Source: Gordonia mangrovi (GTDB lineage Bacteria > Actinomycetota > Actinomycetes > Mycobacteriales > Mycobacteriaceae). From it: DNA of 64,000 nt. Where the stretch lies: positions 3,038,001 to 3,102,000 of the forward strand of contig NZ_CP102850.1 of NCBI RefSeq assembly GCF_024734075.1. Direction: 5' to 3'. This document shows, one piece after another, positions 1 through 64,000 of the stretch. The notes beneath the pieces are model-generated. The model worked only from the letters and a program-made list of their open reading frames with translations, searched no databases and was not told the origin of the DNA. A program made the translations under genes and the position numbers. Within the stretch, counting starts at the first letter, position 1. The number at the start of each line of letters is the position of its first letter.

Positions 1-1201
1 GGTCGCTCGTCGGCACACGGCGGCGGGCGCGGGCGGTCACGAGCGCACCGACCACCGCCAACGCCAGGACATAGGCCACATAACCGATCACCGTCTCCTG
101 CAGGCCGATGTGTGACACCACGAGTCCGGCCACCACGGCGGGCAGACTGAAGGCCAGGTAGCTGGCGACGAACACCGACGAGAAGACCTGTCCGCGTTGC
201 TGCGCGGGGGTTGCCGCGATGATGCTGTCGAGGGCGCCGAGGAAGGTGGCGGCGAAACCGGAGCCGGCCACCACCGAGCCGACGATGTAGAGCGGAAGCG
301 TTTCCGTCAGCACTCCGGCCAGCGAGATGACGGCTCCGCCGACCAGCGCCGGGTAGCCGAAGGCGAGTTTGGTCGAGGCCGGCCGTCCGGTGATCAGCAG
401 GGACGTCACCGCTGCGGAGGCGAAGAAGACGAACAGCAGCGCCCCGGCCTCGGCGTGGTTGTCGACCCCGAAGACGCGGGCGACCACCGACGACCCGAGC
501 GACAGATACAGCCCGCCCAGCGACCACGTGGCCACCAGGGCGGGCACTGCCGCGAGGAACGCGCCGCGCACGGCAGGAGGCAGATGTACCTGCGGGGCAA
601 GCGTGGTGATGAGATGACGGCGCGAGGTGAAACCGACTCGTTCGGAGGTCTCGGGCACCACGAGCAGCGCCACGAGCAGCGCCGCGAACAGTCCCAGGAT
701 CACCTCGTAGATGAGGAAGCGGGGCGCGGGAGCGTACTCGACGAGTAGTCCGGCGACCGCGACGCCACCCGCGAGTCCGATGGCCGGTGCGGCGCCGGTG
801 ATGGCCGACCCCAGCCGCGGTGTCGGCTGCATGTCGACAACCGTCGCGGTGAGCGTCCCCATCGCGGCGCCGGTCGCGAGGCCCTGCAGGGCGCGCGCCG
901 CCATGAGCACGCCGACGTCCTCGGCCGACACGAACAGCACCATGCTCGCGATCAGGAGTACGAGGGCCACCGCGAGCACCGGTCGCCGGCCGATGTGGTC
1001 GGAGAGCGACCCGACGGTCAGCAGGCTGACCAGCATCGTCACCACGTAGATGGCGAACACGGCGGTCAGGGTGAACGCCGAGAACCCCCACAGTTCCTGA
1101 TAGACGGGGTAGAGCGGCGAGGGTGCCGCGGAGGAGAAGAGGACCATGACGAAGGTCGCCGTCACCACCCAGAATGCGCGGTGCGGGTGCAGTCGAGTCA
1201 T
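1..1201 (-). CDS. MFS transporter (C-terminus beyond window edge)
   Basis: Minus-strand frame open from the ATG at 1201 to the window edge; 400 codons are visible and the stop lies outside. The protein starts MTRLHPHRAFWVV and has about twelve hydrophobic segments. The MFS signature loop GSLSDHIGRRPV follows the second helix (G-x3-D-x2-G-R-R), and a basic loop with ERVGFTSRRH joins the two halves. It should be a proton-driven efflux or uptake permease of the inner membrane; the substrate cannot be read from sequence. It diverges from a TetR gene across an 87-bp region with two copies of a palindrome, so drug-type efflux repressed by that TetR protein is the likely arrangement (inference). Confidence 0.9.
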   Translation of the reverse strand, partial: MTRLHPHRAFWVVTATFVMVLFSSAAPSPLYPVYQELWGFSAFTLTAVFAIYVVTMLVSLLTVGSLSDHIGRRPVLAVALVLLIASMVLFVSAEDVGVLMAARALQGLATGAAMGTLTATVVDMQPTPRLGSAITGAAPAIGLAGGVAVAGLLVEYAPAPRFLIYEVILGLFAALLVALLVVPETSERVGFTSRRHLITTLAPQVHLPPAVRGAFLAAVPALVATWSLGGLYLSLGSSVVARVFGVDNHAEAGALLFVFFASAAVTSLLITGRPASTKLAFGYPALVGGAVISLAGVLTETLPLYIVGSVVAGSGFAATFLGALDSIIAATPAQQRGQVFSSVFVASYLAFSLPAVVAGLVVSHIGLQETVIGYVAYVLALAVVGALVTARARRRVPTSD

Positions 1202-1210
1202 CGCATCTCC

Positions 1211-1280
1211 TAAAGCAACGCCATTTGCGTTAGATTCAACGTAGCCAGCGTCCTGCGCTAAAGCAACTCGGTTTGCAATA
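1211..1280. promoter_or_regulatory. Duplicated TetR operator, GCAA-N6-TTGC
   Basis: Two related 22-bp sites lie between the divergent MFS and TetR genes, at 1211-1232 and 1259-1280. Both begin TAAAGCAAC and share TTTGC, giving a GCAA-N6-TTGC dyad; they are 48 bp apart. The second ends 9 bp before the TetR start, the first 10 bp before the MFS start. Placement and symmetry suggest binding by the adjacent TetR protein; this is inference. Confidence 0.6.
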
Positions 1281-1288
1281 ATGGCTTC

Positions 1289-1903
1289 ATGACTGGTTCC
1301 AACACCGCCCGGCGCTCGACGTCGACCGCTGCTGAGCGGGCCCGTCGACCAGGTGGACGCAGTGCCCGCGTGCAGTCGGCGGTCTACGCTGCCGTCGGAC
1401 AGCTCGTCGGGGCCGGCAAACGCGAGACCATGACCATCCCCGAGGTGGCCGAGACCGCCGGTGTGAACCCGACCAGCATCTATCGACGATGGGGGTCCAT
1501 CGAGACATTGCTCGGTGAGGTCGCCGTCGCCGCGCTGACCCAGGGCGAGCCGTTGCCCGACGCCGGCGTGCTCGACGACGACCTCGCGGAATGGTCGCGG
1601 ATCATCTCCGCCGACATCGGTCGACCGAAACGGCGTGCCTACCTGCGGGCCATGGTGTTCGCGCGCAACGACGTCGTCGAAGAGTGCCCGTGCTGGGAGA
1701 TCCGGCGCGATCAGGCCGAGCAGATGGTGGGCCGGGCGGCCCAGCGCGGCGAACCCGCGCCGTCGGTGCAGCAGATCCTCGATCATGTGATCGCGCCGCT
1801 GTATCACCACGCGGTGTTCGGTCTGGGGCTCGACGACACCTACGCCGAGACGCTGGCCGCCGATGTCATGCGCATGGCCGAATCGGGCGACACTTCGCGC
1901 TAG
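1289..1903 (+). CDS. TetR/AcrR family transcriptional regulator
   Basis: 204 aa. A basic N-terminal arm rich in Ala/Arg precedes the TetR DNA-binding domain; the helix-turn-helix is at about residues 49-70 (TIPEVAETAGVNPTSIYRRW). The C-terminal part is helical, ends GDTSR, and would hold the ligand pocket and dimer interface. The ATG start follows the duplicated GCAA-N6-TTGC palindrome directly. The gene diverges from the MFS transporter, which fits a ligand-released local repressor that also represses itself. The ligand is unknown. Confidence 0.9.
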   Translation: MTGSNTARRSTSTAAERARRPGGRSARVQSAVYAAVGQLVGAGKRETMTIPEVAETAGVNPTSIYRRWGSIETLLGEVAVAALTQGEPLPDAGVLDDDLAEWSRIISADIGRPKRRAYLRAMVFARNDVVEECPCWEIRRDQAEQMVGRAAQRGEPAPSVQQILDHVIAPLYHHAVFGLGLDDTYAETLAADVMRMAESGDTSR

Positions 1904-1913
1904 GGTCGGCGGC

Positions 1914-3326
1914 ATGCGATGCGTGCATGCGTTCGGTGACGATGCTCTCGGCGATCGGGACGGGATGGGGGTGGCTGCCGCCATCGCCTGCGGGGAGATC
2001 TCGGCTTCGGAGGCGCTCGAAGCCGCACTGGGCCGGATCGACAAGGTCAACCCGCACCTGAACGCGATCGCCGTGGACGACCGCGAGCGTGCCCGTGACC
2101 GGGCTCTCGACAGCGAGTTTCCCGCCGGGTCGTTCACCGGGGTGCCATCGATCATCAAGAACAACACGCTGTTCGAAGGTTTGCCCGTGGGCAACGGATC
2201 GGCCGCGATGCCCGACCTGCCCGCGAAAGGCAACGAGCCGTTCACCGAACAATTCCTGTCCACCGGCGTCAACATCGTGGGGGCCTCGACGCTGCCGGCG
2301 TTCGGTCTCACCGCGACCACCGAGTTCGTCGACCGCGAACCCACCCGCAACCCGTGGGACACCGACTATTCCTCGGGGGCGTCATCGGGCGGGTCGGCCG
2401 CGCTCGTCGCGTCCGGGGCGCTTCCGATCGCGCACGGCAACGACGGCGGGGGCTCGATTCGTATTCCTGCTGCCGCATGCGGTTTGGTGGGTCTCAAGCC
2501 GAGTCGTGGTCGAGTCGCGCCGTCTCCGACCGGGCGGATCCTGCCGATCGACATCATCTCCAACGGCGTCCTGAGTCGAACCGTGCGCGACACCGCGTCC
2601 TTCGTCGACGATGCGGAGAAGTTCCGCGTACCAACGGGACTGCCGCGGGTCGGACTGGTAGAGGGGCCGGGCACCCGCCGGTTGCGCATCGGATTGATCA
2701 CCGATTCCGTGACCGGTAGCCCGATCGACGCCGACACCGCGGCCGCGATGGCCGGTGCGGTGGAGTTGCTGACGTCACTCGGCCACCACGTGGAACCGAC
2801 CCCTGTCCCGCTGGACGAGACCTTCGTCCGACAGTTCACCGACTACTGGTCGATGCTCGCCTTCACCATGGACCGCGCCGGAAAGCTCATGGTCGGCAAG
2901 GACTTCGACAAAGACGCCCTCGATCCGTTCACCCGGGGACTCGCGCGGCGTTACGCCCGCGCATTTTGGCGTACGCCGTCGACGATCATCGGGCTCAAGC
3001 GTGCGACGGCGAAGTTCCGCACCGTCTTCGACAGCTTCGACCTGCTGTTGTCGCCGACGTTGTCGCACACCGTCCCGCGGATCGGCCACCTCGACCCCGG
3101 TGCCGACTTCGACGTCGTCTTCGAACGGCTCGTGCACTATGTCGCGTACACTCCGGCGAACAACACGTCCGGAACGCCTGCGATGAGTCTGCCCTTGGGA
3201 CAGACCTCTGATGGGCGGCCGCTGGGCATTCATCTCGGCGCCGACCTCGGGCGGGAGCGGCTGTTGCTGGAGCTGGCGTTCGAACTCGAAGCGGCGCAGC
3301 CGTTCGCGCGGATTCAGGGGAGCTGA
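1914..3326 (+). CDS. Amidase (amidase signature family)
   Basis: 470 aa from the ATG at 1914, 10 bp after the TetR stop; an in-frame ATG at 1863 would overlap the TetR gene and is less likely. The amidase-signature catalytic triad is complete: Lys82 in PSIIKNNT, cis-Ser157 in GASSGGSAA and nucleophile Ser181 in GGGSIRIP. The spacings of 75 and 24 residues equal those of fatty acid amide hydrolase (142/217/241). The family hydrolyses amides to acid plus ammonia. A GatA role is unlikely because no GatB or GatC lies nearby. Probably cytoplasmic and cotranscribed with the TetR gene. Substrate unknown. Confidence 0.92.
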   Translation: MRCVHAFGDDALGDRDGMGVAAAIACGEISASEALEAALGRIDKVNPHLNAIAVDDRERARDRALDSEFPAGSFTGVPSIIKNNTLFEGLPVGNGSAAMPDLPAKGNEPFTEQFLSTGVNIVGASTLPAFGLTATTEFVDREPTRNPWDTDYSSGASSGGSAALVASGALPIAHGNDGGGSIRIPAAACGLVGLKPSRGRVAPSPTGRILPIDIISNGVLSRTVRDTASFVDDAEKFRVPTGLPRVGLVEGPGTRRLRIGLITDSVTGSPIDADTAAAMAGAVELLTSLGHHVEPTPVPLDETFVRQFTDYWSMLAFTMDRAGKLMVGKDFDKDALDPFTRGLARRYARAFWRTPSTIIGLKRATAKFRTVFDSFDLLLSPTLSHTVPRIGHLDPGADFDVVFERLVHYVAYTPANNTSGTPAMSLPLGQTSDGRPLGIHLGADLGRERLLLELAFELEAAQPFARIQGS

Positions 3327-3389
3327 GCCGGCCCCCTCAGTAGCGGAGGAGTGACCTGGCGAGACCTAGTGCGCGATCATCTCTCTCGG

Positions 3390-3419
3390 CTTCGACGTAG
3401 GTTGAATCCTGCGTCGAAG
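3390..3419. terminator. Convergent stem-loop terminator
   Basis: A 12-bp stem starting CTTCGACGTAGG with a TTGAAT loop and one G-U pair lies between the amidase stop (3326) and the stop of the minus-strand PQQ-like gene (3425). It can serve both strands; no U-tract is evident. Confidence 0.55.
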
Positions 3420-3424
3420 AAGGG

Positions 3425-5272
3425 TCAGTTCATTACAGTCATCGAGTCGGCGCACCACATGACCAGCGCGCCGGGCATCGTCCTCAGATCGCCGACGTTG
3501 TAGGGCGTGCAGGGGTCGAGCATCTGGGACACTTCTCCGTCTCGAGTGACTGTCCACAGCGAATAGTCCCAGCCCGAATCTTCTCGCGCGATCGCGTCCT
3601 CGGAGTCGGGCGGCGTCTGCGCCGCTACTCCCACCCACGCATCACCCAGCGCGGTCCAGGGCAGGGAGGTTCGCGCGGATTTCTCCGTGATCAGTCCGGT
3701 CGGAAGCGTGATCCGCGAATCGATGTCGAAGAGTGAGATCGATGTGGACGCAGAGGTATGGCGCGTCCGGATGACGATGGAACCGTCACCGACGAAGGAT
3801 ACCGAGGTATCCTTCGCGAAGCGATGGATCTCGCGACCAGTACCGACGTCGATCAGCGAGTAGGTGATGCTGTCACCCTCGGTCGGATCGGACATCGACA
3901 CCAGCGCATGCGAGTCCCGGACTTGCTCGATGGAGATGACGGTGTCGTCGGGAAGCTGCACACCCAGAGACGATTTCCGGATCTCTGTCTGTACGTCACC
4001 CGTGGTGGCGTCCAGCACTGTGGCGATGTGGTCGGGATCCTCGGGGCACGCCGACATCACGACGCTGTCACTTGCAGCGAAGGCTTCGGTCTGACATTTC
4101 GGGAGCGGGCGAGTCCACAAGGTCTCGCCGGTCTGCGGTGAGAACGCGATCCAGCGCTCTCGCACTGATTCGGAAGTGTCCGTATCCGCCTCAGCGATGT
4201 GATGGCGGACGAGGATGACCTTGTCGGCGAGCAGATCGAACGGCTCTTGCGGGTCGACCGATGGATCGAGCCACGTCGTCCAGAGCCGCTCACCGGTGGT
4301 CGCATCGATGCCGATGAACGGTGAACCGGAGATGCCATCGCCATAGATCTTGGCCACAAGGACGCTGTCGGGGCCGGCGCCGGTGGACCAGAGTTCGGAG
4401 ACGTCGGTGTCGCGCACGGCGAACCACCACAGTCGATCGCCGGTGGCTCCGTCGTATCCCTCTATCGTGTCGTATGACGTGACAGCGTCATCCGACGAGT
4501 GACCGACCACGGCGTATCCCGCACCGCCAATGGTGAATTGGCTCGGTGACTCCAGCGAATACGATCCCTGTCCGGGACGGTCCGGAATCGGTGGAATCGC
4601 AACGCCGGTAGCGGTTTCTCCGTCGTAGGGAGACGGTCGGTGGGTGGCCATACCGATGACGACACATCCGGCGACCACGAGCACCGAGATGATCGCCAAT
4701 GCGTCGGGAACCGGCCTGCGAGTCGTCGTGGTCTCAGCCATCTTCTCGTAGAACGGTCGGTAGGCGCGCAAGGCCATGAACGCTACGGCAAGTACCGCGA
4801 GACACGCTGACCACCAGGCCACGGACGCCACCGACTGGACATTCCCCGACCCGGGGATCCGTTGTTCGTAGGCTGCCCCGTCCAAGGCGTCCTGCGTCTC
4901 GGGGCGCCTCCACAAGACGATTCCCACGACACCGACGATCGCGAGAGTGGGCGCCGTGAGCGCCACGAAGTGCCTGGGTGGAGCCTCGTCGGATCGATAC
5001 GCCCCAGCGGCGAGGTAGACGACGACGAGTGTGCTGTCGATCGCCACCACCAGGGACGTCTGGCGGAGAACGGACATCGTGTCGACGAGATCGTTGACCA
5101 CCTCGGGCGGTGTCCGGCGCAACCACGCCCACGCAAGGGCGACGATGGCGACGATGAGCAGACCGACGACGAGACCGACCCAGGCGCCTGGCTGGAGCCC
5201 AGGCAGGTCGCGCGGGGATTCGGCGGTCTCGTCGTCGGGAATTCCTCGTTCGTCCTGCGTGTCAACCGGCAC
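3425..5272 (-). CDS. Membrane-anchored PQQ-like beta-propeller protein
   Basis: 615 aa, GTG start at 5272. About 25 polar residues are followed by five transmembrane helices within the first 210 residues (for example GLVVGLLIVAIVALAWAWL and ALAIISVLVVAGCVVIGMA). The long outer domain has repeats of the PQQ-like type, such as DGATGDRLWWF, DATTGERLWTTW and SPQTGETLWTRPL, with the recurrent ATGxxLW core. The fold is an outward-facing beta-propeller; the sequence does not show whether it binds PQQ or another ligand. The gene is divergent from a paralog of the same plan across 192 bp. Function not recognised. Confidence 0.8.
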   Translation of the reverse strand: MPVDTQDERGIPDDETAESPRDLPGLQPGAWVGLVVGLLIVAIVALAWAWLRRTPPEVVNDLVDTMSVLRQTSLVVAIDSTLVVVYLAAGAYRSDEAPPRHFVALTAPTLAIVGVVGIVLWRRPETQDALDGAAYEQRIPGSGNVQSVASVAWWSACLAVLAVAFMALRAYRPFYEKMAETTTTRRPVPDALAIISVLVVAGCVVIGMATHRPSPYDGETATGVAIPPIPDRPGQGSYSLESPSQFTIGGAGYAVVGHSSDDAVTSYDTIEGYDGATGDRLWWFAVRDTDVSELWSTGAGPDSVLVAKIYGDGISGSPFIGIDATTGERLWTTWLDPSVDPQEPFDLLADKVILVRHHIAEADTDTSESVRERWIAFSPQTGETLWTRPLPKCQTEAFAASDSVVMSACPEDPDHIATVLDATTGDVQTEIRKSSLGVQLPDDTVISIEQVRDSHALVSMSDPTEGDSITYSLIDVGTGREIHRFAKDTSVSFVGDGSIVIRTRHTSASTSISLFDIDSRITLPTGLITEKSARTSLPWTALGDAWVGVAAQTPPDSEDAIAREDSGWDYSLWTVTRDGEVSQMLDPCTPYNVGDLRTMPGALVMWCADSMTVMN

Positions 5273-5464
5273 CGAGCGAGCGTATATGTTGCCCCGCGCT
5301 GGTCATTCGCTCGAACGACACAGTCGGTAGGTGTGGCTCCGATGGGTCACCCTCAGGTCGGGAACGCTGCGACATGCCGTGCGTCAAGGGCCATCAAGAC
5401 GGGGTCATTTCGGGGCGGCACGCTAGGTTGTTCGCACACTGACATCAAGCGGGGGTGAGGCGCG

Positions 5465-7201
5465 GTGCGGCGTCTGGTCTGGATCGGCGGTGCCATCGGC
5501 ACCGCAGTCGGCGCAACAGTTCTGGCAGCTGCGGCTGTCGTGTTCCGTCGACCGGAGAATCGGATCGGCGGAGATCTCCACGCAGCGACCACGTACCTGG
5601 CCGTGTCGCTGGCTGGCGGTCTGGCGGTGGCGGTGTTCATCGTCTTCCTCGCCACGCTGATGTTGCGAGGTCGCCCCGTCGCGGTGGCGGCGGCCGCGCT
5701 GCTGGCGGGTGTCACGGTTGCCGCGGCGTTCGCCTTCCTCGGCAAACCTGCGCGGGCAGCTGCGTGGGTGATCTCGGGTCCGGGCGCGCACCCGGTCGTC
5801 ACCATGTCCAGGATCACGTGGGTGCTCTTTGCCGTGGCGTCGCTGGTGCTGCTCGCCGTAGCCGTCTTCGTCGAACCCGGCGCCGCCATCGGACGGAGCG
5901 GCACTCGGACGGCGGCCGTCGTCGGCCTCGTCACCGCGATCGCCCTGGGCACTGCGGGTGTCGCGATGGCCACGGTGTCCCGAACCGCAATCGAGCCGAC
6001 CGCATCGATCGCCATACCTGCGACGCCGACGATGGTCGGGGAACGCGAGGCGTATCGGCTCCGAAGCGAGATCCCCCAGTACGTCGTCCCCGCGGGTCCG
6101 GGATTCGTGACCGTCGACAGTGCCGCGGTGACCGCCTACGACGGCACCACCGGGGTGGGTCGCTGGCGGCTCCCGACCGACCGACTCCCGGACGGCTGTT
6201 ACCCCGATGGAACGTGGTCGACCGGGACCGACGCCACCAGCGTCGTCATCGTCCACTGTGCCCGTGATGACGCGGACGGAGATCAGAGGGATGAGAAGCC
6301 CAGCTTCACCGGCTTGTCCGGATTCGACGCCATGACCGGCCGGCATCTCTGGACCAATGCCGACGGCTGGGGCGTACACGCACGGTCGGTATCGGACGGC
6401 GAAGGGGCGGTCGGGGTGTCGCGCGGCGACGGCGACGATGCGCAGATCGGTGCGCTCGACGTTCGGTCCGGACACCTGCGGTGGAGCCGGCCGGTGACCG
6501 ACTGCGCGGACCTCTTCAATGCCACGACCGCGACACATTCGCTGGTGGTATTCGAAGTGTGTTCCGGTGGCAAGGATGTTCTCACCGTACTCTACGACCT
6601 CGAATCCGGTTCGTCGCGACAGATACCGATCCCGTTGCCGCAGTGGCGGAATGTCGATGCCAAGATCATGCTGGATGTCTTCTCAGTCGCGGGTTCCAAC
6701 GTGACTGTCCTAGCCACCTTGGACCGCACCTGGCCCGAGGTTCCCCTGGCCACGATCGACACCTCCTCGGCGACGGCGAGGGTCGAGTGGGGCCAGGTCG
6801 ACTGGCTGGACTTGGATCCGGAGAACGGACTCATCCAGGGTGACGTGGCGCAGACTCAAGCATTCCCCGGCAACGGGACAACCGAAGTGCTGATGACGGC
6901 ATCTGGCGAACGTCGTCGGCTAAGCGGCCTCGACATCTACACGTCGTGGTCCAGCGCGGCACTGAATTCGTGGAGATTCGCTCTGGTGGGCGACAGGGTG
7001 GTGACCGCAACCGAGTTCGGCGACGGCAGCCCGTACTGGCTCGTCACGGTGAACCCGGACGGATCGTCGAGTCGGCGGCCGTCGCCGTGTGGTCGCGCTC
7101 CTGGCGGCGTCGCAGCGGTTCCCGGTGCGGTCCTGCTTGTCTGTCCCCTTTCCGCTGACGAAAAAGAGCGTCCGGGGACGGAGATCATCGCCCTGCAGTA
7201 A
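5465..7201 (+). CDS. Membrane-anchored PQQ-like beta-propeller protein, paralog
   Basis: 578 aa, GTG start at 5465 preceded by a G-rich GGGGGTGAGG stretch. Four to five N-terminal transmembrane segments (IGTAVGATVLAAAAVVF, LAGGLAVAVFIVFLATLML and others) precede an outer domain from about residue 195 with propeller-like strands, such as TAYDGTTGVGRWRLPTD and FDAMTGRHLWTN. It shares domain order with its divergent neighbour but little identity is visible, so the duplication looks old. Several Cys residues (SPCGR, ADLF-type blades) could form outer disulfides. No catalytic motif is seen; function unknown. Confidence 0.8.
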   Translation: MRRLVWIGGAIGTAVGATVLAAAAVVFRRPENRIGGDLHAATTYLAVSLAGGLAVAVFIVFLATLMLRGRPVAVAAAALLAGVTVAAAFAFLGKPARAAAWVISGPGAHPVVTMSRITWVLFAVASLVLLAVAVFVEPGAAIGRSGTRTAAVVGLVTAIALGTAGVAMATVSRTAIEPTASIAIPATPTMVGEREAYRLRSEIPQYVVPAGPGFVTVDSAAVTAYDGTTGVGRWRLPTDRLPDGCYPDGTWSTGTDATSVVIVHCARDDADGDQRDEKPSFTGLSGFDAMTGRHLWTNADGWGVHARSVSDGEGAVGVSRGDGDDAQIGALDVRSGHLRWSRPVTDCADLFNATTATHSLVVFEVCSGGKDVLTVLYDLESGSSRQIPIPLPQWRNVDAKIMLDVFSVAGSNVTVLATLDRTWPEVPLATIDTSSATARVEWGQVDWLDLDPENGLIQGDVAQTQAFPGNGTTEVLMTASGERRRLSGLDIYTSWSSAALNSWRFALVGDRVVTATEFGDGSPYWLVTVNPDGSSSRRPSPCGRAPGGVAAVPGAVLLVCPLSADEKERPGTEIIALQ

Positions 7202-7226
7202 GTCGAACATGGTCGCTCCACGACTA

Positions 7227-7260
7227 CGGTCCCGCTCCCTCGATCGAGGGAGCGGGACCG
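7227..7260. terminator. Perfect palindromic bidirectional terminator
   Basis: A perfect 34-bp palindrome (arm CGGTCCCGCTCCCTCGA plus its complement) lies between two converging genes. It has no T-tract. Its outer stem GGTCCCGCT/AGCGGGACC recurs in the terminator at 51145-51182. Confidence 0.75.
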
Positions 7261-7286
7261 CAATGGTGAGCGACGTGGCGGGAAAC

Positions 7287-8927
7287 CTAGTGCGCGACTG
7301 CCTTCTCCGCGCCCACACCGGTCAGCGAGCGGACCTCCATCTCGGCGTTGCGTTCCGGGATGCCGGTGTCCTTCGGCGTGGTCAGCGAGCCGACGATGCC
7401 GAGGATGAAGCCGACCGGGATCGAGATGATGCCCGGGTTGGACAGCGGGAACCAGGCGAAGTCGGCGCCGGGGATCATCGCGGTCTCCGAGCCGGACACG
7501 GCCGGGGAGAAGATGATCAGCACGATCGTCGTGCCGAGTCCGCCGTAGATGCTCCACAGCGCGCCGCGGGTGTTGAACCGCTTCCAGTACAGCGAGTAGA
7601 CGATCGTCGGCAGGTTGGCCGCGGCCGCGATGGCAAAGGCCAGCGCCACCAGGAAGGCGATGTTCTGTCCGTTGGCGAGAATGCCGAGGATGATGCCCAT
7701 GACACCGAGCACCACGACCGTGTAGCGCGACACCCGCACCTGGTCGTCCTCGCTGGCCCGCCCACGCTTTATGACGCTGCCGTAGATGTCGTGGGCGAAC
7801 GAGGCCGAGGCGGTGATCGCCAGCCCGGCGACGACGGCGAGGATGGTTGCGAAGGCCACCGCGGAGATGATGCCGAGCAGCACCACACCACCGAGTTCGA
7901 AGGCGAGCAGCGGTGCGGCCGCGTTCTGTCCGCCGGCGGCGTCGAGGATCTTGTCCGGACCCACCAGGGCGGCCGCGCCGTAGCCCAGGACCAGGGTGAA
8001 CAGGTAGAACGCGCCGATGAGCGAGATCGCCCAGACCACGGACTTACGAGCCTCCCGCGCCGTCGGGACCGTATAGAACCGCATGAGCACGTGGGGAAGT
8101 CCGGCGGTGCCGAGGACCAGCGCGATGGCCAGCGAGATGAAGTTGATCTGCGAGGTCAGCGACCCGCCGTACCGGGCGCCTGGCGCGAGAACATCACGGG
8201 CGGCGACCTTCTCGTCCGCGGACCCGGAGATGGCGTCCTGGGCGGAGCCGAGGATGCTCGACATGTTGAAGCCGAATTTGGCCAGCACGATGAAGGTCAT
8301 GATCGCGGCACCCGCGATCAGCAGGATGGCCTTGATGATCTGCACCCAAGTGGTGCCCTTCATGCCGCCGATGAGCACGTAGACGATCATCAGGGCACCG
8401 ACGATGGCGATGACGATCGACTGCCCGACGCGGCTCTCGATGTCGAGCAGCAGCGCGACCAGACCACCGGCACCGGCCATCTGGGCGAGCAGGTAGAACA
8501 GCGACACCATCAGGGTGGAGATCGCTGCGGCCAGACGGACCGGACGTTGCTTGAGGCGGAAGCTCAGCACGTCGGCCATGGTGAACTTGCCGGTGTTGCG
8601 AAGTAGTTCGGCAACCAACAACAGCGCGACCAACCAGGCGACCAGGAAGCCGATGGAGTAGAGGAAGCCGTCGTAGCCGTACACGGCAATCGCACCGGCG
8701 ATGCCGAGGAAGCTGGCTGCCGACAGGTAGTCGCCGGCGATCGCGACGCCGTTCTGCGGCCCGGAGAAGCCGCGGCCGCCGGTGAAGAAGTCGGCGGCCG
8801 ACTTGTTGTTCTTGCTCGCCCGGATCACCACGTACATGGTGACCGCGACGAACGCGACGAAGATCGAGATGTTGGCGACAGGGTTGCCGACGGATGCCGC
8901 CAGCACGGTGGTCTGCGTGGTGCTCAT
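7287..8927 (-). CDS. mctC: Sodium/solute symporter, MctC/ActP-type monocarboxylate permease
   Basis: 546 aa with about 13 transmembrane helices, typical of the solute:sodium symporter family. Diagnostic segments include GDYLSAASFLGIAGAIAVYG near the N-terminus and GTAGLPHVLMRFYTVPTAREAR in the middle, as in the acetate permease ActP and the Corynebacterium glutamicum pyruvate/acetate/propionate carrier MctC. Its ATG overlaps the stop of the upstream DUF485 gene by four bases (ATGA), the same pairing as in those operons. It should import short-chain monocarboxylates into the cytoplasm; exact specificity is inference. It fits the isocitrate lyase and RamB genes further along the window. Confidence 0.87.
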   Translation of the reverse strand: MSTTQTTVLAASVGNPVANISIFVAFVAVTMYVVIRASKNNKSAADFFTGGRGFSGPQNGVAIAGDYLSAASFLGIAGAIAVYGYDGFLYSIGFLVAWLVALLLVAELLRNTGKFTMADVLSFRLKQRPVRLAAAISTLMVSLFYLLAQMAGAGGLVALLLDIESRVGQSIVIAIVGALMIVYVLIGGMKGTTWVQIIKAILLIAGAAIMTFIVLAKFGFNMSSILGSAQDAISGSADEKVAARDVLAPGARYGGSLTSQINFISLAIALVLGTAGLPHVLMRFYTVPTAREARKSVVWAISLIGAFYLFTLVLGYGAAALVGPDKILDAAGGQNAAAPLLAFELGGVVLLGIISAVAFATILAVVAGLAITASASFAHDIYGSVIKRGRASEDDQVRVSRYTVVVLGVMGIILGILANGQNIAFLVALAFAIAAAANLPTIVYSLYWKRFNTRGALWSIYGGLGTTIVLIIFSPAVSGSETAMIPGADFAWFPLSNPGIISIPVGFILGIVGSLTTPKDTGIPERNAEMEVRSLTGVGAEKAVAH

Positions 8928-9283
8928 GCGTTGACCCCCTCTTCCATCTGCTCGCGGATCGCGGTGGCCCGCGGGTCGAGGTCACGGTTGGCGAAACGTA
9001 CGTACAGACCGGTGATCACGAAGGTCGACACGAACTGCAGCAGTCCGAGGATCAGTCCGAGGTTGATATCGCCCCACACCTTGGTGGCCATGAAGTCGGT
9101 GGCGAACGCTCCGAGCAGTACGTACACCGCGTACCAGACCAGGAAGAACGCGGTCAGCGGGAAGACGAACCGCCGCAACCGCTGCTTGAGGTCCTGGAAC
9201 TGCGGGCTGGCTTGTACCTCCAGCCATTCTTCGCCTGTCGGCGAGTGCGATGCCGCGCCGGGCGGCTGTTCGATCGTGGACAC
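8924..9283 (-). CDS. DUF485 small membrane protein, symporter partner
   Basis: 119 aa from the GTG at 9283. This start is chosen because a perfect AGGAGG lies 7 bases upstream; an ATG at 9364 has no such signal. Two transmembrane helices (FVFPLTAFFLVWYAVYVLLG and LGLILGLLQFVSTFVITGLY) flank a short loop, ending in a charged tail (RFANRDLDPRATAIREQ), which is the DUF485 pattern. YjcH next to ActP in E. coli and the small gene before mctC in C. glutamicum are the known counterparts. It likely assists or stabilises the symporter; its mechanism is not established. Confidence 0.85.
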   Translation of the reverse strand: MSTIEQPPGAASHSPTGEEWLEVQASPQFQDLKQRLRRFVFPLTAFFLVWYAVYVLLGAFATDFMATKVWGDINLGLILGLLQFVSTFVITGLYVRFANRDLDPRATAIREQMEEGVNA

Positions 9284-9441
9284 GCCTACCTCCTGAAAAT
9301 GTCTGTGATGACTCTCGATTGGCAAGCGTATTGAGGTGCAGGTCACAACAGAATGGCGTGGCACGGGTCACACGTTGAAGTCGAGCGACTGTGCGATGGG
9401 CGGTCGATGACGGCCGATGAACGGTTGGGTGGAGGTCGGCC

Positions 9442-9514
9442 GCAACCGCGCAACCACCACGCCGACGCGCACGTCGCGACCTGCGCGGTGTCACGGCGCG
9501 TGCGCGGTTGCACC
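9442..9514. repeat. Dispersed intergenic repeat, copy A, with hairpin arms
   Basis: The intergenic stretch 9284-9525 holds no gene. Bases 9466-9514 match 23474-23522 at 40 of 49 positions. Arms GCAACCGCGCA (9442-9452) and TGCGCGGTTGC (9501-9511) can pair into a hairpin around the copy. Its occurrence at two unrelated intergenic sites suggests a dispersed family. Confidence 0.6.
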
Positions 9515-9525
9515 ACCGGCGCCAC

Positions 9526-11268
9526 CTACTCGCTCGGGAGCCGCTCGATCCCCATGCCGAGGCGCTCCGGAACGTGCATCCGGGCAAAGGTGCGAGACAG
9601 ATCCTGGGGCAGGTGCCGGCGCGTGGCCAGGCTGACGAGGACCATGGTGGCGAACGCCAGCGGCACGGTCACCGCGGCCGGATACCCGATGATCTCGGCG
9701 GCCCAGCCGCCCAACATGTCGTTGTCGACGACCCCGGCGATCGCGAGGCTGGTCGCCGCCCCCGAACTCACCCCGCCGACGATCAGTCCGGCGACCGCTC
9801 CCGGGGCGGTCAGCCCGCGCCACCAGATCCCCAGCACCAGCAGCGGACACAGCGTCGAGGCGGCGACGGCGAACACCAGGCCGACGGTGCGTGACAGCTC
9901 GAGCGACGACGCCGCCAGCGACAGCCCGATCGGGATCACCCCGCCGATGAGGGCCGCGATCCGGAAGTCGCGCACCCGCCCCCGCAGCACATCGGTCGAC
10001 AATGCGCCGGCCACGCTGACCAGTAGACCCGACGACGTCGCGAGAAACGCCGCGATGGCCCCGGCCGCCACCAATGCGGCCAGGATCTGGCCGGCGAGCC
10101 CGCCGACCGCCGCGGCGGGCAGCAACAGCACGGCCGCATCGGAGGTGCCGGTGATCAGCAACTGCGGCACATACAGTCGGGCCAGCACGCCGAGCACCGT
10201 CGGGAACAGATAGAACAGCGACAACAGGGCGATCACCACCAATGCGGTGCGCCGTGACGACCGTCCGTCCGGGTTGGTGTAGAACCGCACCAGCACATGG
10301 GGCAGTCCCATGGTTCCCAGGAAAGTTGCGATGATCAGCGACAACACCTCGAACAGTGGCTGCCGACCGCCCAGTCCGCCGCCCGAGGCGATCCAGCCCT
10401 CTCCGGTGGTGGGGGCGCCGTCGACCACCGGAGTCGCCGTCCCGGCCTCCAGGTGGATGACGCTGCCGGCGCCGACGTCATGCTCACCCGTGGCCGGGAA
10501 CGGGGCGTTCTCAACAATGTTCCCGTCGAGGGTGCCGGTGATGCTCAGCCCGGCGGTTTCGGGCACCGTCATCGTGACCGGGGTGGTCACGTTCACGGTG
10601 GTGGCCTGGTCGACCCGCGGCGGGACCGGATCGCCCAGCGCGGCACGGTCGGTGAGATACACCGTCAGCAGTACCAGCGCGGGCACGGCGATCGCGGTGA
10701 GTTTGAGCCAGTACTGGAATGCCTGCACAAAGGTGATCGAGCGCATCCCGCCACCCACCACGTTGACGATGACGATGGCACCCACCGCGACGGCCCCGGT
10801 CCACACCGGTGCGCCCAGCAGGATGTTCAGCGTCAGGCCGGCACCTTGCAGCTGCGGGATCAGGTAGAGGATGCAGACCACCACGACGACGGTCATCGCG
10901 GTCAACCGTGCGGCGCGGGAGTCGAGCCGGAACTCGGCGAAGTCGGGGACGGTGTAGGCGCCGGACCGTCGCAGCGGTGCCGCCACGAACAGCAGCAGCC
11001 CCAGATAGCCGGCGGTGAATCCGACCGGATACCACAGCGCGTCTGCGCCGTACTTGGCGACGAGTCCGGCTACTCCCAGAAAGGATGCGGCGGAGAGATA
11101 TTCGCCGGAGATGGCCGCGGCGTTCCAGCGTGGGCCGACGCTGCGCGAGGCCACCAGGAAATCCGAGGTGGTGCGCGAGAGTCGACCGCCGTACGCGCCG
11201 ACGGCGACCGTCGCAAAAGCGGCGAGCGCGAGCGCGGTCGCGGTCAGGGCGTCGACGTCGGTGCTCAC
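9526..11268 (-). CDS. Sodium/solute symporter, second copy
   Basis: 580 aa solute:sodium symporter. It shares GEYLSAASFLGVAGLVAKYG and GTMGLPHVLVRFYTNPDGRS with the neighbouring MctC-like protein but is clearly diverged. A loop of roughly 100 residues after the sixth or seventh helix (from about LTDRAALGDPVPPRVD to GGRQPLFE) is rich in Thr, Val and Gly and would be extracytoplasmic; the MctC-like protein has a much shorter segment there. Its gene follows a small membrane partner by 6 bp and is the last gene of a histidine kinase-regulator-partner-symporter operon. Likely substrate: a short monocarboxylate (inference). Confidence 0.85.
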   Translation of the reverse strand: MSTDVDALTATALALAAFATVAVGAYGGRLSRTTSDFLVASRSVGPRWNAAAISGEYLSAASFLGVAGLVAKYGADALWYPVGFTAGYLGLLLFVAAPLRRSGAYTVPDFAEFRLDSRAARLTAMTVVVVVCILYLIPQLQGAGLTLNILLGAPVWTGAVAVGAIVIVNVVGGGMRSITFVQAFQYWLKLTAIAVPALVLLTVYLTDRAALGDPVPPRVDQATTVNVTTPVTMTVPETAGLSITGTLDGNIVENAPFPATGEHDVGAGSVIHLEAGTATPVVDGAPTTGEGWIASGGGLGGRQPLFEVLSLIIATFLGTMGLPHVLVRFYTNPDGRSSRRTALVVIALLSLFYLFPTVLGVLARLYVPQLLITGTSDAAVLLLPAAAVGGLAGQILAALVAAGAIAAFLATSSGLLVSVAGALSTDVLRGRVRDFRIAALIGGVIPIGLSLAASSLELSRTVGLVFAVAASTLCPLLVLGIWWRGLTAPGAVAGLIVGGVSSGAATSLAIAGVVDNDMLGGWAAEIIGYPAAVTVPLAFATMVLVSLATRRHLPQDLSRTFARMHVPERLGMGIERLPSE

Positions 11269-11274
11269 GCCGGA

Positions 11275-11646
11275 TCAGCTCTCGTCGTCGACGACGCGCA
11301 GGAAATCTCGTTCGGCCTGCTCGGCGAAGTGCACATAGATTCGTCCGGCGGCGTACAGCAGCGGGTACAGGGCGAACACCAGCACCAGCCAGTTCAGTCG
11401 GATACCGCCGATCTCCACGGTGGTCAGCCCCGGGAATGCGGTCCCGACCAACGGGATCGCGACGATGAGGACGACGACCGCGGCTGCGAGCCGCAACGCG
11501 AGGCCCAGCTGTGCCCGCATCAGTCCGCGAACCAGGGCGTCGCCGACGTCGGTCTGTTCCTGGACCTCGACCCGCGTGCGCATCATCCGGGCGCCGCGGC
11601 GTTGTGCGAGAACGACGCGTTCGCGCCGGGGTGGGTGATCGGTCAT
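11275..11646 (-). CDS. Small two-helix membrane protein, symporter partner
   Basis: 123 aa. A basic N-terminal region of about 50 residues is followed by two transmembrane helices (LALRLAAAVVVLIVAIPLVG and LNWLVLVFALYPLLYAAGRI) and a charged C-terminal tail (YVHFAEQAERDFLRVVDD). This resembles the DUF485-like partners found with actinobacterial cation/acetate symporters. Its ATG overlaps the stop of the response-regulator gene (ATGA), and the symporter begins 6 bp downstream, so the three are probably translationally coupled. It may aid assembly of the symporter; direct evidence is lacking. Confidence 0.75.
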   Translation of the reverse strand: MTDHPPRRERVVLAQRRGARMMRTRVEVQEQTDVGDALVRGLMRAQLGLALRLAAAVVVLIVAIPLVGTAFPGLTTVEIGGIRLNWLVLVFALYPLLYAAGRIYVHFAEQAERDFLRVVDDES

Positions 11647-12440
11647 GGCTGCGCGCGGGGGTCGGTGTCGGCTCGGATCTGACGCATCGGGTCGCGGATC
11701 AGCAGGTCTTTCAGTTCACGCAACTGCCGGCGGCTCACCGGTAGCTCGACGGCCCCGGATGCCCCGTTGGCACGCACGCACACCACCGTCGACGACCCCT
11801 TCGCGCGCAGGCCGGTGACCATCGGCAGCGCCACCAGATAGGAGCGGTGCACGCGATGGAAGCCGTGGTCGGCCCAGCGGGCGGCCAACGTGGACAGCGG
11901 AACCCGCACCAGATGCGCGCCGGAGTCGGAGTGCAGGCGGGCGTAGTCGCCGACTGCCTCGACCCAGGAGATGCTGTCGCGCCGCACCAGCGAGGTGACG
12001 CCGGAGAGTTCGACGGGGATGACCTCGTCGCCGCCGGTCGGCCGGGGGAGTGGTTCCGGCGACTGTTGCGCGGTGTCGCCGGCGGCCACGACGCGGGCGA
12101 TGGCCTGGGTGAGGCGTTCCTCGCGCAGCGGTTTGAGCAGGTAGTCCACCGCGCCCACATCGAAGGCGTCAACCGCCTTGTCGTCGTGGGCGGTCACGAA
12201 CACCACCCGCGGCGGCTCGGCATATCTGGTGAGGACACCGGCCAGTTCGAGGCCGCTGAGTCCCGGCATGTTGATGTCGAGGAAGATCGCGTCGATCCGG
12301 TGTTCGGAGAGTTCGCGCAGTGCATGGGTGGCGTCGCCGGCGGTGAACACCGCGTCGACGTCGGGTTGCCGGCCGAGGAGGTACGCGAGTTCGTCGAGGG
12401 CCGGCGGTTCGTCGTCGACCGCGAGCACGCTCAGCGGCAT
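11643..12440 (-). CDS. LytTR-family response regulator
   Basis: 265 aa from the ATG at 12440, which has AGGAGGTGG six bases upstream; an upstream in-frame ATG at 12491 lacks this. The receiver domain (residues 1-125) starts LSVLAVDDE, with phospho-acceptor Asp in AIFLDINMPG and conserved Lys in VDYLLKPL. A linker with Pro-rich sequence leads to a LytTR DNA-binding domain (about 150-255) with SISWVEAVGDYARLHSD and FHRVHRSYLV. LytTR regulators bind imperfect direct repeats. The gene is 31 bp after its kinase gene and overlaps a transporter subunit gene, so it probably controls the symporters. Confidence 0.92.
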   Translation of the reverse strand: MPLSVLAVDDEPPALDELAYLLGRQPDVDAVFTAGDATHALRELSEHRIDAIFLDINMPGLSGLELAGVLTRYAEPPRVVFVTAHDDKAVDAFDVGAVDYLLKPLREERLTQAIARVVAAGDTAQQSPEPLPRPTGGDEVIPVELSGVTSLVRRDSISWVEAVGDYARLHSDSGAHLVRVPLSTLAARWADHGFHRVHRSYLVALPMVTGLRAKGSSTVVCVRANGASGAVELPVSRRQLRELKDLLIRDPMRQIRADTDPRAQP

Positions 12441-12471
12441 CGACCCACCTCCTTCGACGGCCCGAGACTCC

Positions 12472-13698
12472 TCAGGCGCGGATACCGGCACGGAATTTCG
12501 GGACGCGCATACCGACCCGCGTGCCCGCGCCGATGCCTGTTTCGACCACTAGACCGTAGTCGTTGCCGAACGCTGCTCGCAGCCGATGATCGACATTGGT
12601 CAGTCCGACATGTGCTCCGTCGGACTCGCTGCGCTGTGCCGGATCGCCGGCCGGGTCCAGGGCGTCGATGTCGCCGGAGCGCAACAGTTCCGGGTCCATC
12701 CCGACCCCGTCGTCCTCGATGGTGATCACGCAGTCGCTGCCCTCGTCGGCTGCGGTGATGGTGATGGTTCCGCCGCCTTTGCCGGCCAACCCGTGGCGCA
12801 CCGCGTTCTCCACGAGCGGCTGCAATGCCAGAAACGGCACCACCACGTTGAGGACTTCGGGCGACACCTGCAGCTTGACGTCGAGCGATGGGCCGAAGCG
12901 GGCCCGTTCCAGCGTGAGGTAGCGGTCGATGTTGCGCAATTCGTCTGCCAGCAGGGTGTATTCACCTGCCGCGCGAAACGAGTAGCGGGTGAAGTCGGCG
13001 AAATCCAGGATCAGCTCGCGAGCACGATCGGGGTCGGTGCGGACGAACGACGCGATGGTGTTGAGCGCGTTGTAAATGAAGTGCGGACTGATCTGGGCGC
13101 GCAGCGCGAGCACCTCGGCACGATCGAGACGTGCGCGTGAGGCCTCGAGTTCGGCCAACTCGATCTGGCTCGACACGTAGCGGGCGACCTCGCCGACCGC
13201 ACCCAGCATGCCGGGGCCCGGCCGATGGTGGGTGGCGACCACCAGCACGCCGAGGCTGGTGTCGTCGCCGACGAGCGGTTGCGCGATCAGGGCCCGGACC
13301 GGTGACTCGGAACCGCAGGGATCGCTCACCAGCACCCGCCGTTGATCGTCGTGGGCCGTCCTGGCCACCTCTGCCGTGGCCGTCGTCATCTCCCCGGTCC
13401 AGACGGCGTCGTCGTCGGGTTCGCGGGCCAGCAGCGATCCGGGTGCGTCGTAGAGCGCCACGGCGTCGGCGGCGGTCAGCGCCCGTAGATGCGGTACCGC
13501 GGCGCGTGCGGATTCCGGCGACAGTCCACCGCGTAGTGAGCGGGCCGCCCGCGATGCCGTCTGCAATGCGAAATGGACCGCCCGCTCGGTGGGGGTGGAG
13601 ACCACCCGGCGGGTGCGCACGAGCACTACCCCGGCGGCGACGGAGAGCGCGCCGACCACGACGAGTACCGCCACCAGCAGTCCGGACATGGGGTCCAC
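12472..13698 (-). CDS. LytS-type sensor histidine kinase
   Basis: 408 aa from the GTG at 13698, preceded by AGGAAG; an ATG three codons inside is the alternative. One N-terminal transmembrane helix (LLVAVLVVVGALSVAAGVVLV) is followed by a GAF-like sensor region (about 60-200) and the His_kinase domain. The phospho-acceptor His lies in ISPHFIYNALNTIASF, the N box in LQPLVENAVRHGL, and the ATP-lid glycines in EDDGVGMD. In the family the kinase phosphorylates a LytTR partner, here encoded just downstream. Related BtsS/YpdA systems sense pyruvate; with two symporters in the same operon this one may sense a carboxylate (inference). Confidence 0.9.
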   Translation of the reverse strand: MDPMSGLLVAVLVVVGALSVAAGVVLVRTRRVVSTPTERAVHFALQTASRAARSLRGGLSPESARAAVPHLRALTAADAVALYDAPGSLLAREPDDDAVWTGEMTTATAEVARTAHDDQRRVLVSDPCGSESPVRALIAQPLVGDDTSLGVLVVATHHRPGPGMLGAVGEVARYVSSQIELAELEASRARLDRAEVLALRAQISPHFIYNALNTIASFVRTDPDRARELILDFADFTRYSFRAAGEYTLLADELRNIDRYLTLERARFGPSLDVKLQVSPEVLNVVVPFLALQPLVENAVRHGLAGKGGGTITITAADEGSDCVITIEDDGVGMDPELLRSGDIDALDPAGDPAQRSESDGAHVGLTNVDHRLRAAFGNDYGLVVETGIGAGTRVGMRVPKFRAGIRA

Positions 13699-13778
13699 GA
13701 TCCCATCTTCCTGCGTGGTTGGGGATGGGTTCGGACCCGTCGTGCGTCCGTTTCCGCAGCAGCCAAGCGCGGACTGCG

Positions 13779-15365
13779 TCAGTACACCGACCATTCGCCC
13801 TGTGCGTACCGCAGGATGCGCGGATCCATCAGGGTTGACGGCGGCAGGTCGAGCCGCGGGCGGTCCGCCGGAAATACTGCGGCGGCAGCGAGTTCGTCGT
13901 CACTGAGGAAGCGCATCGGCCCGGGTGCGTCCAGCCGGAGCGTTGGCGGACCGCCGCGACCGGTGAGGAAGAAGCCCCAGTCCCCGAACGACGGCACATC
14001 CGCGTGATACGGCCTGCTCGCCAGGCCGGCGTCGCGGAGCGTTGACTCGATGCACCAGAACGACTTCGGTGCGAAGTACGGCGATCCGGCCTGCACCACC
14101 ATCCGCCCGCCGTCGGCGAGGTGGCGTGCCGCGAGCGCGTAGAACTCGGTGGAATACAGCTTGGCCGTTGCCGAGTCGTCGGGATCGGGCATGTCGACGA
14201 TGATGACGTCGAACGCCCCACGGTTCTGCCGCAGCCAGGAGAACGCGTCGGCGGTGACGACGGTGCTGCGCGAATCGTCCAGCGACCCCTGGTTCAGCCG
14301 GGTCAACCGCTCGTCCTCCCGGCCGAGCCGGATCATCTCCGGGTCCAGTTCCACCAGCGTCGCCGAGGTGCCGGGATAGCGGAGGACCTCGCGCAATCCC
14401 AGGCCGTCGCCGCCCCCGAGGATCAGAACTCGGTCGTGGGGACCCGCCATCGCCGGATGCACCAGCGACTCGTGGTAGCGGTATTCGTCGATGGACGAGA
14501 ACTGCAGATCACCGTTGAGGTAGAGCCGGGTATCGGGACCCAGCGGGGTGCGACGCTCGGTGATCACGATGTCCTGATAGGGAGTTCGCTCGGCGGCCAC
14601 GATCGGGTCGCGGAACATCGCCTGCCGTGCGGTCACCTCGAACCGGTCCGCCCACACCATGCCGGCGACCAATGCGGCGATGACGGAGACCGCGGCGATG
14701 CCGAGCACGGCACGTGCCGGCCGGGAGAGGTCGCGGCGGAAGACGACGAACACGAGAAACGACCCGGCGGCCGCATTCACCAACCCGACCACCAGGGCGC
14801 CCTCGAGCTGACCGAACAGCGGTAGCAGCAGAAATGGGAAGCACAGGCCACCGACGAGCGCGCCGATGTAGTCGACGGCGAACATGTCGGCGACCGCACT
14901 GCCGGCATCCTGGCGGCGGATGCGCTGCAGCAACACCATCAACAGGGGGATCTCGGCGCCGATCAGCAGACCCAACACGAACGCGACCACCACCAGGGCG
15001 GGTGTGTAGAGCGACAGGTACGCGAACGCCGCGTACAACCCCATCACCGACAACCCGCCGAGCAATGCGAGCGCGAGCTCGATCGCCGCGAACGTGACGA
15101 TCGGTCGTGATTGCAGGGGTTTGGCGGCCAGCGATCCGACACCCATCGCGAACACCATCACCGCCAACACGATCGACGCCTGCGTGGCGGTGTTGCCGAT
15201 CAGGAACGAACCCAGCGACACCAACGCGAGTTCGTAGACCAGACCACACGCCGCGCAGACGAAGACGACGGTGAGCAGGGCTGCGCGAGACCACCGGCCC
15301 GGCCGATGCCCCGGATCGTCACCGGCCGCCGGGTCGGTCAGCGTGGAGTCATCGGTGGTGGTCAT
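13779..15365 (-). CDS. speE: Membrane-bound spermidine synthase-like aminopropyltransferase
   Basis: 528 aa. Residues about 27-240 form seven or so transmembrane helices (LLTVVFVCAACGLVYELALV, LVVVAFVLGLLIGAEIPLLM). The C-terminal half is a spermidine-synthase fold: substrate strand NGDLQFSSIDEYRYHE, nucleotide-binding VLILGGGDGLGLREVLRYP, acidic VELDPEM, and catalytic-type VIIVDMPDPDD where soluble SpeE has a D-S-x-D-P pattern. It may transfer an aminopropyl group from decarboxylated S-adenosylmethionine; no SAM decarboxylase is nearby and the true acceptor is unknown. It is the last gene of an operon with DUF4178, DUF2617, DUF4247 and DUF350 genes, an order I recall from M. tuberculosis Rv2597-Rv2601. 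Confidence 0.85.
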   Translation of the reverse strand: MTTTDDSTLTDPAAGDDPGHRPGRWSRAALLTVVFVCAACGLVYELALVSLGSFLIGNTATQASIVLAVMVFAMGVGSLAAKPLQSRPIVTFAAIELALALLGGLSVMGLYAAFAYLSLYTPALVVVAFVLGLLIGAEIPLLMVLLQRIRRQDAGSAVADMFAVDYIGALVGGLCFPFLLLPLFGQLEGALVVGLVNAAAGSFLVFVVFRRDLSRPARAVLGIAAVSVIAALVAGMVWADRFEVTARQAMFRDPIVAAERTPYQDIVITERRTPLGPDTRLYLNGDLQFSSIDEYRYHESLVHPAMAGPHDRVLILGGGDGLGLREVLRYPGTSATLVELDPEMIRLGREDERLTRLNQGSLDDSRSTVVTADAFSWLRQNRGAFDVIIVDMPDPDDSATAKLYSTEFYALAARHLADGGRMVVQAGSPYFAPKSFWCIESTLRDAGLASRPYHADVPSFGDWGFFLTGRGGPPTLRLDAPGPMRFLSDDELAAAAVFPADRPRLDLPPSTLMDPRILRYAQGEWSVY

Positions 15366-15381
15366 GCTCGAACGGAGGTGA

Positions 15382-15807
15382 CTACAGGATGGAGACGGCG
15401 ACGATCAGCGCGATCCCGATGTGCACGACACCGTGGACCCACACCGCCGGATGGCTTTCGGGGTGAACGACGAGCTCGCCGAGCTTGCCGGGTGTGAACA
15501 GGTCGATGATGAAGAACGTGATCGTCATGATGGCGACGCCGATGATGGTGTACACCACGGTGTAGGTGAGGCCCTCCACCAGCCTGCCCTCGCTGGCCAC
15601 GATGGCTGCCGCGACGATGATGGCGACCGCGAAGGCGTTGGAGCCGACCAGTATTCCGGCGTTGCGGTTGCGGTCGGCCCAGAGCAGGTGTCGCAGGTTG
15701 CCGGGGGTGAGGGCGTCGATCACGGCAAACGACAGCAGCATGAGGATCATGCCGGTCGCGCCATAGGCGGCAGCGGCGTAGCCATTTCGGACGATGTCGG
15801 TGAGCAC
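15382..15807 (-). CDS. DUF350 integral membrane protein
   Basis: 141 aa, GTG start at 15807 with GGAGGA seven bases upstream. Four transmembrane helices are arranged as two similar hairpins: GMILMLLSFAVIDALTPGNL and AIMTITFFIIDLFTPGKLGE both carry the D-x-L/F-T-P-G-x-L DUF350 signature. It ends 16 bp before the spermidine synthase-like gene. The function of DUF350 is not established; steady association with aminopropyltransferase or ATP-grasp genes suggests a role in a membrane polyamine-linked modification (inference). Confidence 0.85.
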   Translation of the reverse strand: MLTDIVRNGYAAAAYGATGMILMLLSFAVIDALTPGNLRHLLWADRNRNAGILVGSNAFAVAIIVAAAIVASEGRLVEGLTYTVVYTIIGVAIMTITFFIIDLFTPGKLGELVVHPESHPAVWVHGVVHIGIALIVAVSIL

Positions 15808-15878
15808 GTGTCCTCCGGTTCAGGTGGTGATGCGCGTCGGATGGGGGATCGATGGTGGAGCGGTGGTCGCCCCGGGGT

Positions 15879-16490
15879 TCACTTGCCTCCGCCTCCCGAG
15901 CCGCCACCGCGGTAGCTGCTGCCCGACCCACCGAAGTTCGGTGTCGGAACCCAGAAACCGCCGACGTACGGCAGAAAGTGGTTGTACCCGGATCGGTAGT
16001 CACGACTGAGCATGACCTTGGTGGTACCTGCCGCCAGCGGGAACAACCCGACGACGTAGTCGGGATACTGCAAGAACTCGGTGCCGGCGACGTTGGCGGC
16101 GTTGGTCGCGTCACCGGCGCGCTGATCGGTGGGCTGCTCGACGCCACTCAACTCGGATGCCACCGTCGACGGCGTGCCTTGTGCGACATAGGCATCCACG
16201 TTGCCCTCATCGAGTGCGGGGTCGCGTTGGTAGTTCGCGGTGATGTAGTTGCGAACGCTGGCATTGTCGCCGGTCAGACCGCTGATGGCCTTCACCGAGC
16301 ACATCCCGACGATCGCGAAGACCGCGATCAGGATGATCACCGCGATGAGGATGTTGCGGGTGAAATGCAGGCCGCGGCGAGGGTCGTCGCCGAACCCCGG
16401 GGTCGTGCGGAACCCACCTGGTGGTGGCCCACCGGGTGGTGGTGGCGGTCCACTGGGAGGTGGTCCGCCGGGCGGCGGGTGGTAGGTCAT
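15879..16490 (-). CDS. DUF4247 membrane-anchored protein
   Basis: 203 aa from the ATG at 16490. This start is set by the four-base ATGA overlap with the upstream gene; the frame stays open far upstream but that part overlaps other genes. The N-terminus is a Pro/Gly-rich stretch (HPPPGGPPPSGPPPPPGG), then one transmembrane helix (ILIAVIILIAVFAIVGMCSV), then an outer domain of about 120 residues including NYITANYQRDP and FLQYPDYVVGLFPL. The end is Gly/Ser-rich (SSYRGGGSGGGGK). It belongs to the DUF4178/DUF350/SpeE operon; biochemical role unknown. Confidence 0.8.
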   Translation of the reverse strand: MTYHPPPGGPPPSGPPPPPGGPPPGGFRTTPGFGDDPRRGLHFTRNILIAVIILIAVFAIVGMCSVKAISGLTGDNASVRNYITANYQRDPALDEGNVDAYVAQGTPSTVASELSGVEQPTDQRAGDATNAANVAGTEFLQYPDYVVGLFPLAAGTTKVMLSRDYRSGYNHFLPYVGGFWVPTPNFGGSGSSYRGGGSGGGGK

Positions 16491-17026
16491 CGGTCGCCCC
16501 CAGCGGATCGCAGTTCGCCGGTCGTCGTGACGATCTCGGTCGACTGCGGATACGTGTGCCAGGTCTGCCATGCGATGGTGTCGCCGTGGGTGGTGGCGAT
16601 CGCCGCGGTCACTGCCAGTGGCTGCCCGGGAAACCGGCCGAACAGCGCCGGCAGGCCTCGGGCCCGGTGGTCGGACGTCCGATGCCGGAGGTCGTCGACC
16701 ACCACGGCCATCCGGTCGGGACCGCAATCCTGCACCGATGAGGTGAACGAATAGCGGCCGTCGTCGACGGTGCCGGGAAGCGGTGTGTCGAGCCCGGGCA
16801 GGCAGGCGACCGTCTCGCAGATCCGGTGGCCGCCGTCGTCGACGATGATCTGGTGGCTCGCACCGAGCAGTCGGACCGAGATCGTGCGGGTGCCGAAGCG
16901 ATGATCGCAGCGTGCCAGCGGTTCCCGCGGGCCGGCGGTGAGCGAGAAGGCCAACTGGGCTGCGCTCGTGTCGACGTAGGGCACGTCGAGCAGCACCTGG
17001 CCGCTCGTGAGTCCGGCCGTGGTCAC
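16487..17026 (-). CDS. DUF2617 family protein
   Basis: 179 aa, GTG start overlapping the upstream stop (GTGA). It has no transmembrane segment. Conserved-looking blocks are YVDTSAAQLAFSL near the N-terminus, RLLGASHQIIVDDGGHRICE in the middle and SFTSSVQDCGPDRMAVVVDD, the pattern I recall for DUF2617. It is the second gene of a tightly coupled operon (overlaps on both sides), so it probably acts with the membrane proteins encoded around it. No catalytic motif is recognisable. Confidence 0.75.
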   Translation of the reverse strand: MTTAGLTSGQVLLDVPYVDTSAAQLAFSLTAGPREPLARCDHRFGTRTISVRLLGASHQIIVDDGGHRICETVACLPGLDTPLPGTVDDGRYSFTSSVQDCGPDRMAVVVDDLRHRTSDHRARGLPALFGRFPGQPLAVTAAIATTHGDTIAWQTWHTYPQSTEIVTTTGELRSAGGDR

Positions 17027-17655
17027 GTGCCGGGCGTCGGGTCGGTGGGGTAGATGCGGTATTCACTGCGCGCGATGACCTCGCCGCGCGCGCATTCCCA
17101 GCCGGAACCGAAGTCCTCGAAGGACAACCGCTCGTCACCGGCTTCGTAGTCGTGGTACCGCATCGATCCGCGGTCGTTCAGCCCGGTGGTGCCGGTGGAG
17201 AAGAAGTCGGCCGAACCGGCCTCATCGGAGTGGTAGCGCCGCCCGTCGAGCTCGACGGCGTCCGGCCCTGGTGTGAGGGTGACCCCGCTCAGTTCGTGCC
17301 ACAGGACCACCTCGAGGTCCGGATCGTCTTCCACGGAGATCCAGGCCTTGCGGCCGGTGCCGGTGTCGAGAAAATTCTCGGTCCACTCGAAGCCGCTCTG
17401 CGACAGCCGCAGTGTGCCGCGCACCGCGAACGTCTCACCGCGCAGTTCCACCAGATCCCCGGGCTTGAGATGCCGCGGGTTGCCGCGGACCGCGTCGTCG
17501 TCCGCCGTCGAGAACGGGTCCCTGGGGCCGTAGGCACGCTGCTTGAGGGCCTCGGACTCAGACCGTCGTGCCTGGCGGCTGCCCAGGAAGTTGAACACCA
17601 CGACCACCGCGATGATCAGCAGCAAGGCCACGATGATGATCAGCAAGAACTCCAC
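17023..17655 (-). CDS. DUF4178 membrane-anchored protein
   Basis: 210 aa, GTG start. An N-terminal transmembrane helix (FLLIIIVALLLIIAVVVVFNFLG) anchors a soluble domain. The DUF4178 features are the entry strand LKPGDLVELRGETFAVRGTL, the RKAWISVEDDPDLEVVLW block and a repeat-like FSTGTTGLND...YHDYEAGDERLSFEDFG region ending WECARGEVIARSEYRIYP. It is the first gene of the DUF4178-DUF2617-DUF4247-DUF350-speE operon and overlaps the next gene by four bases. In other bacteria this domain also occurs beside DUF350 and aminopropyltransferases; no reaction is assigned. Confidence 0.82.
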   Translation of the reverse strand: MEFLLIIIVALLLIIAVVVVFNFLGSRQARRSESEALKQRAYGPRDPFSTADDDAVRGNPRHLKPGDLVELRGETFAVRGTLRLSQSGFEWTENFLDTGTGRKAWISVEDDPDLEVVLWHELSGVTLTPGPDAVELDGRRYHSDEAGSADFFSTGTTGLNDRGSMRYHDYEAGDERLSFEDFGSGWECARGEVIARSEYRIYPTDPTPGT

Positions 17656-17742
17656 GCGGCCGACCCTATCGCCCTTGGGCCGAGACCGACATACAGGACG
17701 TCGATGTCATGAATGACGACCGGGCATCGGGTCGAGAACCAG

Positions 17743-17783
17743 ACGCCGACGGCCACCCGCATGCAGCGGGTGGCCGTCGGCGT
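17743..17783. terminator. Strong stem-loop terminator
   Basis: 18-bp perfect arms (ACGCCGACGGCCACCCGC and complement) around a 5-base loop, in the gap between the 3' end of hsp20 (17796) and the start of the DUF4178 gene (17655). It probably ends hsp20 transcription on the minus strand. Confidence 0.7.
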
Positions 17784-17795
17784 GGGCGGATGCGC

Positions 17796-18269
17796 TCAGG
17801 TCTCCGAGATCTCGATCGAGCGCGGCTTGGTCGGAGTCGCCTTCGCGAGGTGCAGGCGGAGAACTCCGTCGGTGAGCCCGGCGGAGACCTGGTCGGCGTC
17901 CACTTCGACCGGCAGGGACACCCGGTAGTCGAACGTGCCGGTCCGGCGCGTCTGATGACGCACCTCGCCCGTGCGCTCGACCTCGGTCGTCTCCCCGTGC
18001 AGGTGGACGACGCCACCGTCGAGTTCCACGTGGATGTCCTCGCGTTTGATGCCGGGGAGTTCGGCCTCGAGGACGTAGGCCTCGTCGGTCTCCTCGATGG
18101 TCACTGCGGGAGTCCACCCGCGGGCGGGTTCGACACCACCGAAGGCGGCGTCGACGAGTTCGTTGAACCGGGATCCGAACTCGGCCAGCTCACGGTTGCG
18201 GGCGTCGTCGAAGACCCGGAACGGGCTCCAGAATGCGATGTCGGATGCACGTCGTGCGGGCAGTGCCAT
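17796..18269 (-). CDS. Hsp20 / alpha-crystallin small heat-shock protein
   Basis: 157 aa from the ATG at 18269, with GGAGG eight bases upstream. A variable N-terminal arm (residues 1-45) precedes the alpha-crystallin domain (about 46-145), with AELPGIKREDIHVELDGG, the GVLRLHL strand typical of the family, and a C-terminal anchoring I-x-I motif (IEI). It should form oligomers that hold unfolding proteins. The upstream region carries an HspR-type HAIR operator (18320-18342), so it is likely an Acr2-like gene of the HspR regulon rather than a hypoxia-type Acr (inference). Confidence 0.93.
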   Translation of the reverse strand: MALPARRASDIAFWSPFRVFDDARNRELAEFGSRFNELVDAAFGGVEPARGWTPAVTIEETDEAYVLEAELPGIKREDIHVELDGGVVHLHGETTEVERTGEVRHQTRRTGTFDYRVSLPVEVDADQVSAGLTDGVLRLHLAKATPTKPRSIEISET

Positions 18270-18319
18270 GATAGGAACCTCCATCTCGGTTGGCTGCAGG
18301 AGCAGCACGTTTGGCACTT

Positions 18320-18342
18320 AGTTGAGCGTATGAGGCTCAACT
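18320..18342. promoter_or_regulatory. HAIR element (HspR operator) upstream of hsp20
   Basis: Perfect 8-bp arms AGTTGAGC and GCTCAACT around 7 bases. The core TTGAG-N9-CTCAA equals the HspR consensus CTTGAGT-N7-ACTCAAG in spacing and core bases. It is about 50 bp upstream of the hsp20 start, where HspR would block transcription until heat shock. Confidence 0.7.
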
Positions 18343-18355
18343 TCTATTCCCGCGG

Positions 18356-18373
18356 GGCGCCGGCTCCGGCGCC
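18356..18373. terminator. GC stem-loop downstream of the ABC substrate-binding gene
   Basis: GGCGCCGG-CT-CCGGCGCC, an 8-bp perfect stem seven bases past the stop of the minus-strand lipoprotein gene. No T-tract is present. Confidence 0.45.
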
Positions 18374-18380
18374 GATCCGG

Positions 18381-19562
18381 TCAGCGCACCTGATCGCTGA
18401 TGAACTCCGCGGTGAACAGCTGGTCGGCGGGCAACTGTGTCGGCAGTCCGGCGCCCCCGCCGTTGAGGATCGGGGTCAGGTCGTCGATGTTCGACTGCGC
18501 CTTGGCCATGTCGTAGCTACCCCATACGCCGTCGGTGCCGGGTGCGATGACGGCCTTGTCTTTCAACAGTTCGGCGGAGTAGGCGGCCTCGCCCTCGGAG
18601 TACGGCGTGAACCCGACGTCGGCGGACACCCAATCGACGATCGTCGCGTTGATGGCCTCCGGCGAGCCCACGTAGTCCTTGCCGGTCTGCTGGATCATCG
18701 GCACGAGCTTCTCCAGGCACGGCGACATCTCCTCCAGCCGGTCCGCGCGCACCGAGACGTTCGAGGCGTAGACGTCGTAGCCGGCGTCCTTGACCATCGC
18801 GTAGGCGATGGGTTTGTTCCACGACGGGGTCTCGTGCTCGTAGGTGTAGGGCTCGGAATTCGCGAAGCCCTGCTGGGCGATGGTCGGATCGCCGACGAAG
18901 CGGGCCGGCGCACCGTCATAGCTGGTGTCGAGCTGGCTCTCCTTCAGCAGACCCTTGGCGACCAGCCATTGCGGAAAGATCTGATCCTTGCTGACCACCA
19001 CGGTCTCGTCGGTCTTGCCGATGTCGGCGATGGTGGTCTGATCGGGATGCGTCTGCGGATCCCACATCAGGATCGACGGGTTGTACTGCAACAGTGGCGT
19101 CACGCCGACGACCCGCTGGTCGGTGGCGGCGGCGATCAGCTGATCACCGTGCACGAGCCCCAGGTCGATCGAATCGTCGGCGTACATCGCCGACGGAACC
19201 GACTGGAAGCCGATCGCGGGCCCGCCGGCGCGCAGGGTGATGTCCACGCCGGTGTCCCCGCCGTCGAACACCAGGGGGCCGGTCACCGACTTGGTGTCGG
19301 TGTCGATGCTGTACCCCGGTCCGAGCAGGCCGATCACGCCGGCCATGTCCGACTGCGGCTGCCATTGCAGCTGCACGACGACGTTCTCCGGGCAGACAGT
19401 GCTGAGGTCGTACTCGGCGGGAGCCGGCTGCAGGCTCGACGCCGCGGCGGTCTCGGTGTCGGAATCGCTGCCGCATCCCGCGAGTGCGGTGGCGCAGATG
19501 GCGGCGGTCGCCAGCGTCACCGCCCGAACTGTGCGGGTGGCGAATGGGGAACGAGGGGTCAT
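18381..19562 (-). CDS. ABC transporter substrate-binding lipoprotein (NMT1/SsuA-like)
   Basis: 393 aa from the ATG at 19562 with AGGAGTTCTC upstream. Signal peptide with lipobox ATALAGC, so it is a lipid-anchored outer-face protein. The mature part begins with VCPENVVVQLQWQPQSDMAG, the NMT1/THI5- and SsuA-type opening strand, and continues through GPAIGFQSVPSAMYADDS to a C-terminal lobe with DYVGSPEAINATIVDWVSAD. It should deliver a small organic ligand to the permease encoded on the opposite arm. The ligand class (sulfonate, pyrimidine-like or other) cannot be decided from sequence. The divergent importer genes share a four-site operator region with it. Confidence 0.87.
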   Translation of the reverse strand: MTPRSPFATRTVRAVTLATAAICATALAGCGSDSDTETAAASSLQPAPAEYDLSTVCPENVVVQLQWQPQSDMAGVIGLLGPGYSIDTDTKSVTGPLVFDGGDTGVDITLRAGGPAIGFQSVPSAMYADDSIDLGLVHGDQLIAAATDQRVVGVTPLLQYNPSILMWDPQTHPDQTTIADIGKTDETVVVSKDQIFPQWLVAKGLLKESQLDTSYDGAPARFVGDPTIAQQGFANSEPYTYEHETPSWNKPIAYAMVKDAGYDVYASNVSVRADRLEEMSPCLEKLVPMIQQTGKDYVGSPEAINATIVDWVSADVGFTPYSEGEAAYSAELLKDKAVIAPGTDGVWGSYDMAKAQSNIDDLTPILNGGGAGLPTQLPADQLFTAEFISDQVR

Positions 19563-19604
19563 GAGAACTCCTGAGGACTGATGCCAGAAAGTCGCGGTAT
19601 GCGA

Positions 19605-19838
19605 TCTACATGTAAAGCTAGGACCTGAAGACCGGTTGCGCCAGTCGACTGCATGTAGCGGTCGGAAGCGTTGTAATGGCCCGGACACGCTGGTCTGCGC
19701 AGCTCAATTCCCGAAAATCCGCAGGTGGAAGTCGGTCATGTCTGCGTCGATGTCATGCAGTGTTTACGTACGGACACGGAAAAGAAATACATGTAGAGCA
19801 CTATGTGCATAAGCAGATGGGCGACCATCTACATGTAC
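19605..19838. promoter_or_regulatory. Four CTACATGTAG-like operators between divergent ABC genes
   Basis: The gap 19563-19859 holds no gene but four TACATGTA-type sites at 19607, 19650 (TGCATGTA), 19788 and 19830. They form two pairs, spaced 43 and 42 bp, one pair near each divergent start. That spacing is about four helical turns and suggests cooperative or looping binding. The encoded GntR protein downstream is a candidate ligand-responsive binder (inference). Confidence 0.65.
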
Positions 19839-19859
19839 TTCGGACCATGGGAAGCGTGT

Positions 19860-20639
19860 ATGAACCTCTTCGACACCATGAATGATGCTGACGCGCGTCA
19901 TCTCACCAAGGGCATCGTGATCTCGGCGGCCGGCGTCACCAAACAGTTCGGGTCGGGCACCCGGGCCCTCGACGGCGTCGACGTCGACGTCGCCGACGGG
20001 GACTTCGTGGCGGTCGTCGGACCGTCCGGATGTGGCAAGTCGACCCTGTTGCGAATGGCGGCCGGCCTCGAGCAGCCGACCGACGGCAGCGTCGCACTCG
20101 CCACCGACTCGGTGGGCTTCATCTTCCAGGAGCCCACCCTGCTGCCCTGGCGATCGGTGCGGGCCAACGTCGAGCTCTGCGCCGAGATCGCGCGCCTGCC
20201 CAAGGCGGAGCGTCGCGTCCGCGCTCAACGCGCCATCGATGCGGTCGGTTTGAGCGGGTTCGAGGGGCAGCGCCCGCGCATGTTGTCGGGCGGCATGAAG
20301 ATGCGTGCCTCGCTGGCGCGCACCCTCACCTCCGAGCCGCAGGTGATGTTGCTCGACGAACCCTTCGGCGCCCTCGACGAGATGACCCGCCTGGACATGC
20401 AGGCCGAACTGCAGCGGTTGTACGCCGATCGCGGGTTCACGGCCATGTTCATCACCCATTCGGTGTCGGAGGCCGTCTTCCTCGCCAACCGGGTGATCGT
20501 GATGTCGGCGCGCCCGGGCCGGATCGTCGCCGACATCCGCATCGACTTCCCCTACCCGCGAGACCCAGATCTTCGCTACGACAACCGGTTCACCGAACAC
20601 GTCGCGGACATCTCCGAAACCCTGCGAGGTGCACGATGA
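19860..20639 (+). CDS. ABC transporter ATP-binding protein (SsuB/TauB-like)
   Basis: 259 aa from the ATG at 19860, with GGGAAG upstream; more distal ATGs at 19803 and 19833 sit inside the operator region. All ABC motifs are present: Walker A GPSGCGKST, Q-loop FQEPTLLPW, signature LSGGMKMRASLAR, Walker B VMLLDEP followed by the D-loop GALDEMTR, and switch His in ITHSV. The sequence is of the nitrate/sulfonate/taurine subfamily. It overlaps the permease gene by four bases (ATGA) and powers import of the ligand bound by the divergent lipoprotein. Confidence 0.93.
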   Translation: MNLFDTMNDADARHLTKGIVISAAGVTKQFGSGTRALDGVDVDVADGDFVAVVGPSGCGKSTLLRMAAGLEQPTDGSVALATDSVGFIFQEPTLLPWRSVRANVELCAEIARLPKAERRVRAQRAIDAVGLSGFEGQRPRMLSGGMKMRASLARTLTSEPQVMLLDEPFGALDEMTRLDMQAELQRLYADRGFTAMFITHSVSEAVFLANRVIVMSARPGRIVADIRIDFPYPRDPDLRYDNRFTEHVADISETLRGAR

Positions 20640-21538
20640 CCACCACCACCGCGTCCATCACCACACCATCCGCCGCGTCGACATCGGCTACGCGGTCCAG
20701 CGATCCGACGCCGGCCGACAGCACTCACGCACCGATCGGCGGACCGCCGTCGAGTCGTGGCCGACGATTCGCCAATTCGTTTGTGCGGTACGGCCTTCCG
20801 CCCTTGATCTCGTTGGCCGTCGGCATCGGTCTCTGGTACTGCGTCTCGTACCTGATCCTGAGTCCGACGCGACGGTTTCTGCTTCCGCCGCCGCACGATG
20901 TGCTCACCAATTCACTACTCGACCCCGATCACGTCGGACCGATGCTCGACGCGCTGTGGGTCACCGCCAAGGTCAGTATCGTGGGATTCGCCTTCGCCGC
21001 CCTTGTCGGCGTCGCCATCGGTGTGGTGATGAGCCGCGGGTCGTTGCTCGAGCGGGCCATCTATCCGTGGGCTGTTGTACTGCAGGTGATCCCGGTATTG
21101 GCGATCGTGCCGCTGATCGGTTTGTGGTTCGGCTACGGCATGGTGGCACGCACCATCGTCTGCGTGATCATCGCGATCTTCCCGATCATCGCCAATACCC
21201 ACTTCGGCCTGGTATCGGTCGACCGGGGGTCGCACGAACTGTTCACGCTGTCGAAGGCGTCCACCGCTCAGCGGCTCGTCAAACTCGAGTTCCCGTCGGC
21301 GCTCCCGTCGATGATGACCGGTTTCCGCACCGCCTCGGGCCTCGTGGTGGTCGGCGCCATCATCGGCGACATGTTCTTCGCCAAGGGAGAACCCGGCATC
21401 GGCACCCTCCTCGACATCTACCGGGCCCGACTGCAATCCGACGATCTCATCGCCGCCATCGTGCTCGCCTCGTTGTTCGGTATCGCCGTGTTCGGGATCT
21501 TCAGCGTGCTCAACGCGTTCGTGAATCGTCGCCGGTGA
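20636..21538 (+). CDS. ABC transporter permease (SsuC/TauC-like)
   Basis: 300 aa, ATG overlapping the ATPase stop. A Ser/Thr/Pro-rich cytoplasmic N-terminus of about 55 residues precedes six transmembrane helices. The EAA-type coupling loop is EFPSALPSMMTGFRTASGLV, which contacts the ATPase, followed by VVGAIIGDMFFAKGEPGIG as in SsuC and TauC. With the lipoprotein and ATPase it makes a complete importer. A hairpin-forming repeat follows the stop and separates it from the oxygenase gene. Confidence 0.92.
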   Translation: MTTTTASITTPSAASTSATRSSDPTPADSTHAPIGGPPSSRGRRFANSFVRYGLPPLISLAVGIGLWYCVSYLILSPTRRFLLPPPHDVLTNSLLDPDHVGPMLDALWVTAKVSIVGFAFAALVGVAIGVVMSRGSLLERAIYPWAVVLQVIPVLAIVPLIGLWFGYGMVARTIVCVIIAIFPIIANTHFGLVSVDRGSHELFTLSKASTAQRLVKLEFPSALPSMMTGFRTASGLVVVGAIIGDMFFAKGEPGIGTLLDIYRARLQSDDLIAAIVLASLFGIAVFGIFSVLNAFVNRRR

Positions 21539-21634
21539 GGTCTCGATACGCCCTCCGCTATCGCTCCGGGCTACTCGACCAGCCGAGGCGAGCGCTGATC
21601 GAGTAGGCGACGAGCGCAGCGAGGTGACGTATCC
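21539..21634. repeat. Hairpin-forming intergenic repeat
   Basis: Imperfect inverted repeat: GATACG...CTACTCGACCAGC pairs with GCTGATCGAGTAG...ACGTATC around a short GAGGCGA-type centre. Sequences of this GGTCTCGATACG...CGAGTAG kind are, as I recall, common between genes in Gordonia and Rhodococcus. It may be a non-autonomous mobile or REP-like element and could stabilise the transporter mRNA. Confidence 0.55.
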
Positions 21635-21698
21635 GCCGGGCTGAGCTTGTCGAAGTCGAGATCAGACCCTCATCCAGCCATCAACCAAGGAGAACACC

Positions 21699-22730
21699 AT
21701 GTTCAACGTCCCCGTCATCGATATCTCCAGCTACGTCGACCCGCATGGATCAGCCGCCGACCGCGCTCGAGTCGCCCGCGAGCTCGATGCGGCCTGCAGC
21801 ACGGTCGGCTTCGTGCAGGTCGTGGGCCACGGTATCCCCGCGGCCACGATCGACGGACTCATTGCCGCCCTCGACGAGTTCTATGCTCTACCGCTCGACG
21901 TCAAGAAGCGCTACACCCGGCCAGGCGAGAACCGCGGCTACAGCCCGCCCAAGAGCGAATCGCTGAGTATGAGCCTCGGGGTGGCCGCGGCGAATCAGAT
22001 GAACGACTTCTACGAGGCCTTCACAGTGGGCTCCGAACGAGGCTGGTTCGCCGGCCTCGACCTGCCCGAGACGAGCTATGCCCGCAACACGTGGCCGGTC
22101 GCCGCCCCTGGTTTCCGCACGGCCGTCGAGGCCTGGTTCGCCGCCGCCCGTGGGGTGTCGCGCGTGCTGCTGACCGCGTGCACCGACGCCCTCGATTTGC
22201 CGACGGCCTATTTCGACGATCTGACCGACCATTCGATCGACGCGTTGAAGATGAACAACTACACCCTGCCCGAGGGCGAGATCGAGCTCGCCGGCGAACT
22301 CACCGGGATGGGAGCGCACACCGACTTCGGCATCCTGACCGTGCTGTGGGCCGACCAGGTGCCCGGCCTCCAGGTCCTCGACGTGGACGGCGTCTGGCAC
22401 GACGTCCAACCCGCCGACGGTGCCCTACTGGTGAACCTCGGCGACGCGATGGCGCGGTGGACCAACGACCGATGGCGCTCCACGGTGCATCGGGTGGACC
22501 CGCCGGTGGTCGACGGCCGGATCATCCGTCGCCGGTCGGCGGCCTTCTTCTTCGACGGCAACCATGACGCGGTGATCGAGACATTGCCCGGCTGCGCGAG
22601 CGCCGAGCGACCCGGCTATCCGCCGATCACCGTCGCCGAGAACATCGACGCCAAGCTCGCCGGGATGAAGACGGGAGTGGCTCCCGAGTTCGCCGACCGC
22701 GAAGCCCAGCGTGTGATGGCTGCACGATGA
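21699..22730 (+). CDS. 2-oxoglutarate/Fe(II)-dependent oxygenase, IPNS-like
   Basis: 343 aa, ATG preceded by AAGGAG nine bases upstream. The N-terminal non-haem dioxygenase segment begins VPVIDISSYVDP. The jelly-roll core carries the iron triad His-x-Asp in GMGAHTDFGILTVL and distal His in STVHRVDPP, followed by the 2-oxoglutarate carboxylate-binding pattern R-x-S in IRRRSAAFFFDGN. The family hydroxylates or oxidises small molecules in the cytoplasm. Being between an ABC importer and a GntR gene, it probably carries out the first step on the imported compound (inference). Confidence 0.9.
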   Translation: MFNVPVIDISSYVDPHGSAADRARVARELDAACSTVGFVQVVGHGIPAATIDGLIAALDEFYALPLDVKKRYTRPGENRGYSPPKSESLSMSLGVAAANQMNDFYEAFTVGSERGWFAGLDLPETSYARNTWPVAAPGFRTAVEAWFAAARGVSRVLLTACTDALDLPTAYFDDLTDHSIDALKMNNYTLPEGEIELAGELTGMGAHTDFGILTVLWADQVPGLQVLDVDGVWHDVQPADGALLVNLGDAMARWTNDRWRSTVHRVDPPVVDGRIIRRRSAAFFFDGNHDAVIETLPGCASAERPGYPPITVAENIDAKLAGMKTGVAPEFADREAQRVMAAR

Positions 22731-22758
22731 GGGCCGACGCCGTCATCATGGATGGATC

Positions 22759-23436
22759 ATGAGCATTTCGGACAGCCTCCCGTCGACGCGATCGGCCGGG
22801 TCCGACGGCGCGCTGTTGACCCAGGCGGTGTTGCGCCGACTGCGCGACGAGATCTTCTCCGGCGCGTTGGAGCCGGGCACGTCGCTGTCGGTGCCGGGTC
22901 TCGCCGCCCGGCTCGAGGTGTCCCGCAGTCCTGTGCGGGAGGCGGTTCAGCAACTCGTGGTCGACGGCCTGGCGGTCTACACGCCGCGGGCGGGTGCGAA
23001 GGTCGCCCACCTCGACGACGACATGCTGCGGCACGTCTTCCAGGTGCGCGAGGTGCTCGACGGACTCGCCGCCCGGGAGGCCACCACACGGGTCACGCTC
23101 GCCGACCTGGGTGAGCTGTGGGAGCGGGTGCGCGAGCAGGAGGCCTACCTGCAGACCGCCGCCGATCACCGGCGCGACGCAGACCTGGACCTCGATTTCC
23201 ACACCGCGGTCCGCGGGCACTCGGGCAACAAACCCCTGTGTGATGCGTTGTTCCGGCTCGACACCCAAACGCACCTCTACCGCTCCGACATGTGGAGTCA
23301 CGACGTGAACAGGCGGCTGGCCGTGGCCGAGCATCGCCGGATCGTCGCCGCGCTGGAGGCCGGTGACGCCGACGAAGCCGAGCGCGCGGCTAAGGCTCAC
23401 GCCGCCGGTGTGCTCGTCCGGTTGTTGCGGAAGTGA
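22759..23436 (+). CDS. GntR-family regulator, FCD subfamily
   Basis: 225 aa. Winged helix at about residues 17-80 (TQAVLRRLRDEIFSGALEPG, then LAARLEVSRSPVREAVQQL). The C-terminal all-helical FCD domain carries likely metal ligands in DLDFHTAVRGHSGN, the EHRRIVAALEAGD block and a last His in AKAHAAG. Such proteins bind a metal-coordinated carboxylate or related effector. It starts 28 bp after the oxygenase stop and is probably the regulator of the ABC/oxygenase cluster. Confidence 0.9.
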   Translation: MSISDSLPSTRSAGSDGALLTQAVLRRLRDEIFSGALEPGTSLSVPGLAARLEVSRSPVREAVQQLVVDGLAVYTPRAGAKVAHLDDDMLRHVFQVREVLDGLAAREATTRVTLADLGELWERVREQEAYLQTAADHRRDADLDLDFHTAVRGHSGNKPLCDALFRLDTQTHLYRSDMWSHDVNRRLAVAEHRRIVAALEAGDADEAERAAKAHAAGVLVRLLRK

Positions 23437-23473
23437 GTAGTGCCCGCCCGGTCCCGCGCACCCGTCGCGTTCG

Positions 23474-23522
23474 CGCGCATGTCGCGACGTGCGCGGCGTC
23501 ATGTCGACTGCGCGGTTGTCCC
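23474..23522. repeat. Dispersed intergenic repeat, copy B
   Basis: 49 bp matching 9466-9514 at 40 positions, beginning CGCGCATGTCGCGAC and ending CGCGGTTG. It lies between the GntR stop and the CIRCE elements of groEL2; neither copy is inside a gene. Confidence 0.6.
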
Positions 23523-23558
23523 GAAGGTCAGGCGGCATCTCGGGGGCGCTTCGCCGGC

Positions 23559-23620
23559 CTTGCACTCGCCCTGCCCGAGTGCTAAAACGGTCTTTGGCAC
23601 TCGCAAGCAGTGAGTGCCAG
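23559..23620. promoter_or_regulatory. Two CIRCE elements (HrcA operators) of groEL2
   Basis: CIRCE 1 at 23559-23585: CTTGCACTC-N9-GAGTGCTAA, with a perfect right half. CIRCE 2 at 23594-23620: TTGGCACTC-N9-GAGTGCCAG. The consensus is TTAGCACTC-N9-GAGTGCTAA. Both lie 100-170 bp before the groEL start, where HrcA would repress transcription at normal temperature. Confidence 0.85.
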
Positions 23621-23649
23621 GTCGGGACGGTGAGATCGGTTCCGAATGA

Positions 23650-25353
<1,704 letters not shown>

Positions 25354-25389
25354 TCTGATCAGAACCCGCGTTCATCCGACGCACCTGTT

Positions 25390-25426
25390 CGAAGGCCGGT
25401 CATCCCACCTGGATGGCCGGCCTTCG
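25390..25426. terminator. groEL2 terminator
   Basis: 16-bp stem (CGAAGGCCGGTCATCC with one G-U pair) around a short loop, 36 bp beyond the groEL stop and before the converging small gene. Confidence 0.65.
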
Positions 25427-25454
25427 GCGTGTCCGATGGATCCGGACTCGGGCG

Positions 25455-25613
25455 TCAGCGACCGCCGAACAGACGTGCAAAAAGGCCCGGCTCGCCTTCG
25501 TGGCCGGCACAGCGCTGCGACTTCGGTACGCCCCGCATCACCTGGTCGACGTGGCGGCCGCAGCCGCGCCAAGTGGCCTTGCCGCACTTACGGCAGGTCG
25601 CCTGATGGCACAT
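25455..25613 (-). CDS. Small Cys/His-rich protein, probable metal binder
   Basis: 52 aa, ATG at 25613 with GAGGAG five bases upstream, stop at 25455. Cys2, His3, Cys7, Cys10, Cys18, His21, Cys35 and His38 make a zinc-ribbon- or metallothionein-like set; the first part reads MCHQATCRKCGKATWRGCG. I recall similar short proteins across actinobacteria, without known function. A CsoR-type palindrome lies 46 bp upstream, over the likely promoter, so the gene may respond to copper (inference). It converges with groEL2 and diverges from a phosphatase gene. Confidence 0.8.
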   Translation of the reverse strand: MCHQATCRKCGKATWRGCGRHVDQVMRGVPKSQRCAGHEGEPGLFARLFGGR

Positions 25614-25658
25614 GGTGACTCCTCGGTCTGGACGTGATGAGATACCTCCTCACCTTAC

Positions 25659-25674
25659 ATACCCCTGGGGGTAT
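25659..25674. promoter_or_regulatory. CsoR-like copper operator
   Basis: Perfect dyad ATACCCCTGGGGGTAT (7-bp arms, 2-bp centre), which matches the G/C-tract palindrome bound by actinobacterial CsoR-family repressors. It lies between the divergent small Cys/His gene (start 25613) and the phosphatase gene (start 25741). No csoR gene is in the window. Confidence 0.65.
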
Positions 25675-25740
25675 AAATCTCGGGGGTGGCGTGTGGGTCG
25701 CGACACATCGCCGCCTGTGCGGGTCTGCCACCATGTACTC

Positions 25741-26553
25741 ATGCGCGAACGTAGCGTCGATGCCGTCGACCTCACCACCGTCGCGAACTTCCGCGACCTC
25801 GGCGGCCGAGAGACAGTGGACGGCAGACGTGTCATCACCGGCCGTATCTACCGATCCGCCGCCCTCCATGAGGCCTCCGACACCGACCGTGCGTATCTCG
25901 ACGGACTCGGGCTGCGGGCCGTCTACGACCTGCGTTCGCTGGCTGAGACCGACGAGGAGCCCGATCCCGTGCTCGACGGCGCCGTCGGTGTCCACCTCGA
26001 CGTCCTCGCCGACGCCGAGTCGGTGAGCGCCCCGGCCAACCTGGACAAGGTGCTCTCCGATCCCGAGACCGTGGCCCTGGCCAACGAGCGGCTCGCCGAC
26101 GGCAGTGGGATCGAGCGGATGCTCGGTGCCTACCGCGAACTGGTCAACCTGCCGAGCGCACTGCGGTCCTATCGCGGACTGTTCACCGGACTCCTTGCCG
26201 ACGACGGGCCTGCGCTGTTCCATTGCACCGCCGGCAAGGACCGGACGGGGTGGGCGGCGGCGGCCTTCCTGTCTCTGCTCGGCGTGAGCCGCGACGCGGT
26301 CTACGAGGACTACCTGCTCACCAATGACATGTTCCTGCCCGCGGTGGCGCATGTCTTCGACGGCTTCGCCGCGGCCGGCGGCGATCCCGACCTGCTGCGC
26401 CCGTTGCTCGGCGTTCAGGCCGCCTACCTCGATGCCGCGTTCACCGAACTCGCCGACCGGTTCGGCACCATCGAGGACTACTTCGCTGACGGTCTCGGTC
26501 TCGACGCCGCCGCGCAACACGCACTTCGCGATCGCTACCTCGACGCCGACTGA
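25741..26553 (+). CDS. PtpB-like protein tyrosine/serine phosphatase
   Basis: 270 aa from the ATG at 25741; the open frame extends upstream across the CsoR-like site and is not taken. The P-loop is HCTAGKDRTG with nucleophile Cys162, and the protein opens with NFRDLGG, both hallmarks of the Y_phosphatase3 family to which M. tuberculosis PtpB belongs. PtpB enzymes dephosphorylate Tyr/Ser/Thr residues and phosphoinositides; here a housekeeping role is as likely. No signal peptide. It converges with the thioesterase gene with a 7-bp gap. Confidence 0.9.
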   Translation: MRERSVDAVDLTTVANFRDLGGRETVDGRRVITGRIYRSAALHEASDTDRAYLDGLGLRAVYDLRSLAETDEEPDPVLDGAVGVHLDVLADAESVSAPANLDKVLSDPETVALANERLADGSGIERMLGAYRELVNLPSALRSYRGLFTGLLADDGPALFHCTAGKDRTGWAAAAFLSLLGVSRDAVYEDYLLTNDMFLPAVAHVFDGFAAAGGDPDLLRPLLGVQAAYLDAAFTELADRFGTIEDYFADGLGLDAAAQHALRDRYLDAD

Positions 26554-26560
26554 GGTCCGC

Positions 26561-27043
26561 TCAGCGGAACACGATGCACGTGGTGGTGCCGTGGGCCACG
26601 AGTTTGCCGTCGTGAGAGAACACCTTGCCCTCGGCGGTCGCGGTGCGCCCGCCGGCGTGGATCACGGCGCCGGTTGCGGTCAGTTCGCCCGCGTCGGTCG
26701 CCACCGCCCGGATGTAGTTGATCTTCAGTTCCAGTGTCGTATAGCCGACGCCCGCGGGCAGCGTGGTGTGCACGGCGCAGCCCATCACCGAATCGAGCAG
26801 GGTGGCGCAGATGCCGCCGTGCACCGTGCCGAGCGGATTGGCGAAATCGGGTTGCGGGGTCACCGCGAAGGTCACCAAGCCTTCGTCGATCTGCTTCGGG
26901 GTCATGCCGAGCAGGCGCCCGATGCTGGGCCGAGCGTCGCGCTCGGGGTCGGAGTGCCAGGCCCGAAGCAGGTCGAGTCCCGACATCGAAAGTGGATCGG
27001 TGCCGGTTGCGGCGTCCGGCGAAGAATGCGAAGTGGTCGTCAT
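26561..27043 (-). CDS. PaaI-type hotdog acyl-CoA thioesterase
   Basis: 160 aa from the ATG at 27043. The hotdog signature NPLGTVHGGICATLLDSVMG contains the conserved H-G-G and downstream acidic residue of the PaaI/YbgC-like group, followed by YTTLELKINYIRAV. Such tetramers hydrolyse aryl- or acyl-CoA esters. The gene is divergent from a TetR regulator with two TATG-N8-CATA dyads between them, so it is probably that regulator's target. Confidence 0.88.
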   Translation of the reverse strand: MTTTSHSSPDAATGTDPLSMSGLDLLRAWHSDPERDARPSIGRLLGMTPKQIDEGLVTFAVTPQPDFANPLGTVHGGICATLLDSVMGCAVHTTLPAGVGYTTLELKINYIRAVATDAGELTATGAVIHAGGRTATAEGKVFSHDGKLVAHGTTTCIVFR

Positions 27044-27046
27044 GAT

Positions 27047-27090
27047 TATGTATGGTTGCATAGAAGCGGCCGATTATGAAGGTCTACATA
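27047..27090. promoter_or_regulatory. Two TATG-N8-CATA dyads, probable TetR operator
   Basis: Sites at 27047-27062 and 27075-27090, 28 bp apart, fill the 67-bp divergent region of the thioesterase and TetR genes. Both keep the same 8-base spacing. Binding by the neighbouring TetR protein is inference. Confidence 0.55.
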
Positions 27091-27110
27091 TCCGAAGGGT
27101 GTGAACGTCG

Positions 27111-27713
27111 ATGGCAACCGACCCCACGCCGGTGACAGCCGATGCGTCGGACGGGCGGGGTCCGCGCGAACGGATGGTGGTGCACGCCGCGGACCTGATC
27201 GGCCGAGACGGTGTCGCTGCGACGTCGATCGGGGACGTGATCGCGGCCAGTTCGGCACCGCGCGGATCGATCTATCATCACTTTCCCGGCGGCAAGACCG
27301 AGCTGATGACCGAAGCCGTGCGTCATGCCGGTGATTTCATCTCCCACCGGATCAGTCGTGAGCGGTCGGCGACACCGGCCGCGGCCGTCACCGCGATCGG
27401 CGACATCTGGCGGCGGATGCTGGTGAACACCGACTTCGAGTTCGGCTGTCCGGTGCTGGCCGGGGGACTGGCGCGGCGATCGGAGCCCGAGGTCGCCGAC
27501 GAGGCCGAGCAGATCTTCGGCCGGTGGACCCGACTGATCTCCGCGCGCCTGATCCACGAGGGAGTCGAGGTCGAACGCGCGGATTCCCTGGCGCAGTTGA
27601 TCATCGCCGCCATCGAAGGTGCGGTCGGGCTCTGCCAGACGCAGCGCAGCGTCGAACCGCTGGACCGGGTGATCGACGAATTGGCCCGGCTGTGCGACTC
27701 CGCCGCAGCCTGA
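27111..27713 (+). CDS. TetR-family regulator (LmrA/YxaF-like)
   Basis: 200 aa. HTH at about residues 38-62 (GVAATSIGDVIAASSAPRGS followed by IYHHFPGGKTEL). The C-terminal region with NTDFEFGCPVLAGGLARRSE and ending IEGAVGLCQTQRSVEPLDRV resembles the LmrA/YxaF C-terminal domain of TetR proteins. It is divergent from the thioesterase gene and likely represses it and itself. Effector unknown, possibly an aromatic or acyl-CoA compound. Confidence 0.9.
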   Translation: MATDPTPVTADASDGRGPRERMVVHAADLIGRDGVAATSIGDVIAASSAPRGSIYHHFPGGKTELMTEAVRHAGDFISHRISRERSATPAAAVTAIGDIWRRMLVNTDFEFGCPVLAGGLARRSEPEVADEAEQIFGRWTRLISARLIHEGVEVERADSLAQLIIAAIEGAVGLCQTQRSVEPLDRVIDELARLCDSAAA

Positions 27714-27832
27714 TCGCGCGGCCCGACGTGACCGGGACCACTGTCATCGCGTAGGTTCTTTCCCCAAAGCACGACGGTGTCGTCCCTTTGGAGAGGCGGC
27801 GGCACCCGGGGTCATTCGGGGAGGTTGACGTC

Positions 27833-28510
27833 ATGGCGCCGGTATACCGGCAGATCCTGGGTTCGGACTTCGATCGCCTGCACCCCAACGTGGCGTGGCG
27901 CTACAGCATCGACTCCACGTCGGGGGTGGCGCAGATCGCCACCGGCATCTACGAATCGGTGTACGTCACCTCGGCGCTGCCGCCGCCGTTCTTCTGGCAC
28001 TACGCCAAACGCAACGCTCTGCCGCCCAAGAGCAGCCGGATGGTGCCGTTCACCCAAGGCCACTACTGCTATATCGACGAGTTGGGACGGGAGTGTCTCG
28101 CCGTGCTGCGGGCATTCCAGTACACCAACGGCACGCGCAACCTGAACTCGCTGCTCGTCTCCGGGCGCGGTGGACTCGTCGACTACTTCGGGGACGGCCC
28201 CGAACTTCTCTATCCGATCGAACCGTCCGTCACCCGGTCGGGTGAGCTGCTCCTGGAGAGCGGGCCGATGCGCTGGCTCGGGCGGGGCCCGAAGATCGGG
28301 ATGAAGGGCATGTTCGCCACGCAGATGAAGTACATCGAGGGCTGGGACGAGTCACGCCAGCGGTTCCGGTGTGACGCGACGGTCCGCAACCCGGTCATCG
28401 GTGAGATCCTGCATTTCCGCGGCTGGTTCACCGCCACCGACCAGGCGTGCACTCTGCGCGACATCCCCGACGAGGCGTGGCCGCTCAATCTCGTGGACCG
28501 CGAAACCTGA
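27833..28510 (+). CDS. DUF4166 domain protein
   Basis: 225 aa from the ATG at 27833 with GGGGAGG upstream. It is soluble, opening YRQILGSDFDRLHPNVAWRY and closing with a block VRNPVIGEILHFRGWFTATD that fits my recollection of DUF4166. No catalytic motif can be named. It is followed 63 bp later by an SRPBCC-fold gene in the same direction, so the two may form an operon. Function unknown. Confidence 0.7.
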   Translation: MAPVYRQILGSDFDRLHPNVAWRYSIDSTSGVAQIATGIYESVYVTSALPPPFFWHYAKRNALPPKSSRMVPFTQGHYCYIDELGRECLAVLRAFQYTNGTRNLNSLLVSGRGGLVDYFGDGPELLYPIEPSVTRSGELLLESGPMRWLGRGPKIGMKGMFATQMKYIEGWDESRQRFRCDATVRNPVIGEILHFRGWFTATDQACTLRDIPDEAWPLNLVDRET

Positions 28511-28573
28511 CCGGAATCGGCCGAGCGCCGGGTTCGACTTCTCGCGCCGATGCCGGAGGGTAGGTTCTGTGCC

Positions 28574-29014
28574 ATGGCTGTCTCTGCGAAAACCGAATTC
28601 GATGTCGCCGCGCCCCCGTCCGTCGTGATGGAGGTGCTGATGGACATAGCGTCGCTGCCCGACTGGTCGGGCCCGCACCGGGAAGCCGAGATCCTCACCG
28701 AGCATGACGATGGCGCGCCGCACGAGGTGCGGGTCGTCGTGACGGCGGCGGGTATCTCCGACGAACAGAGGCTCCAATACAGCTGGACCGAATTCACCTG
28801 CACGTGGGATCTGATCGAGGCGAATCAGCTCAGCGAACAGCACGGCGTCTACACCGTGACAGAGACCGAGTCGGGCTCGCACATCGAGTTCATCCTCGAC
28901 GTCGAGCTGAAGATCAAACTGCCGGGCATGATCGTCAAACGCGCCCAGAAGATGGCCGTTGACACCGCACGCAAGGGGCTGACCGCAGAGGCCGAGCGCC
29001 GCCACGGTGGCTGA
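28574..29014 (+). CDS. SRPBCC-fold (polyketide cyclase-like) protein
   Basis: 146 aa from the ATG at 28574. The layout is that of a START/Bet v1-like helix-grip domain: an opening strand TEFDVAAPPSVVMEVLMDIA, the SLPDWSGPHREAEIL turn, central antiparallel strands and a long C-terminal helix (MIVKRAQKMAVDTARKGL). Such proteins bind hydrophobic ligands. No neighbour indicates a specific ligand. An upstream in-frame ATG at 28550 is less likely. Confidence 0.78.
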   Translation: MAVSAKTEFDVAAPPSVVMEVLMDIASLPDWSGPHREAEILTEHDDGAPHEVRVVVTAAGISDEQRLQYSWTEFTCTWDLIEANQLSEQHGVYTVTETESGSHIEFILDVELKIKLPGMIVKRAQKMAVDTARKGLTAEAERRHGG

Positions 29015-29133
29015 TCGGGAAACGTTGGTGCGCAGGTGATCGTCGAGCCGACCCCGAGAGCGGCCTGCGCAGACCAATGGGTAGGCTGACTCCACGCGCC
29101 GGGTTGGTGCGTTCGGGGTGATCGAGGAGTCGA

Positions 29134-29655
29134 ATGCTAATGCGTATCAACAAACTTGGGGCTCGTGCCGCGGTCGCTGTGCTCGGTGGTGGCGTGCTGG
29201 CGGCGATGGCTGCGCTCGGTGGGGGAACCGCCCAGGCGACGACGTGTTCGGCATCCGACGGTCACCAGATCGAGCGCATCGTCGGACAGGGCGGTTGCGG
29301 CGCCAAGGCGGGTACCGGCAGCACCGCCTTCGCCGAGGATTCCAGCAATGCGGGCACCGCGGTCGCCGTCGCCGACACGGGCGGCAGCTCGACCGCTCGC
29401 AATCTGCAGCCGGGTTCGACGGCGCTGGCGGGCGCTTCGACCGGCGGCACCGCATACTCGGTGACCACCGGCCCGAAGGCGTTCTCGGTCGCGCAGGCGC
29501 GGCAGGGTGGTGTCACGGTGGCCGTCGGCGGCTGGGGTGGTCAGGCGATCGCCGGACCCGACGGCGCCATCTGCCAGGGCGGTTTCGCGACCGCAGTCGA
29601 CAGCACCACCGGCAAGGCCTGCCTGCGCTCCGGAACGATCAACCTCTACAACTGA
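29134..29655 (+). CDS. Secreted Ala/Gly/Thr-rich protein, unknown function
   Basis: 173 aa with GAGGAG before the ATG. A signal peptide (RAAVAVLGGGVLAAMAALGGGTAQA) is followed by a mature part with low-complexity Gly/Ala/Thr/Ser sequence and repeated short beta-like units: AGTGSTAFAEDSSNAGTA, GSTALAGASTGGTA, then GGVTVAVGGWGGQAIAGPDG. Four Cys (TTCSAS, GGCGAK, AICQGG, KACLRS) could make two disulfides. No family is recognised with certainty. Confidence 0.72.
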   Translation: MLMRINKLGARAAVAVLGGGVLAAMAALGGGTAQATTCSASDGHQIERIVGQGGCGAKAGTGSTAFAEDSSNAGTAVAVADTGGSSTARNLQPGSTALAGASTGGTAYSVTTGPKAFSVAQARQGGVTVAVGGWGGQAIAGPDGAICQGGFATAVDSTTGKACLRSGTINLYN

Positions 29656-29741
29656 GTGCCTGGGCGCGGTGCGCTGACCAGAACCGGGCCCGTTCACTTC
29701 GTCGCTACGCGACGTTCGGCCTGTGCGCATATCGTTGAGAG

Positions 29742-30704
29742 GTGACCGAGACACACGATCCCGTACTGAGCACCTCGGCCGAGCCCGGCCCGGACTTCAG
29801 CGTGATGAACGGGCGCGAAGCGCTACAGCGTCTTGTCGATCTGCGCGACACGAGGCAGTTCACGGTCAACGACGACGATGACGATGACCCCGTCCTGCTG
29901 ACGCTGCCGGAACGCAACGTGGTCGACACCTGGCGACAGGACTACCCGTACGACGAACGGATGAGTCGCCGCGAGTACGAGGTGACCAAGCGTCGGCTGC
30001 AGATCGAACTGCTGAAGCTGCAGAAATGGTCCAAGCAGACCGGGCAGCGGCATCTGCTGGTGTTCGAGGGACGCGACGCCGCCGGCAAGGGTGGCACCAT
30101 CAAACGGTTCAACGAACACCTCAACCCGCGCGGCGCGCGCACCATTGCGCTGGAGAAGCCGAGCGAGCGTGAGGCCACCGAGTGGTACTTCCAGCGGTAT
30201 GTGCAGCACCTGCCGGCGGCCGGGGAGATGGTGTTCTTCGACCGCTCCTGGTACAACCGTGCCGGCGTCGAACGTGTGATGGGGTTCTGCACCCAGGAGC
30301 AATACACCCAGTTCATGCATCAGGTGCCCGCGTTCGAGCGGATGCTCGTCGACGACGGCATCAACCTGGTGAAGTTCTGGTTCTCGGTGACCCCGCTCGA
30401 GCAGCGCACCCGCTTCGCGATCCGGCAAATCGACCCGGTGCGGCAGTGGAAGCTCTCGCCGATGGACCTCGCGTCGCTCGACAAATGGGATGCGTACACG
30501 AGCGCGAAAGAGGCGATGTTCGCGAACACCGACACCGACCACGCACCGTGGACGGTGGTGAAGAGCAACGACAAGAAGCGGGCCCGCATCAACGCCATGC
30601 GTCACGTGTTGAGCCTGTTCGAGTACGAGGGCAAGAACGCCGAACTCGTCGGCGTCCCAGACCCGTTGCTCGTCGGACGCGCCAGCGACCTGGTCGGGGA
30701 GTAG
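29742..30704 (+). CDS. ppk2: Polyphosphate kinase 2
   Basis: 320 aa, GTG start. The P-loop is FEGRDAAGKGGT (about residues 108-119), followed by the lid arginines and Walker B-type MVFFDRSWYNRAGVERVMGF, all standard for the PPK2 family. A poly-Asp stretch (VNDDDDDDP) occurs near residue 45. PPK2 enzymes use polyphosphate to phosphorylate GDP or ADP (or the reverse). It is cytoplasmic, single-domain, and 36 bp before an unrelated membrane-protein gene. Confidence 0.95.
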   Translation: MTETHDPVLSTSAEPGPDFSVMNGREALQRLVDLRDTRQFTVNDDDDDDPVLLTLPERNVVDTWRQDYPYDERMSRREYEVTKRRLQIELLKLQKWSKQTGQRHLLVFEGRDAAGKGGTIKRFNEHLNPRGARTIALEKPSEREATEWYFQRYVQHLPAAGEMVFFDRSWYNRAGVERVMGFCTQEQYTQFMHQVPAFERMLVDDGINLVKFWFSVTPLEQRTRFAIRQIDPVRQWKLSPMDLASLDKWDAYTSAKEAMFANTDTDHAPWTVVKSNDKKRARINAMRHVLSLFEYEGKNAELVGVPDPLLVGRASDLVGE

Positions 30705-30740
30705 CCGCTGCCGTAGCACGTCGTCGGCGTCGGTAGCCTC

Positions 30741-31565
30741 GTGGGCGTGCGGACTTTCCTCAGTGGGCTGCTGACCCTGATCGCGATGGCGGCGATCGTT
30801 CTCGCCTTCCCGTCGCTGTGGGTCAAGGAGCGTCTGGTCGACTCCGACGGCTTCGTCGCAAACATCACACCGATGGCCCAGAACGAGCAGGTCCAGGACT
30901 ATCTGGCAGGACAGATCGCCGACGGTGTCGCCGAGGAGACCGGCATCGCGTTGACGGCCCCGGTGGTGGAACCGGCGGCCCGCGCGTACACGCACAGCGA
31001 CGCGTTCGAGGCCGACTTCGTCGACGTCGTCTCCCAACAGCACGCATGGTTGTTCGACGAACCGTCGGCCGGGTCGGACACCACGACCATGCAGCTCGAT
31101 ATCACGGATATGGTCAACCGGGTGATCGCGCAGACCGGCGTGGACGCCCGCGTCTCCGGCCCGATCCTGGTGCCGCTGACCGGTAGCGGCGGTGCCGGAC
31201 TGGAAGCCGGCCGCTATCACGAGGTCGGCCAACAGATCACCGCGATGGCCTATGCGTCGCTGCTGGTGGCGGTGGCCGCGGGTGTCCTCGCCCTGGTCAT
31301 CGCCCGACGCCGATCGACAGTGCTGGCCTGGCTCGGAGTGGGTGTGGTGGCCTCGGCGGTGTTCGCCTGGGCGGTGGCCCTGTTCTTCGCCGATCGCGCC
31401 AAGGATGAGGTCGAGGCCGCCGAAGAAGGCGGCCGCGAGGTGTCCGCGGTGATCATCGACAGCGCCGCCACCGACCTGCAGGACCTGGCGTTGATCGTCG
31501 GGGCAGTCGGCGTCGGAGTCGTTGTGCTCGGGGTCCTCGGCCGGGTCACACTCGGCCGCCGCTAG
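30741..31565 (+). CDS. Membrane protein of unknown function
   Basis: 274 aa, GTG at 30741 (a second GTG two codons later is equally good). It has an N-terminal transmembrane helix (LSGLLTLIAMAAIVLAFPSLWV), an outer domain of about 140 residues with EQVQDYLAGQIADGVAEE and LDITDMVNRVIAQTG, then three helices (MAYASLLVAVAAGVLALVI, LAWLGVGVVASAVFAWAVAL, LIVGAVGVGVVVLGVLG). The plan resembles actinobacterial membrane proteins that carry a large outer loop between helices. It converges with the peptidase gene at a 12-bp gap. Confidence 0.7.
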   Translation: MGVRTFLSGLLTLIAMAAIVLAFPSLWVKERLVDSDGFVANITPMAQNEQVQDYLAGQIADGVAEETGIALTAPVVEPAARAYTHSDAFEADFVDVVSQQHAWLFDEPSAGSDTTTMQLDITDMVNRVIAQTGVDARVSGPILVPLTGSGGAGLEAGRYHEVGQQITAMAYASLLVAVAAGVLALVIARRRSTVLAWLGVGVVASAVFAWAVALFFADRAKDEVEAAEEGGREVSAVIIDSAATDLQDLALIVGAVGVGVVVLGVLGRVTLGRR

Positions 31566-31577
31566 CATCAACCGGAA

Positions 31578-33644
31578 TCACTCGTCGCCCAGTGCGCGCC
31601 ACAGGAACTCGTAGGCCAACGCCGACTTGAACGCGGCCTGCTTGTTGTCGGCCGCGCCGCCGTGCCCACCCTCGATGTTCTCGTAGTACGAGACGTCGTG
31701 GCCGAGTTCCTCCAACCGCGCCACCAGCTTTCGGGCGTGACCCGGATGTACGCGGTCATCGCGGGTGGACGTGGTGACCAGCAGCTGCGGGTACTCGGCG
31801 TCGGCCCGGAGGTTCTGATACGGCGAGAACGGCTCCATGAACGCCCACTGCTCGGGATCGTCCGGGTCGCCGTACTCGGCCATCCACGACGCACCGGCCA
31901 ACAGCAGATGGAACCGGCGCATGTCGATCAGCGGGACCTGACACACCAACGCGCCGAACAACTCCGGGTATCGCGTCAGCATGACCCCCATCAACAGTCC
32001 ACCGTTGGAACCGCCCTGTGCGCCCAGCTGCTGTGCCGTCGTGAGCCCCTCGGCGACCAGTGCCTTCGCCACGCTCGCGAAATCCTCGTACACCTTGTGC
32101 CGACCGGCCTTCTGGGCCTGGGTGTGCCACGACGGCCCGTACTCGCCGCCGCCGCGGATGTTGGCGATCACGTAGATGCCGCCGCGTGCCACCCAGCCCC
32201 GCCCGGCAATGGCCATGTAGCCCGGCGTGAGTGAGTTCTCGAAGCCGCCGTAGCCGTACAGCAAAGTCGGGCCCGACGTGACGTCGGACCGGCGCACCAC
32301 GAAATAGGGCACGGCGGTGCCGTCGTCGGAGGTGGCGAAACGTTGCTCGGCGACCACGTCCTCGGCGTCGAAGAACGCCGGCGACTGTTTGATGACTTCG
32401 GCGGCGGCCCCCGACTGCCCGTAGAGCAGGCTCGGCGGGGTGGTGAACGAACTCGCCGACCAGAAGATCTCATCGGTCTCGTCGGGGTCGGTGTCGAGGA
32501 CCGAGATCGTCGCCAACTCGGGCAGCCCGGGCGTCTCGGTCGGCGCCCAGTCCCCGAGGGGCAACGTGGTGATCTCGGTCTGCACGTCGCGCAGAGTGGT
32601 CAAGATCAGGTGCGAGCGGGTGAAGGAGTAGTCGGCGAGACTGGTGTGCGCATCGGGCGTGAACAGGACGGTCGCGTCCCGGCCACCGGCGAGGAAGTCC
32701 GCGTAGTCGAACACCAACAGGCTGCCGGGCGCGAACGTCTGCTCACCGACGACCCACTCCGAGCGTGGCATCACCAGCAGCCAGTCCATGCGCACGGCGG
32801 AATGGGCGTCGGTGGGGACGTCGATCGCGATTGCGTCGCTGTCGCGTAGCTCGTAGCGCAACGAGTTGAAGAAATCCGTGGCGCGGCTGGCGAAGTGGCG
32901 TTCATAACCGGGGGTGCTGTCGTAGCCGGCGCCCGCCGACACGTCGTCGACCAGACCCGCGAACACCTCGACCGCGTCGGACAGCGGGGTGCCGCGGGTC
33001 CAGCGTTTGGTGATCCGCGGATAGCCCGATGTGGTCAGCGACGACGAGCCGTCCGGTTGGACGCCGAAATCGGTCCCCACGTAGACGGTGTCGCGGTCGA
33101 TCCAGCCGATGCTCGATTTGTTCTCGGGTAGCACGAAGCCGTCGGCGACCCACGATCGGGTCTCGATGTCGAACTCGCGGATCACGGTGGCGTCCGCGCC
33201 ACCCCGCGACAACGACACCAATGCGTGGCGGTACTCCGGCCGCAGCACGGTCGCGCCCGCCCACACCCAGTTCTCGTCCTCGTCGGCCGCCAACGCGTCG
33301 ACGTCGATCAGCACATCCCACTCGGGGGAGTCGGTGCGATAGGAGTCGAGCGTGGTGCGGCGCCACAACCCCTTGGGGTTGGCGGCATCACGCCAGAAAT
33401 TGTACAGATACTCCCCACGGCGACGGACATACGGAATCCGGTCATCGGTGTCGAGCACCTCGAGGGCCTCGGCTTCCAGGGTAACGAACCGGTCGCCAGT
33501 ACCCAGATCGTCAACGGTGGGCTGGTTGTGTGCCCGCACCCAGTCGAGTGCGCGGTCGCCGGTGACATCCTCCAACCAGATGAACGGATCGTCGGGCTGC
33601 GTCGGGGTGCCGTCTGCCGGTTCGGCGGAAGAGAAATCGTTCAC
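31578..33644 (-). CDS. Prolyl oligopeptidase family serine peptidase (S9A)
   Basis: 688 aa, GTG start. An N-terminal seven-bladed propeller part (about residues 20-410) opens with DPFIWLEDVTGDRALDWVRAHN, typical of prolyl oligopeptidases. The alpha/beta-hydrolase domain has nucleophile Ser in QGGSNGGLLMG, charge-relay Asp in STRDDRVHPGHARK and His in IEGGHGGAADN. It hydrolyses short peptides after proline. There is no signal peptide, so it is cytoplasmic. Divergent from the lipoprotein hydrolase gene. Confidence 0.93.
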   Translation of the reverse strand: MNDFSSAEPADGTPTQPDDPFIWLEDVTGDRALDWVRAHNQPTVDDLGTGDRFVTLEAEALEVLDTDDRIPYVRRRGEYLYNFWRDAANPKGLWRRTTLDSYRTDSPEWDVLIDVDALAADEDENWVWAGATVLRPEYRHALVSLSRGGADATVIREFDIETRSWVADGFVLPENKSSIGWIDRDTVYVGTDFGVQPDGSSSLTTSGYPRITKRWTRGTPLSDAVEVFAGLVDDVSAGAGYDSTPGYERHFASRATDFFNSLRYELRDSDAIAIDVPTDAHSAVRMDWLLVMPRSEWVVGEQTFAPGSLLVFDYADFLAGGRDATVLFTPDAHTSLADYSFTRSHLILTTLRDVQTEITTLPLGDWAPTETPGLPELATISVLDTDPDETDEIFWSASSFTTPPSLLYGQSGAAAEVIKQSPAFFDAEDVVAEQRFATSDDGTAVPYFVVRRSDVTSGPTLLYGYGGFENSLTPGYMAIAGRGWVARGGIYVIANIRGGGEYGPSWHTQAQKAGRHKVYEDFASVAKALVAEGLTTAQQLGAQGGSNGGLLMGVMLTRYPELFGALVCQVPLIDMRRFHLLLAGASWMAEYGDPDDPEQWAFMEPFSPYQNLRADAEYPQLLVTTSTRDDRVHPGHARKLVARLEELGHDVSYYENIEGGHGGAADNKQAAFKSALAYEFLWRALGDE

Positions 33645-33826
33645 CCGGTCAACCTAGCGCGGTGACGGGGATCCGCGTCGGTGCGGCTGCTCGAGCGCAT
33701 CCGGTCAGCCCGCCCCGCCGCTCGGTGAACCGGCCCCTCACCGGCGCCGCTACCGATAACGTGGTGAGCGGGTCGAACGGCGGCGTGCCACGGCGGTGGC
33801 ATGCTCTTCGAGGAAGAAGGTGCCCC

Positions 33827-35473
33827 GTGGTGTCCTCCCCAGCCTGTGGCGCGTGGCGGCGACGCTCCGTCGGCACGCTCACCTCCGTGCTCGTGGTCGC
33901 GGCACTGGTGGCCGCGTGCGACACCGGGTCCTCGGGGACAGGTCCGTCGTCGTCGGCAGCGGCGCCGTCGAGTGCCGAGGCGCCGGGCAACCCGGCCACC
34001 GCGGTGGCGCAACCCCTGCCCGACAATGCGGTCGGCAACGCCGTCGATCAACTCGACGGCCTGGTCGAATCGATCATGGACTCCACTCAGATCCCCGGTA
34101 TGGCGGTGGCGGTGGTGCACGGCGGACAGACCGTCTACGCGAAGGGTTTCGGGGTCAAGGAGGTCGGCACCGATGAGGCGGTGGGCACTGACACCGTCTT
34201 TCCACTAGCCTCGATGTCCAAGCCGATCGGATCGACGGTGATCGCCTCGCTCGTCACCGACGACGTCGTCTCCTGGGACACCCCGGTCGCCACGAACCTG
34301 CCCGGCTTCGCGCTCTCCGATGTGTGGGTCACCGACAACGTCACCATCGGCGACATGTACGCCCACCGATCAGGATTACCCGACCATGCCGGCGACAAGC
34401 TCGAGGACATGGGCTACGACCGGCAGGAGATCCTCGCCCGACTGCGTTACATCCCCCTCGACCCGTTCCGGATCAGCTACAACTACACCAACTTCGGGGT
34501 CACCGCCGCCGCCGAATCGGCCGCGCGCAAAGCCGGTGCCGATTGGGAGACGCTGTCGCAGAACACAATCTACGGCCCGCTCGGCATGGAGAACACCAGT
34601 TCGCGGTTCGCCGACTTCGAGGAACAGCCCGACCGGGTGGTTGGGCATGTGCAGGTCGACGGCGAGTGGGTGAGGACACCGGTGCAACGCGACCCGGACG
34701 CACAGTCACCGGCCGGCGGGGTGTCGTCGTCGGTGAACGATCTGACCCACTGGATGACCATGCTGCTCGCCGACGGGGAGTACAACGGTGAACAAGTCGT
34801 CGCCGAGGATGCGCTGCTGCCGGCCGTCACTCCCGAGATCGTGTCGTCGCCGGCCGGTTCGCCGAATGCGCGCGCGGGTTCCTACGGGTACGGGTTCAAC
34901 GTGACGGTCACCGAGAGCGGCCGCACGCAGTACAGCCACTCGGGGGCGTTCCTGATGGGTGCCGGCACCAACTTCCTGGTCATGCCGTCGGCCGACGTTG
35001 CCATCGTCGCGCTGTCCAACGCGACGCCGGTCGGCGCGGTCGACGCCCTGACCGGCGAGTTCGCCGACATTGTCCAGTTCGGTGAGGTCCGGCACGATTG
35101 GCGCACCCTCTACGCGGGTGCCTACACCGAGATTTCCGAGCCGACGGGCAGTCTCGTCGGCGAGCAGCCTCCCGAGAATCCCGCACCGGCGCAACCGGCG
35201 TCGAGCCATGTGGGTACCTATCGCAACGACGTCTACGGCCCGGCCGTGGTGCGCGACGAGGACGGCACGTTGGTGCTCGCGATGGGGCCCGACGGTGTCA
35301 CCACGCATGAGCTGACCCATTGGGACGGCAATACGTACACGTTCACCCTGCGCAACGAGAACGCGGCGCTCGGCTCAGTCTCCGAGGTGTCCTTCGATCC
35401 CGCGGCCGGAAGGATGACGATCGAGTACTACGACGACGACTCCAGCGACGGGGTGTTCACCAAGGAGGGTTGA
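33827..35473 (+). CDS. Serine beta-lactamase-fold hydrolase, lipoprotein
   Basis: 548 aa from the GTG at 33827, with a GAAGG upstream; the open frame begins earlier (33662) but that would hide the signal peptide. Lipobox LVAAC puts Cys31 at the membrane. The class C/DD-peptidase motifs are SMSK (Ser129-Lys132), Tyr-x-Asn in YNYTNFG, and HSG in YSHSGAFLMG. A C-terminal domain of about 140 residues (from GAYTEISEPTGS) resembles the lipocalin-like domain seen after such hydrolases. Esterase or D-peptidase activity is more likely than drug resistance. Confidence 0.87.
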   Translation: MVSSPACGAWRRRSVGTLTSVLVVAALVAACDTGSSGTGPSSSAAAPSSAEAPGNPATAVAQPLPDNAVGNAVDQLDGLVESIMDSTQIPGMAVAVVHGGQTVYAKGFGVKEVGTDEAVGTDTVFPLASMSKPIGSTVIASLVTDDVVSWDTPVATNLPGFALSDVWVTDNVTIGDMYAHRSGLPDHAGDKLEDMGYDRQEILARLRYIPLDPFRISYNYTNFGVTAAAESAARKAGADWETLSQNTIYGPLGMENTSSRFADFEEQPDRVVGHVQVDGEWVRTPVQRDPDAQSPAGGVSSSVNDLTHWMTMLLADGEYNGEQVVAEDALLPAVTPEIVSSPAGSPNARAGSYGYGFNVTVTESGRTQYSHSGAFLMGAGTNFLVMPSADVAIVALSNATPVGAVDALTGEFADIVQFGEVRHDWRTLYAGAYTEISEPTGSLVGEQPPENPAPAQPASSHVGTYRNDVYGPAVVRDEDGTLVLAMGPDGVTTHELTHWDGNTYTFTLRNENAALGSVSEVSFDPAAGRMTIEYYDDDSSDGVFTKEG

Positions 35474-35565
35474 CGCGTGCATCGGTGTCGGCTGATCGCT
35501 GTGGTCACGGGACTGGTGATCGCCCGGATTCCGCCGTCCCCACGTGCCATATCGGCGTAACCCGG

Positions 35566-36762
35566 TCAGATGCCCAGCGGATCGGGGACCTCGCCGGCGC
35601 GGATCGGGCAGCGGGTGTGGGTGTAGATGGTCGGCATGCACAGGTTGCAGTGCACGCAGCGTGAGGCCGTGGTCGGATCGGCCTGGATGCGCAGCGGCAG
35701 ATCCGGTTCGCGCAGCAGTGCGCGACCCATGGCGACGAAGTCGAATCCGGCGGCCAGCGCCGTGTCCATCGACGTACGGTCGGTGACGCCGCCGAGCAGG
35801 ATCAGCGGCATCCGCACAGCGCCGCGCAGGCGTTGGGCCAACGGCAGCAGGTAGGTGTCGTGATAGTCGTAGTGCTTCAAGAAGAACGGCGCGGCCACTT
35901 TGAGCCCGGCGCGCATGGTGCCGCCGAAGGCGTTCGCGAACTCCTCGCGCGGCGGCTCGCCGTGGAACAGGAACATCGGGTTGAGCAGCGAGCTGCCGGC
36001 GGTCGGTTCGATCGCATCGAGGTGGCCGTCGGCTTCCAACAGTTGTGCGACGGCGCAGGCATCGTCGATGCCGAGGCCGAACCGGCCCGCACCGTCGTAC
36101 ATGTTGAGTTTTGCCCAGACCGCGGCCTCGTCGCCGACTTCGGTGCGGACCGCCTCGACGACCTCTCGGGCGAACCGTGCCCGGTTGACCAGCGACCCGC
36201 CGTACTCATCCCGCCGGCGATTCAGCAGCGGCGACAGGAAGCAGCTGACCAGATAGTTGTGGCCGCAGTGGATCTCGAGTCCGTCGAAACCGCTGTCCAC
36301 CGCGATTCGGGCGGCCCGTCGGAACGTCGCCGTCATCGCCGCGATGTCGTCGGAGTCGAGCTTGCGGGTCACCGACATACCCATCGGCGCCGGAATCCCC
36401 GACGGACCGAGCGCCTTGGCCCGGTTCGACACGGAGTTGGCGACCGGACCGGCATGGCCGAGCTGTGCGGCGGCCAGCGCACCCTCGGCGTGGATGGTGT
36501 CGGTCAGCCGCCGCAGACCGGGCATCGCCTCGTCGCGCAGCCAGATCTGATGGCGGTCGGTGCGGCCCTCGGGCGCGACGGCGCAGTAGGCGACGGTACT
36601 CATCGCCACGCCGCCGGCCGCGACCTCCCGGTGGAACTCGATGAGGTCGTCGGTCACCAGCGCATCCGGTGTCGCGCCTTCGAAGGTGGCGCATTTGATG
36701 AGACGGTTGCGCAGCGTGAGTGGTCCGAGGCGGGCCGGGCTGAAGGGGTCGGGTGTGCTCAT
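35566..36762 (-). CDS. NADH:flavin oxidoreductase, old yellow enzyme family
   Basis: 398 aa, ATG overlapping the TetR stop (TGATG). The FMN-binding TIM barrel shows FSPARLGPLTLRNRLIKCAT, the active-site H-x-G-H-N pattern in GLEIHCGHNYLVSCFLSP and the phosphate-binding GRALLREPDLP. A Cys cluster C-x2-C-x2-C-x9-C (CVHCNLCMPTIYTHTRC) lies at the C-terminus, as in dienoyl-CoA reductases, but the FAD/NAD domain that follows in those enzymes is absent. It probably reduces activated alkenes. Cotranscribed with its TetR regulator. Confidence 0.9.
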   Translation of the reverse strand: MSTPDPFSPARLGPLTLRNRLIKCATFEGATPDALVTDDLIEFHREVAAGGVAMSTVAYCAVAPEGRTDRHQIWLRDEAMPGLRRLTDTIHAEGALAAAQLGHAGPVANSVSNRAKALGPSGIPAPMGMSVTRKLDSDDIAAMTATFRRAARIAVDSGFDGLEIHCGHNYLVSCFLSPLLNRRRDEYGGSLVNRARFAREVVEAVRTEVGDEAAVWAKLNMYDGAGRFGLGIDDACAVAQLLEADGHLDAIEPTAGSSLLNPMFLFHGEPPREEFANAFGGTMRAGLKVAAPFFLKHYDYHDTYLLPLAQRLRGAVRMPLILLGGVTDRTSMDTALAAGFDFVAMGRALLREPDLPLRIQADPTTASRCVHCNLCMPTIYTHTRCPIRAGEVPDPLGI

Positions 36763-37358
36763 CAGGACTTCTCGGGCGCCGGGGCGCTACGGGCGGGTGT
36801 CGACAGGCCGGCGACCACGAAGTCGCGCAGCGCGGCCGTGGCGGTCGGCGACGGTGGTGAGTCACCGGCACACTGGTCCAGGATCAGGCCGAAAGCCAGT
36901 CCCCACCGTCGGCGCGCATCGTCGACGTCGAGGCCTTCGACGATCTGCGCAAGCACCTGCGACCACTGATCGAGTCGAAACCACGGCCGTGTCCACTCCG
37001 CGTCGGGGTGTGCGGCGACGAACCGGGCCAGCAGGCGCAGGTGCAGCTGACCGACCGGCTCGGAACCGATGGTGGCGAACGGCTCCAGGATCAGGTCGAC
37101 GAGGTCGACGACCTGCGCGGAGGCGGGGTCGAACCGGTTGAGCAGGTCGGCCCATCGCGGCTCCATCCGGTCCTCGAGGAGTGCCACCACCAGCGCATCC
37201 TTGGAACCGAAGTGATAGTGCACGGCCGCCGGATTGGCCCCGGCCGCCGCGCAGATCGCGCGGGCCGATACCTGCTCGTACCCGTCGGTGAGCAGGAGGG
37301 ATTCGGCGGCGGTCAGCAGGGCGGTGCGGGTCGTCGAGCTGCGGGTCGGTGCGGGCAT
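36762..37358 (-). CDS. TetR-family regulator
   Basis: 198 aa. HTH at about residues 25-50 (EQVSARAICAAAGANPAAVH, then YHFGSKDALV). The C-terminal ligand domain has FDPASAQVVDLVDLILEPFA. The start lies 21 bp from a 25-bp palindrome (37380-37404), a probable self-operator, and the stop overlaps the old-yellow-enzyme gene, so it controls its own two-gene operon. Confidence 0.9.
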   Translation of the reverse strand: MPAPTRSSTTRTALLTAAESLLLTDGYEQVSARAICAAAGANPAAVHYHFGSKDALVVALLEDRMEPRWADLLNRFDPASAQVVDLVDLILEPFATIGSEPVGQLHLRLLARFVAAHPDAEWTRPWFRLDQWSQVLAQIVEGLDVDDARRRWGLAFGLILDQCAGDSPPSPTATAALRDFVVAGLSTPARSAPAPEKS

Positions 37359-37379
37359 GACCTCGATGCAAGCACAGTC

Positions 37380-37404
37380 CCATCAGTGATTCAATCACTG
37401 ATGG
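37380..37404. promoter_or_regulatory. 25-bp perfect palindromic TetR operator
   Basis: Twelve-base arms (CCATCAGTGATT and its complement) around a single C. A further half-site, ATCAGTGG, follows at 37407-37414. It lies directly upstream of the TetR-oxidoreductase operon. Confidence 0.7.
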
Positions 37405-37597
37405 AAATCAGTGGCGTAACGAATCGCCGGGAACGGAGCGGGTCGTCTTCGGTGGCGCGGGTGGCGCGGGCCGCCGACGACTCGCGTGGTCCGAGTGGGA
37501 CCTGCGTGATCGACTTCGACCCGCGCGACCGGTGAAGTTACCGGCGAGTACGGGGACACGCTGCGGTCCCGACATGGCCCGACGTAGGCTGACAGGC

Positions 37598-38983
37598 GTG
37601 GCTGAACACTTTCAAACAGTTGTACTAGGTGCAGGTCCAGGTGGGTACGTGGCCGCGATCCGGTCCGCCCAGCTGGGCATGAAAACCGCCGTCATCGAAG
37701 AGAAGTATTGGGGCGGTGTCTGTCTGAACGTTGGATGTATCCCATCCAAGGCGTTGCTGCGCAACGCCGAGCTGGCGCACATCTTCAACCATCAGGCGAA
37801 GACGTTCGGCATGTCCGGCGACGTCTCGTTCGACTTCGGGGCGGCGTTCGACCGCAGCCGAAAGGTGTCGGAGGGGATCGTCAAGGGCGTCCACTTCCTG
37901 ATGAAGAAGAACAAGATCACCGAGATCGACGGATACGGCAAGTTCACCGACGCGAAGACCATCGTCGTGGGTGACCGCGAGATCACCTTCGACAACGTCA
38001 TCATCAACACCGGCTCCACCGTGAAGTTGCTGCCCGGTGTGCAGCTCAGTGACAACGTGGTCACCTACGAAGATCAGATCCTCACGCGCGAGCTGCCGAA
38101 GTCGATCGTCATCGTCGGCGCCGGCGCCATCGGCATGGAGTTCGGCTACGTGCTCGCCAACTACGGCGTCGATGTCACCATCGTCGAGTTCCTCGACCGG
38201 GTGCTGCCCAACGAGGATGCCGACGCATCCAAGGCCATCGCCAAGGAATACAAGAAGCTCGGCGTCAAGGTGCTGACCTCCACCAAGGTGCAGTCGGTGA
38301 AGGACAACGGCGACTCCGTCACCGTCACCTACAAGGACGCGAAGGACAAGGATGGCGAGATCACCGTCGACAAGGTCCTCATGTCCGTCGGCTTCGCCCC
38401 ACGCGTGGAGGGCTTCGGCCTGAAGAACACCGGAGTGGAACTGACCGACCGCGGCGCCATCGCGATCGACGACTTCATGCGCACCAACGTCGACGGCATC
38501 TATGCCATCGGTGACGTCACCGCCAAGCTGATGCTCGCGCACGTCGCCGAGGCGCAGGGTGTGGTGGCCGCCGAGGTGATGGCCGGGGCGGAGACGATGA
38601 CGCTGGGTGACTACCGATTCATGCCGCGCGCCACCTTCTGCCAGCCGCAGGTCGCGTCCTTCGGGCTCACCGAGGCGCAGGCCAAGGACGAGGGCTACAA
38701 CGTCAAGGCGACCACGTTCCCGTTCAGCGCCAACGGCAAGGCCCAGGGCCTGGGCGAGACAGCAGGGTTCGCCAAGCTGCTCACCAACGCCGACACCGAC
38801 GAGTTGCTCGGTGGACACCTGGTGGGCGACAACGTCTCCGAGATGCTCCCGGAGATGACCCTCGCGCACAAGTGGGACCTCACCGCCAAGGAACTCGCCC
38901 GCAACGTGCACACCCACCCGACCTTGTCGGAGGCGATGCAGGAGACGTTCCATGGGGCCTTGGGGCACATGATCAACCTGTAG
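37598..38983 (+). CDS. lpd: Dihydrolipoamide dehydrogenase
   Basis: 461 aa from the GTG at 37598, which gives the usual [18 protein letters not shown] start; an ATG at 37574 is the alternative. FAD site [13 protein letters not shown], redox disulfide Cys42-Cys47 in [16 protein letters not shown] site [16 protein letters not shown] site [20 protein letters not shown] and the catalytic His-Glu pair in [10 protein letters not shown]. It reoxidises lipoamide in the pyruvate, 2-oxoglutarate or branched-chain dehydrogenase complexes and, in mycobacteria, supports peroxide defence. It corresponds in position to M. tuberculosis lpdC (Rv0462). A long inverted repeat follows. Confidence 0.96.
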
Positions 38984-39007
38984 GCGGTTTCGGGCCGCCT
39001 CCTCCAT

Positions 39008-39112
39008 GTCGAGAGAACCCGGATTTTCACCGAGAGAACCCAGAGTTGTGCCGAGAGCATCCGTTTCGCGGCGCGGCTGGGTTCTCTCGGTGAAAATCCG
39101 GGTTCTCTCGAC
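39008..39112. repeat. Long perfect inverted repeat (36-bp arms) after lpd
   Basis: Left arm 39008-39043 and right arm 39077-39112 are exact complements over 36 bp, with a 33-bp centre. GAGAGAACCC occurs twice in each arm about 21 bp apart, with a decayed third unit (GAGAGCATCC) in the centre. It begins 24 bp after the lpd stop and may act as a terminator, an mRNA 3' stabiliser or a dispersed element. Confidence 0.75.
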
Positions 39113-39165
39113 TGTCGTGGGCGCGTCGGGTGCGCGGGGTGCGACCGTCGTGCTGGGCACGATCG

Positions 39166-40044
39166 GTGGGTGAGGTCACCCGCGAGTGGGTACCCGGGTA
39201 CCCACTCGACATCCGTGCGACGGTCGGTATCCATCGCCGTGGGTTCGGAGATCCGTCGTTCACCTACGGCCGTGACGGCTCGGTGTGGTGGGCGGTGTCC
39301 ACCCCCGACGGTCCGGGCACGCTGACGCTGCGTTCCGACGGTACGACCATCACCGGCCGTGCGTGGGGTTCGGGTGCGGCATGGCTGCTCGAGCAGATGC
39401 CGGACTTCCTGGGCGCCCAGGACGATCCAGATGCTCTCGTGCCGCTCGACGATGTTGTGCGGGAACTCGTCCGACGCTCCGGCGGTTTGCGGATCGGTCG
39501 TACCGACCGGGTCTGGGCGGCGCTCGTGCCGGCGATCCTCGAACAGAAGGTGGTGGGCGCGGAGGCCTTTCGGGCATGGCGGTACCTCGTCCGCCGCTTC
39601 GGTGAGCCCGCACCGGGTCCGGTGCCGGACACCATGCGGGTGCCGCCGCCGCAGCGCGACTGGGCGCGCATTCCGAGTTGGGAGTGGCATCGCAGCGGCA
39701 TCGAGCCGGTGCGGATGCGCACTATCCGCGATGCCACCGCGATGGACGTCGAACGCCACCACGACCGGCTGACCCTCCTGCGAGGCGTCGGTCGATGGAC
39801 CGAGGCCGAGACGCGCTCACGAGCGGTCGGCGACCCCGACGTCGTCAACGTCGGCGACTACCACATCCCCAAGCTGGTGGGGCTGACCCTGATCGGCGAA
39901 CCCGTCGACGACGACGGGATGCTGGAACTGCTCGAACCGTATGCCGGACAACGGCAAAGGATCATCCGAATGGTCGAACGGCACGGTGTGCGTCCCGAGC
40001 GGCGCGGCCCCCGGATGACGGTGCGTGACTACCGCGACTTGTGA
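39166..40044 (+). CDS. DNA-3-methyladenine glycosylase II-like (AlkA/HhH-GPD)
   Basis: 292 aa from the GTG at 39166. Helix-hairpin-helix and catalytic parts: IPAILEQKV-type entry helix (ALVPAILEQKVVGAEAFRAW), the HhH loop LTLLRGVGRWTEAETRSRA with L-x-G-V-G, and a catalytic Asp candidate in VNVGDYHIPKL. The N-terminal part (TREWVPGYPLDIRATVGIHR) is AlkA-like. The enzyme would remove alkylated bases in base-excision repair. It converges with the methyltransferase gene. Confidence 0.85.
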   Translation: MGEVTREWVPGYPLDIRATVGIHRRGFGDPSFTYGRDGSVWWAVSTPDGPGTLTLRSDGTTITGRAWGSGAAWLLEQMPDFLGAQDDPDALVPLDDVVRELVRRSGGLRIGRTDRVWAALVPAILEQKVVGAEAFRAWRYLVRRFGEPAPGPVPDTMRVPPPQRDWARIPSWEWHRSGIEPVRMRTIRDATAMDVERHHDRLTLLRGVGRWTEAETRSRAVGDPDVVNVGDYHIPKLVGLTLIGEPVDDDGMLELLEPYAGQRQRIIRMVERHGVRPERRGPRMTVRDYRDL

Positions 40045-40089
40045 CCCGACCCTGCCTCCCTGTGCGGCGGGCGGGTGAGGCGGGTCAGG

Positions 40090-40731
40090 TCAGGACGGTT
40101 TGACGGCGAGGACGTACTGCCCCTGTCCGGTGATCGTCTGCTCCACGTGGTCGGCGCCGGCGGAGTCGAGTCGATCGACTATCTCGTGCTTTCCGAAGAT
40201 CCGGTAGCCGGACATCTCGGCGATACTGCGAACTCCCGGCAGCGCCACGAGGTCGGTGGCAACCGACGTGAAGATCACCACCTCGCCGCCGGGTCGGGTG
40301 ACGCGGACGAGTTCGTCGATCACCGGTAGCGGATCGGGGATGAGGTAGAGTGCGGCGAGGCAGGTGACGGTGTCGAAGGTGTTGTCGGGGAACGGCATCG
40401 CGTGGGCGTCGGCGCGGATGTAGCTGGTGCGGTCGGTGGTGTTGGTGCGCGCGGCCTGCTCGAGCATGCTGGGGGAGTAGTCGATGCCGATGCACCGGCC
40501 CTCGCCGGTCAGTCCCTCGGCGAACCTCCGGGTGTAGTTGCCCGGGCCGCAGGCGACGTCGAGCATCAGGCGCTCGCCGGGCCGGGACAGATAAGCGGTC
40601 AACGCCTTGTCGAAATCGGCGGTGCCCGAACCGCCGAGGCTGAACAGGCGGGTGAATGTGGGCCGCCAGAGTCGTTCGTAGACCTGCGAAAACAGGCGAT
40701 TGTGCATCATCTGCTGTGCGATCGAACTCAT
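40090..40731 (-). CDS. Class I SAM-dependent methyltransferase
   Basis: 213 aa from the ATG at 40731. Motif I LDVACGPGNYTRRFAEGL, motif II GIDYSPSMLEQA, acidic DAHAMPFPDNTFDTVTC and post-motif PLPVIDELVRVTRPGGEVVI place it in the Methyltransf_11 group (UbiE/menaquinone-type fold). Substrate unknown. It lies 23 bp downstream of the AhpD-like gene on the same strand, suggesting cotranscription. Confidence 0.88.
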   Translation of the reverse strand: MSSIAQQMMHNRLFSQVYERLWRPTFTRLFSLGGSGTADFDKALTAYLSRPGERLMLDVACGPGNYTRRFAEGLTGEGRCIGIDYSPSMLEQAARTNTTDRTSYIRADAHAMPFPDNTFDTVTCLAALYLIPDPLPVIDELVRVTRPGGEVVIFTSVATDLVALPGVRSIAEMSGYRIFGKHEIVDRLDSAGADHVEQTITGQGQYVLAVKPS

Positions 40732-40754
40732 GTCGCCCCCGGCGGCCGCTGTGG

Positions 40755-41291
40755 TCAGACTCTGGTGTCGCGCTGGACGCGCAATGTTCCGATGGTCGTG
40801 GCGAGCATGTCGTACTGCCCGACGAGCAGGACGAACGCGACGAGCTTCGCATCGTCGAGGTGTCGGCGCAGGGCCGCCCACGTCGGATCGGTGACGTCCT
40901 TATCCGACACCAGTTCGTCGGCCGCGCGCAGCAGCGTGCGTTCCCGGTCGCCCCACCCCTCGTCGGGGCCGGCCAGGATGCGGTCGAACTCGTCAGGTGT
41001 GATCCCGGCGCGTGCGCCCAACCACCGGTGATGATCGAGTTCGTAGTCGCACTGACGCAGGTGCGCGACGCGGATGATGATCATCTCGGAGTCCTTGCGC
41101 GACAACAGCCCAAACGGCATCAGACGGGCGCCGAAGTGCAGCCAGCCCCGGAAGAGACCCTTGGCTCGGCCCAGCGTGGAGAAGATGCGCGCGTCGTCGA
41201 CCCCGATCACGCGAGCTGCGCCGCGAGCGAACAGCCAGTTGATCGGACCGAGGTCGCCGAAGCGGCCGGGAGCTACGCGAGGAGTGCTCAT
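40755..41291 (-). CDS. Carboxymuconolactone decarboxylase/AhpD-like protein
   Basis: 178 aa from the ATG at 41291. The CMD core is EMIIIRVAHLRQCDYELDHH with the Cys-x-Tyr-Glu...His-His pattern; only one Cys is present in this motif, so a CxxC peroxidase-type mechanism as in AhpD is not supported. The rest is helical. From memory Rv0464c, next to lpdC and ramB in M. tuberculosis, is the counterpart. Divergent from the HtdZ-like gene with a 25-bp gap. Confidence 0.85.
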   Translation of the reverse strand: MSTPRVAPGRFGDLGPINWLFARGAARVIGVDDARIFSTLGRAKGLFRGWLHFGARLMPFGLLSRKDSEMIIIRVAHLRQCDYELDHHRWLGARAGITPDEFDRILAGPDEGWGDRERTLLRAADELVSDKDVTDPTWAALRRHLDDAKLVAFVLLVGQYDMLATTIGTLRVQRDTRV

Positions 41292-41316
41292 GGGGCAACG
41301 GTAGACTACCGAGACT

Positions 41317-41784
41317 ATGACGAGCACCACACAACGGACGTTCACCAGTGTCGAGGAAATGAAGGCTGCGATCGGGGAGGACCTCGGTTCGGGTGACTGG
41401 ATGGAGATCGATCAGGAGCGCGTCAATGCGTTCGCCGACGCCACCGGTGACCACCAATGGATCCACGTCGATCCCGAGCGCGCGAAGAACGGGCCGTTCG
41501 GGGCGCCGATCGCCCACGGCTACCTGACCCTGTCGCTGCTGCCCGTGCTCGCCGGTGGCATCTTCACCGTCGAGGGTCCGAAGCTGGTCATCAACTACGG
41601 CCAGAACAAGGTGCGCTTCCCCAACCCGGTGAAGGTCGGGTCGCGTGTCCGCTCGAACGCCGTCATCAAGTCCGTGGAGGAGACTCCCGCCGGCGTGAAC
41701 ATGGTGGTCACCAACACCATCGAGATCGAGGGTGAGGCCAAGCCGGCGTGTGTCGCCGAGAGCGTGCGGGTGCTGGTCTACTGA
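41317..41784 (+). CDS. htdZ: MaoC-like 3-hydroxyacyl-thioester dehydratase (HtdZ-like)
   Basis: 155 aa single hotdog. The hydratase-2 motif FADATGDHQWIHVDPERA carries the catalytic Asp and His, and GPFGAPIAHGYLTLSLLP and NYGQNKVRFPNPVKVGSRVR follow. The sequence closely recalls Rv0130 (HtdZ) of M. tuberculosis. It hydrates or dehydrates enoyl/3-hydroxyacyl-CoA (R-specific). It converges with the first lipase gene at a 5-bp gap and fits the fatty-acid theme of the region. Confidence 0.9.
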   Translation: MTSTTQRTFTSVEEMKAAIGEDLGSGDWMEIDQERVNAFADATGDHQWIHVDPERAKNGPFGAPIAHGYLTLSLLPVLAGGIFTVEGPKLVINYGQNKVRFPNPVKVGSRVRSNAVIKSVEETPAGVNMVVTNTIEIEGEAKPACVAESVRVLVY

Positions 41785-41789
41785 CCAGT

Positions 41790-43265
41790 TCAGCTCGTCG
41801 GGCAACCGTTCTTCGGCGGGGTGCCGGACAGGCGGGCCTCGATCCAGTTCATGGCGTCGTCGAACGCGGTGAACACCGTGGTCATGTGCTCTCCGGGATA
41901 CTCGCGATAGGTCGCGTTGACACCCAGGCGGCACTGCTCGGCGAAGAGCGAACGGGCCTGGCTCGCCGGAATCCACCACTCCTGCGTGCCGTGGTAGATG
42001 AACACCGGCATCGCTGCCTTCATGTCCTTCATCGACGTGATGTCGAAGATCTCCTGCGCAACCGGGGACCCATACGGGTCGGGCACGTTCGACAACGCCT
42101 GGGTCGGGACGAACGAAAAGCCCATGTAGCCCATGGTGCCGGTGCACAGGTTCTTGAAGAAGTCGTTGGTCGCCAACCACCGCGCGACGTTGTTGGCCAT
42201 CGGCAGCAACTCGGGTCGCTCACGCGTGATACCCAAAATGGCGGCGTGGTAGACGCCGGTGGCCAAGTTGGCGTTCATCGCCACAGCCAACTCGCGGTAG
42301 TCGGCCGGCACGCCGCCGATCGCGGCCCCCACGAAGCGTTCGGCGACCTCCGGCGCATACGAGTTCGCGAGCTTGGCTGTCGCGTTGGTCGCGATGGCGC
42401 CGCCGGAGTAACCGAGCATCGCCAGCGGGCCGCGAGCGAAGTTCTTCGCGTCGAAGGTTCCGGCGGCACGGATGGCGTCGAGGATGACGTGGGCGGCCAC
42501 GTACGGCTCGGCGTAGGCCATCCGGGCCCCCGTGTGGTCGGGAACGATCACCGCGTAACCCTTTTCCAGGGACTCCTGGGTGGTCGGCGGGTTGAGGTCG
42601 GTGTTGTTGGTGTCGTCGCTCTTGCCATGCGACAGCGTGTACCCGGTGGTACATCGGGTACCGAGTGCGACGATGGGCGGGTTGTTCACCATCACCGGCC
42701 GTGCACCTCGTCCGGTCCACGGCGTCGGCGGCACGAACAGCGTGGCCGTCGCGAACAGTGGCCGGTCCTGGGCATCGCGCGTGGCGAATTTGATCTGTCG
42801 CGCGAGCCCGACCTGTACCTCGAGGAGCGGCGCCGCCACCGAGGCGACGTCGCGGGACGCGATGATCTCGCCCGGGCCGAGTTGGGCTAGGTCGCTCGGC
42901 CAGTTGTCGAAGAAGGCGTCGCCGGTGGGCGTCGGCATGATGGCCTCGCGCAGTTCCTGCATTTCCTGCGTGGCGCCCGGGGTCACCGAGCGCGCCGGGA
43001 TCGAATCGAGCTGCGGTACGTCGGGGGCCGGCACCATCGAGTCGATCCGGCCGGGGAACTGATCAGGGAACGGCATCAGGTTGGCCGGTGCGGCCGCTGC
43101 GCTGCCGCTACCTGCCAGCACGGCGGCGACCGTGACCGGCACGACCATCAGGCAGGCCCGAATCCTCGCTCGCGCCCGGCGCGGACTCTGTGCGGAGTTC
43201 GTCAGTCTCCCGAATTCTGACGTGACCAGCCTTGTCTTGACCGGACTCGACAACCGCGACGGCAT
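41790..43265 (-). CDS. Secreted lipase (LIP family), copy 1
   Basis: 491 aa from the ATG at 43265, with GAGAGG eight bases upstream; a GTG three codons before lacks a spaced ribosome site. Long signal region ending LAGSGSAAAAP. The secretory-lipase fold shows oxyanion-region VIVPDHTGARMAYAEP, nucleophile Ser in MLGYSGGAIATN, and later GTQEWWIPASQA (Asp/Glu region) and EYPGEHMTTV with the likely catalytic His. It is an exported triacylglycerol or ester hydrolase. The next minus-strand gene upstream is a paralog of the same plan. Confidence 0.9.
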   Translation of the reverse strand: MPSRLSSPVKTRLVTSEFGRLTNSAQSPRRARARIRACLMVVPVTVAAVLAGSGSAAAAPANLMPFPDQFPGRIDSMVPAPDVPQLDSIPARSVTPGATQEMQELREAIMPTPTGDAFFDNWPSDLAQLGPGEIIASRDVASVAAPLLEVQVGLARQIKFATRDAQDRPLFATATLFVPPTPWTGRGARPVMVNNPPIVALGTRCTTGYTLSHGKSDDTNNTDLNPPTTQESLEKGYAVIVPDHTGARMAYAEPYVAAHVILDAIRAAGTFDAKNFARGPLAMLGYSGGAIATNATAKLANSYAPEVAERFVGAAIGGVPADYRELAVAMNANLATGVYHAAILGITRERPELLPMANNVARWLATNDFFKNLCTGTMGYMGFSFVPTQALSNVPDPYGSPVAQEIFDITSMKDMKAAMPVFIYHGTQEWWIPASQARSLFAEQCRLGVNATYREYPGEHMTTVFTAFDDAMNWIEARLSGTPPKNGCPTS

Positions 43266-43342
43266 CGCGTTCACCTCTCACTGCTTGCGATCCTCGGGCG
43301 TCGTCGATACACACATATCGGAGCCTGCGTTCGCTACCTCTA

Positions 43343-43361
43343 ACAATCTTCCAAGGATTGT
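43343..43361. promoter_or_regulatory. ACAATC-N7-GATTGT dyad upstream of lipase 1
   Basis: Perfect 6-bp arms around TTCCAAG, about 80 bp before the lipase 1 start in the gap between the two lipase genes. It could be an operator or a weak terminator stem for lipase 2; A/T-rich arms stand out from the local base composition. Confidence 0.4.
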
Positions 43362-43445
43362 AAGTGTCGTGTCCGTGGCCGGCTGTGTCAGCAGGTCGGA
43401 ATCACCCTGGTTCGCCCGTTTTGATGAACGGTTGGCCCGGGTTGG

Positions 43446-44867
43446 TCACGGGCATTCGTCGGGCGCCGACGATCCCTGAAGTCGCTGATCCAGCCAACTC
43501 AGGGCTTCGGGGTAGCCGAGGACCGCGGCTGTCACGTGTTCGCCGAACACCTCGCGGTAGGCCGCGCGAGCGCCCAGTCGGCACTGTTGTCGGTACAGCG
43601 CCCGCGCCCCGGCCGCGGGAATCCACCACTCGTGGGTGCCGTGATAGATGTACAGCGGCACGGCGGACCGTCGGTCGGCCATCGCGGAGATCCGGTAGAT
43701 GCGTTCGGCCACCGGGGAGTGAAAAGGGTCCGGGTGGTTCGACAGGAGTTGCATCGGCCAGAACGTCTGACCCGCCAGTGCGGTAGGTATGGTGCACAGG
43801 TTCTTCAACGGCGACGACGCCAGCCAGCGCGCGAAATCGTTGGCCATCGTGAGTATTTCGGTGCGCTCACGGGCAATACCGAGTGTTGCGGCGTGGAAGA
43901 AGCCGGTGGCGAGGTTGGCATTCATGCTGCCGACGAGCAGTCGGAAGTCGGCTGGGACGCCGCCGAGTGTCGCGCCGACGACGCGCGACGCCAATTCCGG
44001 GGCGTATTCGCTCAGCAATCGGGCTGCGCCGCCCGTGGCGATCGCACCGCCGGAATAGCCGGTCATCACGATTCGCGGGGTACCGAACTGGTGGCGGTCG
44101 AGTGCGGCCATCGCTCGGATGGCGTCGAGCACCACATGACCGGCGACGATGGGCTCGGCGTAGGCCATCCGTGGGCCTTGGTGGTCGGGGACCAGCACCG
44201 TGTAGCCGCGCGCGAGGGCCAACTGCGTGGTCGGCGGAACGAGATCGGTCGGATTGGTGGCGATAGAAAAACCATGGGCCAGGGTGTATCCCGGTGTGCA
44301 GTGGGTGCCGAGCGAATCGATCGGGACATTGTTCACCACGATGGGGCGTGGCCGGTCGCGGTCTGTGGTGTCCGGTACGAGCACCGTGGCGGTGCCGAAC
44401 GATGGGGCTCCCCCGGCATCGGTGCTGCGGAACTTCACAAGAGTTGCCGACCGGATGGGTGCGGTCACCACCGGCGCTGCGGTCGCGGTGACGTCTCGGG
44501 TGGTGATGATGTCGCCGGGTCGGGATCCGGCGAGGTTGTCGGGCCATCGGTCGAACATCGGATCGCCAGTGGCCGAGGGCAACACTGCCTCTCGTAGCTC
44601 CAGAACAGACCAGGGATATCCCTCGTCAACCGCGCGCCGCGGGATGCGGCCCAGGCGCGGGGTCGGGGCGTCGGGTACGAGGCCGTCGATGGCCGCAGGA
44701 ATCTGCGGCGGGATGGGCATCATGTTCGGTGGTTCGGCCTGGCCGGGCGCCGCAACGACGCCGGTGGCGATGGTGATCACCGCGGCGGCGACCGCGGCAC
44801 CAAGTAGTCGCGGTGGAACGATAGGTGCTCGACAGCGCGACAACATTCCCGACCATCCGGGCACCAT
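43446..44867 (-). CDS. Secreted lipase (LIP family), copy 2
   Basis: 473 aa from the ATG at 44867, with AAGGAG eight bases upstream. A signal peptide (AAVAAAVITIATGVVAAPGQA) precedes the lipase domain: VLVPDHQGPRMAYAEP, nucleophile in MTGYSGGAIATGG, YIYHGTHEWWIPAAGA and VFGEHVTAAVLGYPEAL. It aligns along nearly its whole length with lipase 1 but has many substitutions, so the pair is a tandem duplication that has diverged. Likely role: extracellular lipid use. Confidence 0.9.
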   Translation of the reverse strand: MVPGWSGMLSRCRAPIVPPRLLGAAVAAAVITIATGVVAAPGQAEPPNMMPIPPQIPAAIDGLVPDAPTPRLGRIPRRAVDEGYPWSVLELREAVLPSATGDPMFDRWPDNLAGSRPGDIITTRDVTATAAPVVTAPIRSATLVKFRSTDAGGAPSFGTATVLVPDTTDRDRPRPIVVNNVPIDSLGTHCTPGYTLAHGFSIATNPTDLVPPTTQLALARGYTVLVPDHQGPRMAYAEPIVAGHVVLDAIRAMAALDRHQFGTPRIVMTGYSGGAIATGGAARLLSEYAPELASRVVGATLGGVPADFRLLVGSMNANLATGFFHAATLGIARERTEILTMANDFARWLASSPLKNLCTIPTALAGQTFWPMQLLSNHPDPFHSPVAERIYRISAMADRRSAVPLYIYHGTHEWWIPAAGARALYRQQCRLGARAAYREVFGEHVTAAVLGYPEALSWLDQRLQGSSAPDECP

Positions 44868-45119
44868 GACGTGCTCCTTCTGTGTGAGGAGGTCCCCGTT
44901 GATCCCCTCACCCCACGACCGTAGGACCCAAAGCTGGTCAAACGTCCGGGACAGACGACCCACATACCAAACGTTATGGGACTGAGACGTGGTGCGTGCT
45001 CGTCATCGAGTGACGCCAAGCCGCGACTCGATCAGCGACGGGGGATTCGTCCTGGGGAGGGGGTGTCGGGTTTGGACGCCACTCGATCTGCGACCAAGGG
45101 CCTCAACCAGCGACGGCCG
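44868..45119. other. Intergenic stretch without recognised gene
   Basis: 252 bp between lipase 2 and ramB. It must hold the lipase 2 promoter and ramB terminator. I see only short repeats (GCGACTCGATCAGCGACG and ACCAGCGACGGCCG) and no convincing box. Confidence 0.5.
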
Positions 45120-46538
45120 TCAGGTGGTCATGTACGGCGACACCGTGCTGCGGTGCTCATCGATCTGCAAGCTCGCGCCGAGTGCAGGAAACGCGCGTTG
45201 TGGGCAGTTCTGGCGTTCGCACACACGGCAGCCGGCGCCGATGGGAGTGATCCGTGCCTGTGGGCCGATCTCCAGGCCGTCGGAGTAGATCACCCGACCG
45301 GCATGGCGAAGTTCGCAGCCGAGTCCGATGGCGAAGGTCTTGCCCGGCTGGTTGTAGCGCGCCGCACGCCGTTCGACGGTGCGTGCGACCCAGAAGTAGT
45401 CCCGGCCGTCGGGCATCTCGGCGATCTGCGTGAGAATCTTGCCCGGCGAGGCGAACGTCTCGTAGACATTCCACAGCGGGCACGTGCCGCCGCTGGAGGA
45501 GAAATGGAAACCGGTGGCGGACTGTCGTTTCGACATGTTTCCGGCGCGGTCCACGCGCACGAATGTCCACGGGATGCCGCGCAGGTTCGGTCGCTGCAGC
45601 GTGGAGAGTCGATGGCAGATGGTCTCGTAGGAGACCGCGTAGAACGCCGACAGGCGTTCGATGTCGTACCGGAAATCCTCAGCCGCGCCATGGAATTGGC
45701 GGTAGGGGAGTACCACCGCCGCGGCGAAGTAGTTGGCGAGCCCGAGGAGAGCAAGCGACCGCGCCTCCTCGCTGGTGAAGTTGCCCTCGTCCACCAACCT
45801 GTCCATCAGATCGCTGTATTCGAGGTAGCCGAGTTCGGCGGCGAGCTTCATGGTGCGCTGACCGGCCGACAAGGCCGCGGAGAACTCGAGCCGGCGCGAA
45901 TCGGGATCGAACCGGTGCAGGGTGTAGTCCCCGAGGTCCACGCGGCGGACGATCTGCACCCCGTGCACGGTCTCCAGGCGGTTGGCCACCTCGCGGCGGA
46001 TGTCGGCCGAATGCATACGCATCCGAACCGTCATCTCCTCGGCCGCGACGTCGAGCTCGTGGATGTAGTTGCGTCGCTGATAGAAGTAGTCGCGCACCTC
46101 TTCGTGCGGTGCGGTGATGGATCCGCGCATGCTGCGATCGCCGCGTTCGTCGGTGGCGGCGGCGAGCTGGTCGGTCGCGATCCGATAGCGCTGATGCAGG
46201 TTCACCATCGCCTGGGCGATCTCCGGGTGAGCGGCCACCAGCGAACTGATCTGGTGGACCTCGACGGCGGCGGGCGGGGCCTCCACGTCGTCGTCGAGCA
46301 GCACCTCCCGTAATTCGGCAACCAGGCGGACGTTGTCCTGGGTGTCGAAGAATTCCTCGTCGATCCCGAATACCTCGGTGATCCTGGACAGCACCGGCAC
46401 GGTCAACGGGCGCGCATCGTGCTCGATCTGATTGAGATACGACGGGGAGATCGACAGGCTCTGCGCCAGCGCCACCTGGGACAGACCGCGCTCGGACCTC
46501 AGCTGGCGGAGCCGTGATCCGACGTAGGTCCTGGTCAT
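45120..46538 (-). CDS. ramB: RamB-type regulator of acetate metabolism
   Basis: 472 aa from the ATG at 46538, with AGGAGG five bases upstream. XRE-type HTH at residues 5-62 (LRQLRSERGLSQVALAQSLS, then SPSYLNQIEHDARPLT). The middle has an IrrE/M78-like region, and the C-terminal short-chain fatty-acyl regulator domain ends with a Cys-rich segment GCRVCERQNCPQRAFP. In C. glutamicum and M. tuberculosis (Rv0465c) RamB represses isocitrate lyase in the absence of acetate or fatty acid signals. The aceA promoter in this window carries RamB-type boxes. Confidence 0.95.
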   Translation of the reverse strand: MTRTYVGSRLRQLRSERGLSQVALAQSLSISPSYLNQIEHDARPLTVPVLSRITEVFGIDEEFFDTQDNVRLVAELREVLLDDDVEAPPAAVEVHQISSLVAAHPEIAQAMVNLHQRYRIATDQLAAATDERGDRSMRGSITAPHEEVRDYFYQRRNYIHELDVAAEEMTVRMRMHSADIRREVANRLETVHGVQIVRRVDLGDYTLHRFDPDSRRLEFSAALSAGQRTMKLAAELGYLEYSDLMDRLVDEGNFTSEEARSLALLGLANYFAAAVVLPYRQFHGAAEDFRYDIERLSAFYAVSYETICHRLSTLQRPNLRGIPWTFVRVDRAGNMSKRQSATGFHFSSSGGTCPLWNVYETFASPGKILTQIAEMPDGRDYFWVARTVERRAARYNQPGKTFAIGLGCELRHAGRVIYSDGLEIGPQARITPIGAGCRVCERQNCPQRAFPALGASLQIDEHRSTVSPYMTT

Positions 46539-46633
46539 GCCCACCTCCTGCCGGAACTCATGGTCACGTGCGCGGACCGGCCCGAGCACGTCGGTCGGTC
46601 CATCCGCCTGCATGTTCAGGGTACGGTGACCGC

Positions 46634-47422
46634 GTGCGAGTCCGAGCGCTACGTGGCCGGGGGGCCTCGGTGATGGCAGCCGCCGCCCTGATGTCGACCG
46701 CCTCGCTGGTCGGTTGTGGCGACGGTGGTGCGCCGGCAGGCCCGGCATCCGTGGCTGCGGTCCCGGCCGACCTCCTACTCGCGACCGGCCGGCTGCCCGC
46801 CGGCTTCGCGCCGGTGCAGTTGTCGGTGTCCGACCTGGTGGAGGGCAATCGAGAACCGATCGAAGCGGCGGCCGAGGCCGATGTGTCGCCGCCGGACTGC
46901 CGGCCTACGGCCGATGCCGAACTCAACCCGGAGATCGACGCAGCGAACTCCGCAGTCCTGGCCGCACGCAGTTCGGCGGCCTCGCTCGTCGAACTGGTCA
47001 CCACCGCGCAGCGGGACATCAGCGCCGACATCGCCACCTCGACCGGGCGTTGCGCGACCACCACGACGGTCATCGGGACGGGGAATCTACGCGGCGCGCG
47101 GATCGTGACCCGCTACACCGAACTACCCACACCACCGCAGGCGCGCGAGTCGGACCGACTCCGGCAATCGGTCCTGTTGCGATCGGATGTGACCACAACG
47201 CTGCCCGACGGGACCGCCACCACGCAGGTGGGCTTCGCCGGCTATGCGTTGCTCGTGCCGGACAGTGACACGACCGATTCCGGCGCTGCGGTGACCGTGC
47301 AGTTGACGGTGTCGGGGGAGTCCACGGCCGCATCCGATCCGCCCACCGACGCGCGGCCGCCGATGACCGACGCCGCCTTCGGGGCCCTCTTCGACGACGC
47401 CCTGAGTGCCGCGTCGCGCTGA
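46634..47422 (+). CDS. Lipoprotein of unknown function
   Basis: 262 aa from the GTG at 46634. The signal peptide MAAAALMSTASLVGC ends in a lipobox, so the mature protein is anchored outside. The mature domain includes LPAGFAPVQLSVSDLVEGNR, a conserved-looking SPPDCRPTADAELNPEID with one Cys, and GRCATTTTVIGTGNL with another, and a terminal Ser/Asp-rich part. No family is recognised. Divergent from ramB over 95 bp and followed by the aceA promoter region. Confidence 0.78.
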   Translation: MRVRALRGRGASVMAAAALMSTASLVGCGDGGAPAGPASVAAVPADLLLATGRLPAGFAPVQLSVSDLVEGNREPIEAAAEADVSPPDCRPTADAELNPEIDAANSAVLAARSSAASLVELVTTAQRDISADIATSTGRCATTTTVIGTGNLRGARIVTRYTELPTPPQARESDRLRQSVLLRSDVTTTLPDGTATTQVGFAGYALLVPDSDTTDSGAAVTVQLTVSGESTAASDPPTDARPPMTDAAFGALFDDALSAASR

Positions 47423-47439
47423 GATCATGTCGGATTCGG

Positions 47440-47455
47440 TGTGAAAAGCGTCACA
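47440..47455. promoter_or_regulatory. CRP/GlxR site upstream of aceA
   Basis: TGTGAAAAGCGTCACA is a perfect match to TGTGA-N6-TCACA. GlxR in C. glutamicum and CRP (Rv3676) in mycobacteria use this motif. It is about 360 bp before aceA and just after the lipoprotein stop. Confidence 0.8.
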
Positions 47456-47562
47456 GTGCGATAGGTGCGTGCCGTAGTGCGGGGAAGTCGGGGGTGCGGC
47501 AGGTCCTACCGGCAGGTAGATTAAAAACCCAGTACGGGCGTACTTTTTGGCGGCGGCGTCTT

Positions 47563-47628
47563 GGATTTTGCAGATCGACGTTCGCAAACTTTGCAAAACT
47601 TCGCCGATGTGTGGCGCAATTTTGCAGC
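47563..47628. promoter_or_regulatory. ramB: Three RamB boxes upstream of aceA
   Basis: Central box AAACTTTGCAAA at 47586-47597 matches the published RamB motif. Flanking imperfect boxes GGATTTTGCAGA (47563-47574) and CAATTTTGCAGC (47617-47628) each agree in 8 of 12 positions. The central box overlaps the dyad GCAAACTTTGC. Confidence 0.8.
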
Positions 47629-47816
47629 CGAAAGGGATTGGACCTGCAGGTTTCCCCTGTGGCACTCTTGTGTCAGACACCGACGGCGACGACGGATTTG
47701 TTCGCACAATTCGCGGCAAGCCTCCTGCCGACGGCATGTCTGACCGCAGATCGGCCCGGGCGCCACCGGGACGATGCATGACTGCCCGCGTCAATGAACT
47801 GAAAGCGAAGTAGGCA

Positions 47817-49112
47817 ATGAGCAACGTCGGAAAGCCCCGCACCGCCGCGGAGATCCAGCAGGACTGGGACAGCAACCCGCGCTGGAACAACGTCAAGCGT
47901 GATTACACCGCCGAGCAGGTCGCCCAGCTCCAGGGTTCGGTCGTGGAAGAGCACACCCTCGCCCGTCGCGGCGCCGAGATCCTCTGGGACGGCGTCACCA
48001 AGGGTGACGGCAGCTACATCAACGCACTCGGTGCGCTGACCGGTAACCAGGCCGTGCAGCAGGTCCGTGCGGGCCTCAAGGCCGTGTACCTGTCCGGGTG
48101 GCAGGTCGCCGGTGACGCCAACCTCTCCGGCCACACCTACCCCGACCAGTCGCTCTACCCGGCCAACTCGGTGCCGAGCGTCGTGCGCCGCATCAACAAC
48201 GCGCTGCTGCGCGCCGACGAGATCGCCCGCGTCGAGGGCGACGACTCGGTGGACAACTGGGTCGTGCCGATCGTCGCCGACGGTGAGGCCGGCTTCGGTG
48301 GCGCCCTCAACGTCTACGAGCTGCAGAAGGCCATGATCGCCGCGGGTGCCGCCGGCACCCACTGGGAGGACCAGCTCGCCTCGGAGAAGAAGTGCGGTCA
48401 CCTCGGTGGCAAGGTGCTCATCCCGACCCAGCAGCACGTCCGCACCCTGAACTCGGCGCGTCTGGCCGCCGACGTCGCGGGCACCCCGACCGTCGTCATT
48501 GCCCGCACCGACGCCGAGGCCGCCACCCTCATCACCTCCGATGTGGATGAGCGCGACCGTGAGTTCATCACCGGTGAGCGCACCGCCGAGGGCTACTACC
48601 ACGTCAAGAACGGCATCGAGCCGTGCATCGCGCGTGCCAAGTCGTATGCCCCGTACGCCGACATGATCTGGATGGAGACCGGCACCCCGGACCTCGAGCT
48701 GGCTCGCAAGTTCGCCGAGGCCGTCAAGTCCGAGTACCCCGACCAGCTGCTGTCCTACAACTGCAGCCCGTCGTTCAACTGGAGCAAGCACCTCGACGAC
48801 TCCACCATCGCCAAGTTCCAGAACGAGCTGGGCGCCATGGGCTTCACCTTCCAGTTCATCACGCTGGCCGGCTTCCACTCGCTCAACTACGGCATGTTCG
48901 ATCTGGCCTACGGCTACGCCCGTGAGCAGATGACCGCCTTCGTCGACCTGCAGAACCGTGAGTTCAAGGCCGCCGACGAGCGTGGCTTCACCGCCGTCAA
49001 GCACCAGCGCGAGGTCGGCGCCGGCTACTTCGACAACATCGCCACCACCGTCGACCCCAACACGTCCACCGCGGCGCTGAAGGGCTCGACCGAGGAAGGC
49101 CAGTTCCACTAG
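47817..49112 (+). CDS. aceA: Isocitrate lyase
   Basis: 431 aa, the short form. Catalytic Cys193 in KKCGHLGGK, substrate loops [21 protein letters not shown] and the metal-binding Asp in [12 protein letters not shown] are intact. It splits isocitrate into succinate and glyoxylate, the first step of the glyoxylate shunt, needed on acetate and fatty acids; mycobacterial homologs also cleave 2-methylisocitrate. Malate synthase is not in the window. RamB and CRP/GlxR sites upstream and ramB itself lie nearby. Confidence 0.98.
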
Positions 49113-49151
49113 GAACTGCGCTCCTGGCGAGAAGCATCATCATCTCCAGAT

Positions 49152-49195
49152 GAACCCGGGGTGGGCAGGGTGAACACCTTGCCCGTCCCGGGTTC
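49152..49195. terminator. aceA terminator
   Basis: Stem of about 19 bp with few mismatches (GAACCCGGG at the base, GGGCA/TGCCC inside), 40 bp past the aceA stop and followed by GTCTTCTTC. Confidence 0.65.
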
Positions 49196-49276
49196 GTCTT
49201 CTTCACCGGACATTCTGCGGCGGCACGGCTTTTCGCTGTGCTGCCGAATCAGCGTATCCATACCCGAGGAGTCGAC

Positions 49277-50161
49277 ATGGCAAGCGAGAAGATCTCCCGG
49301 GTCGGTGTCATCGGCGCCGGCCAGATGGGCGGCGGCATCGCGGAGGTCTGTGCGCGCGCCGACGTCGATGTGCTGGTGTACGAGTCGACGCGCGAACTCG
49401 TGGCCGCCGGCCGGACACGCATCCTGCGGTCGCTCGATCGCGGTGTCTCCAGCGGCAAGCTGACCGAGCGCGAGCGTGAGGACGCCGCCGGACGACTGCG
49501 CTTCACCTCCGATCTCGGCGACTTCGCGGACCGGCAACTCGTGTGCGAGGCCGTCATCGAGGACGAACTGGTCAAGACCGAGATCTTTGCCGATCTCGAC
49601 AAGGTGGTCTCCGATCCGCTGGCGGTCCTGGCCTCCAACACCTCGTCGATCCCAATCATGAAGCTGGGTATGGCGACCCAGAACGCCGGCCGCGTCATCG
49701 GTATGCACTTCTTCAATCCAGTGCCGGTGCTCCCGCTGGTCGAGCTCGTCACCACCCTGATGACCTCCGACGACGTCAGTGCCCGAGCGGAGGCCTTTGC
49801 CCACGACGTTCTCGGCAAGCAGGTCGTACGGTCGGCCGACCGCTCCGGATTCGTGGTCAACTCGCTGCTCGTTCCCTACCTGTTGTCGGCAATTCGCATG
49901 GCGGAGAGTGGTTTTGCGACCGCTGAGGACATCGACAAGGCGATGGTGCTCGGCTGTGCCCACCCGATGGGGCCGTTGAAGTTGAGCGATCTCGTCGGCC
50001 TCGACACCGTGAAGGCCATCGCGGACAAGATGTACGAGGAGTTCAAGGAGCCGCTCTACGCGCCGCCGCCGCTTCTGCTGCGGATGGTGGAGGCGGGACG
50101 ACTCGGCAAGAAGGCGGGGCACGGGTTCTATCGCTACGGCGACAGTGGCCTCACCAGGTAG
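49277..50161 (+). CDS. fadB2: 3-hydroxybutyryl-CoA dehydrogenase
   Basis: 294 aa from the ATG at 49277 with GAGGAG five bases upstream. Rossmann motif VGVIGAGQMGGGIAEVC, the CEAVIEDELVKTEIF segment, NTSSIPI substrate loop and catalytic His in GMHFFNPVPVLPLVE, and the C-terminal helical domain KLSDLVGLDTVKAIADKM. It oxidises (S)-3-hydroxybutyryl-CoA to acetoacetyl-CoA with NAD(P). In M. tuberculosis fadB2 (Rv0468) follows icl1 in the same way. Probably a separate transcript because a terminator precedes it. Confidence 0.95.
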   Translation: MASEKISRVGVIGAGQMGGGIAEVCARADVDVLVYESTRELVAAGRTRILRSLDRGVSSGKLTEREREDAAGRLRFTSDLGDFADRQLVCEAVIEDELVKTEIFADLDKVVSDPLAVLASNTSSIPIMKLGMATQNAGRVIGMHFFNPVPVLPLVELVTTLMTSDDVSARAEAFAHDVLGKQVVRSADRSGFVVNSLLVPYLLSAIRMAESGFATAEDIDKAMVLGCAHPMGPLKLSDLVGLDTVKAIADKMYEEFKEPLYAPPPLLLRMVEAGRLGKKAGHGFYRYGDSGLTR

Positions 50162-50224
50162 GTCGGGCCGTCGGACGTCATCCATGTAGACGGCAGATCA
50201 ACGTCACGTGACATCCGCCACCTG

Positions 50225-50266
50225 CGCTAGCACGGTGCTTGCATTTGCTAGCAAGACGTGGATACT
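50225..50266 (+). promoter_or_regulatory. hbhA: hbhA copy 1 promoter with GCTAGCA operator
   Basis: -35 TTGCAT (50239-50244), 16-bp spacer, -10 GATACT (50261-50266). GCTAGCA occurs at 50226-50232 and 50247-50253, 21 bp apart. The block TGCTTGCA...TG(C/T)TAGCA...GATACTGG recurs at 56863-56896 before the XRE-hbhA operon. The leader to the GTG is about 125 bases. Confidence 0.7.
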
Positions 50267-50396
50267 GGGTAGTGGAACCAGACGGATACGTCGAGAACCA
50301 CGGCGTCGTCGGGTGATCTCTGGGGGTGGTCATCCGCGAGAATCGCGACCTGGTGACCACGACTGACCTACCCGCATCACACAGGAGGTGTGAACC

Positions 50397-51122
50397 GTGA
50401 GTGAATCCACACGCACGCTGGCCAATCCCATCTATGCCGCCGTCGGCGCCGGAGACTACGTCGTCACGCAGTTCAATGACATTGTCGCGCAACTGCGCGA
50501 GCGCACCGAGTCCGCGACCGAGAGTGCGCAGACCCGCTTCGAGCAGACCCGCAGCGACGCCCAGACCCGCTTCGAGGAGGCTCGGACCCGCATCAACGCG
50601 CTTCCCGAGGAGCTTCCGGCTGAGATCGAGGAACTCCGTGGCAAGTTGACCTCGGATGAATTGCGCAAGTTCGCCGAGGGCTACCTCGACACCGCCACCG
50701 AGTTCTACAACTCGCTGGCCGAGCGTGGCGAGACGACCGTCGAGCGTCTTCGCCAGCAGCCCGTCGTCCAGGAGAACCTGGGACGTGCCGAGAAGTACTA
50801 CAACGACGCCGTCGACATGACCGAAGATGCCCTCGGTGTGGTCTCCTCGCAGACCCGACTCGTCGGTGAGCGGGCCGCCAAGCTGACCAGCATCGTCAGC
50901 AGCCGCGTCGAAGACGTCGCCGCCGACATCGAAGAGGCCGGCGAGGCCGTCAAGTCCGAAACCGCCGACGTGGCTTCGGAGATCAGCGGCGCGGCCGGCA
51001 CGGTGGAGGGCAAGGCCCGCACCTCGTCGTCGTCGCCGGCGAAGAAGGTGTCGGCAGCCAAGAAGGCTCCGGCCAAGAAGGCGCCCGCCAAGAAGGCTCC
51101 GGCCAAGAAGGCCACCAGCTGA
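50397..51122 (+). CDS. hbhA: HbhA/TadA/MLDS-like Lys-rich protein, copy 1
   Basis: 241 aa, GTG start with AGGAGG eight bases upstream. Residues 25-205 are mostly amphipathic helix/coiled coil (QTRFEQTRSDAQTRFEEART, SDELRKFAEGYLDTATEFYN). The C-terminal tail is Lys/Ala/Pro-rich, with [18 protein letters not shown]. In mycobacteria HbhA binds heparan sulfate through this tail; in Rhodococcus the homologs TadA and MLDS coat lipid droplets. With the fadB2 and aceA genes next to it, a lipid-storage role is plausible. It has a separate paralog at 57464. Confidence 0.92.
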   Translation: MSESTRTLANPIYAAVGAGDYVVTQFNDIVAQLRERTESATESAQTRFEQTRSDAQTRFEEARTRINALPEELPAEIEELRGKLTSDELRKFAEGYLDTATEFYNSLAERGETTVERLRQQPVVQENLGRAEKYYNDAVDMTEDALGVVSSQTRLVGERAAKLTSIVSSRVEDVAADIEEAGEAVKSETADVASEISGAAGTVEGKARTSSSSPAKKVSAAKKAPAKKAPAKKAPAKKATS

Positions 51123-51144
51123 TCTGAGCAGATCGCATACGAAT

Positions 51145-51182
51145 CTCGGTCCCGCTCACCCGATGTGGTGAGCGGGACCGAG
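51145..51182. terminator. hbhA terminator (shared stem type)
   Basis: Perfect 16-bp arms CTCGGTCCCGCTCACC and complement, loop CGATGT, 22 bp after the hbhA stop. The GGTCCCGCT/AGCGGGACC core is the same as in the palindrome at 7227-7260. Confidence 0.75.
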
Positions 51183-51316
51183 TTGTCTGCACGGTCTGCG
51201 GGATATGGCTGCGGTACCGGTGGTCGGTCGAGACGATAATTGTCGGCGCCAACCGCTGTGGCCGCAGCTGGATACGACGTCGGCGGTAAGTGATGCGGTC
51301 GGCATCCGACGGGCCG

Positions 51317-51847
51317 CTACGTGCCGGGCGAGCGAATTGTCAGGACCGCGTGGACCGGCTCGTCTCCGCTTCGGTAGCTGTGCTCGACGTCGCTGCGCCA
51401 CGTGATCGAGTCGCCGGACGCTGCCGTGCTTTCGGCCCCTACCGGGCCGGCGGTGAGTTCGCCCTGCACCACGAGGATGTATTCGGTGACCCCGGGCCCG
51501 TGCGCCGGGGACACCCGGGTGGCGCCTGGCAGCACGGTGAGCCAGACCACCTCGGTGGTCGCCCCGTCGGGATGGTGCTCCACGTGCAGTACGCGCGCGC
51601 GGAGGTGATCGCCGCTGCCTTCGGTCCCGGCCTCCTCGCCCAGCAGCGCCGTCAGTGGTACCCCGAGCGGGCCTGCGATGGCATACAGGGTGTCCAGGGT
51701 GGGATTGCGCCGGCCCGACTCGATCTCCGACAGCGAGCCCTTGCCGATACCCGCACGCCGGGCAAGCTCGGACAGCGACATGCCGCGCTCCGATCGGGTG
51801 GCGGCGATGCGGCTGCCGACGGCGCGGCGGCGTTCGTCGATGGTCAC
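51317..51847 (-). CDS. XRE-cupin regulator
   Basis: 176 aa, GTG start. XRE HTH at residues 10-65 (IAATRSERGMSLSELARRAG, then IGKGSLSEIESGRRNPT). The C-terminal cupin_2 domain (about 100-172) has PAHGPGVTEYILVVQGELTAG and ends HAVLTIRSPGT; it likely binds a small effector. Divergent from benE with CGGAACG repeats in the gap, so it is probably benE's regulator. Confidence 0.9.
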   Translation of the reverse strand: MTIDERRRAVGSRIAATRSERGMSLSELARRAGIGKGSLSEIESGRRNPTLDTLYAIAGPLGVPLTALLGEEAGTEGSGDHLRARVLHVEHHPDGATTEVVWLTVLPGATRVSPAHGPGVTEYILVVQGELTAGPVGAESTAASGDSITWRSDVEHSYRSGDEPVHAVLTIRSPGT

Positions 51848-51865
51848 GGTCGCCTTTCGGGCTGT

Positions 51866-51899
51866 CGTTCCGTGTGCGGAACGTTCTGTTTACGGAACG
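51866..51899. promoter_or_regulatory. CGTTCCG/CGGAACG operator between XRE-cupin and benE
   Basis: CGTTCCG-TGTG-CGGAACG (51866-51883) is a perfect dyad, and a third CGGAACG half-site follows at 51893-51899, 16 bp after the second. It fills the 71-bp divergent gap. Confidence 0.6.
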
Positions 51900-51918
51900 T
51901 CTGCCGTATGGTGCTCGG

Positions 51919-53121
51919 GTGACCATCACAGCACAAAGCGGATTGCGCGAGCCGATCGTCGCCGGCATCGTCACGGCGCTGGTCGGCTTCACCTCGTCAT
52001 TCGCCGTGGTGATCGCGGGCCTGCGGGCGGTGGGTGCGACTCCGGAACAGGCGGCCTCGGGTCTGTTCGCGCTCACCGTGGTGTTCGGGATCGGCATCAT
52101 CGTGCTCAGTGTCCGGTCGCGCGCACCGATCACCCTGGCGTGGTCGACCCCCGGTGCGGCGCTGCTGGTCAGCATGGGTGCGGGCCACGACGCCGGATGG
52201 GCCGCCGCCGTCGGCGCGTTCCTGGTCGTCGGCGGGCTGATCCTGCTGGTCGGGCTGATCCCGGTGCTCGGCGACCTGATCTCTCGTATTCCGACGCCGA
52301 TCGCGCAGGCGATGCTCGGTGGCGTGCTGTTGTCGCTGTGTCTGGCGCCGATGGAGTCGCTGGCCGCCGAGCCACTGCTGACGCTTCCGGTCCTGATCGC
52401 CTGGTTGGTCGCGACGCGGGTGGTGGCCCGGTGGGCGTTGCCGCTGACGCTGCTCACCGCGCTCGTCGTCATCGCGGTGTACGTGTGGGGTCACGGGACC
52501 GAACAGCCGGTGGAGTCGACGTGGCTCCCGTCGCTGTCGTGGACCACCCCACAACTCGATGTCGCGGCGATCGCGGGCATCGCGATCCCGCTGTTCGTGG
52601 TGACGATGGCCTCGCAGAACATCCCGGGGGTCGCAGTGTTGTCGTCGTTCGGCTACGCCACACCGTGGCGGGCGGCGATGACGGTGACCGGAGCCGGTAC
52701 CGCTGTCATTGCGCCGTTCGGTGGGCACGCGATGAACCTCGCCGCGTTGTCGGCGGCGCTCGCGGCCGGGGAGGAGGCCGGACCGGACCGATCTCGTCGG
52801 TGGATCGCCGGGGTCTCCGCCGGGGTGGGTTACCTCGTGCTGGCCGTGCTGTCCGGGGCGTTGGTCACCGTCGCCACCATCGCACCCGGAGGTCTGGTGG
52901 AAGCCGTTGCCGGACTAGCGCTTCTGGGTACCTTCGCGGCCGCGCTGGTGGGCGCGTTCACGGCCGTCGAGACGCGGATACCCGCGGCGCTGACCTTCGT
53001 GGCGGCGGCGTCCGGACTCACCTTCCTCGGCATCGGCGGCGCGTTCTGGGGTTTGGTGATCGGGTTGGTCACCCACGCCGCGCTGCGCGCCACAACCTCT
53101 GCCCCGTCGACCGGGCGCTGA
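51919..53121 (+). CDS. benE: BenE-family benzoate/H+ symporter-like permease
   Basis: 400 aa, GTG start, 11-12 transmembrane helices. Family segments are LVGFTSSFAVVIAGLRAVGA at the N-terminus, ISRIPTPIAQAMLGGVLLSL, the conserved MASQNIPGVAVLSSFGY (Q-N-x-P-G) and APFGGHAMNLAALSAALAAG. BenE imports benzoate; related proteins carry other compounds, and no benzoate catabolic genes are in this window, so the substrate is uncertain. Probably repressed by the divergent XRE-cupin protein. Confidence 0.87.
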   Translation: MTITAQSGLREPIVAGIVTALVGFTSSFAVVIAGLRAVGATPEQAASGLFALTVVFGIGIIVLSVRSRAPITLAWSTPGAALLVSMGAGHDAGWAAAVGAFLVVGGLILLVGLIPVLGDLISRIPTPIAQAMLGGVLLSLCLAPMESLAAEPLLTLPVLIAWLVATRVVARWALPLTLLTALVVIAVYVWGHGTEQPVESTWLPSLSWTTPQLDVAAIAGIAIPLFVVTMASQNIPGVAVLSSFGYATPWRAAMTVTGAGTAVIAPFGGHAMNLAALSAALAAGEEAGPDRSRRWIAGVSAGVGYLVLAVLSGALVTVATIAPGGLVEAVAGLALLGTFAAALVGAFTAVETRIPAALTFVAAASGLTFLGIGGAFWGLVIGLVTHAALRATTSAPSTGR

Positions 53122-53180
53122 TTCTCGTGGCGGAAAACAGCGCCCACTCAACCGGACTCGGTGTGTGATCGGGCGATGTC

Positions 53181-53675
53181 TCACGCGGCCGGGCAGGCCT
53201 CCACGGGGACCATGATCTCGATCGGGTCGCGATCGGCGAAGGTGAAGGTGACGCTGAACGACTGACCGGGCTCGGCGTTTTCGCGGAGACCACGCAGGGT
53301 GGTGGTGAATGCCGGATCGCCGGGGGCGAGGTCCGCGCCGTCGACTCCCGAGTTGATCTCGGACTGCGGTGCGATGGTCTTCGGTCCGGGCGGGGTCATC
53401 TCGGCGGACTCGGCGACATCGGTGGTGATCCCGGTGAACGTCGCGGAGTCGGTGTCGGAGATGTTGGACACGATGTAGCGGAAGCCGGCGTCGTCGCCGA
53501 CCTGCAGGGCGCACAGTCCCTCGACGTTTTGCGGTGTGATGAAGGCGTTCTCGATGCTCACCGGGTCGGTTTCCGATCCGGAACCGCGATTGGGCGAACC
53601 CCCTTCGGGGTCGGTGGTGCATGCGACAGCGAGGAGGGCCACGCCGCCGATCAGAGTGATGGCTCGTGTTCTCAT
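53181..53675 (-). CDS. LpqE-like lipoprotein (PCuAC-type fold)
   Basis: 164 aa from the ATG at 53675. Signal peptide with lipobox LLAVAC. The mature part resembles the PCu(A)C/LpqE fold: SIENAFITPQNVEG, YIVSNISDTDSATFTGITTD and a C-terminal LRENAEPGQSFSVTFTFADR then MVPVE. The copper ligands of true PCu(A)C (Met/His pattern H-M...M...H-x-M) are not present, so copper binding is not supported. Converges with benE. Confidence 0.72.
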   Translation of the reverse strand: MRTRAITLIGGVALLAVACTTDPEGGSPNRGSGSETDPVSIENAFITPQNVEGLCALQVGDDAGFRYIVSNISDTDSATFTGITTDVAESAEMTPPGPKTIAPQSEINSGVDGADLAPGDPAFTTTLRGLRENAEPGQSFSVTFTFADRDPIEIMVPVEACPAA

Positions 53676-53850
53676 GTCGCCGACGGTAGGTGGTGCGGCG
53701 CAGGATAGGAGCACGGGGCGATAACGATTCGATGACGGTGAGAGACTCGGTCGCCGCTCCATGTGGCGGGTGGCATAGGCGGCCGATCGACCGAAAAGAG
53801 CGTCCGGTCAACGGAAAACCGTGCCCAGGCAACGAGGCTGGGAAGGGCCG

Positions 53851-54642
53851 TCAGAGCGCGGCGGGTGGGAACAGTGGTCCGCCACCGAACGCGGTCCGAT
53901 GCGACTCGGGTGGCGTGCCGTCGCTGTTCGCCAGCCCGTAACCGGCGCCGAGTTCGGCGGTGATCAGCGTGTGGCCGTTGAACTCGTCGAGCCGGGGGTC
54001 GTCGGCAAGGGTGGCGATGACCCGGCCGACGAACTCCGGGTCCTCGGCGCGGTGCAGGGAAAAACCGGCGAACTCGTCGACCCCGAGTGACAGCAACAGT
54101 TCGGTGCGGATCAACCCGAGCCACAACGACACCGCCGTCACCCCGGTGCCGGCCAGTTCGTGCCCCATGTCGAAGGCCATCTTGTCCAGGGCTGCTTTGC
54201 TCATCCCGTACAACACCGAATGCAGATGCCCGCGCGAGCCGAACGACGATATCGATGCGATCAAACCGCTGCCGCGATCCACCATCATCTGCGCCGCATG
54301 AACCGAGGCGACATAGTGTGCGCGCAGCCCGACGCCGACGAGGGAGTCCCAGTCGTCGACCGGGCGTTCCCAGAACTTGTCGGCGAAACCGCCGAACCCG
54401 CGTGGCGCCGCCCACGCATTGTTGACCAGCAGATCGAGGCTGTCGGTGTCGCGTTCGATCTGCGTGAAGACGTCCGCGACGGCCTCGTCGTCGGTGTGGT
54501 CACAGACCAGCGCGATGGCACCGTCGGGGCCGGTCCCGTGTCGCGACGTCACATAGACGGTCCAGCCGGCCGACACCAGCGCCGTCGCGACACCGTGTCC
54601 CACTCCGCGACTGCCGCCGGTGACCAACGCGGTCGAACTCAT
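53851..54642 (-). CDS. Short-chain dehydrogenase/reductase
   Basis: 263 aa from the ATG at 54642, overlapping the TetR stop by four bases. Cofactor loop TGGSRGVGHG, the structural NNAW motif in LLVNNAWAAPRG, catalytic Ser in ISSFGSRG and the Tyr-x3-Lys pair in YGMSKAALDKMAFD. The glycine loop lacks the classical spacing of the cP subfamily, so NADPH versus NADH is undecided. It acts with its TetR partner gene in a two-gene unit; substrate unknown. Confidence 0.9.
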   Translation of the reverse strand: MSSTALVTGGSRGVGHGVATALVSAGWTVYVTSRHGTGPDGAIALVCDHTDDEAVADVFTQIERDTDSLDLLVNNAWAAPRGFGGFADKFWERPVDDWDSLVGVGLRAHYVASVHAAQMMVDRGSGLIASISSFGSRGHLHSVLYGMSKAALDKMAFDMGHELAGTGVTAVSLWLGLIRTELLLSLGVDEFAGFSLHRAEDPEFVGRVIATLADDPRLDEFNGHTLITAELGAGYGLANSDGTPPESHRTAFGGGPLFPPAAL

Positions 54643-55466
54643 CGGCCTTCCTCGGTCGAGCCGCCGGCCGGGTGTCCGGTGTGCGCAGGTGTGTGATCGG
54701 CCACCTCGGGCAGCGGCGGCGGGTGGGCGATGAACGCCTCGCGGGAACCGTTGACCGCGGCGATGCCCACGATGGTGCTCCACGAGAGCATCGTGAGGTA
54801 GTCGATCAGGTCGTCGACCGGCATGGAGCGGTCGGTCATCCACCAGTCGACGGCGCGCTGGATCGCGCCGACCAACGCGTTGGACCACACCTCGGCGCCC
54901 GAGGTGTCGGCGTCGCGTTCGGTCATCCGGATGACCAGCACGTTGGTCATCAACTGGGCAACCAACTTCTCCGAATCCGCGGTCGCGACCGACGACGGCG
55001 CACCGGTCAGCGCGAATTTGTACAGATTCGGTTCGTCGGCGACCGCCGTCACGTAGACCCCGACGACCGTGCGGGTCAGCGTGTACTCGTCCACATCGTC
55101 GGTGATCGCCTCGGTGAGCCGCGGCAGGAGGGTGGACTCGAAGAACCGTACGGCGGTCGCGACCGCGAGGTCGTTCTTGTCGGAGAAGTAGCGATAGAGC
55201 ACGGTCTTGGACACCCCGATGTGCGCGGCGATCTCGTCCATGCCGATGTCGGCGCCCAGCTCACGAACGGCGCGGATCGTGCCGTCGGTGAGTTCGGATC
55301 GGCGGGCCACCTTGTGCTTCTCCCACCGCTGCCGCCGCCCGTCCGGCTTGTCGCCGGAGTCGGTGACGGTGTTCAGCAAGGCGTGCTCCAGACCCCGGGT
55401 CACGTTCGCGGCGGCAGCCACGGCGGCGCGGGCGGCCGCTGCCGGACTCGAACGGTTGGGCGTCAC
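54639..55466 (-). CDS. TetR-family regulator
   Basis: 275 aa, GTG start. A long basic N-terminus (about 60 residues, Ala-rich) precedes the HTH at about 75-100 (GMDEIAAHIGVSKTVLYRYF, SDKNDL). The C-terminal domain (VRFFESTLLPRLTEAITDDV and onward) would bind the effector. It is divergent from the DUF445 gene, the position of Rv0472c next to Rv0473, and overlaps the SDR gene, so it could control both. Confidence 0.88.
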   Translation of the reverse strand: MTPNRSSPAAAARAAVAAAANVTRGLEHALLNTVTDSGDKPDGRRQRWEKHKVARRSELTDGTIRAVRELGADIGMDEIAAHIGVSKTVLYRYFSDKNDLAVATAVRFFESTLLPRLTEAITDDVDEYTLTRTVVGVYVTAVADEPNLYKFALTGAPSSVATADSEKLVAQLMTNVLVIRMTERDADTSGAEVWSNALVGAIQRAVDWWMTDRSMPVDDLIDYLTMLSWSTIVGIAAVNGSREAFIAHPPPLPEVADHTPAHTGHPAGGSTEEGR

Positions 55467-55503
55467 CTGGCCAGCCTAGTGGGTGGCAGGTAAAACTGGT
55501 TCA

Positions 55504-56856
55504 ATGCCGCCCACAGTCATTTCGGACGTCTCGGGTACCCCTGATCGTCCACCCGAGGCGGAGCCACCGCGGCCCGCCCTCGGCTTCGGAGCCGACGGGC
55601 CGGGGGACGCCGCGCGCCGCCGCGACCTGCGTCGGATGAAGGTCGTGGCCACCGGATTCCTGCTGTTCGCGGCAGTGGTCTATCTGTTCACCCGCTACCT
55701 CGAGCACCGTGACGGGACCGATGTCGCCGGTTGGGTCGGCTACGTCCGGGCCGCGTCGGAGGCCGGCATGGTCGGTGCCCTGGCCGACTGGTTCGCGGTC
55801 ACCGCACTCTTCAAACATCCGCTCGGTCTGCCGATTCCGCACACCGCGCTGATCCGCAAGAAGAAGGACGACATCGGCGATCAGCTCGGCGGGTTCATCG
55901 AAGAGAACTTCATGACCCCGGAGGTGATCGAGCACCGGGCGCGCAACCTGGACCTGCCCCGACGGTTGTCCACGTGGCTGGCCGACCCCGTGAACGCACC
56001 ACGGGTGTCCGACGAGGCGGCCCGCCTGATCGCGCTGGCCGCGGAGATGCTGCGCGACGAGGACATCGAGAAGCTCATCGAGCACGCGATCACGTGGGCC
56101 GGAGAGCCGGAATGGGCGCAACCGCTCGGGCGGGTGCTGGAGCAACTGATCGCCGAGGACCGCCTGGAACCGGTCTTCCAGCTCGCCTGCGACCGGGCAC
56201 ACGACTGGGCACTGGGCAGCCAGGACCTCATCGACCGGGTCGTCGACCAAGACGTCGGACCGTCGTGGAAACCGAAGTTCGTGAACGTGCTCCTTGGCGA
56301 CCGCATCTACCGCGAACTCGTCGACTTCACCTACAAGGTGAAGGTCGATCCGCAGCATCAACTGCGCCGGTCCATGCACACCTTCGTCGATCAGTTCGCC
56401 GATGATCTCCAGCACGACCCGGACACCATCGCCCGGTTCGAGAAGATCAAGCAGGAACTGATCGGGCGCGACGAGGTCTCCGACGCCGCGTCGACCGCGT
56501 GGAAGACCGGCAAGGCCGTGATCGAACAGATGCTCACCGACCCCAACAGCACGCTGCGCAACTCGCTGTCGAACGCCACGATCGAGTTGGCGATCCGCAT
56601 CCGCGACGACCGGCCGCTGCAGGAGAAGATGAACGGCTGGGTGATCCGTGCCGCACGCCACATCGCGGAGAACTACTCCCAGGAGATCATCTCGGTGATC
56701 ACCGAGACCGTGCGCGGCTGGGACGCCGACGACACCAGCCGCAAGATCGAACTGCAGGTCGGACGCGATCTGCAGTTCATCCGGATCAACGGCACCGTGG
56801 TGGGTGCACTCGCCGGTCTCGTCATCTACACCGTGTCGGTGCTCATTTTCGGCTGA
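55504..56856 (+). CDS. DUF445 membrane protein
   Basis: 450 aa from the ATG at 55504; a GTG at 55483 is an alternative and neither has a clear ribosome site. There is one N-terminal transmembrane helix (VVATGFLLFAAVVYLFTRYL), the DUF445 signature GMVGALADWFAVTALFKHPL and PHTALIRKKKDDIGDQLGGF, a long coiled helical region, and a final transmembrane helix (GTVVGALAGLVIYTVSVLIF). The counterpart by position is Rv0473. Function not established; it precedes the XRE-hbhA operon. Confidence 0.87.
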   Translation: MPPTVISDVSGTPDRPPEAEPPRPALGFGADGPGDAARRRDLRRMKVVATGFLLFAAVVYLFTRYLEHRDGTDVAGWVGYVRAASEAGMVGALADWFAVTALFKHPLGLPIPHTALIRKKKDDIGDQLGGFIEENFMTPEVIEHRARNLDLPRRLSTWLADPVNAPRVSDEAARLIALAAEMLRDEDIEKLIEHAITWAGEPEWAQPLGRVLEQLIAEDRLEPVFQLACDRAHDWALGSQDLIDRVVDQDVGPSWKPKFVNVLLGDRIYRELVDFTYKVKVDPQHQLRRSMHTFVDQFADDLQHDPDTIARFEKIKQELIGRDEVSDAASTAWKTGKAVIEQMLTDPNSTLRNSLSNATIELAIRIRDDRPLQEKMNGWVIRAARHIAENYSQEIISVITETVRGWDADDTSRKIELQVGRDLQFIRINGTVVGALAGLVIYTVSVLIFG

Positions 56857-56862
56857 GCCGTC

Positions 56863-56896
56863 TGCTTGCACGTGTTAGCACACCCGCAGATACTGG
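56863..56896 (+). promoter_or_regulatory. XRE-hbhA operon promoter with TAGCA motif
   Basis: -35 TTGCAC (56866-56871), 17-bp spacer, -10 GATACT (56889-56894), leader about 21 bases. TGCTTGCA, GTTAGCA and GATACTGG match the hbhA copy 1 promoter in the same order. Confidence 0.7.
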
Positions 56897-56921
56897 TGAG
56901 CAGGATCGACACGGGAGAGTG

Positions 56922-57461
56922 ATGGAGCCGGACGACAACGAGGTGCCCGAACCCGTCGAGCCCGTCGACGGTGAAGGTGACGTCCAGGCGCCCGCCGAGC
57001 ACCCCGGCGACGAGGACCCCGGCGACGAGCACCCCGGCGACGAGGACACCGACGGCGGGGCGAGTGGTCCGGTGGAGACCGTCGAAGCGGTGGCGACCGC
57101 CGCCCAGGACGCGGTGGCAACGGCCGCGCAGGACATCGGTGGCTTCATCCGGACGCAGCGGATGGCCGCCGAGGTGTCGTTGCGGCAGCTCGCCGAACGC
57201 GCGGGTGTCTCCAACCCGTACCTGAGCCAGATCGAACGAGGCCTGCGCAAGCCGTCGGCCGATGTGCTCGCCCAGATCGCGAAAGGGCTGCGGCTGTCCG
57301 CAGAGGTGCTCTATGTGCGCGCGGGCATCCTGGAGGAACGACCGGCAAGCCCGGTGCGTGACGCACTCCTCGCCGACGACTCGATCAGTGAACGCCAGAA
57401 ACAGATGCTGCTCGAGATCTACGAGTCGTTTCGGAAAGAGAACACCGACGTCAAGGAGTGA
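56922..57461 (+). CDS. XRE regulator of the MLDSR/Rv0474 type
   Basis: 179 aa from the ATG at 56922, with GGGAG upstream. The first 70 residues are acidic and Pro/Gly-rich with four HPGDED-like repeats, then an Ala-rich helix ([16 protein letters not shown]). The HTH is at about residues 75-130 ([20 protein letters not shown]). In Rhodococcus jostii the homolog MLDSR regulates the lipid-droplet gene mlds and links droplets to DNA; in M. tuberculosis Rv0474 precedes hbhA. Here it likewise precedes hbhA by 2 bp. Confidence 0.9.
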
Positions 57462-57463
57462 AC

Positions 57464-58360
57464 ATGCCCGAGAATCCCTTGAACACGGTCATCGCGCAGG
57501 TGACCGCGTTGCTCACCGATCTGCGTGAACGCAGCGAGGCCGCCGGGGAGGAGGCGCAGAAACGTCTCGGCGAGGCCCAGTCCCGCGCGCAGAACCGCGT
57601 GGACGAAACCCGGGATTCGGCACTGACGGTGTTCGAGGACGCCAAGAACCGGCTGTCCTCGTTGCCGGTGGAAGTGCCCACCGAGATCGACGACCTGCTG
57701 ACCCGCTTCAGCCCCGACGAATTGCGCAAGGTGGCCGAGGCGTATCTGGCGGTGGCGGCCGGTCTGCTGACGGCGCTGTCGGAGCGCGGCGAGGAAGTCG
57801 TCGAGCGACTGAAGTCCCAGCCGATGGTCGAGGAGAACCTGCCCCGGCTGGAGAAGGTGTACAACGACGCGCTCGGTCTCACCGAAGACGCACTGGGCAC
57901 CATCTCGACCCAGACGCGTGCGGTCGGGGAACGCGCGGCCACCATGGCGGGCCTGACCTCCGGCAGCACCGACGAGGTGACTCTCGACGAGTCCGGCGCC
58001 GCGTCTGCAGCGACGGCTCCCGCCAAGAAAGCCCCGGCGAAGAAGGCTGCGGCGAAGAAGGCATCCGCGAAGAAGGCTGCGGCGAAGAAGTCGCCCGCGA
58101 AGAAGGCCGAGGCGAAAGAGGCCACGCCAAAGAAGGCTCCGGCGAAGAAAGCACCCGCGAAGAAGGCCGCGGCAAAGAAAGCCCCGGCGAAGAAGGCACC
58201 CGCCAAGAAGGCACCCACGAAGAAGGCCGAGTCCGTACAGGAGCCGGTGAAGAAGGCGGTGGCGAAGAAGGCGGCGAAGAAGGCGGCCACCACCGCACCC
58301 GCAAAGAAGGCCCCGGCGAAGAAGACCCCGCCGCAGCGGATGACCCCCGACGAGGTCTGA
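57464..58360 (+). CDS. hbhA: HbhA/TadA/MLDS-like Lys-rich protein, copy 2
   Basis: 298 aa from the ATG at 57464, with AAGGAG inside the end of the regulator gene. Residues 8-180 are helical ([40 protein letters not shown]) and share the DELRK...AE pattern with copy 1. The C-terminal 110 residues repeat KKA with A, P, S and E; this tail is much longer than in copy 1. The synteny Rv0474-Rv0475-Rv0476 identifies it as the hbhA ortholog; adhesion or lipid-droplet role by family. Confidence 0.93.
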
Positions 58361-58400
58361 CCCCGGACGAACTTACGAACAGCACCACTAAGCTGGTGTC

Positions 58401-58712
58401 GTGGACCTGTTGAGTGTGATGGCCTACGGGCAGAACCTGATCTTGCTGCTGCTGACCCTGGCGGCCGGTGTCGCCGCGGCGGTGGCGTTGCTCCACGCCG
58501 CCCTCCAACGCAAGGACGCGTTCCCGGCGGTCGACCGGCAGAGCAAGGTGATCTGGGTGTCGATTCTGGCTGCGGCGACCCTGTTCATCTGGTTGTTCGG
58601 TGCGGTCAACTTCCTCGGCATCATCGGTGTGGTGGCGATGCTCGTCTACCTGGTCGATGTCCGACCGCGCGTTGACGACATCCAGGGCAAGCGCTGGTTC
58701 AGCAAGCGGTAG
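58401..58712 (+). CDS. DUF2516 small membrane protein
   Basis: 103 aa, GTG start. Two or three transmembrane helices (GQNLILLLLTLAAGVAAAVA, VIWVSILAAATLFIWLFG, LGIIGVVAMLVYLVDVRP), ending with basic residues. It is the third gene of the XRE-hbhA-DUF2516 operon, as Rv0476 in M. tuberculosis. Function unknown; the constant neighbourhood suggests a membrane partner of the HbhA protein. Confidence 0.85.
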   Translation: MDLLSVMAYGQNLILLLLTLAAGVAAAVALLHAALQRKDAFPAVDRQSKVIWVSILAAATLFIWLFGAVNFLGIIGVVAMLVYLVDVRPRVDDIQGKRWFSKR

Positions 58713-58772
58713 TGACCCGCCCGGTCCGGCCGGGTGGTGAGGCGACATGACTCAGGGCAATAGACTGGCGAG

Positions 58773-59597
58773 GTGGCCGAGTACCGGATCAACGACCTGG
58801 CAGAGGCGTCAGGTGTCAGCGTGCGCAACATTCGCGTCTATCAGGACCGCGGGCTGTTGCCGTCGCCGACGATCCGCGGCCGCACCGGTTGGTACTCCGA
58901 CGAACATCTGGTCCGGCTCAATCTGATCTCCCGCATGCTCGAACGCGGGTACACCTTCGCCACCATCAGTGAGTTGTTGCACGCCGCGCACTACGGGATG
59001 CGGGTCGAACAAGTGCTGCGCGGGGCCCCCAGGGGCGGTCGCTTCCGCAACTTCAAGCGGGCGGCCACGATCACCATCACCGAGCTGCGCAAGACGTTGA
59101 ACGCGACCGACCGCTCCATCGCGCTCAGTCAGAAGTTGGGTCTGCTGGTCAAGGACGGCGCGCACTACGCGATCCGCAATCCGGAACTGCTCGAAGGGGC
59201 CGAGACCCTCGTCAAGGCCGGGATCGACATCGACCTGCTGCTCGACCGCTGGGTGCGGGTGCAGGACGATCTCGAGGACGTCGCCAAGAGCTTCGTGTCG
59301 ATCATCACCGACAAGTACTTCGACGAGAACCTGCCCGACCTGGGCGAGGAACAGGTCAGCAAGATGGCCGAACTCATCCAGACCGTCCGCCCGATGGCCC
59401 ACGACATCGTCGAATCGACGTTCCGCAAAGCCCTCGACCAGCAGATCTCCGCGGCCATCGGGGAGGCCAGCACCTACTTCGACGCGACCGCGCCGAGTTC
59501 CGATGAGGGCTCGGACGCCGGTGTCGATGCCGGGGTGCGTGAGCCGACGGCCGACGGGGCACAGGCACCACGAGACGTCGGTGACCGGGTGGACTGA
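58773..59597 (+). CDS. MerR-family regulator
   Basis: 274 aa, GTG start. MerR winged helix at residues 1-70: YRINDLAEASGVSVRNIRVY, QDRGLLPSPTIRGRTGWYSD. The effector part (about 90-235) has TITITELRKTLNATDRSIAL and a helical region with KYFDENLPDLGEEQVSKMAE; no Cys or metal motif, so a small-molecule or protein ligand is more likely. It is the sole gene of its strand segment until the alpha/beta hydrolase. Target unknown. Confidence 0.88.
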   Translation: MAEYRINDLAEASGVSVRNIRVYQDRGLLPSPTIRGRTGWYSDEHLVRLNLISRMLERGYTFATISELLHAAHYGMRVEQVLRGAPRGGRFRNFKRAATITITELRKTLNATDRSIALSQKLGLLVKDGAHYAIRNPELLEGAETLVKAGIDIDLLLDRWVRVQDDLEDVAKSFVSIITDKYFDENLPDLGEEQVSKMAELIQTVRPMAHDIVESTFRKALDQQISAAIGEASTYFDATAPSSDEGSDAGVDAGVREPTADGAQAPRDVGDRVD

Positions 59598-59630
59598 GCG
59601 CCACGCGGACTGCACGTGGTGATGGCTGCC

Positions 59631-59678
59631 GGGGAACCGAACCACAGGGGATCCGAACCACAGGGGAACCGAACCACA
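59631..59678. repeat. Three tandem 16-bp repeats
   Basis: Unit GGGGAACCGAACCACA at 59631-59646, 59647-59662 (one change: ATCC for AACC) and 59663-59678. They end 9 bp before the hydrolase start and a fourth unit begins (GGGGGAACG) where the ribosome site should be. Confidence 0.8.
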
Positions 59679-59687
59679 GGGGGAACG

Positions 59688-60803
59688 ATGAGCAAGAAGG
59701 CAACGACGATCCGGTCGAGACGAAAGCGCGCGCTCGCGATCGCGGCCGGCGCGGTCGCCGCCGTGGGCGTGGGTGTCCTGGCCGCGGGGGTGGGCACCAT
59801 AATCGCCGGGATGCTGCGCGATGCATTCCGCGCGCAGCGGGCCGTCGACGACGGCCCGGACGATCTGCTCGGCGTCCCGTCGGACCCGCCGCGCCGGATG
59901 ACGGTCGAGACGACCGGCGGCGCGCGGCTCAACGTCGAATGGTACGGCCCCGACGACACCGATCACGACGTCGTGGTGATGGTGCACGGCTGGACCTGCA
60001 ACACCGCCTACTGGTATCCGCAGATCAATCACCTCGCCGGGCACCGGCCCGTCGTCGCCTACGACCAGCGCGGTCACGGCAAGAGTGAACTCGGCCGGGT
60101 GCGGCCGACCGTCGCCATGTTGGGTCAGGACCTGAACCGGGTGCTCGACGCGGTGGTTCCCGCCGGCCGACGAGCGATCCTCGTCGGACACAGCATGGGC
60201 GGCATGACGATCATGTCGTGGGCGGCCCAGAACGCCGACGAGGTGTCGTCGCGGGTGTCGTCGGTGGTGTTGACCTCCACTGCCGCCACAGCGGTCCTGC
60301 AGAACCATCTGCTCATCCCGGTGGGGCTGCCCCGCTACACCAAACCGTTCGAAGCGACCGTCGGCAAGCTCGTCACGTCGACGCCGATCCCGGTCCCGCA
60401 TATCGACGGCGCCACCTGGCTGTCGCACTACATCGCGCTGGGTTCGCAGGCACGCAAGGCACACGTCGACTTCGTCGACAACATGATCACGGCGTGCCCG
60501 CCGCGTTCGCGGGCCGGCTGGGGCTCGGCGATGGGCAAACTCGACGTCACCGCCGGGCTCGACGCCCTGCGTGTGCCGACAACCGTCGTGGTCGGCACCG
60601 AGGACCGGCTCACTCCGCCGGCACATGCCGAGCAGATGGCAGAGGTGTTGCGGCGCAACGGTGCGCTGCGTGACCTGGTCATCATGGAGAACGTCGGCCA
60701 CATGGCGAGCATCGAGGCGGACGTGCGCTACAACGAACTGCTCGACGAGGTGCTGGCCGAGACCGCACGCCCCGAACCGGCCGGGTCTACAGCTCGCAGT
60801 TGA
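59688..60803 (+). CDS. Alpha/beta hydrolase, membrane-anchored
   Basis: 371 aa from the ATG at 59688, with GGGGGAAC upstream. A basic N-terminus and one transmembrane helix (LAIAAGAVAAVGVGVLAAGV) anchor it. The fold shows the oxyanion loop MVHGWTCNTAYWYPQ, DQRGHGKSE, nucleophile Ser in VGHSMGGMTIM, Asp in GTEDRLTPPAHA and His in VGHMASI. Esterase, lipase or haloperoxidase-type chemistry is possible. It converges with murB, overlapping its last 17 bases. Confidence 0.88.
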   Translation: MSKKATTIRSRRKRALAIAAGAVAAVGVGVLAAGVGTIIAGMLRDAFRAQRAVDDGPDDLLGVPSDPPRRMTVETTGGARLNVEWYGPDDTDHDVVVMVHGWTCNTAYWYPQINHLAGHRPVVAYDQRGHGKSELGRVRPTVAMLGQDLNRVLDAVVPAGRRAILVGHSMGGMTIMSWAAQNADEVSSRVSSVVLTSTAATAVLQNHLLIPVGLPRYTKPFEATVGKLVTSTPIPVPHIDGATWLSHYIALGSQARKAHVDFVDNMITACPPRSRAGWGSAMGKLDVTAGLDALRVPTTVVVGTEDRLTPPAHAEQMAEVLRRNGALRDLVIMENVGHMASIEADVRYNELLDEVLAETARPEPAGSTARS

Positions 60804-61878
60804 CCAGCACCGGCTCCGGATGCAGCGTGACGCCGAATGCGTCGTGCACCCCGTCGCGGACCGTCCGGGCCAGATCGAGCAGATCCGCGGTCCGCGCCGT
60901 ACCGCGATTGGTCAGCGCCAGCGTGTGTTTCGTCGACAGTCGGGCCGGCGCGTCCGGCCCCGGATATCCGCGGGTGAAACCCGCGCGCTCGATGAGCCAC
61001 CCGGCCGACAACTTGATCCCGCCGTCGGCGGGGTAGGTCGGTACCCGGGTCTCGGTCCCGACTCGTGCGGCGATGCGGTCGAGCACCTGCGCCGCGTCGT
61101 CGTCGGACACGATCGGGTTGGTGAAAAACGAACCCGCGCTCCAGGTGTCGTGATCGTCGGCGTCGAGGACCATGCCCTTGCCGCGTCGCAGCGCCAGCAC
61201 CTGGTCACGTACCGCCTCCGCGTCAGCCGTCGCACCGGGGTCGATGCCCAGCGCGCTCGACAATTCGCCGTAGCGCACCGGCATGCTGACCCGATCGGCG
61301 TTGAGCCAGAACGACACCGCGAGTACTACCTGATCGTCGCGGTGTTTGAGATTGCTGGTGCGATAACCCAGTTCGAGCGTGCTCGGGGAAACCCAGTGGC
61401 GCTCGCCCGAGCGGCGGTCCAGCAGTTCCACGCTGCGCAGCAGATCGGCCACCTCGACGCCGTAGGCGCCCACGTTCTGCACCGGGGTCGCACCGGCAGC
61501 GCCGGGGATTCCCGAAAGACATTCCAGCCCACCGAAGCCCGACTCGACGGTGGCGGCGACGAGATCGTCCCAGCCGACGCCGGCCTCGGCGGTGACGTAC
61601 GGGGAGGTGTCCTCACTGCCGAACACCACGTCGGACGTCTCGATGAGCACCACGATGCCGTCGAAGCCCTCGTCGGCGACGACGAGATTCGATCCACCGC
61701 CGACCAGCAGACAGCGCTGCCCGGCACGGTCGAGGGTGGTGATCGCCTCCACCAGGCCGGCGGTCTCACGGCATCGCCGGACCGCACGGGCCGGCCCACC
61801 CAGGCGCAGCGTCGTCATCGTCGACAGCCGGGTGTCCGCGGTTGTCGGTGTCCCGCGGTGGGGGCCGGTCTCACTCAC
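60787..61878 (-). CDS. murB: UDP-N-acetylenolpyruvoylglucosamine reductase
   Basis: 363 aa from the GTG at 61878. The FAD-binding part has NTMTTLRLGGPA-type entry, LVGGGSNLVVADEGFDGI and GLECLSGIPGAAGATPVQNVGAYG, and the substrate domain has SAGSFFTNPIVSD (catalytic Ser) and SAGWLIERAG. It reduces UDP-GlcNAc-enolpyruvate to UDP-MurNAc in peptidoglycan synthesis. Rv0482 is the M. tuberculosis counterpart by position and sequence class. Divergent from the first DUF2505 gene. Confidence 0.96.
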   Translation of the reverse strand: MSETGPHRGTPTTADTRLSTMTTLRLGGPARAVRRCRETAGLVEAITTLDRAGQRCLLVGGGSNLVVADEGFDGIVVLIETSDVVFGSEDTSPYVTAEAGVGWDDLVAATVESGFGGLECLSGIPGAAGATPVQNVGAYGVEVADLLRSVELLDRRSGERHWVSPSTLELGYRTSNLKHRDDQVVLAVSFWLNADRVSMPVRYGELSSALGIDPGATADAEAVRDQVLALRRGKGMVLDADDHDTWSAGSFFTNPIVSDDDAAQVLDRIAARVGTETRVPTYPADGGIKLSAGWLIERAGFTRGYPGPDAPARLSTKHTLALTNRGTARTADLLDLARTVRDGVHDAFGVTLHPEPVLVNCEL

Positions 61879-61924
61879 CCGTGTAACGGTAGCCGGGCCC
61901 GCCCGCTCCGGTAGTGTCCCCCTC

Positions 61925-62419
61925 ATGGCGAGCACGATGGAACACACGGTGTCCTATCCCTTCTCGGTACAGCGGCTATGGGAGGTCCTCTCCTCGGAGA
62001 CGTATTGGCGCGATCTCCTCGAGGCCATCAACTCCAGCCACGGAAAGCTCGAATCGTTCGAGGTCGCCGGCGACACGGTGACCGTCGCGATGCAACAGGG
62101 GGTACCGGCGGACAAGCTGCCGTCCATTGTGTCCAAGGCGCTCAACGGCGACGCACAGATCCCGCGGCGGAACACGTTCCGGCTCGCCGGCGACCAGATC
62201 ACCGGTGAGATGACCGCCACTGTGTCCGGGGCGCCGGCGAAGGTCGCGGGCACCGTCGTCACCGGCGGCGATCCGGCCACCACCCGTTATACGGCCGAGG
62301 TCGACGTCAGTGTGCCGTTCGTCGGCGGGAAGATCGAGAAGGCCATCATCGACCAGCTCGTGGAGCTGCTCGATGCCGAACACGAGCAGACCATCACCTG
62401 GGAGGCGGGCCACCGGTAG
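61925..62419 (+). CDS. DUF2505 protein, copy 1
   Basis: 164 aa. It fits the START/SRPBCC-like DUF2505 layout: TVSYPFSVQRLWEVLSSETY at the start, an interior with GDTVTVAMQQGVPADKLPSI and a closing VPFVGGKIEKAIIDQLVELL. Such proteins probably bind a hydrophobic ligand. It is divergent from murB, as Rv0481c is next to Rv0482, and precedes a second DUF2505 gene by 102 bp. Confidence 0.8.
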   Translation: MASTMEHTVSYPFSVQRLWEVLSSETYWRDLLEAINSSHGKLESFEVAGDTVTVAMQQGVPADKLPSIVSKALNGDAQIPRRNTFRLAGDQITGEMTATVSGAPAKVAGTVVTGGDPATTRYTAEVDVSVPFVGGKIEKAIIDQLVELLDAEHEQTITWEAGHR

Positions 62420-62521
62420 GGCCCGATCCGGACGCCATTGGGCCGGGGCGGGCCCGCGAAGTGGGCCGACGCGTCACCGATGAATTGGGATGCAACGAAT
62501 CGGTAACGTAGCCTGGTCGCC

Positions 62522-63031
62522 ATGGCACGACGGCTCAGCTACTCGGCGCGCTTCACCCAGCCCGCGGAGACGCTCTATCAGGCACAGAGCACCCGCCAAT
62601 ACTGGGATGACATGATGGCGGGTTTCCAGATGATCTCTCCGCACTGCGCGGTCGAGTCCTTCACCTCCGACGAGACCGGGCTGAAGGTGATCCTCAAACA
62701 GACGATCGGCCGTGATCAGCTCCCACCGCTCGCGCAGACCGTGTTGATGAAGGACATGGTCATCACCCGCGAGGAGACCTTCGGCCCGTATGACCCCGAC
62801 AACACCAAGGGCGACTACACGGCGTCGATCCCGGCCGGACCGGGCAGCCTGCAGGGGTGGCAGGAACTGTTCCCCACCGAGACCGGCTGCACCATCCGCA
62901 AGACCACCGAGGTCAAGGTGTTCATCCCGTTCGTCAACGGCAAACTCGAGCAGCTGATGCTGGTCAACCTCGTCGACCTGTTCCGCGCCGAAGCCGAATA
63001 CGCGGCCGACTGGGTCAAGAAGAACCTCTGA
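62522..63031 (+). CDS. DUF2505 protein, copy 2
   Basis: 169 aa. It shares the layout of copy 1: SYSARFTQPAETLYQAQSTR, VILKQTIGRDQLPPLAQTVL and IPFVNGKLEQLMLVNLVDLF. The moderate similarity indicates an old tandem duplication. Its stop overlaps the next frame by four bases (CTGA), so the downstream methyltransferase may be translationally coupled. Confidence 0.8.
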   Translation: MARRLSYSARFTQPAETLYQAQSTRQYWDDMMAGFQMISPHCAVESFTSDETGLKVILKQTIGRDQLPPLAQTVLMKDMVITREETFGPYDPDNTKGDYTASIPAGPGSLQGWQELFPTETGCTIRKTTEVKVFIPFVNGKLEQLMLVNLVDLFRAEAEYAADWVKKNL

Positions 63032-63819
63032 GCGTCGGCGGGTCCGGTCACGGCAGACCACTCGGTCGCATCACCCGAGGCACCACCAACATCAACCGGC
63101 TCCGCCGGGTGGACCGGTGGATGGCGCACGACGCGGGGATCGGCGCGGCCCTCGGTTCGGTGGCTCGGCCCCTGGTGGTCGACCTCGGCTACGGGGCGCG
63201 CCCCGTAACGACCGTCGAGATGGCGCGGCGGCTGCGGACCATCGCACCCGACCTGCAGATGGTCGGCCTGGAGATCGACCCCGAACGCATCGTGGACGCC
63301 CGCGACGGCGTCCGGTTCGCACTCGGCGGTTTCGAGCTGGCCGGACTGCGGCCGCAGTTGGTGCGGGCCTTCAACGTGTTGCGGCAATACGACGAGGACG
63401 AGGTGGCTGCATCGTGGTCTCGGATGCGACACGCGCTGGCCCCGGGCGGACTCATCGTGGAGGGCACCTGCGACGAGATCGGTCGTCGCTGCTGTTGGGT
63501 CGTCCTCGACGCCGACGCGCCGCGCACCCTGACGCTGAGCTGGTCGCCCGAGCACACCGGCAGGCCCTCCGAACTCGCGGAGCGCCTGCCGAAGGCGTTG
63601 ATCCACCACAACGTGCCCGGCAAACCGATCCACGAGCTGCTGACCCGGGCCGATCGTGCGTGGGATGTGGCCGCGAGCCATGCCGCCTACGGCCCCCGCA
63701 CCCGGTGGCGACAGGCGCTGACGACGATGCGTGCGGACGGCGTCCCGATCGTCGTCGGTCGCGGCCGGTCCGTCGACAACGTGCTCACCGTGCCGTGGTC
63801 GGTGGTCGCGCCCCACTGA
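63028..63819 (+). CDS. SAM-dependent methyltransferase-like protein, start uncertain
   Basis: 263 aa if read from CTG at 63028, which overlaps the previous stop (CTGA); the first standard starts are GTG 63109 and ATG 63121. The N-terminal RITRGTTNINRLRRVDRWMA looks conserved and lies before those standard starts, which supports an unusual start. SAM motif VVDLGYGARPVTTVEMARRL, acidic GLEIDPERIVDARD, and ALAPGGLIVEGTCDEIGRR follow. Substrate unknown. Confidence 0.8.
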   Translation: MSVGGSGHGRPLGRITRGTTNINRLRRVDRWMAHDAGIGAALGSVARPLVVDLGYGARPVTTVEMARRLRTIAPDLQMVGLEIDPERIVDARDGVRFALGGFELAGLRPQLVRAFNVLRQYDEDEVAASWSRMRHALAPGGLIVEGTCDEIGRRCCWVVLDADAPRTLTLSWSPEHTGRPSELAERLPKALIHHNVPGKPIHELLTRADRAWDVAASHAAYGPRTRWRQALTTMRADGVPIVVGRGRSVDNVLTVPWSVVAPH

Positions 63820-63908
63820 TCCGCAGTCGCTGATGCGGGTCATCTGATCGTGCGAACGCGCAGCACCGAGCCGGTTGTCACCGGCGTCTGGGTCCGTACG
63901 CTGGTGCC

Positions 63909-64000
63909 ATGCGAATTGCGATGGCGCAGATCACCTCCGGCATCGACCCGGCGGCCAACCTGGAACTCGTGGACGCCGCGGTGGCGAGAGCCGCGGCCGA
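63909..64000 (+). CDS. Carbon-nitrogen hydrolase (nitrilase family), 5' part only
   Basis: 30 codons from the ATG at 63909 run off the window. The start MRIAMAQITSGIDPAANLEL is the typical opening of nitrilase-family amidohydrolases, whose catalytic Glu lies a few residues later. From memory Rv0480c, near murB in M. tuberculosis, is the counterpart. Confidence 0.75.
   Translation, partial: MRIAMAQITSGIDPAANLELVDAAVARAAA

Follow-up and report, generated by a model that had tools for sequence, protein, structure and literature searches.

The window analyzed here, a 64,000-nucleotide stretch of the Gordonia mangrovi genome, carries two hbhA-type genes, one standing alone (hbhA1) and the other (hbhA2) placed behind a gene encoding a regulator of the XRE type (Table 1). 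The XRE stop codon and the ATG of hbhA2 are separated by a 2-bp gap, a DUF2516 gene comes next, and the three genes are probably co-transcribed. A copy of the same box lies before each unit, the two copies being 6,627 bp apart; an earlier note on this DNA had given 6.5 kb as the distance between the genes. Site A consists of TGCTTGCA (50236-50243), tt, TGCTAGCA (50246-50253), 7 nt and GATACTGG (50261-50268), and site B of TGCTTGCA (56863-56870), cg, TGTTAGCA (56873-56880), 8 nt and GATACTGG (56889-56896). The observation in that note that TGCTTGCA, TG(C/T)TAGCA and GATACTGG follow in the same order before both hbhA units (50236-50268 and 56863-56896) was verified, as was the second GCTAGCA of the first promoter, found at 50226-50232, 21 bp from the inner copy. 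Its description of the whole arrangement as a shared promoter/operator has to be divided: TGCTTGCA-N2-TGYTAGCA stands as the putative operator, and the most fitting role for GATACTGG is that of a -10 element outside it.

Table 1. Genes and promoter features of the hbhA locus (positions within the window).
Feature	Position	Strand	Remarks
Third (upstream) half-site of site A, CGCTAGCA	50225..50232	+	11 bp ahead of TGCTTGCA
Site A, MLDSR-type box TGCTTGCA-tt-TGCTAGCA	50236..50253	+	precedes stand-alone hbhA
Site A, -35-like TTGCAT	50239-50244	+	inside box
Site A, -10-like GATACT	50261..50266	+	16 bp past -35-like hexamer
Stand-alone hbhA (hbhA1)	50397..51122	+	canonical HbhA/MLDS form; YAAVGAGD motif, KKAPAKK tail
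Site B, MLDSR-type box TGCTTGCA-cg-TGTTAGCA	56863..56880	+	precedes XRE operon
Site B, -35-like TTGCAC	56866-56871	+	inside box
Site B, -10-like GATACT	56889..56894	+	17 bp past -35-like hexamer
XRE regulator, MLDSR/Rv0474-type (HTH_3)	56922..57461	+	HTH_3 E 2.1e-13
Operonic hbhA (hbhA2)	57464..58360	+	divergent paralogue without AVGAGD motif; long KKA-rich tail
DUF2516 gene	58401..58712	+	closes operon

The regulator and the two hbhA genes

The XRE protein shares 77% identity over 110 aa with P0042 of R. opacus, an MLDSR orthologue. Of the two antibody peptides given in the MLDSR paper (PMC5504291), P0042 contains one unchanged and one with a single difference. Judged by its sequence, the XRE protein is an MLDSR orthologue, in agreement with the Rv0474/MLDSR type previously assigned to it. 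The MLDSR-MLDS operon of R. jostii RHA1 (ro02105-ro02104; PMC5504291) resembles the one described here in its orthologous XRE gene and in the order XRE-hbhA/MLDS-DUF2516.

Because hbhA1 reached the curated cut-off of no Pfam or NCBIfam model, its name derives from its resemblance to operonic genes in relatives (51% against the operonic R. jostii homologue). Its product has both an N-terminal AVGAGD region and a KKA-rich tail, which we take to be the defining features of HbhA/MLDS/TadA. Each of the 48 stand-alone Gordonia proteins inspected had the VGAGD motif, as did 20 of 23 operonic proteins from other genera, against 0 of 39 operonic proteins from Gordonia; the hbhA2 product of the window does have a KKA-rich tail. 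The 22 of these 39 that were included in a tree formed a clade with 100/100 support, which sits inside the Gordonia/Williamsia set on a long branch. The operonic gene is divergent or lost in Gordonia (lost in 20/59), with at least two losses in which the boxed stand-alone copy was kept. On sequence evidence the two hbhA genes are thus not equivalent: the canonical HbhA/MLDS of Gordonia is the stand-alone gene, and the operonic one is divergent or lost. A second hbhA match was found in none of 80 named loci of relatives, including those in which fadB2 lies in the locus. Compared with the lipid-body proteins TadA of R. opacus and mycobacterial HBHA, as described and cited in PMC10699116, hbhA1 likewise has the KKA-rich tail and the N-terminal motif of its operonic relatives, but it differs in lying outside the operon of the regulator and having its own operator.

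Rarity and conservation of the box

The full motif, TGCTTGCA-N2-TGYTAGCA plus GATACTGG, has exactly two exact matches in the whole genome (5.39 Mb), where an exact box is confined to the two hbhA promoters, and every other match shows three mismatches except site A read in reverse, which shows two. With up to three mismatches allowed, the window holds four matches (sites A and B, each on both strands) against 0.27 expected, a number reached by none of 100 shuffles. The core alone, GCTTGCNNNNGYTAGC, has three exact matches in the genome, at the two hbhA promoters and before fadE5, where Markov models (order 1-3) fitted to the window predict 0.07-0.36. A chance origin was rejected on the shuffles, the genome counts and the Markov expectation. 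As the exact core occurs one to four times in each of 59 Gordonia genomes, the box was also rejected as a general promoter motif. A control with the reversed pattern points the opposite way (264 matches in Gordonia versus 134 for the pattern itself), and was not taken as a null because of its different, CpG-rich make-up.

Conservation of the motif among relatives, which the earlier note had proposed to scan for, was found across the order, so that the absence of conservation named there as a refutation did not occur. The box precedes the XRE gene in 59/59 Gordonia genomes (58 exact, one with one mismatch), in 80/80 named loci of relatives (77 exact, three with one mismatch) and, with up to two mismatches, in 37 of 40 other genomes of the order. 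Loci that have it include six of Mycolicibacter. A TANNNT resembling a -10 lies 25 bp from the core start in 74 of the 80 XRE promoters of named relatives. All 52 stand-alone hbhA genes of Gordonia have a box of their own (43 exact, nine with one mismatch), and their promoter consensus has "gatact" as the majority letters at the -10 place. The third half-site (GCTAGC, GCTAAC or GCTTGC) is exact in 34 of these 52 promoters and present with at most one mismatch in 47. In three genomes from one genus of another family, the box is missing before the XRE gene and stands, in exact form, before a stand-alone hbhA-like gene; autoregulation is therefore not universal. The exact core is absent, as the model predicts, from two genomes that have no XRE orthologue, but this is a weak test, since it is also absent from seven of 40 that have one, with boxes mismatched or missing.

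The box closely resembles the experimentally defined operator of MLDSR, printed as the consensus GNT(T/A)GCTNNTGCTANC in PMC5504291. Site A differs from it at position 7 only, whereas site B departs from it at position 12 as well; position 7 is T in the printed consensus and A in the Gordonia box, as also in the type strain of R. jostii, which is itself one position off the printed box. R. jostii NBRC 16295 has TGCTTGCAATTGCTAGCA, its core lying at -59 relative to the MLDSR start, and also a third half-site whose 11/10-bp phasing is identical to that of site A. The distance from core to start codon is likewise similar, 58 here and 59 in the type strain. In its 9.7 Mb the type strain carries a single exact core, unlike the genome of the window, which has three, with the extra cores before a stand-alone canonical hbhA and fadE5 and with a divergent operonic hbhA.

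In M. tuberculosis the gene order is, as we take it, Rv0474-Rv0475 (hbhA)-Rv0476, Rv0474 being presumably of the same regulator type as XRE. Autorepression has been reported for Rv0474, and it differs from the system described here in its reported response to copper and its target rpoB (PMC10961391 and PMC10884836).

Further candidate targets and alternative explanations

The 59 Gordonia genomes contain 134 exact cores, of which 129 precede an XRE, hbhA, fadE5 or rpf-like gene. The fadE5 core of the present genome lies ~150 bp before the gene, 132 kb away from the window. Allowing up to one mismatch, 30 of the 59 genomes have this core (20 exact), some 130-250 bp ahead of the start codon and lacking a -10 at the usual spacing. 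In other lineages boxes also precede an alpha/beta-hydrolase gene or a glpD-like gene: a putative lipase/esterase is boxed in Nocardia-Antrihabitans-Skermania-Smaragdicoccus, and the glpD-like gene in another family. No box lies before the alpha/beta-hydrolase gene of the window (59616-60803), although 10 of the 72 named loci examined have a box before its orthologue. Separately, a palindromic variant with GCTAGC as its first half was seen in two Gordonia genomes only, at an alpha/beta-hydrolase/SDR gene that is presumably EphD-like.

The two promoters of the window might instead be copies of one strong constitutive sigma-A promoter spread by gene duplication, their shared letters being promoter elements. 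The hbhA genes are indeed paralogues, the box holds a -35-like TTGCAN and GATACT is a good -10; however, both half-sites are conserved outside the -35 and -10, with helical spacing, in Gordonia and in other families of the order alike, even though the sequence of the -10 varies, the core before fadE5 has no -10 at that spacing, and the equivalent R. jostii site is bound by MLDSR (PMC5504291), all of which makes this origin very improbable. It is also unlikely, if somewhat less so, that the sites before stand-alone hbhA, fadE5 and rpf-like genes are real operators bound by another HTH protein, either an XRE paralogue or a lipid regulator. Several Gordonia genomes do encode a second XRE-like protein (about 40-46% identity), located about 2.4-6.5 kb from fadE5 in three of them (G046, G049 and G056), and in most fadE5 and rpf boxes the bases immediately flanking the core are C/G instead of T/A. 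Against this, the next XRE among the matches listed in the genome of the window reaches merely E = 1.7e-8, yet all three boxes occur there; the core consensus at all targets equals that before the XRE gene itself; and the HTH letters of the regulators are very similar across the order, in step with the conserved box.

Two further candidates concerned the long leader of stand-alone hbhA. An RNA element was rejected, as 49000-59000 gave no Rfam match and the folding energies of 14 relatives were not unusual when compared with letter-shuffled sequences (z from -1.46 to 0.9). A remnant of the XRE gene, expected if promoter, regulator and hbhA had been copied together, was also discarded, as the search gave only chance matches of 7-8 bp.

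A putative regulon of lipid genes

We consider it highly probable that the locus encodes an autoregulated MLDSR-type regulator with lineage-specific targets, for which binding and droplet titration in Gordonia are presumed. XRE would bind the box GCTTGC-N4-GYTAGC, a near-palindrome that overlaps the -35 in each of two sigma-A-like promoters, those of its own operon (XRE, divergent hbhA and DUF2516) and of the stand-alone canonical hbhA 6.6 kb upstream. Control of MLDS by the Rhodococcus regulator, invoked in the earlier note, is borne out by PMC5504291: in R. jostii, MLDSR represses in vitro at high level and activates at low level, both its deletion and its overexpression lower MLDS in cells, and it is sequestered on lipid droplets. 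The small autoregulated regulon of two promoters proposed before is supported by the orthologous XRE, the near-MLDSR box and its conservation, but appears too narrow, as the putative regulon is wider and extends to fadE5 in this genome too. Given that a conserved box is shared by the two hbhA genes and fadE5, the regulator is likely to act on a small set of lipid genes, adjusted from lineage to lineage, and not just on its own operon. If the Gordonia XRE binds all three sites, fadE5 included, and is titrated by lipid droplets as in R. jostii, growth of the lipid store would change both hbhA transcripts and that of fadE5.

More tentatively, these genes may belong to an expandable lipid-store regulon around a single droplet-titrated MLDSR, whose operator would have been copied or created, depending on the lineage, before stand-alone hbhA for the droplet coat protein, fadE5 for beta-oxidation and the rpf-like gene (all in Gordonia), the putative lipase/esterase and the glpD-like gene, so that the amount of droplet surface could be read out as transcription for storage, mobilization and wake-up. 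The operator itself is already known, and its wider reach appeared in no report found in the open-licence literature searched, where the MLDSR work concerns one regulator acting on its own operon. The case shows an order-wide conserved operator staying with its target gene after that gene leaves the operon, and the near-uniqueness of the box makes the target list of the regulator directly testable. If the proposal is true, titration of a regulator would be the means by which lipid droplets in bacteria influence beta-oxidation in addition to their own coat protein.

Probable operator shared by two hbhA promoters

The earlier note had proposed that the two hbhA genes of the window, one standing alone and the other following an XRE regulator gene, are preceded by the same motif. 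This was confirmed, as TGCTTGCA-N2-TGYTAGCA, with GATACTGG 7 or 8 nt downstream, is common to both hbhA promoters (site A before the stand-alone gene, site B before the XRE operon), and the full motif occurs exactly only twice in the whole genome (5.39 Mb, single contig), both times at these sites. With up to three mismatches, four matches were found in the window compared to 0.27 expected, corresponding to sites A and B on both strands. The core of the box, GCTTGCNNNNGYTAGC, has three exact matches in the genome (0.07-0.36 expected), the third of which precedes fadE5.

The distance from TTGCAN, inside the first half-site, to GATACT is 16 bp at site A and 17 bp at site B, a spacing at which the operator would overlap the -35 element of a sigma-A-like promoter. 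This layout is supported by the named relatives, 74 of 80 of which have a TANNNT at a distance of 25 bp from the start of the core. At site A, a third half-site lies further upstream, CGCTAGCA, TGCTTGCA and TGCTAGCA following each other in steps of 11 and 10 bp. This third half-site is exact in 34/52 stand-alone hbhA, 40/80 named XRE and 6/59 Gordonia XRE promoters (47/52, 43/80 and 22/59, respectively, with up to one mismatch).

Neither hbhA protein reaches the cut-off of any Pfam or NCBIfam model, and both were named from their similarity to the gene after MLDSR in relatives; no further hbhA match at E <= 0.001 was found in the window's genome. The two loci are separated by about 2.4 to 12.8 kb in relatives carrying both on one stretch. 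The leader preceding stand-alone hbhA in the window showed no duplicated XRE remnant.

Features of the hbhA loci and of other genes associated with the box (window coordinates unless stated)
Feature	Position	Strand	Remark
Isocitrate lyase gene	47817		first in gene order
fadB2-like 3-hydroxyacyl-CoA dehydrogenase gene	49238		between isocitrate lyase and stand-alone hbhA
Half-site CGCTAGCA	50225		site A, third half-site
Half-site TGCTTGCA	50236		site A
Half-site TGCTAGCA	50246		site A
Stand-alone hbhA	50397-51122		after fadB2-like gene
Cupin-XRE regulator gene	51317-51847	-	between the two hbhA loci
Membrane transporter gene (by eye)	51655-53121	+	between the two hbhA loci
DUF445 gene	55483		4.4 kb beyond stand-alone hbhA, upstream of XRE
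XRE	56922-57461		between DUF445 and operonic hbhA
Operonic hbhA	57464-58360		directly after XRE
DUF2516 gene	58401-58712		after operonic hbhA
Alpha/beta-hydrolase gene	59616-60803		downstream of operon
Third exact core	G000:C1:2906047-2906062 (window's genome)	-	outside window, about 150 bp before fadE5 (L167, L216)
Boxed alpha/beta-hydrolase loci of relatives	L253, L257, L258, L259, L260, L262, L266, L272, L309, L310

Relation to MLDSR and conservation of the box

The assignment of the XRE protein to the Rv0474/MLDSR type was borne out by its 77% identity over 110 aa to the R. opacus protein P0042, in which one of the antibody peptides given in PMC5504291 is exact and the other shows one difference. 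In that paper (Zhang et al. 2017), the MLDSR box of R. jostii RHA1 is GNT(T/A)GCTNNTGCTANC and its binding was demonstrated by EMSA and SPR; MLDSR represses at high dose and activates at low dose in vitro, MLDS is reduced in cells by MLDSR deletion and overexpression alike, and lipid droplets sequester MLDSR. The locus compared here was that of the R. jostii type strain NBRC 16295, not RHA1. It carries TGCTAACA-gag-TGCTTGCAATTGCTAGCA, the core lying at position -59 relative to the start of MLDSR, and its three half-sites recur at site A with the 11 and 10 bp steps. At position 7 the printed consensus has T, whereas the window's box and NBRC 16295 both have A.

Conservation of the motif in relatives, suggested as a check, was found before XRE across the order. 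The core precedes XRE in 59/59 Gordonia genomes (58 exact, one with one mismatch), in 80/80 named loci, the top 80 among the 118 relatives found (77 exact, three with one mismatch; Rhodococcus, Nocardia, Williamsia, Mycolicibacter, Hoyosella, Tomitella, Skermania and others), and in 37/40 order-level loci, drawn from one further genus of the family as well as from families across the order (28 exact, eight with one mismatch, one with two). No exact core was found in two genomes without an XRE orthologue (G060 and G069; best match about E 5e-6), a weak control, as seven genomes with the orthologue also have none; at least one exact core is present in 33 of the 42 genomes of that set.

Two forms of hbhA in Gordonia

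Of the 59 Gordonia genomes, 52 have a stand-alone hbhA (48 of them in the locus, four on other stretches), and for all 52 copies the 420 bp upstream of the matched part contain the box (43 exact, nine with one mismatch). This form is missing in seven genomes (one change on the DUF445 tree) and the operonic form in 20 (at least two changes), and none of the 59 lacks both. A protein tree was built from 24 stand-alone proteins and from the operonic proteins of Gordonia (22) and of other genera (23). In it, the stand-alone proteins form one group (support 92/89), adjoined with weak support (84/38) by the two Williamsia proteins, and the Gordonia operonic proteins form a separate group (100/100) on a longer branch. 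VGAGD is found in 48/48 stand-alone, 0/39 Gordonia operonic and 20/23 other operonic proteins. This pattern, the tree and the third-half-site counts together place the canonical hbhA and the fullest operator outside the operon in Gordonia. In the three order-level genomes, all of one genus, in which XRE has no box (G071, G084, G093), a stand-alone hbhA-like gene has an exact core 65-68 bp upstream, the proteins scoring 47, 45 and 39 bits with a canonical-HbhA HMM (E 5e-16 to 2e-13, five sequences searched).

Possible further targets and interpretation

The 134 exact cores in the 59 Gordonia genomes precede XRE (58), stand-alone hbhA (43), fadE5 (20) and an rpf-like gene (8), with five elsewhere. 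For fadE5, named because it matches chains from solved structures of FadE5 and related acyl-CoA dehydrogenases, the core (up to one mismatch) is found in the 350-bp upstream region in 30/59 Gordonia, compared to 0.31% in letter shuffles; the window's genome has CGCTTGCTCTGGTTAGCG at -150. Because the core is missing in the other 29/59, with at least six changes of state on the tree, and the usual -10 is missing at the fadE5 core, the action of the box may differ at this gene. XRE paralogues with 40-44% identity lie at a distance of 2.4-6.5 kb from fadE5 in three Gordonia (G046:C1:1102307, G049:C2:316189, G056:C1:4056936).

The rpf-like transglycosylase gene has an exact core in 8/59 Gordonia (L321-L327, L151) about 130-140 bp upstream (in one, 100 bp to the first possible start), and none in the window's genome. 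The 29 readable of 30 loci comprise four exact cores, three with one mismatch, one with two and 21 with three or more. PMC10961391 describes M. tuberculosis Rv0474 as a copper-responsive autorepressor that is raised during resuscitation, which would be only loosely compatible with a link to rpf.

No box precedes the alpha/beta-hydrolase gene in the window. Its orthologue has an exact GCTTGCNNNNGYWAGC within 420 bp in 10 of the 72 examinable loci among the 80 named, those of Nocardia (4/5), Antrihabitans (3), Skermania (1), Smaragdicoccus (1) and a Nocardiaceae MAG (1), with two mismatches in three others and three or four in the remainder; three Nocardia have two boxed copies. Two genomes of one family (G098, G077; L331, L388) also have an exact core upstream of a glpD-like gene, and three of another (G075, G096, G087; L340, L342, L389) have one upstream of a ferritin-like gene, just below the Pfam cut-off. 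Two Gordonia (G049, G013; L147, L155) have a palindromic box variant upstream of an EphD-like alpha/beta-hydrolase/SDR fusion gene. In a whole-genome scan of 17 named genomes, 11, including R. jostii and R. koreensis, have the XRE core alone.

The main rival explanation would have a paralogous HTH protein recognise this box at the remote sites; the next XRE match in the window's genome, among the matches listed, is weak (E 1.7e-8). The work in R. jostii suggests that binding, regulation and droplet titration would extend to Gordonia, and the best-supported reading is that an MLDSR-type autoregulator in this genus would have the relocated canonical hbhA as a further target, joined by fadE5 in about half of the species, this one among them.
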